From: a virus
Strand: one strand, 5' to 3'
Virus record (IMG/VR): IMGVR_UViG_3300027770_002362
Location: 1-42,809 of that record
Length of the DNA stretch: 42,809 nucleotides
Shown here: positions 1 to 42,809 of the stretch, in pieces
Position numbering within the stretch: position 1 is the stretch's first letter
How the letters are laid out: each line of letters starts with the position of its first letter
The notes under the pieces: generated by a model
What the model was told of the DNA's origin: nothing
What the model saw: only the letters and a program-made list of their open reading frames with translations
The model's database searches: none
Made by a program: the position numbers and the translations under genes

Positions 1-1236
1 ATCAAAGATAGTCAATTGGGTGTAGCAGCTAATGGAGTTCTTTATATGCAAGATAAACCAGGTTTGATTGCGGATATCCTTAACACATGGTTTAACAAAA
101 GGGTTGAATATCGTAAATTAGAAAAGAAATATGGTGAGGAAAAAAATACCGAATTATATGAGTTCTATGGTAAAAGACAACACGTTCAAAAAATCCTATT
201 AAACTCAATGTATGGTGTATTAGGTCTACCAGCATTCCGTTTCTATGATGTGGATAACGCAGAAGCAGTGACACTAACAGGACAAGTCGTAATTAAAAAG
301 ACGGCTGAAATGGCAAATAGAAAATATTGGAAAGAATTAGGAACAACCGATGACTACAATGTTTATATTGATACTGACTCAATTTATATGATGGCAGAAC
401 CTTTGGTAAAACATAGATACCCAGACTATAAGACATTTGATGAAAAGAGAATGGCAGTTGAAGTGGATAACATTGCAACCGAAACACAAACATTCTTAAA
501 CTCATTCTATGATTTATTGGCAGAGAGATTTTTCTTTATTCCAAAAGACAAACATAGATTTGAGATTAAAAAAGAATATATCAGTAAAGCGGGATTTTGG
601 GTAGCAAAGAAACGATATGCACAATGGATGATTTTGAAAAACGGAATACCTTGTGATAAGTTAGATGTGAAAGGATTGGATGTAGTTAGAAGTTCATTCC
701 CTAAAGCATTCCAGAAGTTTATGTCTACAATGTTGAAAGATATTTTAATGGGTAAAGGACATGATTATATCGATGATACCCTATTAACATTTAAGAAAAG
801 TTTACCAACACTACCTGTAAATACAATCGCAAAAGGTGGGGCATTAAAGGAATTGAGTAAGTATGATAATGGTAGTTGGAAAACAGGTGATGCAGTAGCA
901 AACTTTGAGAAAGGAACACCTGCACACGTTAAAGCCGGAATAACATACAATAGATTATTAAAATTCTTCAATTGTCCATATAAGCATGAACCAATTAGAG
1001 ATGGTGATAAAGTAAAGTGGGTATATCTTAAAGACAACCCATTGGGATTAGAAACAGTTGCATTCAAAGATTATAATGACCCAAAAGAAATTATGGATTT
1101 TGTGGAAACCTATGTAGATAGAAACAAAATATTTGAAGCAGAATTAGAAAACAAATTAGATGACTTTTATAACGCATTAAAGTGGGATAAAGTTACCGCA
1201 GATACAAAAACAGCAAAGAAATTCTTCGCATTTTAA
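1..1236 (+). CDS. 43: Family B DNA polymerase, C-terminal part (T4 gp43-like), cut by window edge
   Basis: Replicative DNA polymerase that extends primers on the phage genome, working with the clamp and clamp loader encoded just downstream. Only the C-terminal 411 residues are visible and the reading frame is open to the first base, so the true start lies outside the window; the internal TTG near base 16 is not a start. Palm and fingers motifs are clear: motif B KILLNSMYG at visible residues 64-72 and motif C YIDTDS at 122-127 with the two catalytic aspartates, followed by a KKRY element in the thumb-side region. The protein ends in KKFFAF, a hydrophobic tail that could dock on the sliding clamp as the T4 gp43 tail does (inference). 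Family assignment is firm; a promoter for the clamp gene begins right at the stop codon. Confidence 0.95.
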   Translation: MKDSQLGVAANGVLYMQDKPGLIADILNTWFNKRVEYRKLEKKYGEEKNTELYEFYGKRQHVQKILLNSMYGVLGLPAFRFYDVDNAEAVTLTGQVVIKKTAEMANRKYWKELGTTDDYNVYIDTDSIYMMAEPLVKHRYPDYKTFDEKRMAVEVDNIATETQTFLNSFYDLLAERFFFIPKDKHRFEIKKEYISKAGFWVAKKRYAQWMILKNGIPCDKLDVKGLDVVRSSFPKAFQKFMSTMLKDILMGKGHDYIDDTLLTFKKSLPTLPVNTIAKGGALKELSKYDNGSWKTGDAVANFEKGTPAHVKAGITYNRLLKFFNCPYKHEPIRDGDKVKWVYLKDNPLGLETVAFKDYNDPKEIMDFVETYVDRNKIFEAELENKLDDFYNALKWDKVTADTKTAKKFFAF

Positions 1237-1268
1237 TTTGGTATTATAAAAAATTAATCGTATATTAG
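1237..1268 (+). promoter_or_regulatory. Bacteroidota-like promoter before the sliding clamp gene
   Basis: TTTGG followed, 24 bases start-to-start, by TATATTAG. The same arrangement occurs seven times in the window with identical spacing. It overlaps the polymerase stop codon and ends 17 bases before the clamp ATG. Confidence 0.75.
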
Positions 1269-1285
1269 TAAAACAAACATAAAAC

Positions 1286-1999
1286 ATGAACAAAAACAAT
1301 TTATTAAAATTCATTCAAAAGTATTCACTAGGTGGACTTATTGAATCAGTAGCGTGGAACGCTGAAGGAACGAAATTATCAGTTAGATTTATTTCAGATG
1401 ACAAAACATTATTAGGTGAGGTAGAGTTTAACGCTTACACATCAACACCAATGAATGTCGGTATTTACACAACATCATTATTAAAAAATATGATTGGTGT
1501 ATTAGACAACGACTTAACATTGAAAGTTGACAAAGCAGGTGATAAATCGGTATCATTAAAGTTATCGTCTGACGAAACTGAAACATCTTATCAATTAGCA
1601 GACTTAGGAGTTATTCCACCTGTACCAGATTTGAAACAATTACCTGATTTCAATATTGATATCGAAATGGCATCAACTATGATTGACAAATTTATCAAAG
1701 CAAAAGGTGCATTGAGTGATGTAGATACATTTACAGTGTTTACCGAAGGTGGTGATTTAAAGATGGCAATTGGTTATTCTTCGATTTCGACAAATAGAGT
1801 AACATTTACAGCAACAAAATCATATGATGAAGTAGTTAAACCAATTTCATTCTCAGCAAAATATTTAAAAGAAATCCTTACTGCAAACAAAGAAGCAACA
1901 TCTGCAAAATTAAAAGTATCAACTGATGGTTTAGCAAATGTTCAATTCCAAATAGATGACTTTATTTGTAAGTATTATTTAGTAGAAATCTCAAATTAA
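1286..1999 (+). CDS. 45: Sliding clamp, PCNA fold (T4 gp45-like)
   Basis: DNA-encircling processivity clamp that tethers the polymerase. At 237 residues it has the size expected of T4 gp45 (228 residues) and not of the three-domain bacterial beta clamp. The N-terminus (LLKFIQKYSLGGLIESVAWN) and the central connector region with VIPPVPDLKQLPDF resemble PCNA/gp45 clamps, and the two halves have the repeated strand-rich layout of a two-domain clamp subunit. Position between polymerase and clamp-loader genes supports the call. It has its own promoter with a short A-rich leader and is followed after 4 bases by a small protein carrying a possible clamp-binding peptide. I rely on fold-level resemblance and context. 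Confidence 0.85.
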   Translation: MNKNNLLKFIQKYSLGGLIESVAWNAEGTKLSVRFISDDKTLLGEVEFNAYTSTPMNVGIYTTSLLKNMIGVLDNDLTLKVDKAGDKSVSLKLSSDETETSYQLADLGVIPPVPDLKQLPDFNIDIEMASTMIDKFIKAKGALSDVDTFTVFTEGGDLKMAIGYSSISTNRVTFTATKSYDEVVKPISFSAKYLKEILTANKEATSAKLKVSTDGLANVQFQIDDFICKYYLVEISN

Positions 2000-2003
2000 T
2001 AAA

Positions 2004-2348
2004 ATGAAAGAACAATTAGAATTATTCCCAACAGAAGTTGGTTATGAATTATCCCCACAAGAGGAATTACAACAACAAGAAGCGGGTAGTGTAGAAATGC
2101 CAGAAGAAAAAATAATCACGGACAGTGAGTGGTGTTTTCAATTTTTCAACAATGAACCAACTGTTTTTGCATGGCAAGAGTTGGGAGTAGAACCAAATCC
2201 ATTGGTATTACAAATCAATCCAGTTGAAGGTGAAGGTTTGAATTTCCAACAAAATGGAATGACATTTAGAATTTTCCCTAGAGAAATATCAAAAGAAACA
2301 AAACTACAAAGATTGGAACAAAATGAAAGTAAAAATAAAGAAGCTTAG
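2004..2348 (+). CDS. Unknown protein with QLELF motif beside the clamp gene
   Basis: A 114-residue acidic protein I cannot assign to a family. It starts 4 bases after the clamp stop codon and its 3' end overlaps the dUTPase gene by 26 bases in another frame, so it is probably translated from the clamp transcript. Residues 4-8 read QLELF, which matches the general form of the bacterial beta-clamp binding pentapeptide QL[S/D]LF. Residues 9-35 are Glu/Gln-rich and probably disordered; the remainder (about 38-100) contains aromatic and hydrophobic positions consistent with a small folded domain. A role at the clamp is inference from motif and position only. Confidence 0.75.
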   Translation: MKEQLELFPTEVGYELSPQEELQQQEAGSVEMPEEKIITDSEWCFQFFNNEPTVFAWQELGVEPNPLVLQINPVEGEGLNFQQNGMTFRIFPREISKETKLQRLEQNESKNKEA

Positions 2349-2754
2349 TCCGGAAGCAGTTATACCCACCTACGCAAAAGATGGTGATGCCGGTATGGAT
2401 TTAGTTGCAACATCAATGAAGTTTGATGGTACACAAATCACATACGGAACAGGATTAGCAATGGAAATACCCGAAGGATTTGTAGGATTAGTATTCCCTC
2501 GTTCATCCATTCGTAAAACCGATTTATCATTAAGTAATTCGGTAGGTGTAATTGATAGTGGATATAGAGGTGAAATACAGGCAACTTTTAATCAAAGGTC
2601 ATTATCATCTCAAAGTGGTAGTTTCGTATATGGTGTTGGTGATAGAATTATGCAAATTATGATTATCCCACATCCTCCGATTGAGTTTGAAGAAGTAGAA
2701 GAATTAAATAACACCGAAAGAGGCGAAGGCGGATTCGGTTCAACTGGAAAATAA
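2323..2754 (+). CDS. dut: dUTP diphosphatase (trimeric dUTPase)
   Basis: Hydrolyses dUTP to dUMP and pyrophosphate, keeping uracil out of the phage DNA and supplying dUMP for thymidylate synthesis. All five motifs of trimeric dUTPases are present in order: motif 1 GDAGMDL (21-27), motif 2 PRSS (59-62), motif 3 GVIDSGYRGEI with the catalytic Asp (75-85), motif 4 GDRIMQ (106-111) and the Gly-rich motif 5 RGEGGFGSTG (133-142) at the C-terminus. Length of 143 residues is typical. The start is the ATG giving MKVKIKKLSP, which lies inside the preceding gene. The clamp-loader gene begins one base after its stop. Confidence 0.96.
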   Translation: MKVKIKKLSPEAVIPTYAKDGDAGMDLVATSMKFDGTQITYGTGLAMEIPEGFVGLVFPRSSIRKTDLSLSNSVGVIDSGYRGEIQATFNQRSLSSQSGSFVYGVGDRIMQIMIIPHPPIEFEEVEELNNTERGEGGFGSTGK

Positions 2755-2755
2755 T

Positions 2756-3703
2756 ATGAGTTTTTTCGCAAACGATATAAACAAAAGAGAACATAGTTTG
2801 TGGGTGGAGAAATACCGTCCACAAACTCTTGCTGACTATGTTGGTAATGAAACCATCAAAGAAACAATTCAGCAATATTTAGATGCAAACGATATACCAC
2901 ATTTATTGTTATATGGAAAAGCGGGTACGGGTAAGACCACACTTGCTAAACTAATCGTAAACACAATCAAATGTGACTTTATGATTATCAACGCATCGGA
3001 TGAAAACAATGTGGATACTGTTAGAACAAAGGTTAAGAACTTTGCATCATCGGTTGGATTTGCAGGTTTCAAAGTAATCATATTAGATGAGTTTGATTAT
3101 ATGACACCGGGAGCACAAGCGATTTTGAGAAACTTAATGGAAACATTCAGTAAGCATTGTAGATTTATCTTAACCTGTAACTATATTGAGAAAATAATTG
3201 ACCCTATTCAAAGTAGATGTCAGTCTTTCGCAATCACACCTCCGACTAAAAAGGATGTAGCAGTTCAGGTAGCAAAGATATTAGATGCTGAAAAGATTAA
3301 GTATGAACCAAAGAATATGGCTGATGTGATTAATTCATATTACCCAGATATTAGAAGGATACTTAATACTTGTCAATTACAATCTGCAAAAGGAGAATTA
3401 AAAGTAGACCATAGAGTAATGGTTGAAGCAAACTTTGCAACTAAACTTATTGACCTTTTAAAAGAAAGTGACGATAAGAGAAATATGTTTATGAAAATTA
3501 GACAGGCAGTAGCTGATAATAGATTAAACGACTATTCAGAAATGTATACAATGTTATACAACAAAGTAGATGAATACGCAACAGGAAATGTAGCAAATGT
3601 GATTTTAACTATTGCAGATGGTCTTTCAAAGGATGCATTGGTAGTAGATAAAGAAATCGTATTTATGTCTACAATTATACAAATATTAAACATTATAAAA
3701 TAA
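2756..3703 (+). CDS. 44: Clamp loader large subunit, AAA+ ATPase (T4 gp44-like)
   Basis: ATPase that opens the sliding clamp and places it on primer-template junctions. Residues 54-62 form a Walker A loop (GKAGTGKTT), DEFD at 111-114 is Walker B, and SRCQ at 153-156 is the SRC arginine-finger motif of RFC/gp44-type loaders. The N-terminal WVEKYRPQTLADYVG is the RFC-box signature of these proteins. Length 315 residues matches T4 gp44 (319). The C-terminal third has no motif and should be the collar domain. It is followed by a zinc-ribbon gene and the likely small subunit, repeating the T4 order 45-44-62 with small insertions. Confidence 0.95.
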   Translation: MSFFANDINKREHSLWVEKYRPQTLADYVGNETIKETIQQYLDANDIPHLLLYGKAGTGKTTLAKLIVNTIKCDFMIINASDENNVDTVRTKVKNFASSVGFAGFKVIILDEFDYMTPGAQAILRNLMETFSKHCRFILTCNYIEKIIDPIQSRCQSFAITPPTKKDVAVQVAKILDAEKIKYEPKNMADVINSYYPDIRRILNTCQLQSAKGELKVDHRVMVEANFATKLIDLLKESDDKRNMFMKIRQAVADNRLNDYSEMYTMLYNKVDEYATGNVANVILTIADGLSKDALVVDKEIVFMSTIIQILNIIK

Positions 3704-3708
3704 AAATT

Positions 3709-3951
3709 ATGCAAGAGCAAATGAGTCAATTACCGCCGAATTTCAATTTAAATGACGCTAGAGATATGGATTGTGAATGTGGTGGAAAGATTTTCTTACC
3801 AGGTTACAGATTCAAAAAAATTAGTAGATTATTAACTGGTGCACCAAAAGATTCGGTAATGCCTATTGAATTGTATGTATGTGCAACATGTGGTAAACCT
3901 TTAAATGAATTACTTCCACAAGAATTACAAGAAACCAAAATCATAGAATAA
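3709..3951 (+). CDS. Small zinc-ribbon-like protein
   Basis: An 80-residue protein sitting between the two clamp-loader subunit genes. It carries two cysteine knuckles, CEC near residue 20 and CATC near residue 65 followed by GKP, that can form a zinc ribbon split by about 40 residues (GYRFKKISRLLTG between them). I recall proteins of this layout in other T4-type phages, but no function is known to me. The stop codon overlaps the next ATG by one base, so the two genes are probably translationally coupled. A role in replication is only suggested by position. Confidence 0.75.
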   Translation: MQEQMSQLPPNFNLNDARDMDCECGGKIFLPGYRFKKISRLLTGAPKDSVMPIELYVCATCGKPLNELLPQELQETKIIE

Positions 3952-4400
3952 TGGCACAAAAGTTATTTGACCACATTAATGCAATAACTACCATACAAGA
4001 CCCAAAGTATTTTGACAAACTATCTGATGAAGATGTTAAGACTTGGAGTAATTTTATGATTAATAGATTTTTATCAATGAAACCTGAATGGGTTGAGTTG
4101 GTAGCATCTCTATTGCCCTTAACACAAACATTACAACCAAAAGAAATGTATAAGTTGTATATTGATGTTATTCCAAAAGGTAAATACTTTTTGAAATATA
4201 TAAAAGGAAAATCCGAAGATAAATACGAACAATTCATAGTAGACCTTATAAAGAAAGAATACGATTGTTCAGAAAATCAAGCAATTGACTATTTAGAAGT
4301 TCTTTATTCAACAAGAGAAGGTAGAGAATATATGAAATATGTTTGTGAAAAATATGGTATAGATAAAAAGCAAATAACTAAACTAAAACTTAAGATATAA
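3951..4400 (+). CDS. 62: Clamp loader small subunit (T4 gp62-like)
   Basis: Probable non-ATPase subunit that completes the clamp-loader pentamer with gp44. The N-terminal pattern FDHINAITT followed by FMINRFLS near residues 41-48 and the motif PKGKYFLKYIKGK in the middle match the pattern I know from gp62-like proteins of T4-type phages (FDFIN..., FMINR.LS, ...KRF..W.K). At 149 residues it is shorter than T4 gp62 (187). The remainder is helix-rich. Its position after the gp44-like gene, with overlapping stop and start codons, supports the call. The family diverges strongly, so this is less certain than gp44. Confidence 0.72.
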   Translation: MAQKLFDHINAITTIQDPKYFDKLSDEDVKTWSNFMINRFLSMKPEWVELVASLLPLTQTLQPKEMYKLYIDVIPKGKYFLKYIKGKSEDKYEQFIVDLIKKEYDCSENQAIDYLEVLYSTREGREYMKYVCEKYGIDKKQITKLKLKI

Positions 4401-4432
4401 TTTGGTAAATCCAATTATTTGTCTTATATTAG
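4401..4432 (+). promoter_or_regulatory. Bacteroidota-like promoter before the Fe-S nuclease gene
   Basis: TTTGGTAA with TATATTAG 24 bases downstream, directly after the preceding stop codon. The -7 element ends only 8 bases before the chosen ATG, so the transcript would have an extremely short leader. This also rules out the upstream TTG start at 4419, which lies inside the promoter. Confidence 0.75.
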
Positions 4433-4440
4433 AGTTATTA

Positions 4441-5324
4441 TGGCAAGAGTATCATTTTCACAATATAGTATGTGGCATAATTGTCCACAACAATACAAAT
4501 TAGCATACATAGATAAGTTAGGTGAGTCATCATCTAACATTCATTCAATCTTTGGAACTGCAATGCATGAGACACTTCAAAACTATTTGGAGAAATGTTT
4601 AAGAATATCAAAGTCACAAGCTGACAAAATGATTGATTTACAAGAGTATTTAAAAGAAAGAATGAGAGATGCATTTCTTAAAGAAACCGAAGGGGAAATA
4701 GGCAATACTACAATATGCACCAAAGAAGAAATGGTAGAGTTTTTAGAAGATGGAAATGTCTTATTAGATTGGTTTCAAAAACCCAAAAACTTTAACAAAT
4801 TCTTTTCGTTAAAACACGATGAGTTGGTAGCAATTGAACAACCTATAAACACAAAGATTTCAGAGAATGTAAACTTTATGGGATTCATTGATTTGGTTAT
4901 TAGAGATACCTTCAATGGTAGATACAGAATTATTGACTTTAAAACTTCTACAAGAGGTTGGAGTAAGTATCAAAAATCGGACCCAGTTAAAAGTGCACAA
5001 ATCTTATTATACAAAAAATTCTACGCTGAATTACTAAGTATTTCCGAAGATGTAATTGATGTTGAGTTTATCATTTTGAAAAGAAAGGTAGAAGTAAGAG
5101 AGGATATTCCAACACATAGAATGAGTAAGCATATACCTGCAAATGGTAAGGTGTCAGTAAACAAAGCCTGGAAAGGTTTTACGGACTTTGTAGAGAGTGT
5201 ATTTGACAAAGATGGTAATTATAGAACCGATGTAGACTATCCAAAGAACGCAACTAAACTATGTGAATGGTGTGAGTTTTTTCATAGGGGATTGTGTGAT
5301 AGAGGATTAAAAAATTTAAATTAA
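4441..5324 (+). CDS. PD-(D/E)XK nuclease with a predicted 4Fe-4S cluster (RecB/Cas4-like)
   Basis: Predicted single-strand or end-processing DNA nuclease of the RecB/Cas4 superfamily, probably acting in recombination or host DNA degradation. In the 294-residue protein, GTAMHE (39-44) is the usual N-terminal His motif, D151 in GFIDLVI and D166-F-K168 in IIDFKTS form the catalytic core, and Q187 in AQILLYKKFY is the QxxxY helix. Four cysteines, C15 near the N-terminus and C275, C278 and C286 near the C-terminus, have the split arrangement that holds a 4Fe-4S cluster in AddB and Cas4. The ATG at the promoter edge was chosen over an upstream TTG. The gene closes the replication block; the glycan cluster begins 21 bases later. 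Confidence 0.88.
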
Positions 5325-5327
5325 ACA

Positions 5328-5338
5328 ATATATATTTT
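5328..5338 (+). promoter_or_regulatory. Possible single-box (late-type) promoter before the glycan cluster
   Basis: ATATATATTTT in a pure A/T spacer, ending 7 bases before the start codon, with no TTTGG element upstream. It is a weaker version of the TATATTTAT box seen ahead of five other genes. Assignment as a promoter is inference. Confidence 0.35.
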
Positions 5339-5345
5339 AAAAGTT

Positions 5346-6728
5346 ATGGCAAAAAAGAAAATTCTGTTATTATCGGATGATTTACGAATGGCAAGTGGTA
5401 TTGCTAATGTTTCCAAACAATTAGTTATGGGAACTGTTGACAAATATGATTGGGTGCAATTAGGAGCTGCAATCAAACATCCAGAAGCCGGAAAGGTATT
5501 AGACCTAAACGATAGTGTTAGAGAACAAACTGGTGTAAAAGATGCAAACGTTAAAATCTATCCATTTGACGGGTATGGTAATGCTGATGTAATTCGCCAA
5601 TTATTGATGACAGAAAAACCTGATGCTATTTTACACTTTACCGACCCAAGATATTGGATTTGGTTGTATGAGATGGAGCACGAAGTTCGCCAATCAGTAC
5701 CCCTTTTCTTTTATCATATTTGGGATGATTTACCAGACCCAAAATACAATAGAGATTATTATGAAAGTTGTGATTGGATTGGATGTATTTCAAAACAAAC
5801 ATATGGTATTACCCGTAGAGTATGGGGATGGGATAAAGAGAAACATTGGACTAAACCTGCAGATTGGCAAGTAAGTTATGTACCACATGGTATCAATTCG
5901 GATTTATACAAACCAATTGAAGTTCCACAAGAATTCAAAAAAGAAATATTTGGTGATAAAGAATATGAATTTGTTCTTTATTGGAATAATAGAAACATTC
6001 GTAGAAAACAACCAATTGATGTTATTTTAGCATTTGACAAATTTGTCGAAGCATTAAGACCGGAAGAAAGAAGTAAAGTGTGTTTATTAATGCATACTCA
6101 ACCTGTCGAAGAACATGGAACAGATTTACCAAGAACAATTGCAGAATGTTGTTCACCTGAAACAAATGTAGTATTTGCACCAAATAGATATTCCGAAGAA
6201 CAATTAAACTATCTTTATAATATGGGTGATGTGACAATTAATGTTGCATCTAACGAAGGATTTGGTTTAGCAACTGCAGAATCAGTAATGGCAGGAACAC
6301 CAATCATAGTAACAGTTACGGGTGGTTTGCAAGACCAATGTGGATTTAGAGATAAAGGCACGGGTAAATTATTAACAGCAGAAGATTATGTTGAGATTGG
6401 TTCTTTACATGATAGACATAAAAAAGCAGGTGTAGTTTGGGGAGATTGGGTTACACCAATTTGGCCAGTTCGTTCATCTACTGGTTCAGTTCCTACTCCA
6501 TATATCTTTGATGATAGAGTTGATTTTGAAGATATTACTCCTTTAATTATGGATTGGTACAAAATGCCAAAAGAAGATAGAGATAAAGCTGCATTAAAAG
6601 GTAGAAAACATTTTATGGGTGAAGGATTATTAAGTAGAGAAGCAATGTGTAAAACATTGGTTGATGGTATGGAAGGAGCATTTGAAAATTGGAAACCAAA
6701 ACAAAAATTTAAGTTAATAGAGTTATAG
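5346..6728 (+). CDS. Glycosyltransferase, GT-B fold (GT4-like)
   Basis: Predicted retaining glycosyltransferase using a nucleotide-sugar donor, cytoplasmic. The 460-residue protein has a Rossmann-type N-terminus (KILLLSDDLRMASGIANV) and a GT4-type C-terminal donor site: YWNNRNIRRKQPID around residue 210-225 starts the second Rossmann domain, and SNEGFGLATAESVMAGTPIIV near 300-322 contains the E-x7-E motif that contacts the donor. It is the first gene of a long glycan operon; the next glycosyltransferase starts one base after its stop. The long loop after the E-x7-E motif (HDRHKKAGVVWGDWVTPIWP) is unusual and I cannot interpret it. Acceptor and sugar are unknown. Confidence 0.88.
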   Translation: MAKKKILLLSDDLRMASGIANVSKQLVMGTVDKYDWVQLGAAIKHPEAGKVLDLNDSVREQTGVKDANVKIYPFDGYGNADVIRQLLMTEKPDAILHFTDPRYWIWLYEMEHEVRQSVPLFFYHIWDDLPDPKYNRDYYESCDWIGCISKQTYGITRRVWGWDKEKHWTKPADWQVSYVPHGINSDLYKPIEVPQEFKKEIFGDKEYEFVLYWNNRNIRRKQPIDVILAFDKFVEALRPEERSKVCLLMHTQPVEEHGTDLPRTIAECCSPETNVVFAPNRYSEEQLNYLYNMGDVTINVASNEGFGLATAESVMAGTPIIVTVTGGLQDQCGFRDKGTGKLLTAEDYVEIGSLHDRHKKAGVVWGDWVTPIWPVRSSTGSVPTPYIFDDRVDFEDITPLIMDWYKMPKEDRDKAALKGRKHFMGEGLLSREAMCKTLVDGMEGAFENWKPKQKFKLIEL

Positions 6729-6729
6729 T

Positions 6730-7998
6730 ATGAAACCAACATTAGTATTTCAAGCACCAGTAGCAACAAGAAGTGGGTATGGTGACCACGCGAGAGATTT
6801 ATTACATTCTCTTTATAAATTAGATAAATTTGAAATTAAAATAATCAGTACTCGTTGGGGCAATACTCCAATGGATGCACTTAATTATGATAAACCATTT
6901 CATAAGTGGGTAGTAGATAACATTATTCCTCGCGTTGAACAAAAGCCGGACATATACATTCAGGTTACTGTACCAAATGAATTTCAACCAGTAGGACATT
7001 ATAATATTGGTATTACTGCGGCAATTGAAACAACACATTCTCCATTAGATTGGGTACATGGTTGTAATAGAATGGATTTAATTATAGTACCATCTGAACA
7101 TTCAAAAAAGAGTTTAGTAGATAGTGTTTATAATGAGGCCGACAACAATACAAAACAAATTATCAAACAACATAGAATTGAAAAACCAGTAGAAATTTTA
7201 TTTGAAGGGTTTGATGAAGAAGATTTTGGAACCGACCATGTTGCACATATTACGGAATTGGATGCAATCAAAGAAGATTTTGCATTCTTATTTGTAGGGC
7301 ATTGGTTAAGAGGTGATTTGGGTGAAGATAGAAAGAATGTGGGAATGATGATTAAAACATTCGCAATGGCATTCAAAAACGAAAAGGTTAAACCAGCATT
7401 AGTTCTTAAAACCAGTTCAGCAGGATTTAGTGTGATGGATAGAGAAACTACTATTAAAAAAATTAAAGAAGTATTAGGGAAAGACTATAAATCGGTTCCA
7501 ATTTATCTTTTACATGGTGACTTAACTTCATCCGAAATGAATGGATTATATGAACATCCAAAAGTAAAAGTAATGCTAAACTTTACAAAAGGTGAAGGAT
7601 TTGGTAGACCCCTATTAGAATTCAGTTTAACAGGTAAACCTGTAATTGTATCTAATTGGAGTGGCCACATTGATTTCTTAAAACAAGGTGCAGTATTATT
7701 AGAAGGTGAATTAAAACCTGTACACGAATCAGCAGCCGACCAGTTTTTATTAAAAGAATCACAATGGTTTAATGTAAATATTTCAAAAGCTTTAGTATCT
7801 ATAAAAGATGTTTATAAGAATTATAACAAGTATAAAACTGAATCATTTCAGTTAGGTAAACAAAACAAACAAAATTTTAGTTTAGAAAAAATGACTAAAT
7901 TATTTGATGTTATTTTAAATCAGTATGGTATTTATACTAAAATGCAACCCAAGTTCCAACAATTACAATTACCAAAGTTAAAAATGTTAAATAAGTGA
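6730..7998 (+). CDS. Glycosyltransferase, GT-B fold (GT4-like)
   Basis: Second GT-B enzyme of the cluster, 422 residues. The N-terminus (TLVFQAPVATRSGYGDHARDL) is the acceptor Rossmann domain with the Gly-rich loop of GT4 enzymes; AAIETTHSPLDWVHGCNRMDLIIVPS is the typical end of that domain. The C-terminal donor site has FVGHWLRGDLGEDRKN and GEGFGRPLLEFSLTGKPVIVS with the E-x7-E type motif. It begins one base after the previous stop and its own stop overlaps a GTG start of the next gene. It probably transfers a sugar in the same pathway as its neighbour; the substrate cannot be read from sequence. Confidence 0.87.
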   Translation: MKPTLVFQAPVATRSGYGDHARDLLHSLYKLDKFEIKIISTRWGNTPMDALNYDKPFHKWVVDNIIPRVEQKPDIYIQVTVPNEFQPVGHYNIGITAAIETTHSPLDWVHGCNRMDLIIVPSEHSKKSLVDSVYNEADNNTKQIIKQHRIEKPVEILFEGFDEEDFGTDHVAHITELDAIKEDFAFLFVGHWLRGDLGEDRKNVGMMIKTFAMAFKNEKVKPALVLKTSSAGFSVMDRETTIKKIKEVLGKDYKSVPIYLLHGDLTSSEMNGLYEHPKVKVMLNFTKGEGFGRPLLEFSLTGKPVIVSNWSGHIDFLKQGAVLLEGELKPVHESAADQFLLKESQWFNVNISKALVSIKDVYKNYNKYKTESFQLGKQNKQNFSLEKMTKLFDVILNQYGIYTKMQPKFQQLQLPKLKMLNK

Positions 7999-8471
7999 TA
8001 AGAAATTATTTTTTAACATATAAAAAATATATAGATGATAGGACAAAAATAGCCGCATCTAGCATGAAAAGTGGAACTTTTTATATTGTAAAAGAATATA
8101 CATATGTTGACGGAAATAGTAAAACATATAGTGCGGGAGAAACCCCAATTATATACACTTTATATGTTTCTAAATCGAAAGATATAGTTCATGCTGTAAA
8201 AGTAACAACTGTAAATCCTCAAATAATAAAAAGATTTTTTTCTAAAATGGTAAATGAGGATACGGAACTTATACAAATGAAAGGTAAAAGTTCTACTTTT
8301 TTTGACAAATATGTAAAAAAAATACCAGTTGTAAGTAGAGATTCGTATAGAACATATAAATTAAGCGGATTAGATACTGTATTTGAATTGAATATGGATG
8401 TGAATGAAATGACACCAAAATCCAAAACAGTAACCGGAATAGATGAAAAATCTCAAAAACAAAATAAATAG
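7995..8471 (+). CDS. Unknown protein inside the glycan cluster
   Basis: A 158-residue basic protein with no family I recognise. The start taken here is a GTG overlapping the stop of the preceding glycosyltransferase (GTGA); an ATG at 8064 (giving MKSGTFYIV) is a plausible alternative. The middle is strand-rich (TFYIVKEYTYVDGNSKTYSAG) and ends in SRDSYRTYKLSGLDTVFELNMD, and the tail is Lys/Ser-rich and probably disordered. It shows no signal peptide, membrane segment or glycosyltransferase motif, so together with the next gene it looks like a phage structural or accessory protein embedded among sugar genes. Confidence 0.65.
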   Translation: MIRNYFLTYKKYIDDRTKIAASSMKSGTFYIVKEYTYVDGNSKTYSAGETPIIYTLYVSKSKDIVHAVKVTTVNPQIIKRFFSKMVNEDTELIQMKGKSSTFFDKYVKKIPVVSRDSYRTYKLSGLDTVFELNMDVNEMTPKSKTVTGIDEKSQKQNK

Positions 8472-8473
8472 TT

Positions 8474-8860
8474 ATGACATCAAAAGAATTCGTCCTTTGG
8501 TTAAAAGGATTTACGGAAGGAGTACATGAATTTAACATTACTCCAAAACAATGGGATTACTTAAAACAAAAGTTATCAGAAGTAGATGACAATACAATCC
8601 CCATGGGTGGTTTATTAAACGACCATAATACATTTAGAAAAAATAGATATAGTGATGCAATAGATGTCCCAATGCCTAACCCATATGGAACAAGAGGTCC
8701 AGAAACACCAACGGGAACAACAATTACAACAACACCAGGAGGTGGTTCAATTACAATTGGTAATCCACCATTTGGATTTGGAACAACATCAACTACATAT
8801 GGATATCCGAGTGGGAGTGCATGGAGTTATACAAATTCAACTGACGAAAAAATATTTTAA
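8474..8860 (+). CDS. Small phage protein with a KxFVxWLKGFTEG domain and Gly/Thr-rich tail
   Basis: The first 50 residues (MTSKEFVLWLKGFTEGVHEF then TPKQWDYLKQKLSEV) match a short helical module I have seen at the start of small proteins in many tailed phages; its function is unknown. Residues about 70-125 are low-complexity, rich in Gly, Thr, Pro and Ser, and probably disordered or a flexible tether. The stop codon overlaps the start of the next glycosyltransferase (TAATG), so it is co-transcribed with the glycan genes. I do not assign a role; a Ser/Thr-rich tail beside sugar transferases could be a glycan acceptor, which is speculation. Confidence 0.75.
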   Translation: MTSKEFVLWLKGFTEGVHEFNITPKQWDYLKQKLSEVDDNTIPMGGLLNDHNTFRKNRYSDAIDVPMPNPYGTRGPETPTGTTITTTPGGGSITIGNPPFGFGTTSTTYGYPSGSAWSYTNSTDEKIF

Positions 8861-9483
8861 TGAAATTAAGTTACGCAATAACGGCTTGTAATGAAGTCAA
8901 AGAAACAATTAGATTAGTAAGTCAATTATTAAACTACAAAGAAGAAAATTCGGAAATAGTAGTTCTATTAGATACACCAAAAGCACCAATTGAATTAATA
9001 GAGTATTTGGAATTGCAAGCAAACGCAGACTACATCACACTTATAGAATCAGAATTTAATAATGACTTTGCACAATGGAAAAATTTATTAAACTCACAAT
9101 GTAAAGGTGAGTGGATATTTCAGTTAGATGCAGATGAGTATTTAACACCGGACTTGATTGTAAATATGGAAGCATTATTAGATAGTAATACTGATAAAGA
9201 TATGATTGTTGTTCCTAGAATCAATACAGTAGAAGGATTAACCGACACACATATTAAAAAATGGGGCTGGAATGTAAATGAAAAAGGTTGGGTAAATTTT
9301 CCAGATGTTCAAACTCGTATCTACAAAAACTCTGGCAAAATTGGATGGAGTGGTAAAGTACATGAAAGAATTATGGGATTTGAATCATATACAAATTTTC
9401 CAGCAGACGAAATATATTGTATTAGACATCCAAAAACAATTGAAAGACAAGAAAGACAAAATAACTACTACGATACTTTATAA
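8860..9483 (+). CDS. Glycosyltransferase family 2 (GT-A)
   Basis: Predicted inverting GT2 enzyme of 207 residues. The N-terminus KLSYAITACNEVKETIRLVS is the nucleotide-binding strand of GT2 proteins, and GEWIFQLDADEYLTPDLI near residues 83-100 contains the DAD metal-binding motif. DVQTRIYKNSGKIGWSGKVHERI near 147-170 is the region that follows the catalytic base in WaaE/SunS-like GT2 enzymes. It overlaps the genes on both sides by one base. At about 200 residues it is a minimal catalytic domain without membrane segments. Confidence 0.88.
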   Translation: MKLSYAITACNEVKETIRLVSQLLNYKEENSEIVVLLDTPKAPIELIEYLELQANADYITLIESEFNNDFAQWKNLLNSQCKGEWIFQLDADEYLTPDLIVNMEALLDSNTDKDMIVVPRINTVEGLTDTHIKKWGWNVNEKGWVNFPDVQTRIYKNSGKIGWSGKVHERIMGFESYTNFPADEIYCIRHPKTIERQERQNNYYDTL

Positions 9484-10130
9484 TGGTACACATATATTAT
9501 CACATATATGCAATCGATGGTGTTGAATCCATAATAGATGAACAACTTTCTTTAATAGAAAAACATTTTGATTTTCCTTACACACTAAATATTGGAATTT
9601 CTATTGCGGGTGATAATAAACCAACATCGGAAATACTAAAAGTATTAGATAAAACAAAAGTACGTGATATCAGGTCAGGCGGTAATGAATTTGTTACATT
9701 GGATTTAATTTTTAATGACAAAGAAAAATTTGATGACTCCGATTATATTTTATATATCCATACAAAAGGTGCATCAAAACAAAATGATTCACAATATGAA
9801 AATATAATAAGTTGGAAACATCTTATGAATTATTTCAATATAGAATTGAATAAAAACGTATTTAATATTTTTAATAAAACCGAATATAATACATATGGTA
9901 CATTATATGGCCAAGCCGGCCCCTGGAAAATATATTCTGGTAATTTTTGGTGGATGAAAGCATCATACGCTAAAACAATAAATTTAGATGGTGTAAAAAG
10001 AAATAATAGATTTGCTGCAGAACATTCGTTTATTCAAATGGGGAAAGATTGGAAACCATATTCATCATATAATAGAGAAGGTGAAAATCATTATGAAATT
10101 TTATTCAAAAGAGAAGAATATGCAAAATAA
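9483..10130 (+). CDS. Glycosyltransferase-like protein (GNFWW type)
   Basis: A 215-residue protein that I place among GT-A-like sugar transferases found in large viruses and bacterial polysaccharide clusters. Supporting features are YILYIHTKGAS near residue 95 and YSGNFWWMKASYAKTINLD near 155-175, a pattern I recall from such proteins. There is no classical DxD, so catalysis is unproven. The start overlaps the preceding stop by one base and the end overlaps the next start by 11 bases, which places it in the same operon. Confidence 0.68.
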   Translation: MVHIYYHIYAIDGVESIIDEQLSLIEKHFDFPYTLNIGISIAGDNKPTSEILKVLDKTKVRDIRSGGNEFVTLDLIFNDKEKFDDSDYILYIHTKGASKQNDSQYENIISWKHLMNYFNIELNKNVFNIFNKTEYNTYGTLYGQAGPWKIYSGNFWWMKASYAKTINLDGVKRNNRFAAEHSFIQMGKDWKPYSSYNREGENHYEILFKREEYAK

Positions 10131-11010
10131 AATAACATTTATATACGATTGCAAACCAAACGAAACATGGTCAACACCACTATCATTGTTAAATGAATTC
10201 AAAGAAAGAGGTTGGGAAACTGAAATAGTTCCAATACCAAATGGTGATGATTCCGCATTACAATTGTGGATTCAACAAGATACACCAACCGATGTTGTAT
10301 TGTTTATGGATTGGGGTAGATTTGATTCTAAATGGTTGGATAAGAACTTAAAACCAAATTCATTTTGGATTCAGGAAAGTGGAGATGACCCACAAAACTT
10401 TGAAAGGAATTATCCAAAAGCAAATCGGTTTCATTACACAATTACACCTGACAAAGTATCAGCCGAAGAATATAAAATATGTGGTATAAATGCAGACTGG
10501 GTTCCACATTGGGCAGACACCGCAGTTCAGTTTCCTATGAATTTAGAACCTGAATATGTGGGTGTAACAAGTAGAGGTAGAGGTGGTTCTGAATTTTTAG
10601 ATTATCTTACACATTGGGCAGAAGGAGCAATTGGAAATCAAAATGGAATGAACGCAGAAGAACATACTAAATTTTTGAATAAAGGTTTAATGGTTATTCA
10701 AAATAGTAGATGGAAAGAAATTACTCGTAGAATATTTGAAGCAATGGCCTGTGGTAAAATGGTTTTAACCGATAACTTACCACCAGAAACAGGATTGAGA
10801 GATATGTTTATAGATGGTGAAGATATTGTGTATTATGATGAAATGTTTGATTGTATTGAAAAAATGAATTACTACAATGAAAATGAAGAAGAAAGAGAAA
10901 GAATTGCGTATAACGGAATGGCAAAAGTTATAGCAAATCATACACAAATACAAAGAGTTGATAAATTAATAGAAAAATATAAGTTATGGAAAAATTACCA
11001 ATCAGCATAG
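10120..11010 (+). CDS. Glycosyltransferase, GT-B fold (group 1 / CgeB-like)
   Basis: A 296-residue GT-B-like enzyme. The start giving MQNKITFIYDCKPNETW was chosen because the longer frame begins 36 residues earlier with sequence that only mirrors the preceding gene; this start overlaps that gene by 11 bases. The C-terminal donor domain has LMVIQNSRWKEITRRIFE then AMACGKMVLTDNLPPETGL near residues 190-225, with the conserved Glu and Gly-Lys positions of group 1 transferases, followed by FIDGEDIVYYD. The N-terminal domain is shorter than in GT4 enzymes, as in CgeB-like proteins. Substrate unknown. Confidence 0.8.
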   Translation: MQNKITFIYDCKPNETWSTPLSLLNEFKERGWETEIVPIPNGDDSALQLWIQQDTPTDVVLFMDWGRFDSKWLDKNLKPNSFWIQESGDDPQNFERNYPKANRFHYTITPDKVSAEEYKICGINADWVPHWADTAVQFPMNLEPEYVGVTSRGRGGSEFLDYLTHWAEGAIGNQNGMNAEEHTKFLNKGLMVIQNSRWKEITRRIFEAMACGKMVLTDNLPPETGLRDMFIDGEDIVYYDEMFDCIEKMNYYNENEEERERIAYNGMAKVIANHTQIQRVDKLIEKYKLWKNYQSA

Positions 11011-11729
11011 GAATATTATCCTGGCATAGTGGACAAGTATTAGTAGATACGTTAACTACATATTACGAAAATGGTTTATTCGATATGGGAAATGATGTGA
11101 CCATTTTATTTCAGGAAGTAACTCCACAGGATATAGAGATTGCAAGACACTTTGGATTAGATTTCATAGGTTTACAAAAGAATATCGGAATAGGTCAAGC
11201 ATTTATTCGTTTAACAGAAAATGCACAAACTGATAATGTTTTAGTATTGGAACATGATTGGAATTTAATAGAGAACGGAGAAATAACATATAAGAGATTG
11301 CAAGATGGTATTAAGTTATTAGATGGATGTGGTATGAATGCTGTTAGATATAGACATAGAGAACAACCAGGAAATCCACATTTTTCATTTAGACATCAAG
11401 GTAGTGAATTAACTTATTATGATAATGAGATTGGTTGTACCTCACCACACTTATTGGATTCACTACATTGGTTAGACCCATCCGTTGAATTTCCAGATAA
11501 AATACAAAAATTAGGGCAGTATTTTACAACCACATCTCGTTGGGGTAATTGGACTAATAATCCAACAATGTATAAGAAAGATTTTTATTTAGAAACAGTT
11601 AGACAATTTGCAGGAGATGGAATTGCATTGGAAGGTAATATTAGTAAATGGTGGGCCGAACAAGAATTTGGTGTTGCACATGGTGAAGGGTTATTCAAAC
11701 ATAATGATTGGCAAAAATACGGAAAATAA
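10986..11729 (+). CDS. Glycosyltransferase family 2-like protein
   Basis: A 247-residue GT-A protein: PISIGILSWHSGQVLVDTLTTY is the N-terminal nucleotide-binding strand, and DNVLVLEHDWNL near residues 85-96 occupies the position of the DxD motif as EHD. NIGIGQAFIRLTENA just before it is the GNxGxAxxRN-like segment of GT2 enzymes. The C-terminal half contains Trp-rich motifs (FTTTSRWGNWTNNP, ISKWWAEQEFG) of unknown purpose. It starts inside the preceding gene with a 25-base overlap and ends overlapping the next ATG by one base. Confidence 0.8.
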   Translation: MEKLPISIGILSWHSGQVLVDTLTTYYENGLFDMGNDVTILFQEVTPQDIEIARHFGLDFIGLQKNIGIGQAFIRLTENAQTDNVLVLEHDWNLIENGEITYKRLQDGIKLLDGCGMNAVRYRHREQPGNPHFSFRHQGSELTYYDNEIGCTSPHLLDSLHWLDPSVEFPDKIQKLGQYFTTTSRWGNWTNNPTMYKKDFYLETVRQFAGDGIALEGNISKWWAEQEFGVAHGEGLFKHNDWQKYGK

Positions 11730-13093
11730 TGACAAAATTAATTATCTTTGACTTAGATGGTGTACTAGTCGAAGCAAAACAAATACACTACGATACATTA
11801 AATCAAGCTCTAAAAGAAATTGATGAGAAGTATGTAATTACTGAAGCTGAACATCTTTCAATATATGATGGATTAAAGACAACTCAAAAATTAGAACTAC
11901 TTACAAAAAATAAAGGATTGCACCCAGAATTCTATGATGATATTTGGTATAGAAAGCAACACCTAACGATAGAAGCTATTTCACAATTACAACCTGATTT
12001 AGAAAAGATTGAATTGTTTAAGGAATTAAGAGATAGAGGTTATAAGTTAGCATGTGCTTCAAACTCAATTAGAAGGTCTGTGTTGGTTATGTTAGCTAAG
12101 ATAGGTATAATTGAGTATATGGATTTAATCATCTCTAATGAGGATGTAAAGAACTCTAAACCACATCCTGAAATGTATTGGAAGTCTATGAGTATGATGG
12201 GTGTATTACCTGAGGAAACTTTAATCGTAGAGGACTCACCACACGGACTTTTGGCAGCAAGTAGAAGTAGAGCAAATGTATTAAGAGTAGATTCTCCAAA
12301 AGATTTGGTAATATCAAAAATTATTAGTAAATTAGATGAAACACAAAACACTATGAATATACCAAAATGGCAGGGTGGTAAAATGAATGTACTTATCCCA
12401 ATGGCAGGAGCCGGAAGTAGATTTCAACAAGCAGGTTACACATTCCCAAAACCACTAATTGATGTACAGGGAAAACCAATGATACAGGTTGTAGTTGACA
12501 ATCTTAATATAGAAGCAACATACATCTATGTAGTTCAAAAAGAGCATAGAGCAAAATATAATTTAGACACATTACTTAACTTAATTACACCAGGTTGTAA
12601 GATTGTTGAAGTTGATGGTATTACCGAAGGTGCAGCATGTACTACTTTATTAGCAAAAGAATATATCGACAACGACCAACCATTAGTTATGGCAAACTCT
12701 GACCAATTTGTAGAGTGGGATAGTAATGAGTTTATGTATAAGATGATTGAACAAAAAGTAGATGGTGGTATTTTAACATTCAAAGCAACACACCCTAAAT
12801 GGTCATTCGCTAAAGTAGATGAATATGGTTATGTAACGGAAGTAGCAGAGAAGAATCCGATTTCAGATATCGCAACTGTTGGTGTTTACTATTGGGCTAA
12901 AGGTTCGGACTATGTAAAATACGCAGAACAAATGATTGAAAAGAATATCAGAACCAATAATGAGTTTTATACTTGTCCAACTTTCAATGAAGCAATTGGA
13001 GATGGTAAAAAAATCAAAACATTTAACATTGAAAAAATGTGGGGATTAGGAACACCGGAAGATTTGAATTATTATTTGGAGAACCATAAATAA
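11729..13093 (+). CDS. Fusion of HAD phosphatase (beta-phosphoglucomutase-like) and sugar nucleotidyltransferase
   Basis: A 454-residue two-domain enzyme, probably making a nucleotide-activated sugar for the surrounding transferases. Residues 1-210 are a HAD hydrolase: D8 and D10 in IFDLDGVL, the Ser/Asn motif in CASNSIRRSVL, KPHPEMYW and VEDSPHGLLAA. From about residue 219 a second domain starts with MNVLIPMAGAGSRFQQAGY then FPKPLIDVQGKPMIQ, the nucleotide-binding signature of RmlA/HddC-type nucleotidyltransferases, and ends WGLGTPEDLNYYL. An internal ATG at 12383 begins exactly at the second domain, so a separate nucleotidyltransferase product is possible. The chosen start overlaps the preceding stop (TAATG); an upstream TTG was rejected. 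The sugar is unknown; a phosphatase with a nucleotidyltransferase recalls the heptose-activation pathway, by analogy only. Confidence 0.92.
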   Translation: MTKLIIFDLDGVLVEAKQIHYDTLNQALKEIDEKYVITEAEHLSIYDGLKTTQKLELLTKNKGLHPEFYDDIWYRKQHLTIEAISQLQPDLEKIELFKELRDRGYKLACASNSIRRSVLVMLAKIGIIEYMDLIISNEDVKNSKPHPEMYWKSMSMMGVLPEETLIVEDSPHGLLAASRSRANVLRVDSPKDLVISKIISKLDETQNTMNIPKWQGGKMNVLIPMAGAGSRFQQAGYTFPKPLIDVQGKPMIQVVVDNLNIEATYIYVVQKEHRAKYNLDTLLNLITPGCKIVEVDGITEGAACTTLLAKEYIDNDQPLVMANSDQFVEWDSNEFMYKMIEQKVDGGILTFKATHPKWSFAKVDEYGYVTEVAEKNPISDIATVGVYYWAKGSDYVKYAEQMIEKNIRTNNEFYTCPTFNEAIGDGKKIKTFNIEKMWGLGTPEDLNYYLENHK

Positions 13094-13746
13094 TGAAAGT
13101 AGCAATTGCAATATCAGGATTACCTAGAAAAGTAGAAGAAGGTTATAATCAATTTTGGAAACAAATAATTGAAAAATATAATGCAGATGTCTATTTACAT
13201 TTCTGGGAAGATGAGGAATATGAAAAAATATTATCATTATACAGTCCTAAAAAATACATTTCAGAAAACCCATTTAGTTTTGCAGATTATGTAAATGGAT
13301 TGGAAGCAGATGAATCTTTATCTAGACCTACAAAGCCATATGATGTTGCAGGAAATTTTAGAGGATTTCCAATGATGCATGGTTGGCAAAAGGTGTGTGA
13401 ATTGGTAGAAGGTGATTATGATTATGTTATTAGAGGTAGATATGATTTAGGTGGATATTGTAATTTAGAAAATGTAGACCCAAACAAAATAAATGTATCG
13501 GCATGGCATTGGGGTGGTTCTGAAATCTGTGATGATAATTTATATGTAAGTAATTCTGATTTATATAGAAAAACTCATTATGATGCATTTGATAATTTGA
13601 TAGAAGATGCGGTTAAATTGGGTAGAATATATTTCCAAGAAAAGAATTTTACAAGAATGATTGATAGGAAAGGATTATACGATTTAGTTGTAAAACATCC
13701 TGACTTAAAATTTGACCTATTAAGAGAAAATAAATTATGGTACTAA
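13093..13746 (+). CDS. Glycosyltransferase-like protein of unknown family
   Basis: A 217-residue protein beginning KVAIAISGLPRKVEEGYNQFW, a pattern typical of small sugar transferase-like proteins in capsule and virus gene clusters. YDYVIRGRYDLGG near residues 112-124 lies where such proteins carry an RxD-type nucleotide-sugar site. The remainder (NVSAWHWGGSEICDDNLYVSN) contains conserved-looking aromatic residues. Overlaps of 1 and 10 bases with its neighbours place it in the operon. Catalytic activity is inferred from context and pattern and I give it moderate weight. Confidence 0.62.
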   Translation: MKVAIAISGLPRKVEEGYNQFWKQIIEKYNADVYLHFWEDEEYEKILSLYSPKKYISENPFSFADYVNGLEADESLSRPTKPYDVAGNFRGFPMMHGWQKVCELVEGDYDYVIRGRYDLGGYCNLENVDPNKINVSAWHWGGSEICDDNLYVSNSDLYRKTHYDAFDNLIEDAVKLGRIYFQEKNFTRMIDRKGLYDLVVKHPDLKFDLLRENKLWY

Positions 13747-14171
13747 TATCACATAGAGGAAATACAAACGGAAAGTTTGAATCATATGAAAACGAACCAA
13801 TGTATATTGATAAAGCAATATCAGATGGATTTGATGTCGAAATAGATGTGTGGATGATTGAAGGTATTATATTTTTAGGACACGATAAACCACAATATGG
13901 TGTAACACAAAATTGGTTCAATGAGAGATATGAAAAATTATGGATACATTGTAAAAATGTAGAAGCAATGGAGTGGTTTAATATGATTGGTGGATTTAAT
14001 TATTTTTGGCATCAAGAAGATACTCTAACACTTACATCAATGAATGTAATTTGGGCATATCCTGGTAAACAACCGATTAAAGGTAGTATTGCGGTTATGC
14101 CTGAAATTTACAATGATGATTTGGATACTTGTATTGGAATTTGTTCGGATTATATAAACGATTATAAATAA
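13737..14171 (+). CDS. Glycerophosphodiester phosphodiesterase-like (PI-PLC fold) protein
   Basis: A 144-residue protein resembling a compact GDPD domain: ISHRGN at residues 4-9, then ENEPMYIDKAISDGFDVEIDVW at 18-39 and IIFLGHDKPQ near 45-54. In GDPD enzymes HRG, the ExD metal ligands (here EID) and the following HD His act in catalysis and Ca/Mg binding, and all are present. Typical GDPD proteins are 230 residues or longer, so the C-terminal half of the barrel is reduced here. Among glycan genes it could trim or transfer phospho-substituents such as glycerophosphate. Role is inference. Confidence 0.72.
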   Translation: MVLISHRGNTNGKFESYENEPMYIDKAISDGFDVEIDVWMIEGIIFLGHDKPQYGVTQNWFNERYEKLWIHCKNVEAMEWFNMIGGFNYFWHQEDTLTLTSMNVIWAYPGKQPIKGSIAVMPEIYNDDLDTCIGICSDYINDYK

Positions 14172-15395
14172 ATGAAAGAAGTTACACAAGTTATAAATTG
14201 TCCAATCACAAATGATTCGGAAAGATTTACATACATTGATTTAGGTGAAATGCCATTGGTAAATAATTTATTAGATACCAGAGAAGAATCTTTAGATTGT
14301 AAAAAATATCCGTTAGCAGTTCAGTATTTTACTAAAAGCAAACTATCATGTCTTACTGAAAATATAGACCCTAATTTAATGTTTTCACAATACTCATATA
14401 AATCGGGTGTTGTAAAAGCATATGCAGACCATTGTAAAGAAATGTTTTGGTTTGTTGACACTTATTTAGATTTGAAAGAAGGTGATAAGATATTGGATAT
14501 TGGTGGTAATGATGGAACTTTACTTAAATCATTTTTAGAAAAGAAACCATATTTGGATGTATTAAATATTGATGCGTCAACCAATATTACCGATTTAAGT
14601 AGAGAAAGAGGAATACCTGCAATAAATAAATTTTGGGGAGTAGAAACCGCAGAGACATTAAATAAAAAATTTAAGTTAATAACTTCAACCAATGTATTTC
14701 AACATACTCCACCTATTGCAGATTTCACAGAAGCAATATCAATGAGTTTGGATGATAAGGGCATTTGGTGTTTGGAATTTCCTTATTGGAAAACAAATAT
14801 GCAAACTTTACAATTTGACCAAATATACCATGAGCATGTTTACTTTTATTTAGTAGAACCACTTAAACAATTATTTGACAAGTTTGGTTTAGAAATAATA
14901 AAAGCAGTTAGATATCCAATTCATGGTGGAACATTGAGATTATTGATTTCTAAAAAAGGAGATTGGTATGTTTGTGATGGTGTACAAAAACTTATAGATG
15001 AAGAACAATCAATAGACCAAAAATACTATGAAGATTGGGGTGAAGTAATTGAAGAACATATTTCTGATTGTAATGGGTTTTTACGAATGTTAAAAGCTGA
15101 TGGGTCTAATATTATAGGATTTGGAGCAGCGGCAAAAGGATGTATATTCCTTAATAGTGCAAAAATTGATGATGCAATTTTAGATGTCGTAATTGATGAT
15201 ACTGACCTAAAACAAGGAAAGTTTATTCCAGGCACAGGCATTCAAATCAAAGATAGAACATATATAAACGAAAACAAAGTTGATTACATACTAATATTAG
15301 CACATAATTTCAAAGATGTTATTATTGAAAGTTTAAGAAATGATGGATACGTTGGTAAATTTATTATATTATTTCCACAAATTAAAATAATATAA
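14172..15395 (+). CDS. SAM-dependent sugar C-methyltransferase-like protein
   Basis: A 407-residue protein with the three-part layout of NDP-sugar C-methyltransferases (TylC3/NovU type). The N-terminal part opens with INCPITNDSERFTYIDLGEMP and continues to a second Cys-containing stretch, corresponding to the zinc-binding domain. The central Rossmann domain has DKILDIGGNDGTLLKSF near residues 100-116, the SAM motif I, followed by STNVFQHTPPIADF. The C-terminal domain contains NIIGFGAAAKGCIFLNSA near 310, the GxGAxxKG element characteristic of the Methyltransf_14-type domain. It begins immediately after the preceding stop. It probably produces a branched deoxysugar for the phage glycan, but the substrate is unknown. 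Confidence 0.88.
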   Translation: MKEVTQVINCPITNDSERFTYIDLGEMPLVNNLLDTREESLDCKKYPLAVQYFTKSKLSCLTENIDPNLMFSQYSYKSGVVKAYADHCKEMFWFVDTYLDLKEGDKILDIGGNDGTLLKSFLEKKPYLDVLNIDASTNITDLSRERGIPAINKFWGVETAETLNKKFKLITSTNVFQHTPPIADFTEAISMSLDDKGIWCLEFPYWKTNMQTLQFDQIYHEHVYFYLVEPLKQLFDKFGLEIIKAVRYPIHGGTLRLLISKKGDWYVCDGVQKLIDEEQSIDQKYYEDWGEVIEEHISDCNGFLRMLKADGSNIIGFGAAAKGCIFLNSAKIDDAILDVVIDDTDLKQGKFIPGTGIQIKDRTYINENKVDYILILAHNFKDVIIESLRNDGYVGKFIILFPQIKII

Positions 15396-15396
15396 T

Positions 15397-16065
15397 ATGA
15401 AAATAGGAATTAATTTAGTAGGAGTTTCATATAACGATGGTACTATTGGAAGATATCGAAATTATGAAGATGCTTTGGAAGGATTTATGAATAACATTAT
15501 CAACCCATTAAAACAAGAAGGACATGAAATACATTTTTATTTATTTACATATGACTCTACAAAAAAAGAAGATATTATAAAAACATACAATCCAACAAAA
15601 TCAACATTTTTAGACCCAAACTATAATAAATTTGGTGGCGGTGATAAGTTGGAAAATGGTATGAAAACAATATCAGCAACCTATATTAATAGTTTGTATG
15701 AATTAGAAAATGAAGAATTGGATTTAATTATTTCAACCAGATTTGATATATCATTTAATTTTAATCCATTTGAAAAATATAATTTTGAATTTGATAAATT
15801 TAATTTTTTATTTAGAGAACCCGAATTTACACATTTGCCAATTGTATCGGATACATTTTATGTATTCCCACATTCAATGATATCAAAGTTCATTGATGCC
15901 ATTATTAGAATGGAGAGTGACCCACACGATGGTGTTGGAGTAGCGATGCATAATATGTATTTACCAATGTGTGAATTGGTTGGTAAAGATAATGTTAAAT
16001 GGGTATGTGATGAATTTTATAGAAGTGATGATAATCCAATATATAAATTAACAAGATATGAATAA
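15397..16065 (+). CDS. Putative sugar transferase-like protein
   Basis: A 222-residue protein starting KIGINLVGVSYNDGTIGRYRNYED. It has the N-terminal Rossmann-like strand and an ELDLIISTRFDISFNF stretch near residues 108-123 that parallels the RGRYDLG element of the gene at 13093 and may be its nucleotide-sugar site. No classical DxD is present. The end overlaps the next gene by 8 bases. I infer a glycan role from that similarity and from position. Confidence 0.58.
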   Translation: MKIGINLVGVSYNDGTIGRYRNYEDALEGFMNNIINPLKQEGHEIHFYLFTYDSTKKEDIIKTYNPTKSTFLDPNYNKFGGGDKLENGMKTISATYINSLYELENEELDLIISTRFDISFNFNPFEKYNFEFDKFNFLFREPEFTHLPIVSDTFYVFPHSMISKFIDAIIRMESDPHDGVGVAMHNMYLPMCELVGKDNVKWVCDEFYRSDDNPIYKLTRYE

Positions 16066-16849
16066 ATGGTTGAATGCATATTTATGGGGTTATAAGAATT
16101 GGGAAGCAGCAGACCATGTATTCCGTAAGTTTAGAGAGTTCTATCCAGATGGTGATATATTCATTAAAGTAGATGATAATGGTGATTTTGAAAACTATAA
16201 AAGGGTTGCAAAAAAATATAATGCAGAATGTTCAAAGAATCCATTTCAAATAGGATATCCAGGAAATCATCAACAACATAATATTGGTAGGGAATGTTGG
16301 CCGATAGATAACGCATTACTTTGGTGTGATAACATATATTGGGCATGTAAAAAATCCGATTCTAAATTTATGATAATATTGGAAGAAGATAGTTTTATTC
16401 TCAAACCAATCAGTATCATAAAAAATAATGAATTTGGTATTGCAGGATTTGAATATAATACAAATGTAATGCCGGAAATTCTATTAGATGTTATTAAACA
16501 AATTGGTGGAAATACAAACATACCTACAAACCCATTTGGTAATAAAGGATATGGTGCAGGTGGTGGATTTATAATTGATTGTAAAAAATGGATTATAAGT
16601 TGGGAAAAATTTAGACCTGTATTGGAACTAAACTATGATATGATTGCAAGTCAAAATAAACTTATAGGTTGGTCGGATTGTTTGGCACAATTGGTTATAA
16701 TGGCAGGTGGATATGAAGTCGTTCAAAATCCACAAATGGTTCAAACTTGGTATCACGAAAGACCTGACTTATATCCAAACTATACCGATTGGAAAGATTA
16801 TGAGATTGCAGATTATGTAAAGGATATAGAAATAATAAAACAATTATAA
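16058..16849 (+). CDS. Putative GT-A glycosyltransferase
   Basis: A 263-residue protein with GT-A features: DGDIFIKVDDNGDF near the N-terminus, FMIILEEDSFILKP near residues 103-116 with an EED motif at the usual metal-binding place, and GNKGYGAGGGFIIDCKKW near 165-183, which resembles the acceptor-side loop of GT-A enzymes. A late LIGWSDCLAQLV and WYHERPDLYP may hold catalytic acids. It overlaps the previous gene by 8 bases and the next by one. Family number not assignable by eye. Confidence 0.65.
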   Translation: MNKWLNAYLWGYKNWEAADHVFRKFREFYPDGDIFIKVDDNGDFENYKRVAKKYNAECSKNPFQIGYPGNHQQHNIGRECWPIDNALLWCDNIYWACKKSDSKFMIILEEDSFILKPISIIKNNEFGIAGFEYNTNVMPEILLDVIKQIGGNTNIPTNPFGNKGYGAGGGFIIDCKKWIISWEKFRPVLELNYDMIASQNKLIGWSDCLAQLVIMAGGYEVVQNPQMVQTWYHERPDLYPNYTDWKDYEIADYVKDIEIIKQL

Positions 16850-17646
16850 TGAAATATACAATAGTAGGATGTATAACCAAATATAGTGTACAAGACATTA
16901 AACCATATGTTGAATCAATTGAACAAAGTGGATTCAAAGGTGAAAAGTTAATGTTGGTATATGATGTGTCAAATGAAGTCATAGAATATCTTACGAAGAA
17001 AGGTTGGTTAATAGCACAATCGGAAACACAAGAACACATTATCATACAAAGATTTAGAGATATGTATGCCCTATTACAAGAATACCAAACCGATGTAATA
17101 ATTTGGACAGATGTAAAAGATGTGATATTTCAAAAAGACCCAACCGAATGGTTAAACAAATGGATGAGAAAAGATATACTTGCATTTAGTGAATGTATTA
17201 AATTGAGTGATGACCCGTGGGCATGTGTAAATAGTGGAACAACATTTCCTATGGAGTGGGAGTTTGGAATGAAAGAACAAATTAGTTATTGTGCAGGAAC
17301 AATTGTTGGTAAAAAAGAAGCAATCAGAGATTTATTTATTGACATTTATAGATGGAGTAAAACAACTGCAAACCCAGAACAATTATCCGACCAAGCTGCA
17401 TTTAATGTTTTATTGAGATTAGACCATTATAAATATAGTGTGGAGTTTATTGAACAAGAGAGAGGATTTGTAACTCAGTTGGGAACGGTGTGGGTAAATA
17501 AAGACAAATTATCAATAACCGAACCAACACCTATATATAAAGATAACAATAGATTCTATAACCAAAGAGGTGAGGAGTTTACAATAGTTCATCAATACGA
17601 TAGAGACCCGTATATTAAAAACAAAATAAAAGAATTATACAAATGA
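16849..17646 (+). CDS. GT-A glycosyltransferase
   Basis: A 265-residue protein. YQTDVIIWTDVKDVIFQKDP near residues 80-98 has the D-x-x-D metal-binding signature (TDVKDV followed by FQKDP) found in GT-A enzymes of large viruses and polysaccharide loci; CVNSGTTF and YCAGTIVGKKEAI supply the next two conserved blocks, and SDQAAFNVLL near 185 the catalytic-side acidic segment. It overlaps neighbours by one and four bases. No membrane segment, so it should act in the cytoplasm. Confidence 0.8.
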   Translation: MKYTIVGCITKYSVQDIKPYVESIEQSGFKGEKLMLVYDVSNEVIEYLTKKGWLIAQSETQEHIIIQRFRDMYALLQEYQTDVIIWTDVKDVIFQKDPTEWLNKWMRKDILAFSECIKLSDDPWACVNSGTTFPMEWEFGMKEQISYCAGTIVGKKEAIRDLFIDIYRWSKTTANPEQLSDQAAFNVLLRLDHYKYSVEFIEQERGFVTQLGTVWVNKDKLSITEPTPIYKDNNRFYNQRGEEFTIVHQYDRDPYIKNKIKELYK

Positions 17647-18533
17647 AAATAGTTTTTACAACATTTATATTACCACATGAAATAGATGATTTAGAAAGAA
17701 TATTGATTTCATTAAAAAGAGCATCTAAATTTATAGATGGAAGAAATTATCAATTTTGTATTTCATTGGGTATATCCAATTATTTAACTGATTGGAATGG
17801 TTCTAAATTAGATAAACAATTTATTATTGATAAATTTGAATCATTAAAACCATTAACAAATTGGACTGATAATCCAATATTCCAAATGAGAGAAGATATA
17901 TTGGGATGTGTTTCATCTAGAAGAAATGCACATTTAGAAATAATCGATGCTACACATTTTGTATGGTTAGATAGTGATATTGTATTTGATGAACAAATAT
18001 TATTTTATTTAGAAAATGCAATAGTTGGAATTGAAGAAGAAGGTATTTCAAATTATGTATTAACACCTGAGATAGTTAAAATATGGGATAATACTTGGGA
18101 TTGTTTGGTTAATGAAAATTATTTAGATAAACCATTGAATTATCATAAAACAAATGACCCGTATATGGAATGTGGTTTATATGATGATGTTTCTATAAAA
18201 TTGGTAAACAATAATGTATTGGGACAGCCGGCATCAAAATTTGCAGGTGGATGGTTTACATGTATATCTAAAAATTTATTAGATTTAACAAGTATTCCAG
18301 AATCATTTGGACACTATGGGGTAGAAGATACTTTTATAATGTGGGCAATTGATATATTGAGAAAAAAAGGAAATGAAATATATCAATTTAAATTAAATAA
18401 TTATGTGGTGTGTGAAGATTACACATTTAGAAATAGAAATTACTATAACGATGTAATTAAATCGATTAATAGGAAAGATGAATTTAGAAAAATTGCAGAA
18501 AGTAATTTTAATAATGAATTGAATAAACTTTAA
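17643..18533 (+). CDS. GT-A glycosyltransferase, galactosyltransferase-like
   Basis: Last gene of the glycan cluster, 296 residues. HFVWLDSDIVFDEQIL near residues 102-117 carries the DSD metal-binding motif. FAGGWFTCISK followed by GHYGVEDTFIMWAID near 220-240 gives the G-x-EDx motif that serves as catalytic base region in galactosyltransferase-type GT-A enzymes. Codons are very AT-rich, like its neighbours. After its stop comes a short AT spacer with a TATATTTAT box driving a different kind of gene. Confidence 0.83.
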   Translation: MKIVFTTFILPHEIDDLERILISLKRASKFIDGRNYQFCISLGISNYLTDWNGSKLDKQFIIDKFESLKPLTNWTDNPIFQMREDILGCVSSRRNAHLEIIDATHFVWLDSDIVFDEQILFYLENAIVGIEEEGISNYVLTPEIVKIWDNTWDCLVNENYLDKPLNYHKTNDPYMECGLYDDVSIKLVNNNVLGQPASKFAGGWFTCISKNLLDLTSIPESFGHYGVEDTFIMWAIDILRKKGNEIYQFKLNNYVVCEDYTFRNRNYYNDVIKSINRKDEFRKIAESNFNNELNKL

Positions 18534-18542
18534 TATTAAAAA

Positions 18543-18555
18543 TATATATTTATAT
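18543..18555 (+). promoter_or_regulatory. Possible single-box (late-type) promoter
   Basis: TATATATTTATAT in the 43-base spacer after the glycan cluster, containing the TATATTTAT core and ending 21 bases before the next ATG. The core recurs ahead of the endolysin, envelope and nuclease genes. Confidence 0.5.
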
Positions 18556-18576
18556 CCGTATATACAATAATAAAAT

Positions 18577-18951
18577 ATGAAATTTGAAATAACACACCCT
18601 AAGATTTGGAAAGCAGTGAACGAAAAAAAACTTCCAATGAAACATAAGATTCAAATCTATGAAAAATTGGGTGGAGCATATAGATTTGGACAAGATGGTG
18701 GAGAGCAGGTCTATAATAAAATGACTGAATTATTAAAAAGTAAATTAAACGAAGGTCCTGAAACACAAGACCACGAAGTATCTATGGCAGGTGGTCAATT
18801 GGATGATATTATTAGAAACGCAACTGAATTAAAAGGTAAAGTAGGAGAGAAAGAAATGGATTTACCGGGATGGATTCAAGACCACATTTCACAGGCAATG
18901 CAATTTATTAACCAAGCTAACACAGGCTATCATAAATTAGGAGAAAAGTAA
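18577..18951 (+). CDS. Conserved-looking small phage protein, function unknown
   Basis: A 124-residue, mostly helical soluble protein. The C-terminal stretch (EMDLPGWIQDHISQAMQFIN then QANTGYHKLGEK) resembles the end of small proteins I recall in other large phages, but I know no function. No signal peptide or metal site. It has a likely late-type promoter box upstream and its stop overlaps the next ATG, so it begins a new operon that runs through the HAD phosphatase and kinase genes. Confidence 0.78.
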   Translation: MKFEITHPKIWKAVNEKKLPMKHKIQIYEKLGGAYRFGQDGGEQVYNKMTELLKSKLNEGPETQDHEVSMAGGQLDDIIRNATELKGKVGEKEMDLPGWIQDHISQAMQFINQANTGYHKLGEK

Positions 18952-19265
18952 TGGAAAACATGTATTCAGTAATAATTACGGCAATAACCGTATTAGGTGG
19001 AACAGGAGCTTGGAGATACTACGAAAAGAGAGCACTAAATAAAGATAGAGATGATGAGTTTATCAGACACGATTGTAAAGACCGTATCTCTAAATTAGAA
19101 GCATTATTAGAATCTGCAGCAAAAGAGAAAGATGACCTTCGTAATATGGTGTTGGAACTTACAAGAGAAGTCGCAGCATTGGGTGTTAAAGTTGAGTTCC
19201 TTACAAAAGAGAATGATAAGTTAGAAAAAGCACTACCAAAGACTAAGAAACAATTAAATGGTTAA
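18951..19265 (+). CDS. Small membrane-anchored coiled-coil protein
   Basis: A 104-residue protein with one N-terminal membrane segment (about residues 4-21, VIITAITVLGGTGAWRYY) followed by a charged region and a long heptad-rich helix (about 45-95, LEALLESAAKEKDDLRNMV onward) that should form a coiled coil. This layout resembles spanin-like or membrane-scaffold proteins of phages, but there is no lipobox or second component next to it. It overlaps both neighbours by one and eight bases. Confidence 0.75.
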   Translation: MENMYSVIITAITVLGGTGAWRYYEKRALNKDRDDEFIRHDCKDRISKLEALLESAAKEKDDLRNMVLELTREVAALGVKVEFLTKENDKLEKALPKTKKQLNG

Positions 19266-20121
19266 TTTACTTAAAGAATTCTTTTTCGGCCAACGATTTG
19301 CAAAGTTAGATGGTCGTAATATTGAGTTGGGTAAAGTTTACGGAAACCCAATGGTAAACGCATTTACACCACTGCAAGAAGAAGAAACCAAAAAATTAAG
19401 AATATTTGATTTTGACGATACATTAGTTAAAACAAAATCTCACATATACATTACAAATAAAGACGGAAAAAAATCAAAATTAACTCCTGGAGAATACGCA
19501 ATATACGAACCAAAAGATGGAGACAATTACGATTTTTCAGATTTTGAACAAGTTAAACAACCACAAGAAATTAAAGGTGTTACTAAATTATTAAAAACAG
19601 TTGTAACTGCAGAAGGTGAAAGAAAGGTAGTAATATTAACTGCTAGAAGTGCATACAAACCTGTTAAGGATTATTTACAAGATATTGGATTGGAAGGTAT
19701 ATATGTAGTCGCATTGGCATCTAATAACCCACAAGACAAAGCAGATTGGATTGAAGATAAAATTAAAGCGGGGTATAACGATGTATTTTTTATAGATGAT
19801 TCTCATAAAAACATTAGTGCAGTAAATAAACTTAAGGAAAAATACCCTAATATCAAAATGAAGGTTAGTCATGTCAAACACGATATACCTGCACCTCCAA
19901 ACCAATCCGATATGAAATCACAAAAAGATAAGGAAACGACAAAAAAAGTTGAACCTAAAAAAAATGACATGAGTTTGAAATCTCTGTTACCAAAAAAAGA
20001 TTTGGACAAGACTATTAAAAATCCAGAAACAGGTAACAAAATCAAAATCAAAACAGCATTAGGATACGATAAAACTAAACCAGCATATAAAGCGGCACAA
20101 TTCGCATTAAAAAATAAATAG
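19258..20121 (+). CDS. HAD-family phosphatase with Lys-rich C-terminal extension
   Basis: A 287-residue protein with a HAD hydrolase domain: D51 and D53 in IFDFDDTL, T128-A-R130 in VVILTARSAY, K161 in NNPQDKADWIED and the acidic pair D180-D181 in FFIDDSHKNI. Such proteins in large phages may act on nucleotides, nucleic-acid 3' phosphates or proteins; the substrate is not visible here. After residue 210 a Lys/Pro-rich linker leads to a tail, KIKTALGYDKTKPAYKAAQ, which could bind DNA or another virion protein. The start lies within the previous gene, and the kinase gene follows after 2 bases, so phosphatase and kinase may work on the same substrate, as in polynucleotide kinase-phosphatase (speculation). 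Confidence 0.85.
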   Translation: MVNLLKEFFFGQRFAKLDGRNIELGKVYGNPMVNAFTPLQEEETKKLRIFDFDDTLVKTKSHIYITNKDGKKSKLTPGEYAIYEPKDGDNYDFSDFEQVKQPQEIKGVTKLLKTVVTAEGERKVVILTARSAYKPVKDYLQDIGLEGIYVVALASNNPQDKADWIEDKIKAGYNDVFFIDDSHKNISAVNKLKEKYPNIKMKVSHVKHDIPAPPNQSDMKSQKDKETTKKVEPKKNDMSLKSLLPKKDLDKTIKNPETGNKIKIKTALGYDKTKPAYKAAQFALKNK

Positions 20122-20123
20122 TT

Positions 20124-20570
20124 ATGATATACCTTTTCACAGGTCAACCCGGAAGTGGTAAAACTACTCTGGCGAAGAAGTTACAAATGTGGTTACAAAC
20201 GGATAAAAAGAATTGGAGAAAATCCGTATTTCATATTGACGGAGACCAATTAAGAGAATTATTCCCAAACACAGACTATTCAAAAGAAGGCAGATATAAG
20301 AACATCGGTAAAGCATTTGATATAGCTAAGTTTTTAGACACATCAGGAAACGATGTTGTAATTTCATTAGTAAGTCCTTATAAAGAATTAAGAGAAGAAT
20401 TTAAGTCTCAATGTAAAGTACAAGAGATATATTGTCACACTAAAAAAATGAGAGGTAGAGAAGATAAGTTTGCATTAGACTACGAACCACCTATGGAATT
20501 TTACGTTGATTTGGACACATCAGAAAATCCAGATGAAACTTTCAAAAAATTACTGAAAATTATTATTTGA
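20124..20570 (+). CDS. P-loop kinase, APS-kinase (CysC)-like
   Basis: A 148-residue kinase. Walker A GQPGSGKT lies at residues 7-14; HIDGDQLRELFPNTDYSKEG at 37-56 and the following RYKNIG match the DGDxxR...(F/Y)S...RxxNI block of adenylylsulfate kinases. VVISLVSPYKELREEFK near 85-101 matches the CysC strand ending in SPxxxxR. CysC makes PAPS from APS; in a phage this could sulfate a glycan or simply be a related kinase acting on nucleotides. CysC is usually near 200 residues, so this is a reduced version. A second start is unlikely because the P-loop begins at residue 7. Confidence 0.82.
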   Translation: MIYLFTGQPGSGKTTLAKKLQMWLQTDKKNWRKSVFHIDGDQLRELFPNTDYSKEGRYKNIGKAFDIAKFLDTSGNDVVISLVSPYKELREEFKSQCKVQEIYCHTKKMRGREDKFALDYEPPMEFYVDLDTSENPDETFKKLLKIII

Positions 20571-20603
20571 TATACTTATTAATATAATTAAATAGTTATT
20601 AGT

Positions 20604-21212
20604 ATGGAAAATGAAAATAAAGAGGTAGAAGGGTTTTTCCCAAATTTAGAAAACAGTAGAACTACAAAAAGAGGATTAGGTGCAAGACCTTTAATGGAAT
20701 CCCAAATCAAAGCAGCACAAGAAAAATCTCGTTCGGCATTTGAAGCCGCAAGAACATTGGGTGTATCTTACAACACATATAAGAAATACGCAAAGATGTA
20801 TGGTGTGTTTGACGACCTTAAAAATCCATATGGTATTGGTATTGAAAAGGCAAAACATATTAAAAATAAAAAATATGATATAGATGATATAATTGATGGA
20901 AAACATTTACACTATCCATTATTTAAGTTCAAAAATAAATTATTTGCTAGTGGTTATATTCCAAAAATTTGTAGTAGTTGTGGGTTTAGTGAAGAAAGGA
21001 TTACGGATAGTAAAATGCCATTGTTAATTGACTTTCTTGATGGAAATTTGAATAATAGAAAATTGGACAATATTAGAGCATTATGTTATAATTGCTTTTT
21101 CTTATTAGTAGGTGAACGTAATGTAAAAAATTGGTACGCAGATAATGGTGGACAAATCACAGAAGCTGAAGAAATATCATTAAACAATCAAAACATAGAA
21201 ACAAATGAGTAA
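20604..21212 (+). CDS. Helix-turn-helix protein with a degenerate HNH/zinc-finger domain
   Basis: A 202-residue probable DNA-binding protein. Residues 44-66 (SAFEAARTLGVSYNTYKKYAKMYG) form a helix-turn-helix. The C-terminal half has C123-x2-C126 and C161-x2-C164 around LLIDFLDGNLNNRKLDNIRAL (141-160), the layout of HNH endonucleases of the type LHHxxGxxxNN...NxxxLCxNCH. The catalytic His pair is replaced by Asp143 and Phe165, so it may keep the fold but not the nuclease activity and act as a regulator. A TATACTTAT sequence 24 bases upstream is a possible one-mismatch late-type box. Overlaps the next gene by 8 bases. Confidence 0.75.
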   Translation: MENENKEVEGFFPNLENSRTTKRGLGARPLMESQIKAAQEKSRSAFEAARTLGVSYNTYKKYAKMYGVFDDLKNPYGIGIEKAKHIKNKKYDIDDIIDGKHLHYPLFKFKNKLFASGYIPKICSSCGFSEERITDSKMPLLIDFLDGNLNNRKLDNIRALCYNCFFLLVGERNVKNWYADNGGQITEAEEISLNNQNIETNE

Positions 21213-21612
21213 GGAAAGAAAGTATCTCCCTACATTGGCGGAGTTAATTGACAGATTAAGTATTTCACAATTAAAAGAAGTATTCATTACTGAACACAAA
21301 GAAGAGTATGCACAAGAAATTGCAGACATCGTAAATGACATTCAAATTTGTATTGAAAGTGGAACTGAGCCTGTTACGGCTGAAACCATTAGAGCAATTG
21401 TAGTTCTATCACAAATGAACTTACATATTTGGCATAATGAATCAAATGTAAGAGCAGGAAAATCCGGCCCATCCGCATTAGTATTGACACATGGTTTGAA
21501 TGGTATTAGAAATACTGCAAAGAATAAAATACAAGAAGTTGTCGGTGGTAGAAAGGATTACAAGATTGATTGTTTAGCATCAGAATTTAAGGATTGGGAA
21601 ATTAGTTGGTAA
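21205..21612 (+). CDS. Conserved-looking phage protein, function unknown
   Basis: A 135-residue soluble, helix-rich protein beginning MSKERKYLPTLAELIDRLSI then QLKEVFI, a start I associate with small proteins in other T4-type phages without a known function. Residues 65-110 include ETIRAIVVLSQMNLHIWHNE and KSGPSALVLTHGLNGIRN, likely helices. It shares 8 bases with the upstream HTH protein and its last codons overlap the promoter of the iron-sulfur genes. Possible partner of the upstream DNA-binding protein, by position only. Confidence 0.75.
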   Translation: MSKERKYLPTLAELIDRLSISQLKEVFITEHKEEYAQEIADIVNDIQICIESGTEPVTAETIRAIVVLSQMNLHIWHNESNVRAGKSGPSALVLTHGLNGIRNTAKNKIQEVVGGRKDYKIDCLASEFKDWEISW

Positions 21613-21636
21613 TTTCAAATATTTTTCGTATATTTA
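21605..21636 (+). promoter_or_regulatory. Bacteroidota-like promoter of the iron-sulfur operon
   Basis: GTTGGTAA and, 24 bases start-to-start, TATATTTA. The -33 element lies in the last codons of the preceding gene. It ends 17 bases before the IscU-like ATG, giving the Fe-S genes independent transcription. Confidence 0.7.
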
Positions 21637-21653
21637 TAGATAAACAATAAATT

Positions 21654-22064
21654 ATGGCATATTCGGAAAAGGTATTAGACCATTATTCTAATCCTAAAAA
21701 TGTGGGAACTTTGGATAAAAGTAAACCAAATGTAGGAACTGGATTGGTAGGAGCACCTGAGTGTGGTGACGTAATGAGATTACAAATTGAAGTAATAGAC
21801 AATATTATTGTTGATGCAAAATTCAAAACCTTTGGATGTGGTTCGGCAATTGCATCATCTTCGGTAGCAACTGAATGGTTGAAAGGTAAAACATTGGATG
21901 AGGCTATTACGATTGATAACATGGATTTGGTTGAAGAATTAAATCTACCACCGGTTAAAATTCACTGTTCGGTTTTAGCAGAAGATGCTATCAAATCGGC
22001 TATTAATGATTATAGAGTAAAGAACGGATTGGAGGAAATAATTTTTGAAGAGTCGCATGTATAA
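21654..22064 (+). CDS. iscU: IscU-type iron-sulfur cluster scaffold
   Basis: Scaffold on which Fe-S clusters are built from cysteine-desulfurase sulfur and iron. The 136-residue protein keeps every hallmark of IscU: C37 in GAPECGD with D39, C62 in TFGCGSAIASSS, C105 in KIHCS, and the LPPVK motif at 98-102 that the HscA chaperone binds in bacterial IscU. N-terminal YSEKVLDHYSNPKNVGTLD is also typical. Length equals cellular IscU within a few residues. It opens a three-gene operon with ferredoxin and IscA carrier genes; there is no cysteine desulfurase (IscS) in the window, so sulfur must come from the host or another phage gene. Intact residues argue for a functional protein. Confidence 0.96.
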   Translation: MAYSEKVLDHYSNPKNVGTLDKSKPNVGTGLVGAPECGDVMRLQIEVIDNIIVDAKFKTFGCGSAIASSSVATEWLKGKTLDEAITIDNMDLVEELNLPPVKIHCSVLAEDAIKSAINDYRVKNGLEEIIFEESHV

Positions 22065-22074
22065 AAAATAAAGT

Positions 22075-22383
22075 ATGAGTTTTATAATTGGAAATAGTTG
22101 TATTGATTGTATGGATACTGCGTGTGCAAGTGCATGTCCAGTAGATTGTATTCACGGACCTATCGATATAGAAGGGTCAGGTGGTGAAATTGAAAGAGAT
22201 GGTAGAGCAGCATTTCCGGGTGGACAAATGTATATCAATCCTGATAGTTGTATCAATTGTGGAGCATGTGTTCCTGAATGTCCTGTTTCTGCTATTTACG
22301 AAGATGAAGATTTGGCAATTAAAGCAGGTGATGAAGCATCGGTACATAAGAACTACGAATTTTTCGGACTAAAATACGCATAA
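22075..22383 (+). CDS. Ferredoxin with two cluster-binding motifs (FdxA-like)
   Basis: Small electron carrier of 102 residues. The N-terminal half has C9, C12, C17, C21 and C25 (SCIDCMDTACASACPVDC), with the same spacing as the 7Fe/8Fe ferredoxin FdxA; the second motif is C59-x2-C62-x2-C65-x3-C69-P. The insert between the motifs (residues 30-52) is longer than in minimal clostridial ferredoxins. In Isc systems a ferredoxin supplies electrons for cluster assembly, usually a 2Fe-2S type; here a bacterial-type ferredoxin takes that position in the operon. Stop and next ATG overlap by one base. Confidence 0.94.
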   Translation: MSFIIGNSCIDCMDTACASACPVDCIHGPIDIEGSGGEIERDGRAAFPGGQMYINPDSCINCGACVPECPVSAIYEDEDLAIKAGDEASVHKNYEFFGLKYA

Positions 22384-22706
22384 TGGTAACAGTATCAGAA
22401 GGTGCAGCAAAAAAACTAAACTCACTTATTGAAGAAAGTGGGTTCAAAACTCCCTTTGTTAGAGTAGCAGTTAAAGGTGGTGGATGTAGTGGATTGTCAT
22501 ACGACCTTTCATTTGATACCGACCAACAAACAGGAGACACTCTTGCAGAAAATAATGGAGTAAAAATATTAATAGATATGAAATCGTTACTTTATCTATT
22601 TGGAACCGAATTAGATTTTTCAGATGGATTAAATGGTAAAGGATTTCAGTTTATAAACCCCAATGCATCCCGTACATGTGGGTGTGGAGAATCTTTCGCA
22701 TTATAG
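22383..22706 (+). CDS. iscA: A-type iron-sulfur carrier (IscA/ErpA-like)
   Basis: Carrier that passes Fe-S clusters from the scaffold to apo-enzymes. The 107-residue protein has the three ligands at the same positions as E. coli IscA: C35 in KGGGCSGLSY, and C99 and C101 in RTCGCGESF near the C-terminus, with the NPNA signature just before. It overlaps the ferredoxin gene by one base, completing a scaffold-ferredoxin-carrier order. Distinguishing IscA, ErpA and SufA by eye is not possible. HesB/IscA-like genes are known in some phages; a linked IscU is rarer as far as I know. Confidence 0.96.
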   Translation: MVTVSEGAAKKLNSLIEESGFKTPFVRVAVKGGGCSGLSYDLSFDTDQQTGDTLAENNGVKILIDMKSLLYLFGTELDFSDGLNGKGFQFINPNASRTCGCGESFAL

Positions 22707-22727
22707 TGTGGATAAAATTAATAAGTT

Positions 22728-22928
22728 ATGTCTACAAAACCATCTAAAGAAAATTTAAGTAAAACCGAAAAACCTACAAAATTCGAATACATATTTGAAG
22801 ATGATGAATCAAAGTCTATATGGAAATATGACTTAAAGAAATTCAGGAACGGCCCTATTTCGGTTGAATATCATTGGAAAGCACACTATCTAAAAGAATT
22901 AGAAATTCGTCAAAAAAGAGGAAGATAA
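22728..22928 (+). CDS. Small charged protein, function unknown
   Basis: A 66-residue protein rich in Lys and Glu. The first 20 residues are Lys/Ser-rich and likely disordered; FEYIFEDDESKSIWKYDLKK follows, and the end is basic (EIRQKRGR). The start codon is preceded by AATAAGTT, the A-rich leader seen on many genes here. It follows the Fe-S operon after 21 bases and is probably read through from it. No family recognised. Confidence 0.7.
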   Translation: MSTKPSKENLSKTEKPTKFEYIFEDDESKSIWKYDLKKFRNGPISVEYHWKAHYLKELEIRQKRGR

Positions 22929-22955
22929 TTTAATAACAAATAAAAAACAGCAATT

Positions 22956-23138
22956 ATGGCTAGTAAAAAAGAAGAACTATTTCAAACAATGAAAGAATTG
23001 TTTAATAAGTTCGAAGAAGAACACAACAAGACAACAAAAGTATCACAAAAAAACGCAAGAACCTTAATTGGTGATTTGAAAAAAGTGGTAACCGATTATC
23101 GTCAGGCTTCAGTAGAAGAGACTAAAAGCAGTAATTAA
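22956..23138 (+). CDS. Histone H1-like (Hc1-type) small protein
   Basis: A 60-residue, Lys-rich helical protein: KEELFQTMKELFNKFEEEHN then TTKVSQKNARTLIGDLKKVV and TDYRQASVEETK. The order of a helix, a short Lys/Asn loop and a second helix with R..IGDLKKVVTDYR resembles the Hc1/histone H1-like proteins common in Bacteroidota, which bind DNA and condense the nucleoid. The usual lysine-repeat tail is missing. It is the last gene before a strong terminator. DNA binding is inferred from family resemblance. Confidence 0.6.
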   Translation: MASKKEELFQTMKELFNKFEEEHNKTTKVSQKNARTLIGDLKKVVTDYRQASVEETKSSN

Positions 23139-23163
23139 AATTTACGCAGTCAAATATACTCAC

Positions 23164-23195
23164 AATCCCTCACCCTAAAAAGTGGGGGATTTTTT
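23164..23195 (+). terminator. Intrinsic terminator ending the Fe-S/small-protein operon
   Basis: Ten-base stem AATCCCTCAC / GTGGGGGATT with one G-T wobble and an 8-base loop (CCTAAAAA), followed by a T run. The T run runs directly into the TTTGG element of the next promoter. Confidence 0.88.
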
Positions 23196-23224
23196 GGTAA
23201 TGTCAAAAATATTTCGTATATTTA
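23193..23224 (+). promoter_or_regulatory. Bacteroidota-like promoter overlapping a terminator T-tract
   Basis: TTTGGTAA with TATATTTA 24 bases downstream start-to-start; its first bases are the last T residues of the preceding terminator. It ends 25 bases before the next ATG. Confidence 0.78.
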
Positions 23225-23249
23225 TTTATTAACAATTAAAAACAAAGTT

Positions 23250-23456
23250 ATGGCAAAGTATTATTCAGTACAAGTAGCAATCGAAGTAGAAGATGCTAAA
23301 GGTAAAATCAAAAAACAAAAAGAAAATTATTTAGTAGACGCATTGTCTTGCACAGAAGCAGAAGCTAAGTTAGTAAACAAATTCGTAGAAGAAGCAGTGA
23401 AGCTTGAATACGAAGTAGTAAAAGTATCAGAAACCAATATTATTGAAGTATTCTAA
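23250..23456 (+). CDS. DUF4494-like small protein
   Basis: A 68-residue protein (MAKYYSVQVAIEVEDAKGKI, then ENYLVDALSCTEAEAKLVN and VVKVSETNIIEVF). The central YLVDALS.TEAEA segment matches what I know of DUF4494, a small family found mainly in Bacteroidota and their phages. Function unknown. It is the first gene after a strong promoter and its stop codon is followed at once by the next ATG. Confidence 0.78.
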   Translation: MAKYYSVQVAIEVEDAKGKIKKQKENYLVDALSCTEAEAKLVNKFVEEAVKLEYEVVKVSETNIIEVF

Positions 23457-23457
23457 T

Positions 23458-23706
23458 ATGGAAATAGAAGTCAAAGAACAAAAGGAATTAATCCTTAAAA
23501 GAGTTCCACCAGGAGATAGATGGGTATTTGCTGACGGAAGTCAAAAGGATATTTATCCATCTCTTACCGATGCGTTGGAAGCGTGGTATCAAACAAATGG
23601 TGATACTAACTTTTATATTGAAGCAAGAAACGGAACCGTAGAAATCATTAGACAGGAAGAAGTAGAAAAACCTGTAAAGAGATTCTCACTATATGGAGAA
23701 GACTAA
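23458..23706 (+). CDS. Small protein, function unknown
   Basis: An 82-residue acidic protein. The ATG giving MEIEVKEQKELIL was preferred over a TTG-type start 15 bases upstream that would lie in the preceding gene. The core, PPGDRWVFADGSQKDIYPSL then TDALEAWYQTNGD, looks like a small folded domain with a strand-helix pattern. It is probably translated from the same transcript as the DUF4494-like gene. No family recognised. Confidence 0.72.
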   Translation: MEIEVKEQKELILKRVPPGDRWVFADGSQKDIYPSLTDALEAWYQTNGDTNFYIEARNGTVEIIRQEEVEKPVKRFSLYGED

Positions 23707-23732
23707 AACATTTTCCAAAAAAATTTAATATT

Positions 23733-23741
23733 TATATTTAA
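23733..23741 (+). promoter_or_regulatory. Possible single-box (late-type) promoter
   Basis: TATATTTAA in a 57-base A/T-rich spacer, 22 bases before the ATG of the Lys/Ala-rich protein gene. One mismatch to the TATATTTAT core. Confidence 0.42.
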
Positions 23742-23763
23742 TCATAAACAAAACAAAAACAAA

Positions 23764-23985
23764 ATGGGACTATTCACATTTATCAAAAACCTTTTCTCTA
23801 AAGTAGAAGGTATTGAAAGTCAAGTTGATTCATTTGTAGCAGAAGTTCAAACTAAAGTTCCTCAAGTAGCAGCTAAAGTTAAAACGGAAGTAACTAAAGT
23901 TAAAAACGCAACTGCAAAAGCTAAAGAAGTCGTAGCAGAAGTTGAAACCAAAGTTAAAAAAGCAACTAAGACAACAAAAAAGTAA
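23764..23985 (+). CDS. Lys/Ala-rich helical protein
   Basis: A 73-residue protein starting with an amphipathic hydrophobic helix (MGLFTFIKNLFSKVEGIESQ) and then a repetitive helix of Val, Lys, Ala and Thr (KTEVTKVKNATAKAKEVVAE and VETKVKKATKTTKK). The tail resembles histone H1/KfrA-type DNA-binding helices; the N-terminal helix could contact membrane. It has its own likely promoter box. It could be a packaged DNA-condensing protein or a membrane-associated helix; I cannot decide. Confidence 0.72.
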   Translation: MGLFTFIKNLFSKVEGIESQVDSFVAEVQTKVPQVAAKVKTEVTKVKNATAKAKEVVAEVETKVKKATKTTKK

Positions 23986-24012
23986 GTAAAGTAAATCGGA
24001 AAATAATCAAAA

Positions 24013-24144
24013 ATGGCAAAATCAAAAGCAGCTAGTTCCAATAAGACAACATTTGGTACAAGAAAGACTGGCCCAGGTTCTGGTATAAAGAGTTATAACA
24101 AACATAGCCCAAAACCAAAAAGATACAGAGGACAAGGTAGATAA
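24013..24144 (+). CDS. 43-residue very basic protein
   Basis: A small gene in the gap between two larger ones: ATG preceded by AATCAAAA, 43 codons and TAA, directly followed by the next start codon after one base. The product (MAKSKAASSNKTTFGTRKTG then PGSGIKSYNKHSPKPKRYRG and QGR) has about a quarter Lys+Arg and no hydrophobic core, so it is probably disordered and binds nucleic acid. Tight packing between neighbours and a start like those nearby support it being real. Confidence 0.65.
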   Translation: MAKSKAASSNKTTFGTRKTGPGSGIKSYNKHSPKPKRYRGQGR

Positions 24145-24145
24145 T

Positions 24146-25285
24146 ATGATAAAGCTTAAATCATTAATAAATAAATCTTTTTTATTAAAGGAAGATGATA
24201 TCGTCAAAAACAAAAAGACGGGTAATGTATATACTGTACAACAAATGGACCCGAATAAGCACGATAAAGCAACTCCTGATGAGATTGAAAAAACTAAAGC
24301 AAAATCAGGTGGTGTCATTCCAAAAGTAGGACAAGAACCATCTACACCAAAACCAGGTGCTAACCCACAGGCAAAACCTCAACAACCAACGGCACAACCC
24401 GCAGCAGGAGAAAAACCAAAAGCAGGAGAAAAACCAAAAGCACAACCTACACAACCTCAACCAGGAGAAGCACCTCCTCCAGGAAAATTAAGTGGTAAAG
24501 ATTTTCAAAGTTCTGCAGAAAAAAATGTAGAAAAAGAAAAACCACAAAGACCTGGTGCAGATGATATGAAGTTGAAAAACTTAATGCCAGGCATTGATAC
24601 ATCTAAAAAAACATTAGACCAAGCTACACCAATTGAAAGACAAGAAGTAGCAACTAAAATAGATGATTTGGTTGCAATGACCGATAAGGCAAAAGCAAAT
24701 GGTGAAAAACCAGAATTCTTTAATCTTTGTGATGTATCAATTCCAGGGTCAAATATATATTGTGAAGATAATTTAGGTATAGATAGAAACGATATGCCTC
24801 AATTCAAAGGTGATGCAAGACCAGGCTCTCCTGCAGATAAATTACCAAGAGACCCAAGAAATGGTGAAGTAGATACTGAAGAATTTTTTAAGGAAATGTT
24901 AAATAAAGAAGGTATTAAAGTATCCGAACCACAAGCCGTCCCTCCAGATAGATTAAAAGCAACTCAAAAGAATTTAGTAGGTGATAAAGTTGCAGGAATG
25001 TATAAAGGACTTGAAGAAAATCCACAAAACCCAGATTTAACCGCACCTATATATGTTTCCAATGATGGATATGTATTAGACGGACATCATAGATGGGCAG
25101 CGATTGTAGCTTATAACGCTAAAAATCCTGATAAACCAATTGCAATGAATGTAAGAGTTATTGATGAACCAATTAAACCATTAGTAAAGCGTTCAAACGA
25201 ATTCGCAGACCATATTGGTATTGAAAAGAAAGCAGCTAAAGCGGGACAAGGTGCACCCCAACAATCTCCAGAAAAAAAAAAGTAG
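24146..25285 (+). CDS. Pro/Lys-rich protein with ParB/sulfiredoxin-like domain; possible upstream half of a frameshift product
   Basis: A 379-residue protein. Residues 1-40 are a short folded start (IKLKSLINKSFLLKEDDIVK), about 55-140 are a disordered linker rich in Pro, Gln, Lys and Ala with AGEKPKAGEKPKA repeats, and 240-350 form a ParB/Srx-like domain with YVSNDGYVLDGHHRWAAIVA near residue 305, the GHHR motif of this fold (nuclease or nucleotide-binding). Catalysis is not established. The stop codon directly follows A_AAA_AAG; a -1 slip there would join the protein to the next ORF. Comparable ParB-like domains occur in large phages, sometimes in virion or DNA-handling proteins. Confidence 0.85.
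   Translation: MIKLKSLINKSFLLKEDDIVKNKKTGNVYTVQQMDPNKHDKATPDEIEKTKAKSGGVIPKVGQEPSTPKPGANPQAKPQQPTAQPAAGEKPKAGEKPKAQPTQPQPGEAPPPGKLSGKDFQSSAEKNVEKEKPQRPGADDMKLKNLMPGIDTSKKTLDQATPIERQEVATKIDDLVAMTDKAKANGEKPEFFNLCDVSIPGSNIYCEDNLGIDRNDMPQFKGDARPGSPADKLPRDPRNGEVDTEEFFKEMLNKEGIKVSEPQAVPPDRLKATQKNLVGDKVAGMYKGLEENPQNPDLTAPIYVSNDGYVLDGHHRWAAIVAYNAKNPDKPIAMNVRVIDEPIKPLVKRSNEFADHIGIEKKAAKAGQGAPQQSPEKKK
25276..25282 (+). promoter_or_regulatory. Possible -1 ribosomal frameshift site (A_AAA_AAG)
   Basis: The heptamer A AAA AAG sits in the zero frame immediately before the TAG of the ParB-like gene, inside a run of ten A. After a -1 slip the frame reads KKVDTKPSKRVSSEGEE and continues without a stop into the next ORF. 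A stop codon right behind the slippery site is typical of programmed frameshifting; a miscounted A-run is the main alternative. Confidence 0.5.
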
Positions 25286-25326
25286 ATACTAAACCATCCA
25301 AAAGAGTTTCTTCCGAAGGTGAAGAA

Positions 25327-26004
25327 ATGGGAACAATTCAAACTAAAAAAGGTTCAACCATTTTTGGTGTAGAACATGATAACATCGAAGGTGCCAAACA
25401 AGTAGTAGATGATGTTAAAAAAATGTATCCAAAAGATTCTAAAATTGTATTTTTAGGTGAAGGTGGTGATGAAAATAATAAGTATGTTAAAGGTAGTGAG
25501 CAAGAGTATATCCATAACGAACTTAAAAAACATTATCCAAATTTTACAAATGATAGTTGGGATGGTAAGGAATTGGATGTTCATAACGACCAATCGATGT
25601 TATACGATTATCAGAAAAAGAAAACAGGATTACCACATGATGTTGTAATGGCAGGTAATTGGGCTAATATGGTCGGTCAAAATGAAAAACTAAAGGCTGA
25701 AGATTATTTAAGTGATGATGGTAAAAATTTCTTACAACAATCAGCAAAAGAAGCTGGATTTCCTCCTATAAGTAACTTTGATAAACCAAATAAAAGAGAT
25801 ATTCACACATTATATAGATTATCATATCCACAAGATAATGGGGATAAAAAAACCAAAGTTGGTGAATTATCCGATGTGTTTAATGATGCAAGAGATGAGA
25901 ACCTAATTCGTAAAATGAAAAAATATGAAGATAACGGATATACGGTAGTTTCAGCTGCAGGACATGGTCATATAGATTTAATAAAAAACAGAAAACAAAA
26001 ATAA
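25327..26004 (+). CDS. Unknown protein, possibly the -1 frame extension of the preceding gene
   Basis: Taken from the first ATG it is 225 residues, but the frame is open upstream to the slippery site. Motifs include DSKIVFLGEGGDENNKYVKG then SEQEYIHNELKK near residue 38-65 and DENLIRKMKKYEDNGYTVVS with AAGHGHIDLI at the C-terminus. The order G-E-x-H/E early and RDEN...(V)G/A-GHxH late recalls the TraB/ChaN/EreA superfamily of metal-dependent hydrolases, but this is a weak pattern match. The chosen ATG has no convincing ribosome site of its own, which favours translation by frameshift or coupling. No signal peptide. Confidence 0.72.
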   Translation: MGTIQTKKGSTIFGVEHDNIEGAKQVVDDVKKMYPKDSKIVFLGEGGDENNKYVKGSEQEYIHNELKKHYPNFTNDSWDGKELDVHNDQSMLYDYQKKKTGLPHDVVMAGNWANMVGQNEKLKAEDYLSDDGKNFLQQSAKEAGFPPISNFDKPNKRDIHTLYRLSYPQDNGDKKTKVGELSDVFNDARDENLIRKMKKYEDNGYTVVSAAGHGHIDLIKNRKQK

Positions 26005-26007
26005 AAT

Positions 26008-26016
26008 TATATTTAT
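26008..26016 (+). promoter_or_regulatory. Possible single-box (late-type) promoter of the endolysin gene
   Basis: TATATTTAT, 15 bases before the endolysin ATG, in a 27-base A/T spacer. The exact core also precedes the genes at 18577, 27172 and 40530. A lysis gene behind it fits a late class. Confidence 0.52.
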
Positions 26017-26031
26017 TATAAAATAATTATT

Positions 26032-26889
26032 ATGTTGTTAAAAAGAGGTGACAATAACGAAAATGTCAAACAATTACAAACAAAATTAGGTTTAGAAGCA
26101 ATTGGTAACTACGGTCCTAAAACCGAAGATGCAGTAAAAGCATTTCAGTTAAAGAATGGTCTAACTCCAGATGGTATTGTGGGAAATACTACTTGGAATA
26201 AGATTATGGGTATTACGGAAGCAGTTGCTCCAGTAACTCCTGCAGAAGTCTTAACTCCAAAACCAACCCCTGTAACAAATACAACCGGATTAAAATTAGA
26301 TACATTAAAAGGACACATTCCTGATAGTGTTATAGCAATGATTCCAGAAGTAGCATCTAAGTTTGAAATCAACACTCCATTAAGATTAGCACATTTCTTA
26401 GCACAATGTGGACATGAAAGTGGTGGATTCAAATTAACACAAGAAAACTTAAACTATTCAGCTAAAGGATTAAACGGAATATTCAAAAAATATTTCCCAA
26501 CATTAGAATCAGCAGTTCCATACGAAAGAAAACCAGAAAAAATCGCCAACAAAGTATATGGTGGTAGAATGGGTAACGGAGCAGAAGCAAGTGGTGAAGG
26601 TTGGAAGTTTCATGGTAGAGGATTTATTCAATTAACAGGAAAAGAAAATTATACTGCATTCACTAAATCAATTGGTGAAGATTGTATTGCAAACCCTGAT
26701 TTAGTAGCAAGTAAATACGCATTAGCTTCAGCAGCATGGTTCTTTAATAAGAATGGTTTACATAAGATGGCTGATGGTGGTGCAAATGACGATACTGTTA
26801 CAAAAATTACTAAAAGAGTAAATGGTGGAACAATTGGATTACCTGACCGTATCAAACATTTCAAAGAATATTATCATTTGTTGACATAA
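26032..26889 (+). CDS. Endolysin: peptidoglycan-binding domain plus GH19 glycosidase
   Basis: Cell-wall hydrolase for host lysis, 285 residues. Residues 1-62 are a PG_binding_1 domain (LLKRGDNNENVKQLQTKLG ... GPKTEDAVKAFQLKNGL ... GIVGNTTWNKI). A Pro/Thr linker (65-88) leads to a GH19 chitinase/lysozyme domain: AHFLAQCGHESGGFKLTQEN near 120-139 contains the catalytic Glu in HES and the second acidic residue in QEN, and GWKFHGRGFIQLTGKENY near 190-207 is the GH19 signature segment. GH19 endolysins cleave the glycan strands of peptidoglycan. No signal peptide, so it needs a holin; small membrane proteins lie downstream. Confidence 0.94.
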   Translation: MLLKRGDNNENVKQLQTKLGLEAIGNYGPKTEDAVKAFQLKNGLTPDGIVGNTTWNKIMGITEAVAPVTPAEVLTPKPTPVTNTTGLKLDTLKGHIPDSVIAMIPEVASKFEINTPLRLAHFLAQCGHESGGFKLTQENLNYSAKGLNGIFKKYFPTLESAVPYERKPEKIANKVYGGRMGNGAEASGEGWKFHGRGFIQLTGKENYTAFTKSIGEDCIANPDLVASKYALASAAWFFNKNGLHKMADGGANDDTVTKITKRVNGGTIGLPDRIKHFKEYYHLLT

Positions 26890-26890
26890 A

Positions 26891-26922
26891 TTTGGTGTAT
26901 TGAAATAATTTTCGTATATTAC
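26891..26922 (+). promoter_or_regulatory. Bacteroidota-like promoter giving a near-leaderless transcript
   Basis: TTTGG with TATATTAC 24 bases downstream start-to-start, beginning one base after the endolysin stop. The -7 element ends 4 bases before the next ATG, so transcription would start at or beside the start codon. Confidence 0.68.
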
Positions 26923-26926
26923 TTAT

Positions 26927-27115
26927 ATGGAAAAATTAAAAATTACATTAAATGTTATTATCGTTACTTGTGTTATAGGATTAGCAATTTCGTATCTAAC
27001 ACAATTGATACCGATGTTACCTAAATTAACATTTTTAGAAGCAGTTGGAGTATATTGTCTTTGGACACCACTTCATCATTTTTTAAATACATTTGGAAAA
27101 GATAATATAGAATAA
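26927..27115 (+). CDS. Small two-segment membrane protein
   Basis: A 62-residue hydrophobic protein with one long membrane segment at about 7-28 (ITLNVIIVTCVIGLAISYLT) and a second, weaker one at about 33-52 (LTFLEAVGVYCLWTPLHHFL). Next to the endolysin it could be a holin or antiholin, but small membrane proteins of this sort in T4-type phages have other roles, and the pattern is not diagnostic. Transcribed from its own promoter with almost no leader. Confidence 0.7.
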   Translation: MEKLKITLNVIIVTCVIGLAISYLTQLIPMLPKLTFLEAVGVYCLWTPLHHFLNTFGKDNIE

Positions 27116-27137
27116 ATACTGATTGTTGTCATTTCAT

Positions 27138-27146
27138 TATATTTAT
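27138..27146 (+). promoter_or_regulatory. Possible single-box (late-type) promoter of the envelope gene run
   Basis: TATATTTAT in a 56-base spacer, 25 bases before the ATG of the first gene of the envelope-protein run. Confidence 0.5.
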
Positions 27147-27171
27147 GTTTGTAAAGTAAAATCAAACATAG

Positions 27172-27822
27172 ATGAAGGCAAAATTATTAAAATTATCAAA
27201 TAATTTAGGGGAAAAGCTGTTTTTAGGCTTTTTATATTTAGCGATTACATGGACAATATTAGCCGTTATATTCGGTGTATTCATGTCTTACTTGGAATTT
27301 TCAGGTAAAACTGAAATGACAAGAGATATTTCAAATTGGATTTCATGGAGAATTGATGGTACATTTAAAAATAGTCCTGAAAACATTTGGTACAATGCTA
27401 ACGACCATATCTGGGTTGAAAGTGTAGAAAATAAAGTTAAAATTGGCAAGTTAGCCGGAAATAGAAAATTAGAGTTTGGTGTTAAAAATATTTTAGAAGA
27501 ATATTTGCAAGAAAGAGGTTTAGACCTATCACAAGATGCAACCCAAAGATTAAAAGTTGAAATTATATTTTTAGATGTTCTTACTACAAAATCCAACATT
27601 TCAGTATTTCACAGAGGTGAGCAAGAAGTAGTAATTCGTTTAAAAGGAATATTATACAAAGACGGAAAGAAAGAGAAAGAAGTAGTGGTTGAAGAATCAT
27701 CATCAGAAATCTCAATGTCAACTCTTATAGTAGATGAGGGTGGTAAATTTAATCAGACATCATTGAGTAACGCACTTAAAAAAGCTTCCGATAAACTAAT
27801 AACAAAATTATTAAATAAATAA
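27172..27822 (+). CDS. Membrane-anchored periplasmic-type protein, unknown
   Basis: A 216-residue protein with one membrane segment near residues 16-40 (GFLYLAITWTILAVIFGVFM) and a soluble domain. The soluble part has a strand-helix pattern (LEFGVKNILEEYLQERGLDL, RLKVEIIFLDVLTTKSNISV, SNALKKASDKLITKLL) that loosely resembles the small domain of CsgG/LpoB/YajG-type envelope proteins; the CsgG-like gene 10 kb downstream has a similar ending. This is only a layout resemblance. It heads the run of exported proteins and lies two bases upstream of a secreted cohesin-type protein. Confidence 0.68.
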   Translation: MKAKLLKLSNNLGEKLFLGFLYLAITWTILAVIFGVFMSYLEFSGKTEMTRDISNWISWRIDGTFKNSPENIWYNANDHIWVESVENKVKIGKLAGNRKLEFGVKNILEEYLQERGLDLSQDATQRLKVEIIFLDVLTTKSNISVFHRGEQEVVIRLKGILYKDGKKEKEVVVEESSSEISMSTLIVDEGGKFNQTSLSNALKKASDKLITKLLNK

Positions 27823-27823
27823 A

Positions 27824-29473
27824 ATGAAAAAACTATTAACGCTACTTGGAATACTAGTAATATCCATAGCGTCAAATGCACAATTAACAATCAACCAATC
27901 AGTAACCCCTACAACGGGATTAAAAGTTGGTGATACAATTTCAGTAAAGTATACAGTTGCAAGAGGTACGACTACACCTCGTTATTTTTGGTTGAGATAC
28001 CAATATAACAATAAAGCACTTGCATATGTTTCAACCACATTCTCACAAGGAACATCGGTACAAACATATTACACAGGTTGGACATCTTATAAATTTACAG
28101 CAAGTACAGCAAATAGTATAACTGCTAAAGATTTATATTCACAATATGGTGTAAGTCCTTGGGGTTATGCAACTAACGCAGATTGGAATGTTGGTCAATT
28201 GACTGTACAAAGAACAGATGCATCAATCAACGGAGATATTGCAACTCAAAAATATGTAATTAAAGATTTGGGTACATATACTGATATTCATAAATTAGAT
28301 ATATCATATTCAATTGATGCAACAAGTGCATACATTACTCCAATTACAACCGACCCAGGTACAATGTCCTTATCAAATGTAACGGGTAACACATCTCAAT
28401 TCAAAGTAAGAGTTTTATTTCCAACAGGATACGATATTACTGCACATAGTGTTGCATTATTTCCAATACAATCCAATGGAACTATTGATTGGAATGTAAC
28501 ACGTATTGCAATAAAATCATTGGATGCAAGTGGTGAAGCAACATTTACAACGGAAGTTAAAGTAGGTGATAGTTTGGCAGTATGGATGTATGGTGCAACT
28601 GGAAAAGCTTGGATGGATAATATCATAACAGTATCGGACGCATATAAAGCATTCTTAGGTATTACACAAACTGATATTACAGGTGCAAAAACTTATTTCA
28701 CAAGACCAGTATTAGAAAAGAATATAGGACAAATTACAAAGAGTAAAAGTACATTTAGTGAAAGTGACTCATACTATATGTTTGCATATGTAATGGGTAT
28801 TCCTAATGTAAAAGATAGTGCATGGATTCCATTAAGTACAAATAGTGGATTATATAAATGGTTTAGTGGTTTATTAAATCAAAGTTGGTTAGATGGAGTT
28901 CCTACTTATAAAACAAAAGTAACCGCAGCAAATCAATCGGTAGATATGGTTTATGCATGGGGTGGCGACTTGGATTGGTCACATTCATCTTCTCCAACTG
29001 AAATTGCAAGTAGAATTGCAGCAGGTACTTACGCAAACTCAATTAAAGATGGTACATCGACAATTAAATCATTTGGGGTACAATCAATGTCATACACGCC
29101 AACCATAGAGGAAGCTAAATTGAGTTTGGCATCTACAATGATAAATAGTAAAGTAGTATTAACAGGTACATTAACAAAAGAAGGATTGGCGGGTTTAGAG
29201 GTAATCTTACAATATGACAATACTAAATTAACTTTTGACAATATTTCATTTGATGCAGGAGCAGGTGTAACTAACTTTTCAACAAACGGAGATGGTAGAT
29301 TAACATTTGGTTCAATGGACCAGACAAAAGTGGGTAGAATTAAAATAGGTACTCCATATAAACTAACATTTACTCCAAAAGAAACTATAACAAATACTGC
29401 AGGTTTATTCTATACAGTTTTAGCTGACGCAGTTGATGGTGCCGGAAATAAGATTAACTTAATAGTTGAATAG
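27824..29473 (+). CDS. Large exported protein with cohesin-like C-terminal domain
   Basis: A 549-residue protein with a clear Sec signal peptide (MKKLLTLLGILVISIASNAQ, cleavage after about residue 19) of Bacteroidota style. The N-terminal half is strand-rich and Thr/Ser-rich. A region near 270-290 (VSDAYKAFLGI) and GGDLDWSHSSSP near 385 are shared in pattern with the next protein, and the last 100 residues (LAGLEVILQYDNTKLTFDNI ... GRIKIGTPYKLTFTP) have the cohesin-type strand order. The two adjacent proteins therefore look like paralogues in their C-terminal halves. It probably sits outside the host cell or on its surface. A virion role is less likely because of the signal peptide. Confidence 0.85.
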   Translation: MKKLLTLLGILVISIASNAQLTINQSVTPTTGLKVGDTISVKYTVARGTTTPRYFWLRYQYNNKALAYVSTTFSQGTSVQTYYTGWTSYKFTASTANSITAKDLYSQYGVSPWGYATNADWNVGQLTVQRTDASINGDIATQKYVIKDLGTYTDIHKLDISYSIDATSAYITPITTDPGTMSLSNVTGNTSQFKVRVLFPTGYDITAHSVALFPIQSNGTIDWNVTRIAIKSLDASGEATFTTEVKVGDSLAVWMYGATGKAWMDNIITVSDAYKAFLGITQTDITGAKTYFTRPVLEKNIGQITKSKSTFSESDSYYMFAYVMGIPNVKDSAWIPLSTNSGLYKWFSGLLNQSWLDGVPTYKTKVTAANQSVDMVYAWGGDLDWSHSSSPTEIASRIAAGTYANSIKDGTSTIKSFGVQSMSYTPTIEEAKLSLASTMINSKVVLTGTLTKEGLAGLEVILQYDNTKLTFDNISFDAGAGVTNFSTNGDGRLTFGSMDQTKVGRIKIGTPYKLTFTPKETITNTAGLFYTVLADAVDGAGNKINLIVE

Positions 29474-29474
29474 T

Positions 29475-32072
29475 ATGAAGAAAATCGTTACACTTTTATT
29501 CTTATTAATATCATTTATAGGGTTTGGCCAGTCAGTAACGGCACCAGACCCTAAATCATTTACCGTCAATACAACGGGACAAGATGCTAGTGGATTTGAA
29601 TTAACCGGATTTAGTGCAACATCTACTTTATTAACTTCAATCAGTTTAGTCAATCCTCCATCGGGTACAACATTTTATCTTAATACAACAACGGGTTTAA
29701 CTGCAGCAAGTGGATTTACTTTAAGTGGTAATAAAACACGCTTGGTAATAACGGGCACAATGGCTAGTATCAATACGGCATTGACATCGTTAAAGATAAA
29801 CACAGGAACAATAACGGGAGATATTAATATTTCAGTTGCCGCAACTGTTAATCCAACGGGATATTATTACAATGGAGTTAATGGACACTTTTATAAACCT
29901 GTAACAACTGGAGCATATTACACAGTTGCAAGAGCAGCTGCACTAACAACAACATTCAAAGGACAAACTGGATATTTGGTAACAATCACTTCTGCTGATG
30001 AAGATGCTTTTATTCTTGCAAATGTACCACAATCAAATATTTGGTTTGCTGCAACGGATGAAGTAACGGAAGGTAGATGGATAATTGATGCAGGGCCTGA
30101 AAAGGGAACTCTTATAAAAACATCAAACGGACAAACGGCAGGCAATGTTCAAGGACAATATAATAATTGGGCAGGTGGAGAACCAAACAATAGTGGTAAC
30201 GAAGATTACCCCGTAACTAAATGGGGTGGCGGAACTCAATGGAATGATTTACCAAATACTTTTACTTGTGCTTATGTAATTGAATATGGAACTTGGTCTA
30301 ATCCCGATGATGCAACTTTTACTGAATTTTATTCTAATAGTGTTGCTCACTCAAACGGAGAAACTATAAAAGCACTATTTGGATTTAAGTTTAATAGTGT
30401 AATAGATAAGAGCAAATTCTCAGCACAAATATTCAAAAGAAACGATAACACATCTAATTGGACTGCAGCAGATGGATATAAATCATTAAGTGGATTGGGT
30501 AAAGTATATCTTTCAAATCAAATAGATACGGCACAAATATTCACATCAGTAGCAATACCTTTAACCGGTGTAAGTGATATGACATCATTCACTACTGCTG
30601 ATATTGGTAAGATATATAAAATGACAGTAACTGGTGCAAGTGGTGGCGGATGGGGAACCGATATTTACACAAATGACTCCTACATTCCTGCTATGGCGGT
30701 TCATGCTGGAGTTTTAACAATTGGACAAACAAAAGAAATTTATATTAAAGTAGTCGAAGGAAAGAATAATTATACCGCATCAACCCGTAATGGTATAACA
30801 ACATCCGATTGGGGTGGATGGGATTTGAGTTATCAATTTGTATCGGCACCAATGTCATATAAAGCAACTACATCTCCTGGTCAAGTTGAATGGTGTGTAA
30901 TTTATGATTATGACGCATCAAATGGTAGATATAGAGTTGGTGTTGATGCAAGAGAATTTATAGGAACAAATGTAACACCGAGTAATGTAACTAAATTAAA
31001 ATTATTTGATTTATGGAATGGTACCGTAACATTTAATTCATATGACCCAAATAGTTGGGCTGAATATTATGTTTATACACCAACACAATTTAATTACGCA
31101 GCTTCAACATATACATCAAGTTTAAGAAGTGCAAATGGATTTTATGGAGTAAAAGCGGAATTTGGATTTACACAATTAGGTGCATACAAACAACATAGAA
31201 TGGAATTGAATGAATACGATAGTGCTCAATTGAAAACTCTTTATAATAGTATTGTGACTGTAACGGATGTTTATTTAGCATTTAAGGAATTAGCAAATGG
31301 TGGTATATTTGGAAATCAAAGTGGTAATGAGTTTGGGTATGGTATTCAGTATATAAACGCAGATGTAAATGATGATGGATATTTCAATGAAGCTGATTGT
31401 TTCAAATTATTACAAAATCTAACAGGTACAAGTAATTTAGTTACTGATTACACTTTGGACAATACTATAAAAGTAATGCCGGACTCAATCTATAATTTAA
31501 TAGGTAAGTCAACATGGAACTCATTTACATCATATAAAGGAAAAACATACTCATTCAGTTTATTAGATGATGTAATAAGTTATAACTATGATTTGGCAGT
31601 TAGTTGGAAAGGTGATGTAAACTTATCACATTCAGCAACACCACCTTCAAATGGTATAACTACAATGTCGGTTAGAACTACAATGAGCACACCGGTATCA
31701 AATGAAATTAACGCATCAATCTTAACGGAAGTAATTGGAGATAGTATTTATGCATATATTACATTAGACCCATTAGGACAAAATGTAGTAGGTACACAAT
31801 TCCAATTAAACTATGATAATTCGGTCTTAAAGTTCAAAGGAATACAATTTACTACAAATGGTTCACCCACTAACTACGCAAGTGATAAGGGTGATTACAT
31901 CAATTTGGGTTCTTTGGTAAGTGATGGTAGTACAAGTTTGGATAAAATGACAACATATAAGATTTCATTTTCGTCAAACACAAAATTAGATAACATATTG
32001 GGTTTAATTTCAATAGGTTCAACGGACGCAGTTAATAAAGATGGAAAAACATTAAAAATAAAAATAAACTAA
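29475..32072 (+). CDS. Large exported protein with C-type lectin, dockerin-like and cohesin-like regions
   Basis: An 865-residue secreted protein. The ATG giving MKKIVTLLFLLISFIGFGQS (signal peptide) was chosen over an earlier TTG. Residues 25-125 are a strand- and Thr-rich domain; about 130-274 form a C-type lectin-like domain with WAGGEPNNSGNEDY near 231 (the EPN sugar-binding motif) and QWNDLP near 255. DVNDDGYFNEADCFKLLQNL near 630-650 is a single dockerin-like calcium loop, GDVNLSHS follows near 713, and the last 115 residues (QFQLNYDNSVLKFKGIQF ...) are cohesin-like. It starts one base after the stop of its paralogue. Predicted to bind carbohydrate and Ca at the cell surface; partner unknown. 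Confidence 0.88.
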   Translation: MKKIVTLLFLLISFIGFGQSVTAPDPKSFTVNTTGQDASGFELTGFSATSTLLTSISLVNPPSGTTFYLNTTTGLTAASGFTLSGNKTRLVITGTMASINTALTSLKINTGTITGDINISVAATVNPTGYYYNGVNGHFYKPVTTGAYYTVARAAALTTTFKGQTGYLVTITSADEDAFILANVPQSNIWFAATDEVTEGRWIIDAGPEKGTLIKTSNGQTAGNVQGQYNNWAGGEPNNSGNEDYPVTKWGGGTQWNDLPNTFTCAYVIEYGTWSNPDDATFTEFYSNSVAHSNGETIKALFGFKFNSVIDKSKFSAQIFKRNDNTSNWTAADGYKSLSGLGKVYLSNQIDTAQIFTSVAIPLTGVSDMTSFTTADIGKIYKMTVTGASGGGWGTDIYTNDSYIPAMAVHAGVLTIGQTKEIYIKVVEGKNNYTASTRNGITTSDWGGWDLSYQFVSAPMSYKATTSPGQVEWCVIYDYDASNGRYRVGVDAREFIGTNVTPSNVTKLKLFDLWNGTVTFNSYDPNSWAEYYVYTPTQFNYAASTYTSSLRSANGFYGVKAEFGFTQLGAYKQHRMELNEYDSAQLKTLYNSIVTVTDVYLAFKELANGGIFGNQSGNEFGYGIQYINADVNDDGYFNEADCFKLLQNLTGTSNLVTDYTLDNTIKVMPDSIYNLIGKSTWNSFTSYKGKTYSFSLLDDVISYNYDLAVSWKGDVNLSHSATPPSNGITTMSVRTTMSTPVSNEINASILTEVIGDSIYAYITLDPLGQNVVGTQFQLNYDNSVLKFKGIQFTTNGSPTNYASDKGDYINLGSLVSDGSTSLDKMTTYKISFSSNTKLDNILGLISIGSTDAVNKDGKTLKIKIN

Positions 32073-32077
32073 AAATT

Positions 32078-32362
32078 ATGGAAATTAATTTTGGATATGA
32101 TGAAATGAAAAATTTTATCATTAAAAGTGGAAAATATAAAATTGTAAATGTTAAGTGTTTTAGTTGGATTCATCCTAACCCTTCTAATAATTGGCAATAT
32201 ACGGAAGAAGAAGAATTTATAGAAGTGGCATACCAAGTAGGTGATATTGCAAGTGAAGAATGGTTATGTAATGGTGAAAATAAACAAAAAGATAGTATTA
32301 TGATGTGGAATATTGAATTGGCTTTTTACAAAGAAATGAAAAATAAACTATTAAACTTATAA
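32078..32362 (+). CDS. Small soluble protein, unknown
   Basis: A 94-residue protein (MEINFGYDEMKNFIIKSGKY ... SWIHPNPSNNWQYTEEEEF) without signal peptide, unlike its neighbours. Trp-rich and acidic, it may be a small cytoplasmic domain. It sits between two exported-protein genes, 5 bases after one and 4 before the next. No family recognised. Confidence 0.68.
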   Translation: MEINFGYDEMKNFIIKSGKYKIVNVKCFSWIHPNPSNNWQYTEEEEFIEVAYQVGDIASEEWLCNGENKQKDSIMMWNIELAFYKEMKNKLLNL

Positions 32363-32366
32363 CATA

Positions 32367-33266
32367 ATGAAAAAGTTTATAATTACTCTTATTTTTATAC
32401 TCACAGTACAAATTTGGGGATATTCTCAAACTCCATCGAAACCTGATACATTGCAATTATCACCAAAAGAATTATTTGGAGAAAGTGGTAATATGAATAA
32501 TTTGGGTATATTGGAGTCTTATATTGATTTTTCAAAAGATGTACTTTCATCATCAAACCTTTCAGTAGGTATAATTGGAAAGCAAGTATCTACTACCTTA
32601 AATTTAGGATATAGTAAGACATCCAATAATGGTAAATGGGGACACTCATTCGCATCATCAATAAATCCAATATGGAAATACTATGGTGTAGGTTATGGTT
32701 TTAGTAGAAATACGGATACCAGAACTACTACATTACAATCATTCTATTCAACGGATTTTGATTTTCAAAAAGATATCACACTATCATTTATAGATGTATT
32801 CAGGACTAAAAAGTTTGGAACATTTGGTTATAGTGTAATTGCATCAAAATCATTTTGGAATTCATACGAAGGTGAGTGGGAAGGAAAATATACAGTAGAT
32901 GAAAATTATAATTGGGTAAAAAATATATATCCAATTATGCCAGCATCATCTCAAATAAATTACAAAGGTATGGTGATGTACACATATACATTGAAAACAA
33001 AAAGGGTAAACATATCACCACAAATATTTGCAATGAGTGATATCTACAAGGTATTCAAAGATGGTACTGCATCGGATTTAGCATATTTGAATGATTTCAA
33101 TTTAGACTTATATTATGGCACATCTATGGATTGGAAAATAACCAAAAGATTTATATTAAACACTAACATCAGATATAACACAACTTGGGATAAATTAAGT
33201 GAGTCGGTTGGATATAAAAAGAGTAACCCAATTCTATTTATGATAGGAACAAACTTTCAATTTTAA
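32367..33266 (+). CDS. Predicted outer-membrane beta-barrel protein
   Basis: A 299-residue protein with signal peptide (MKKFIITLIFILTVQIWGYS) and long alternating polar/aromatic strands: KQVSTTLNLGYSKTS, GVGYGFSRNTDTRTT, RVNISPQIFAMSD, LDLYYGTSMDWKITKRFILN and a final LFMIGTNFQF ending in Phe. These are hallmarks of an outer-membrane barrel inserted by the BAM machinery. The C-terminal block (ISPQIFAM ... MDWKITKRFIL) is matched in pattern by the barrel domain of the protein at 38873, so the two are probably related. It could be a pore or a surface receptor-blocking protein. Confidence 0.82.
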   Translation: MKKFIITLIFILTVQIWGYSQTPSKPDTLQLSPKELFGESGNMNNLGILESYIDFSKDVLSSSNLSVGIIGKQVSTTLNLGYSKTSNNGKWGHSFASSINPIWKYYGVGYGFSRNTDTRTTTLQSFYSTDFDFQKDITLSFIDVFRTKKFGTFGYSVIASKSFWNSYEGEWEGKYTVDENYNWVKNIYPIMPASSQINYKGMVMYTYTLKTKRVNISPQIFAMSDIYKVFKDGTASDLAYLNDFNLDLYYGTSMDWKITKRFILNTNIRYNTTWDKLSESVGYKKSNPILFMIGTNFQF

Positions 33267-33610
33267 TGAAAAAGATATTATTCATATTAGTATTGACTTT
33301 GGTAGGATGTAGAAAAGTAGCACCAGTAGTGATAACACCCGTTGTAACAACAAATGTATTTAATAATGCCAAAAACACTATTGATAACGGACAAGAAATA
33401 CAATTTGATTTAACAAAAAATGGTGTATATACTCTAACAATGGGTGATAGCACGACCAACCAAGTTTTGACAAGAGAAAGGTTTAATGGACAAATTGGAA
33501 TAAATAAAAAGAAAATATACACTAAATCGTTATCAGTTAAATATTTATATCTGTTATTGGAGGATGAAAACAAAAGTAAAGTAGGAAAAACAATAATAAT
33601 AGTAAAGTAA
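33266..33610 (+). CDS. Small lipoprotein
   Basis: A 114-residue protein with a type II signal peptide: MKKILFILVLTLVGC with lipobox LVGC and modified Cys15. The mature part is strand-rich (QEIQFDLTKNGVYTLTMGDS ... KYLYLLLEDENKSKVGKTII), possibly an Ig-like fold. The start overlaps the barrel gene stop by one base (TAATG), so lipoprotein and barrel are coupled and may form one outer-membrane complex. No family recognised. Confidence 0.8.
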   Translation: MKKILFILVLTLVGCRKVAPVVITPVVTTNVFNNAKNTIDNGQEIQFDLTKNGVYTLTMGDSTTNQVLTRERFNGQIGINKKKIYTKSLSVKYLYLLLEDENKSKVGKTIIIVK

Positions 33611-33611
33611 A

Positions 33612-33992
33612 ATGAGAAAATTAGATAAAATTTTAGGATTAGGATTTTTGTTAACATTGGTATTGCTAAGTTGTAGAAAAACAAACGATGTAGTATTGAT
33701 AAACCAAATCCCATCGGAATTAGCAATCAATAGTGTGAGTGGTATCAAATTGGAAACACCATTTGTAACATCACAAGTATCTATGAATGTTAAAAGTGAA
33801 ATAGCACAAACAGTGACTATTAAGATTTTTGACATATCTAATAGAGTAGTATCAAAGTCAACAAGTGATGTGAAAGCAGGTGACAATGTATTAAAAGTAT
33901 ATACAACCGCATTACCATCATCAGCATATAGAATTGCATTATTTGATAACAAAGGTAATCAATTAGGAATAACGGATTTTAATAAAATATAA
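33612..33992 (+). CDS. Lipoprotein with a T9SS-CTD-like fold
   Basis: A 126-residue protein with lipobox LLSC and Cys21. The mature domain ends VTIKIFDISNRVVSKSTSDV ... GDNVLKVYTTALPSSAYRIA ... LFDNKGNQLG, the strand order and sequence style of type A C-terminal sorting domains of the Bacteroidota type IX secretion system. Those domains normally follow a secreted passenger; here one stands alone behind a lipidation signal. It may simply be an Ig-like domain. It starts one base after the other lipoprotein gene. Confidence 0.78.
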   Translation: MRKLDKILGLGFLLTLVLLSCRKTNDVVLINQIPSELAINSVSGIKLETPFVTSQVSMNVKSEIAQTVTIKIFDISNRVVSKSTSDVKAGDNVLKVYTTALPSSAYRIALFDNKGNQLGITDFNKI

Positions 33993-33995
33993 ATT

Positions 33996-34343
33996 ATGGC
34001 AAAGGCAACAAAAACAACAAAGACATCGGAAGAAGCTGCAATGGCTAAAAACGAAAAACATAATGATGGTACAATGACTGGTTTGAAAAAAACTATTATC
34101 GGTACGGTTAGTACATTAGTAGTGGGTGGTGGTACATTCTTAATGTCCTATTTACAAAAACCAAAAGAGAGTGATAAGCAAGTTCAACCTCAATCAATCA
34201 ACATCAACATACCTGCACAACAACAAGCGGCAGGTGGTAAAACTGTAATCATTAAAGAAAAAAGTGCAACTCCTGCAACTGCAGCTCCAAAACCTAAAAA
34301 GAAAGAAGGTGATGAGTTCAAAGAAGAAGCACCAAAATGGTAA
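33996..34343 (+). CDS. Membrane protein with disordered tails
   Basis: A 115-residue protein: Lys/Thr-rich N-terminus (1-30), one membrane segment about 30-50 (KTIIGTVSTLVVGGGTFLMS), then a Gln/Lys/Pro-rich tail (QPQSININIPAQQQ ... KPKKKEGDEFKEEAP). The small protein that follows overlaps its end by 7 bases. Could be part of a lysis or membrane-remodelling set with the next two genes. No family recognised. Confidence 0.7.
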   Translation: MAKATKTTKTSEEAAMAKNEKHNDGTMTGLKKTIIGTVSTLVVGGGTFLMSYLQKPKESDKQVQPQSININIPAQQQAAGGKTVIIKEKSATPATAAPKPKKKEGDEFKEEAPKW

Positions 34344-34432
34344 TATGGTATCAAATAGGAACGGTAGTATTCTTTATAGGACTAATATCGTTTTTAATTA
34401 GACAGGCATTAAAAATTAAAAAAGATAAATAG
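34337..34432 (+). CDS. 31-residue single-pass membrane peptide
   Basis: A small gene starting inside the end of the previous one. The product MVIWYQIGTVVFFIGLISFL then IRQALKIKKDK has one membrane helix (about 4-20) and a basic C-terminal end, so the N-terminus should face outward. Too short for usual gene finders. Its position between two small membrane proteins and coupling by overlap support it, but I cannot exclude chance. Confidence 0.5.
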   Translation: MVIWYQIGTVVFFIGLISFLIRQALKIKKDK

Positions 34433-34466
34433 GTTACATAGTTATAAACATTTTAAAAACAAAACT

Positions 34467-34727
34467 ATGACATTTAAAGAATGGGTAATTGACATTTTCA
34501 AAGACGAAAGAGGTGCAATTTCCGTAAAACCAGTAATCGCATTTATAGGTTCATTATTCCTTTGTGGGACAATGTTAGCTAATTCATTTACCGAAGACCA
34601 TTTCAAACCAGCAGCTGAATTAGTAAATGCCGTAATGGTAATTACTGCTATCGGTATGGGTGCAGATACTTTGGATAAATTTACTAGCAAAAAAACAGAA
34701 CCTAAAAAAGAAGAAGAATTAGGATAA
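34467..34727 (+). CDS. Holin-like small membrane protein
   Basis: An 86-residue protein with two membrane segments, about 22-40 (VKPVIAFIGSLFLCGTMLAN) and 50-66 (AAELVNAVMVITAIGMGADT), and a charged Lys/Glu tail (SKKTEPKKEEELG). Two hydrophobic helices, small size and basic tail fit phage holins, and I have seen similar proteins given that role. The endolysin is 7.6 kb away, so the link is not by adjacency. It is followed by a strong terminator. Confidence 0.68.
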   Translation: MTFKEWVIDIFKDERGAISVKPVIAFIGSLFLCGTMLANSFTEDHFKPAAELVNAVMVITAIGMGADTLDKFTSKKTEPKKEEELG

Positions 34728-34744
34728 CAATTTCTTAACATTGA

Positions 34745-34771
34745 AACCCTCACTATTGGTGGGGGTTTTTT
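34745..34771 (+). terminator. Intrinsic terminator
   Basis: Nine-base stem AACCCTCAC / GTGGGGGTT with one G-T wobble and a five-base loop (TATTG), followed by T6. It is almost the same stem as the terminator at 23164, indicating a shared terminator style. It lies 17 bases after the holin-like gene. Confidence 0.88.
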
Positions 34772-34775
34772 ATTT

Positions 34776-35477
34776 ATGTGTATGGATAACTTATTAACAA
34801 TAGTAATACCTTGTAAAAATGAAAAAGATAACATATATGAGTGTATTGCATTTATTGCAAAGCAAGTGGGTTCCGCAGGACTTAAAGTTATTATTGCAGA
34901 TAACTCCGATGAAGGTGATAGTTTAGATTTTTTATATTATGTTCAAAGAGATTTTAAATACTCATTGGATATAGAAATTATACAAGGTGGGTTTCCTGCA
35001 AAGGCAAGATTAGAAGGCAGTAAATTAGTAACTACACCTTACATATTATTTTTAGACGCAGATATCATGTTATTGAATAAATCAGTATTGGGTGAATGTT
35101 TGGCATATGATACCGATTTAGTGACTGTACCATTTCAAACGGAAAAAGGATTCAATTGGATATTTAGATTATTTGATATCCAACAGAGAATAAGTAATTG
35201 GATAGGAACTCCATTTGCAGTGGGTGGATTTCAATTATGGAAAACCGAAGCATATTGGAAAACCGGTGGATACGATGAAACACATTTATTCGCAGAAGAT
35301 TATTGGGTTTCTCAAAAAACAGAAGTAATGAAAATACACAATACAAAAGGTGTATGGACATCTGCTAGAAGATTTAAGAACAAAGGTTTCTTTTATATGG
35401 CTTGGTTAACTGTAAAATGTTACTTCAATAGAAACAATTCACAATTTTTTAAACAATCACATAATTATTGGAATTAA
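34776..35477 (+). CDS. Glycosyltransferase family 2
   Basis: A 233-residue GT2 enzyme outside the main glycan cluster. LLTIVIPCKNEKDNIYECIA is the N-terminal donor strand, YILFLDADIMLLNK near residues 87-100 holds the DAD metal-binding motif, and GGFQLWKTEAYWKTGGYDET near 147-167 followed by FAEDYWVSQK carries the catalytic ED motif of dolichol-phosphate-mannose/polyprenol-type GT2 proteins. A second start (MDNLL, six bases later) is equally possible. It overlaps the next membrane protein by one base, which could supply its lipid-linked acceptor (inference). Confidence 0.88.
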   Translation: MCMDNLLTIVIPCKNEKDNIYECIAFIAKQVGSAGLKVIIADNSDEGDSLDFLYYVQRDFKYSLDIEIIQGGFPAKARLEGSKLVTTPYILFLDADIMLLNKSVLGECLAYDTDLVTVPFQTEKGFNWIFRLFDIQQRISNWIGTPFAVGGFQLWKTEAYWKTGGYDETHLFAEDYWVSQKTEVMKIHNTKGVWTSARRFKNKGFFYMAWLTVKCYFNRNNSQFFKQSHNYWN

Positions 35478-35761
35478 TGTATAAAGAAATAATTGTGTTA
35501 TTGGCACAAACAATGTATAATATTTTCAAAGTATTGGAAATAAAGTATACATATCAAAATAAAATAGGAGCTTTATTATTGAATTCAGTTTGGATAAATT
35601 TAGTTGCATTAGCATCTACATATTATGCAATTGATGATTTATTAAAAGGAAATTTTAGAATTGTTATTTTTTATATTATTGGTAGCGTTTTAGGAAAATA
35701 TATTGGAATGAAATTAGGAAACCCAAATACTAAAATTTGGAAAAAATTATTTAAAAAATGA
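35477..35761 (+). CDS. Small multi-pass membrane protein
   Basis: A 94-residue protein with about two or three hydrophobic segments: residues 4-18 (EIIVLLAQTMYNIF), 30-50 (ALLLNSVWINLVALASTYYA) and 60-77 (FRIVIFYIIGSVLGKYIGMK). The start overlaps the glycosyltransferase stop (TAATG), replacing a longer start that would sit inside that gene. The resemblance to small DUF5698-like membrane proteins is weak. Its C-terminal TGA overlaps the next ATG. Confidence 0.75.
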   Translation: MYKEIIVLLAQTMYNIFKVLEIKYTYQNKIGALLLNSVWINLVALASTYYAIDDLLKGNFRIVIFYIIGSVLGKYIGMKLGNPNTKIWKKLFKK

Positions 35762-36501
35762 AATACAAAGCAATTGTAGTATCCGACTTACATTTGGGAA
35801 CAAAAGATAGTAAAGCAGAAGAGTTTATAGAATTTATAGAACAACATCCAACTGATTTACTTATTTTGAATGGAGACATAATAGATGGGTGGGCATTGAA
35901 TAGAGGTGCAAAATGGAAAAAGAAACATACAAAAGTTATTAGTAAATTATTAAAACTTTCAAACACAACTCAAATAATTTGGATAAGAGGAAATCATGAT
36001 GAATTTTTACATGAATTTATGGGTAATCATTTTGGAGGTATAGAAATCAGAGAAGACTACACTTTAAGATATTCAGAATATATAGAACATGATACATGGA
36101 TACAAAAATGTTATTACATATTTCATGGAGATGTGATTGATGTGTTTATTACAAAGTATAAATGGTTGTCTAAAATAGGGGCAATAGGGTATGATTTTGC
36201 ACTTACACTTAATAGATGGTACAATCATTACCGAAAGTGGAGAAATCTTCCATATCAATCTATTTCACAAAAAATTAAATATGGTGTAAAGGCTGCAACT
36301 AATTATGTAAATGATTTTGAAGTAACTGCATTACAAATGGCAGGTAAAAAAGGATGTGATGGGGTTATTTGTGGCCACATACATCAACCCGAAGATAGAA
36401 TGATAAATGGTAAAAGATATTTAAATAGTGGTGATTGGATTGAAAATATGAGTGCTATTTTAGTAGATAATGATGGAAAAATTAAAATTTATAAAAAATA
36501 A
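35758..36501 (+). CDS. Metallophosphoesterase, LpxH-like (UDP-2,3-diacylglucosamine hydrolase type)
   Basis: A 247-residue calcineurin-type phosphoesterase. Metal-ligand motifs occur in order: VSDLHLG (8-14), LNGDIIDGW (37-45), IRGNHDEFL (76-84), FHGDVIDVF near 122-130 and CGHIHQPED near 205. The SDLHLG...DIIDGW...GNHDEF style is that of LpxH2-like enzymes of lipid A synthesis, which cleave UDP-diacylglucosamine. A phage copy might alter host LPS; other sugar-nucleotide or phospho-substrates are possible. It is coupled to a small membrane protein and a GT2 gene upstream. Confidence 0.88.
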   Translation: MKYKAIVVSDLHLGTKDSKAEEFIEFIEQHPTDLLILNGDIIDGWALNRGAKWKKKHTKVISKLLKLSNTTQIIWIRGNHDEFLHEFMGNHFGGIEIREDYTLRYSEYIEHDTWIQKCYYIFHGDVIDVFITKYKWLSKIGAIGYDFALTLNRWYNHYRKWRNLPYQSISQKIKYGVKAATNYVNDFEVTALQMAGKKGCDGVICGHIHQPEDRMINGKRYLNSGDWIENMSAILVDNDGKIKIYKK

Positions 36502-36505
36502 ATAA

Positions 36506-37315
36506 ATGTGTGTAATTGCATCCCTACATTTAGAGAATCAATCTATATTGGTTAAAAATAGAGATAGAAAATATAAAGCATTTGTTAGAATTGTACACGA
36601 AATAAAAAATGAAGTAGAAATTTTATACTTACACGATACGGGCACGGATTGGTCAGAAGGATTAAATGAATTTGGTATTGGAATAACAAACGCAACTTTG
36701 ATGGTTACACAAGATGAAACGGAGGGTGTTATTGTTAAAAAAAGAAAAAATACAATATCAAACGATGGTGCAAAAATAAGACATGCATTGAGTATCAAAA
36801 ATATAGATGATACATTATCTTATTTAACAAATTACAAATCAAAAAATACATTACATAATGGTTTAAAGGGAATTACTATTGTAGCTAATTCTGAAAAAAA
36901 GTATGTATATGAAGGAACAACAAAACATGAACCAATCATAAAAGAATTGGATAAAACCGAATTAATAGTAAGAACTAATCACGGAATATATCATAAAGGA
37001 GCAGGATACAATAGTGGTATAAAAAAGAAATCATCAATCAATAGATTGGATATATCTCAACGAGAATTGGAGAAAGTAAAAAAAATAGATGATGTTATGA
37101 ATGTATTATCGGAACAATATACTACCAACAATTTTTTAAATCCATATCGAAGAAAAAGTGAACATGAAATTTTCACAACAGGACAAATACTAATTAATTT
37201 GGATACATTTTCTATGATATATAAACCAGATGAAGAATTTTGTGAATTTATCGGTTATCAAAAGTTATTACCAGAAAATTATATACCTAAATTAAGTTTT
37301 CATTTATATTTATAA
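36506..37315 (+). CDS. N-terminal nucleophile (Ntn) hydrolase-like protein
   Basis: A 269-residue protein with Cys immediately after the initiator Met (MCVIASLHL), so removal of Met would expose Cys as catalytic nucleophile. NRDRKYKAFVRIVHEI at 18-33 supplies the conserved Asn-Arg-Asp after it, as in choloylglycine hydrolase/NRDE/C45-type proteins, and VRTNHGIYH near 152-160 the TNHG motif. These enzymes hydrolyse linear amide bonds. Substrate in a phage is unknown; candidates are peptidoglycan amides, lactones or N-acyl sugars. Precedes a CsgG-like export gene. There is no signal peptide, so it would act in the cytoplasm. Confidence 0.78.
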   Translation: MCVIASLHLENQSILVKNRDRKYKAFVRIVHEIKNEVEILYLHDTGTDWSEGLNEFGIGITNATLMVTQDETEGVIVKKRKNTISNDGAKIRHALSIKNIDDTLSYLTNYKSKNTLHNGLKGITIVANSEKKYVYEGTTKHEPIIKELDKTELIVRTNHGIYHKGAGYNSGIKKKSSINRLDISQRELEKVKKIDDVMNVLSEQYTTNNFLNPYRRKSEHEIFTTGQILINLDTFSMIYKPDEEFCEFIGYQKLLPENYIPKLSFHLYL

Positions 37316-37331
37316 GAAATGAAACAGATAT

Positions 37332-38054
37332 ATGAAAAAATTATTAGTATTATTAAGTTTTTGTTTGTTAAGCAGTGTTGTGGGTGTTGCTCAAACAATA
37401 GGAAGCACTAAAACAGAAGATTTCAAAGCGGATTTTGAAAAGAAAAGAGATATCTCTCAATATATGGATTATGAAGGGCCTAAAAAGAACATTCAAATCC
37501 TAAAATGTGGTATTGGTGAGGAGGTATATGAAATGTATCCTGAACTAAAAGAAAAGAGAGTTGGATTAGGTGTTGCAAATATCGTATTAGAATATTTGGA
37601 CAACCTTAATCGTTTTGAATTTACCGAAGATAAGACTGAGATTAAAAACAGAATGGTAAAACAATATCAGGCATCTCAAGCTGGTATTTCCGAAAACAAA
37701 TTAGATGGTAGAGGTAAGATTAAGTTAGCACATTACTTTGTCGAAATTGAAGTATATGATTACTCCGTTAGTGAAGATGAAACTATCAACTTAAAGGATG
37801 GTATTAAAGATAACTTAGTAACTCGTTTAGGTTTACAGGTCCGTTTCACAAATGCAGAAAACGGAACAATTATAGCAGCAAGTGGATTGGGTGAAGCTAA
37901 GACAAATAGACAATTAACTCTATTATCAGATGCAACAATAGACCCAATTAAGTTTAACCAATCAACTATATCTATATCTACAAAGAAAGCATTGGATATA
38001 GCATGTGCAAATATTTTAGACAAGATGATTAAAAAAGGTGTATTCACCAAATAG
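37332..38054 (+). CDS. CsgG-like envelope protein
   Basis: A 240-residue exported protein (signal peptide MKKLLVLLSFCLLSSVVGVA, no lipobox). The mature part follows the CsgG layout: KNIQILKCGIGEEVYEMYPE, a long helix LGVANIVLEYLDNLNRFEFT like the CsgG ...L...RF.V.E block, IKLAHYFVEIEVYDYSV like its A(D/H)YxVEG strand, RLGLQVRFTNAENGTIIAAS like the RxxDxxTGxVL block and an end helix DIACANILDKMIKKG. CsgG forms the curli export channel in the outer membrane and is normally a lipoprotein; this one lacks the Cys. No CsgA, E or F is evident beside it. It is followed by two further exported proteins. Confidence 0.72.
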   Translation: MKKLLVLLSFCLLSSVVGVAQTIGSTKTEDFKADFEKKRDISQYMDYEGPKKNIQILKCGIGEEVYEMYPELKEKRVGLGVANIVLEYLDNLNRFEFTEDKTEIKNRMVKQYQASQAGISENKLDGRGKIKLAHYFVEIEVYDYSVSEDETINLKDGIKDNLVTRLGLQVRFTNAENGTIIAASGLGEAKTNRQLTLLSDATIDPIKFNQSTISISTKKALDIACANILDKMIKKGVFTK

Positions 38055-38057
38055 ATT

Positions 38058-38873
38058 ATGAAAAAATTATTAATGTTATTGTTGGTTATCCCAATGATAT
38101 CTTTCTCACAAGTATCAAGTTGGAGAACAAACACATCTCAACAATCACAATCAACTCAAACAAGAGTTCAACCATCTATACCACAACAAAATAATGTGAG
38201 TAGTTGGAGAACACAAACGGCACCAATTAGACCAGGTGATAACTTTGAAGGACAACCATTAACAAGAAGATGGAGAGCAACACAAATAAACCCATACGGA
38301 TTAATGTGGGGAACTTGGGGATGGTATCAACCTTTCCCGTATATGTGGTATGATGATTTTGGATGGAGACAAAGAAGTGAAGTTAGAATATACGAAAGTG
38401 GTAAGAGAGATACAATTAGAAAAGAAAGAGTTTATACCTCTTTTGGATTTGGACATACAACAAACAAACAGGCAGCATATTGGGGAACTATTGGTGGTAA
38501 GAGAGGATATTTTATTATGGACTATGTAATGACTTATGCAATAGACCAAAACCAATACTATCCATATGGTCAAATAAATAATGTTGACTTTCCACTTAGT
38601 AAAGAAGATTGGAAAAAAGAGTCAACTTTCTATGTTGGTGCAGGTAAAAGAATTGGTAAAATTGCAATACATGGTATGATAGGATTTGGTAATGAAATAA
38701 TTAGATGGCAAGGTAAAGATGCTATTGGTGGTATATCATTTCCAAAATCAAACACATCATTCACCACATACAAAATCGGCCTAATAAGAGATTTCAAATT
38801 CGTTACATTAAAAGTAGATACAGACCCAATTAGAGGGTATTCTCAAATTTCAATCGGCCTGAACAATAAGTAA
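38058..38873 (+). CDS. Exported protein, outer-membrane barrel-like
   Basis: A 271-residue protein with signal peptide (MKKLLMLLLVIPMISFSQ). The N-terminal mature region is Gln/Ser/Thr-rich with a repeated SSWRT(N/Q)T element near residues 21 and 50; a Trp/Pro-rich stretch follows (LMWGTWGWYQPFPYMWYDDF), then alternating strands (RVYTSFGFGHTTN, TFYVGAGKRIGKIAIHGMIG, FTTYKIGLIRDFKFVTLKVD) compatible with a small barrel. It directly follows the CsgG-like gene and overlaps the next gene by one base, so the three probably act together at the outer membrane. Confidence 0.75.
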   Translation: MKKLLMLLLVIPMISFSQVSSWRTNTSQQSQSTQTRVQPSIPQQNNVSSWRTQTAPIRPGDNFEGQPLTRRWRATQINPYGLMWGTWGWYQPFPYMWYDDFGWRQRSEVRIYESGKRDTIRKERVYTSFGFGHTTNKQAAYWGTIGGKRGYFIMDYVMTYAIDQNQYYPYGQINNVDFPLSKEDWKKESTFYVGAGKRIGKIAIHGMIGFGNEIIRWQGKDAIGGISFPKSNTSFTTYKIGLIRDFKFVTLKVDTDPIRGYSQISIGLNNK

Positions 38874-40492
38874 TGAAGAAATGGTTTGTAACTATTTTAT
38901 TATTAATTGTTACAACTCTAACTGCATATAAAGTAGAAGGGCAAACTGTTACCCAAACTTATATAGACCCATGTGACCAAAAGGTATATGTGGTTATAAT
39001 TCCATTCGGACAAAACTCAACAGTTGCAGTTATTAGAGGTAAATCTAAAATTGTAACATTAACAGATATCAGTAGTGGTGCATTTCAAACATGGGTGAAT
39101 AGTGTATTCGCAACACCTTGTCCACAAAACGATGCAATTAGATTAGCACAAGAAGCTGCCGCAAGAGCCGCCGCAGATGCCGCAGCAAGAGCCGCAGCAG
39201 ATGCAGCCGCAAAAGCTGCCGCAGATGCCGCAGCAAAAGCTGCATCGGACGCAGCCGCAAAAGCTGCATCGGACGCTGCCGCAAAAGCTGCAGCAAGTGC
39301 CGCAAGTGGAGCAGCAAGTGGAGCTGCATCATCTGCTGCAAGTGGTGCCGCAAGTGGAGCTGCATCATCTGCCGCAAGTGGAGCAGCAGCATCCGCAGCA
39401 GCATCAACTCCACCACCAATAAACATTGCACCTCCACCACCTCCACCCGTAGTTGCCGCACCTCCACCACCTCCACCAGCAGCAGCACCTCCACCACCTC
39501 CACCTGCAAGTAGTAGTTCATCTCCACCACCTGCAAGTGGTAGTGGGTCATCATCAGGTGGTAGTTCATCATCAACGGAAGCAAAACCTGCTGAAGCAAA
39601 ACCTGCGGAGGCAAAACCTGCTGAAACTAAATCGGACAAACCTGCAGAACAAAAACAAGAGGAAAAGAAAACTGAAGCTAAAACCGAAGAAAAGAAAGAG
39701 GAAGCTAAAACCGAAGAAAAGAAATCAGAAGAAAAAAAGACTGAGGAGAAAAAGGAAGAAGCTAAAAAAGAGGAAGAGAAAAAGAAGGAGGAAGAAAAGA
39801 AAAAAGAAGAAGAAAAAAAGAAAAAACAAGAGGTAACAAATCCAACTTTATTAGCATCAGATGTAACTGTTGCAGAAGCAAGTGCAGGTCAGTATTTAGC
39901 ATCTATATCATTAGGACTTAGTAAATCATCGTTAGCAGGTGATATAAGTTATAGTGGAGGGTTGATAGTGAATAGTGACCTAAGTTCTATTATAATGACA
40001 GGTGGTATTACAAAAATGAAAATGACTGCAGACGGACAATTAGATGCAATACACTCATACGGAACGGCAGTTGCATATTTAGGAGGAAACTATATGAACT
40101 TAATGGGTTATACTTGGATTAAACCAACACCAAAAAAAGGTACATATGGTTATAATGTCGGTGTAATCAATCTATTCCTTAAAAACGATAGTAGTTCATT
40201 TGATTATAATATGGCAACATCTGCAATCGTATTTTGGACTAAACCATATCCGATAAATAAAAAACTAACTATATCACCACAGGTATTTACAATGTTTTCA
40301 CCTATAAGTTGGAATAGTGTAACGGGTGAATCAACTGTAAATAGACATATGGGATTCTTATTAGGTACAGCATTTGATTATAAACTTAGTAAGAGATTTG
40401 GTTTTGCATTTAACTACAAAATAAGTGGTAATACTAAACCATATTCTGTATTTTTAAGTAACTTCCAGATAGGTTCTAGGATGGTATTATAA
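38873..40492 (+). CDS. Exported Ala/Pro/Lys-Glu repeat protein with C-terminal barrel
   Basis: A 539-residue protein built of low-complexity blocks: signal peptide (1-24), a small N-terminal domain (YIDPCDQKVYVVIIPFGQ onward to about 85), an Ala/Asp/Lys helix repeat (about 88-180), Pro blocks (PPPPPP) with Ser/Gly linkers (180-235), an EAKPAE repeat, a Lys/Glu helix (260-322) and a barrel domain (330-539) with LLGTAFDYKLSKRFGFAFNY near the end. The barrel resembles that of the protein at 32367 (ISPQ(I/V)F). The middle could reach across the periplasm. DNA of the Ala block is itself repetitive. Confidence 0.85.
   Translation: MKKWFVTILLLIVTTLTAYKVEGQTVTQTYIDPCDQKVYVVIIPFGQNSTVAVIRGKSKIVTLTDISSGAFQTWVNSVFATPCPQNDAIRLAQEAAARAAADAAARAAADAAAKAAADAAAKAASDAAAKAASDAAAKAAASAASGAASGAASSAASGAASGAASSAASGAAASAAASTPPPINIAPPPPPPVVAAPPPPPPAAAPPPPPPASSSSSPPPASGSGSSSGGSSSSTEAKPAEAKPAEAKPAETKSDKPAEQKQEEKKTEAKTEEKKEEAKTEEKKSEEKKTEEKKEEAKKEEEKKKEEEKKKEEEKKKKQEVTNPTLLASDVTVAEASAGQYLASISLGLSKSSLAGDISYSGGLIVNSDLSSIIMTGGITKMKMTADGQLDAIHSYGTAVAYLGGNYMNLMGYTWIKPTPKKGTYGYNVGVINLFLKNDSSSFDYNMATSAIVFWTKPYPINKKLTISPQVFTMFSPISWNSVTGESTVNRHMGFLLGTAFDYKLSKRFGFAFNYKISGNTKPYSVFLSNFQIGSRMVL
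39150..39400 (+). repeat. Imperfect tandem repeats coding for Ala-rich helices
   Basis: Repeated GC-rich units such as GCCGCAAGTGGAGCTGCATC and GCAAAAGCTGCATCGGACGC encode the AAA(D/K)AA and AASG periods of the protein at 38873. They stand out from the AT-rich surroundings and create long open frames on both strands, which are shadows. Confidence 0.85.
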
Positions 40493-40503
40493 TTGAAAAA
40501 TAT

Positions 40504-40512
40504 TATATTTAT
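40504..40512 (+). promoter_or_regulatory. Possible single-box (late-type) promoter of the secreted nuclease gene
   Basis: TATATTTAT, 17 bases before the nuclease ATG, in a 37-base spacer that starts at the end of the barrel-repeat gene. Confidence 0.5.
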
Positions 40513-40529
40513 CCTTAAAGTAAAGTAGG

Positions 40530-41165
40530 ATGAAAAAAGTAATATCGTTAGTTACACTATTGGTTATTAGTGTTACATTATTCTCACAAGATGTATTAGT
40601 ATTAAAACATACAAATTACACATCACATTTCAGTAAGTCAAAAAAGTATCCTGTTATAGTAGAGTGGTGGGAAACTAAAGCAAAAGTTAGTTGTCCAAAT
40701 CCATTACCAAGAAAAGATGCATTCCAACCAGACCCACAAGCAATAATTGAAACCGATATCAAAGCAGACTATGTAGGTAGTGGATATGATAGAGGCCATA
40801 TGTCTCCTGCAGCATCCAACCAATGTCAAACTGCAGATGTTCAAATTGAATCTTTCTATATGAGTAATATGTCGGCACAAACACATAGACTAAACGCAGG
40901 TGATTGGAAGTCATTAGAAGTTTTGACAAGAGAATGGGCAAGTAAATATGATTCAGTTCGTATATGGGCAGGCAATGTAGGTGAGATTAAAAGAATAGGT
41001 AGAGTTGCAGTTCCTAAACAATGTTGGAAAGTGATATACATTAAAAAAACAAAAGAATGGATGTTTTTCTTATTTGAAAATGACCTATCAAATCCAGATG
41101 GTATAAACAACAACAAAGTATTAAGAGGGGACATAGAAAGATTAACAAGATTAAAATTTAAGTAA
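40530..41165 (+). CDS. Secreted DNA/RNA non-specific endonuclease (NucA-like)
   Basis: A 211-residue nuclease with signal peptide (MKKVISLVTLLVISVTLFSQ). The His-Me-finger motif DRGHMSP at 87-93 carries the catalytic His90, with the metal-binding Asn in SNM(S) near 113 and the following LNAGDWKSLE at 121-130 typical of NucA/Serratia-type enzymes. Such nucleases cleave single- and double-stranded DNA and RNA. With an export signal it should act outside the cytoplasm, for example degrading extracellular DNA, biofilm or competing phage DNA, and leaving the phage's own genome unharmed. Confidence 0.93.
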   Translation: MKKVISLVTLLVISVTLFSQDVLVLKHTNYTSHFSKSKKYPVIVEWWETKAKVSCPNPLPRKDAFQPDPQAIIETDIKADYVGSGYDRGHMSPAASNQCQTADVQIESFYMSNMSAQTHRLNAGDWKSLEVLTREWASKYDSVRIWAGNVGEIKRIGRVAVPKQCWKVIYIKKTKEWMFFLFENDLSNPDGINNNKVLRGDIERLTRLKFK

Positions 41166-41167
41166 AG

Positions 41168-41608
41168 ATGTTCGTACCAAACCACTTACACCTATTAGTA
41201 AAAGGGTATATAAAAACCCCACCAAAGACAGAAAAAACATTAAACATATGGTTTACGCAATTAGTACAAAATGTAGGAATGAAAGTGGTAGCAGGCCCCA
41301 CATCGGTTTATGTAAAGGAACCCGGTAATGAAGGAATAACTGGAACCGTTACACTTGCAACATCGCATGCATCAATTCATGTATGGGATAACGAAAACCC
41401 GGCAATGTTTCAATTTGATTTATATAGTTGTTCAAATTATACACCGATGCAAGTGTTAGACCATATTGACGATTGGTTTGGATTGAATGAAGCACATTGG
41501 CAATTCATTGATAGAAATGGTAATGAATTTATAGTAATGGATTCAGGACACTATAAAAAAACTTTGAATAGTAAAATAATAGACATGTTCAAAAAGAAAA
41601 AATTCTAA
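41168..41608 (+). CDS. S-adenosylmethionine decarboxylase-like protein (SpeD-type)
   Basis: A 146-residue protein with an AdoMetDC core: NHLHLLVKGYI near the N-terminus, then ATSHASIHVWDNENPAMFQF and LYSC at 64-88. S66, H71 and C88 correspond to the pyruvoyl-forming Ser63, His68 and Cys83 of the bacterial class 1B enzyme. The residue before the Ser is Thr instead of the usual Glu of the E-S self-cleavage site, so processing is uncertain. SpeD makes decarboxylated AdoMet for spermidine synthesis; phage speD genes are known in cyanophages. Two bases after the nuclease stop and overlapping the next gene by one base. Confidence 0.75.
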   Translation: MFVPNHLHLLVKGYIKTPPKTEKTLNIWFTQLVQNVGMKVVAGPTSVYVKEPGNEGITGTVTLATSHASIHVWDNENPAMFQFDLYSCSNYTPMQVLDHIDDWFGLNEAHWQFIDRNGNEFIVMDSGHYKKTLNSKIIDMFKKKKF

Positions 41609-42261
41609 TGAGTTATTTAGTAGCCAACATACCACCAATTGAAGTCTTAATAGATAAAAGATTTTTATACGATTTTCAAAAAGATGAGAATGGTAATTAT
41701 TTGGGTGATGGTGAGTGGGAAAAAGGACATTGGGTTAGCGTTAAATCAATTGTGAATCGTGCATTATTATTTGAAACCTATATTGATTCATTTGGAGCAG
41801 TATATGACAAACTACCTATCCATGCATTCCGTTGGAGACCATTAGAAACGACTGATAAGGTCTTTCCTTTGGATTTCTTACAACTTTGGGATTGTTTATC
41901 ATATAACATATCAGTCATTGAAAAAAGGGTTCTAAGGGGTGTTAAAACCTATACTACAATGAAAGACCATTCGGTAGTAAGTGGTGATTATCTTTTTACA
42001 ATTGACACATCACATTCTGACCCAAATGAAATAGATTGTGGATGGAGTGAAACACCAAACGAACATAAGTGTTATAATGTATCTAAATTGGAAAATGGAC
42101 AACTATGTGCACAACCAAATAATAGGACTAGATTTCACCAACCAAGTAGAACTGCAGATATTACACAAATACCTTATTTTAGATATTCTACAAAAGTGTG
42201 GAAATGTGAGGATTTTGGAAAGTGGAGACCATCCGATACAAATTGGGATTACACAGAATAG
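41608..42261 (+). CDS. Conserved phage protein, function unknown
   Basis: A 217-residue protein starting MSYLVANIPPIEVLIDKRFL and containing HWVSVKSIVNRALLFETYID, LPIHAFRWRPLE, LPLDFLQLWDCLSYNISVI-like strings and a C-terminal QPNNRTRFHQPS. I recall closely similar proteins in T4-type phages of cyanobacteria and other hosts, annotated only as conserved. It is acidic, without signal peptide or metal motif. It overlaps the SpeD-like gene by one base and is the last protein gene in the window. Confidence 0.82.
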   Translation: MSYLVANIPPIEVLIDKRFLYDFQKDENGNYLGDGEWEKGHWVSVKSIVNRALLFETYIDSFGAVYDKLPIHAFRWRPLETTDKVFPLDFLQLWDCLSYNISVIEKRVLRGVKTYTTMKDHSVVSGDYLFTIDTSHSDPNEIDCGWSETPNEHKCYNVSKLENGQLCAQPNNRTRFHQPSRTADITQIPYFRYSTKVWKCEDFGKWRPSDTNWDYTE

Positions 42262-42301
42262 TAATATATAACTCATTGATTACTAACAACTTATAAGTTT
42301 A

Positions 42302-42333
42302 TTTGGTAATTCAGGATATTTATCTTATATTTG
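42302..42333 (+). promoter_or_regulatory. Bacteroidota-like promoter of the tmRNA gene
   Basis: TTTGGTAA with TATATTTG 24 bases downstream start-to-start, the best match in the window to the host TAnnTTTG element. It ends 12 bases before the first base of the tmRNA. Confidence 0.82.
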
Positions 42334-42345
42334 ATATAACAAATT

Positions 42346-42711
42346 GGGGATGCCATGGAATTGATTGCAATGTAAATGGTAGTATCACACGTGGACAAAG
42401 CATGAATGTCCTTAAATACTTGCAAAACAACAAAAGACGAAAAGTCAACAATGACTTACAATGACCTTATGGCATTCGTAGGTATGGATTACGCTGTAGC
42501 AGCATAACCAATCCCGTACACATCATGGGACTTTAAATAGAATGTGAAATGAGTTTACTGAAACCTAAAATCAGTTGGTGGCCAGTTGTATTACCATACA
42601 GCCCTTATTATTTTGGAAAGTTTGTAAGATTAAACTTTATCCTAAACGTGTGAAATGCTGATATTATTAGTTCTTTGTAAGACAGGGGTTCGATTCCCCT
42701 CATCTCCACCA
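42346..42711 (+). ncRNA. ssrA: tmRNA (transfer-messenger RNA) with encoded CCA
   Basis: A 366-base ribosome-rescue RNA. The ends form a tRNA-like acceptor stem of seven pairs (GGGGATG with CATCTCC, one G-U) followed by ACCA. A perfect T arm precedes it: AGGGG / CCCCT around the loop TTCGATT. The messenger part contains an ORF whose last codons read ...MDYAVAA before TAA at 42505-42507, the C-terminal form of SsrA degradation tags (YALAA in cellular tmRNA). A hairpin AAGTCA-ACAA-TGACTT (42442-42457) lies just before it, so the tag is probably NDLMAFVGMDYAVAA (15 codons) with the resume codon not certain. Cellular tags in Bacteroidota end YALAA and are shorter. This is a phage-borne copy, single-piece and not permuted. 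Confidence 0.92.
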
Positions 42712-42721
42712 AAAAAACATA

Positions 42722-42753
42722 TTTGGTAATTTGAAAAAGTTATCGTATATTTA
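42722..42753 (+). promoter_or_regulatory. Bacteroidota-like promoter of the initiator tRNA gene
   Basis: TTTGGTAA with TATATTTA 24 bases downstream start-to-start, ending 9 bases before the tRNA and starting 10 bases after the tmRNA CCA. Confidence 0.8.
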
Positions 42754-42762
42754 ATTTAATAT

Positions 42763-42809
42763 CGCGGGATAGAGCAGAGGTAGCTCACGTGGCTCATAAC
42801 CACAAGGTC
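42763..42809 (+). tRNA. tRNA with CAT anticodon, initiator (fMet)-like, cut by window edge
   Basis: The first 47 bases of a tRNA. CGCGGGA is the 5' acceptor strand, GAGC/GCTC the D stem with loop AGAGGTA, then CGTGG-CTCATAA-CCACA the anticodon arm with CAT at 42795-42797. The sequence CGCGGG...GAGCAG...GTAGCTC and CTCATAA closely follows bacterial initiator tRNA, including C at position 1. The anticodon stem ends TGG/CCA instead of the three G-C pairs (GGG/CCC) that initiator tRNAs normally use to enter the P site, so it could alternatively be an elongator Met or Ile(CAU) tRNA. The T arm and 3' end lie outside the window. Confidence 0.88.

Follow-up and report, generated by a model that had tools for sequence, protein, structure and literature searches.

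A conserved run of ten adenines as a probable recoding site giving two proteins from one ParB-like gene of T4-like phages

The closest described parallel to the phage locus reported here is dnaX, in which an A-rich slippery run yields short and long proteins with a shared N-terminus (tau and gamma, made by ribosomal slippage in E. coli and by transcriptional slippage in Thermus). Both polarities of dnaX are known across species, and stops lie nearby in its other frames (PMC5009743). The phage site is alike in these respects, but it belongs to another gene and another biology, no Shine-Dalgarno sequence or hairpin was found at it, both of its polarities occur among close relatives, and the type of C-terminal domain is swapped at the run. 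Phages themselves use -1 frameshifts in structural genes (the tail chaperone pair G/GT, capsid Ig-like extensions), where the frame change adds a minority C-terminal extension to a virion or assembly protein; the G-T tail chaperone frameshift is absent from T4 (PMC5009743). Unlike those cases, the locus described here combines a ParB/Srx-like protein with an enzyme-like domain, in T4-like phages. T4 also provides the third comparison, as its capsid-targeting sequences, short N-terminal leaders of the LxE type, direct internal proteins that are otherwise unrelated into the head (PMC3012670). Our gene resembles these in its putative leader and in the presence of gp21 and gp23 in related genomes, although its domains are different and its proteins are larger. 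Our literature search found no recoding case for this gene. We regard the locus as a known kind of recoding put to a new use; what is unusual is that both polarities in close relatives, domain swapping, and a second site within this phage group occur together.

The window (the whole stretch of viral DNA analysed, 42,809 nucleotides) carries a ParB/Srx-like gene at 24146..25285 (+ strand, as are its parts and the extension described below), recognized from ORF calls, fold matches, and PHROG 2859, whose 0-frame product has 379 amino acids. Its 3' end reads CCA GAA AAA AAA AAG TAG, within the junction sequence ccaGAAAAAAAAAAGTAGATACTAAA. The A10 run occupies 25272..25281 and is the sole run of nine or more A's in the 42.8 kb; the slippery heptamer A_AAA_AAG lies at 25276..25282 in 0-frame phase, and the stop TAG follows at 25283..25285 (codons AAA AAG TAG). 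An X_XXY_YYZ heptamer in the phase of frame 0 is thus overlapped by an open -1 ORF, which spans 25282..26004: it starts from GTA at 25282, runs for 240 codons (VDTKPSKRVSSEGEEMGT...) to base 26001, and stops at 26002-26004. A preliminary description had placed the TAG right behind the heptamer in proper phase and had claimed a stop-free -1 frame of 240 residues, and both statements are exact. In the surroundings, Fe-S cluster assembly genes are found at 21654-22064 and 22383-22706 (a NifU N-terminal domain, E 6.6e-50, and an Fe-S_biosyn domain, E 3.7e-17), and directly downstream, at 26032-26889, lies an endolysin made of a peptidoglycan-binding domain and a GH19 chitinase-type domain.

Our main conclusion, to which we give a probability of roughly 0.87, is that one gene yields two proteins here through programmed recoding at the A10 run. 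The short form would be the leader plus the ParB/Srx-like protein of 379 amino acids, and the long form, of about 619 amino acids, would carry a further alpha/beta domain at its C-terminus. For the window, making this long form would take a net -1 shift at A10-G, either through a ribosome slipping back by one on A_AAA_AAG or through an RNA polymerase adding one A. The possibility of a programmed -1 frameshift, with which the preliminary description began, is supported in substance: conservation, selection, and the occurrence of both polarities argue for a recoding site that joins the two ORFs, while the ribosomal mechanism is not singled out.

Relatives of both halves, the ParB part and the extension, were taken from viral contigs. 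Seven distinct contigs, which derive almost without exception from different metagenomes, share the split arrangement (the window, L001, L002, L003, L004, L010, and L012), and all seven end in EKKK and a stop, written g-A10-g-ta(a/g). Their +1 frame closes within 2-5 codons, and their -1 frame opens into an extension of 240-264 amino acids. With ParB parts between 57% and 98% identical, the site and the -1 ORF are conserved in divergent relatives. Because ten A's stand in the same frame relation in seven contigs of such varied origin, an original with 11 A's, the assembly error that had been considered possible, is very unlikely. In four other viruses (L024, to which L025 is identical, L038, L114, and L127) the genes are fused, with frame 0 reading through A10-G into the extension, the -1 frame stopping after 1-4 codons, and the +1 frame after 0-13. 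One further lineage, represented by two contigs (L128/L129), has the fused polarity by way of A9, again with stops nearby in the other frames. The run counts ten A's in fused and split A10 genes alike; the difference lies in the bases behind it, not in one A. In these relatives of inverted polarity the unshifted frame would give the long form and a slip the short form; the occurrence of both polarities suggests that what selection maintains, as in dnaX, is that both forms are made.

Counted by lineages, which share ancestry and are therefore not independent, the run is kept in 12 of the 13 that combine a small ParB gene with an extension, as A10 in 11 and as A9 in one. The exception, L069, has the split arrangement and no run, with a possible GTG start just after the stop. 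No run was seen in about 25 distinct small ParB relatives that lack an extension, many of which end in PITK and a stop. The case named earlier as one that would count against a frameshift, separate genes in a relative that has no slippery site, is thus limited to L069 among these 13 lineages. The run tracks the combination of small ParB protein and extension whichever frame is long, which points to selection for both products. In many relatives of far greater size, reaching about 1,800 amino acids, a single chain contains both ParB and extension domains, connected by an ordinary linker. The domains also recombine at or near the run: the ParB parts of L001 and L002 are 98% identical, yet their extensions are of different types, and the window is closest to L001/L002 in its ParB part and to L003 in its extension. 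Two other arrangements were observed. The extension domain directly follows a leader or leader-like N-terminus, with no ParB domain, in L033-L037, L055, L067, and L073, and giant proteins of about 1,260-1,760 amino acids (L058, L080, L084, L085, L150-L152, L246, L247) have ParB and/or extension domains and start with a leader, behind which comes a nucleotidyltransferase-like motif, GGRFQPFHKGH.

Long A runs are otherwise avoided in the sampled coding DNA. In our first sample, consisting of the window and 63 relative loci (480 kb), all 11 runs of A10 or longer were at the ParB-extension junction. Synonymous codon shuffling within genes of the coding subset (369 genes, 390 kb) gave an expectation of 30.9 +/- 4.0 such runs against the 11 observed, and the lowest of 100 shuffles still had 23. 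Among 40 tetrapeptides of the form [EQK]KKK, 11 were written A10-G, equal to the number of junction sites. AAG makes up 22.6% of Lys codons in the ParB-like gene, yet all 11 A10 lineages use it as their last Lys codon; other invariant residues keep one codon throughout in 11 of 105 cases. The restriction of A10 to this one junction holds for the first 64-locus sample but not beyond it, as loci collected later have such runs in the gene upstream of gp21, in L258/L259/L260/L262, and in L275.

A second site of the recoding type lies in the gene that immediately precedes gp21. In five of seven large related contigs this gene ends in KKK or KKKK and a stop, written on A10 or A11, and is followed by a -1 ORF of 133-138 amino acids with a hydrophobic segment; the remaining two have neither. 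A survey anchored on gp21 widened this count to 18 distinct contigs (12 with A10 and 6 with A11: L306-L315, L317, L318, L320, L331, L221, L223, L224, and L226) with -1 ORFs of 133-139 amino acids, and about 11 contigs in that survey had neither run nor extension. A homopolymer of about nine or more, A9-A11, is thus kept at both loci against genome-wide avoidance. In L324 (2086-2095) and L332 (2077-2086) an in-frame A10 joins a MIKLKSLLIE leader directly to the membrane-type extension of the gp21-upstream gene, and in L326 the same leader is joined to it through A9. These runs may be a portable, polarity-indifferent C-terminal switch on the leader-bearing head proteins of these T4-like phages, with the long product read in either frame, C-terminal domains swapped at the run, and the ratio of isoforms in the virion set in this way by at least two genes, the ParB-like one and the one upstream of gp21, which would gain a membrane-type segment; we put this broader proposal forward tentatively, at somewhat less than even odds.

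Other A10 runs were seen as well. L258, L259, L260, and L262 have a conserved one (1990-1999) within a gene immediately preceding the ParB-like one; it is read through in frame 0, and the other frames soon reach stops. We considered homology between the C-terminal part of the L258 protein and the gp21-upstream membrane module and dropped it at an identity of 14-17%. An unrelated phage gene family (L185, L186, L197, L202, L211, L212) has A10-G as a candidate recoding site, with a frame 0 that closes after 28 codons and a -1 frame that stays open for about 151-155. In still other viruses (L191, L194, L208, L209, L215) A10-GTA brings an immediate 0-frame stop, with -1 ORFs of 110-436 codons; L208 resembles a tail chaperone pair.

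The extension is under purifying selection, with dN/dS between split relatives of 0.08-0.20 at dS up to about 1.4, and this argues that it is translated. Its structure model is of high confidence (pLDDT 94.6) and has an alpha/beta fold, perhaps EreA/TraB-like. The matches found were weak: PF01963 (TraB/PrgY/GumN) by sequence at E 0.05, the erythromycin esterase EreC by fold at Z 5.5 over 155 residues with unrelated entries ranking higher, and, also by fold, histidine phosphatases. A PDB sequence search gave no credible match, and no homologue of the extension was found in the cultured phages or prokaryote genomes searched. Residues H31, E59, and H229 are invariant, in favour of a hydrolase (EreA/ChaN/TraB-like). 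The extension had been called hydrolase-like from the outset; a conserved, selected domain is indeed present, while the enzymatic label, drawn from weak fold and sequence matches, is a guess.

Residues about 254-365 of the first-half model (pLDDT 75) match ParB, Noc, sulfiredoxin, and SerK, the informative fold matches (best Z 6.5, Foldseek E 0.06), corresponding to a ParB/Srx-like domain at 24905..25234 with the motif DGHHRW; the DGHHR-like motif is invariant. The gene matches PHROG 2859 (E 1.8e-20), a family of unknown function. The phage protein differs from the ParB/sulfiredoxin superfamily in that a Pfam search with its ParB part gave no credible match and no DNA-binding or dimer part was identified in it. 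At the N-terminus, 24146..24193 encodes a putative leader, MIKLKSLINKSFLLKE, that resembles a T4 capsid-targeting sequence with an LxE site. Small ParB relatives have leaders of the MIKLKSLLKE type with LxE near residues 8-16. LxE is the cleavage rule for gp21, and the gp21 prohead protease (PF03420) and the gp23 capsid protein were each present in seven of seven large related contigs; gp23 was not found in the window contig itself. A leader with the gp21-type (L/I)xE end is thus found in the small ParB proteins, and gp21 in the large related contigs. Because of the T4-like leader and the gp21 and gp23 of related genomes, we infer that the product of the ParB-like gene is probably an internal virion protein, and one probably ejected into the host. 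Packaging in the head by way of the leader is most likely, and in that case the slip rate would fix the proportion in which the two forms reach the host.

Whether the ribosome or the RNA polymerase would slip is about equally balanced, and the two are not exclusive. Slippage of the polymerase on the A run, giving mRNAs with an extra A and leaving the ribosome uninvolved, has an even chance. Nine to 11 A's are kept at both loci, a bare heptamer is never seen, and the gp21-upstream site retains its long run even where the last G of the heptamer is lost (L317, L223, L318); long A runs are avoided elsewhere, and the nearby stops in the other frames are like those of Thermus thermophilus dnaX (PMC5009743). 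Polymerase slippage has no need, however, for the AAG end, kept in all 11 A10 lineages against codon bias, or for the conserved phase of the heptamer, and a 0-frame stop immediately behind the run, as in the split genes, is seen more typically where ribosomes slip. Only slightly less probable is the second route, in which the ribosome shifts by -1 on A_AAA_AAG in the classical way and slippage of the polymerase plays a negligible part. The exact heptamer, its phase, the immediate stop, and the conservation of AAG at the window locus favour it, as does its standing in E. coli, where, given stimulators, A_AAA_AAG is one of the best-performing -1 motifs (PMC4066793). Against it, the run exceeds what a heptamer needs, the heptamer end is lost in L128 and in some gp21-upstream sites, and neither of the features that most efficient ribosomal sites have, a stem-loop or a Shine-Dalgarno sequence, was found, an absence that also favours the polymerase. 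When the 40, 80, and 120 nt of RNA downstream of the site were folded for 12 sequences, nearly all had z values close to 0 and no consistent signal emerged, so that the RNA structure for which the preliminary description had proposed to look is not conserved across them; no Shine-Dalgarno-like stimulator was seen upstream. A TTTCTTC/GAAGAAA hairpin was rejected as a stimulator, as it starts about 25 nt downstream in type A extensions and is missing in type B. A search for tRNA genes in the window found none.

It is improbable that the two ORFs are simply separate proteins, with an incidental A run and with coupled re-initiation at a start of the extension's own, in the window ATG 25327. Such a start is available, since this ATG lies 42 bases 3' of the TAG, preceded by an AAGGTG-like sequence, and the other type A split genes share it, at codon index 15 of the extension; the earlier statement that the second ORF has no good start is to that extent qualified. 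The same ATG falls inside the conserved domain, however, downstream of Gly12, which is conserved in more than 90% of relatives. L001 and L010 have instead a GTG two codons after the run, and L012 has no ATG, GTG, or TTG before codon index 35, which is beyond the conserved core motif of the extension. Given these differences in start codons, recoding is the sole explanation that fits all of them. L069 may really use its own start, and proteins that join leader and extension without ParB do exist, but separate translation would leave unexplained both the retention of the run in either polarity and the finding of all A10 runs of the first sample at the junction. A sequencing or assembly error in one plain 11-A gene, or a decaying pseudogene left as a broken remnant, is very unlikely despite the error-prone nature of homopolymers and the existence of fused relatives, given ten A's in seven split contigs with both TAG and TAA stops and different extension types, ten A's in the fused relatives too, with differences behind the run, and the low dN/dS of the extension; the observation is real.

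Recoding at the A10 run would have consequences for how these phages are annotated and understood. Ordinary gene calling truncates the proteins at the run and overlooks the long form. The locus would offer a dnaX-like system found in nature, with both polarities in close relatives and without visible RNA stimulators, and counts of A's in its mRNA could tell the ribosome from the polymerase. If our reading of the leader is true, the phage would tune, by slippage, the mixture of proteins that it carries into its host.
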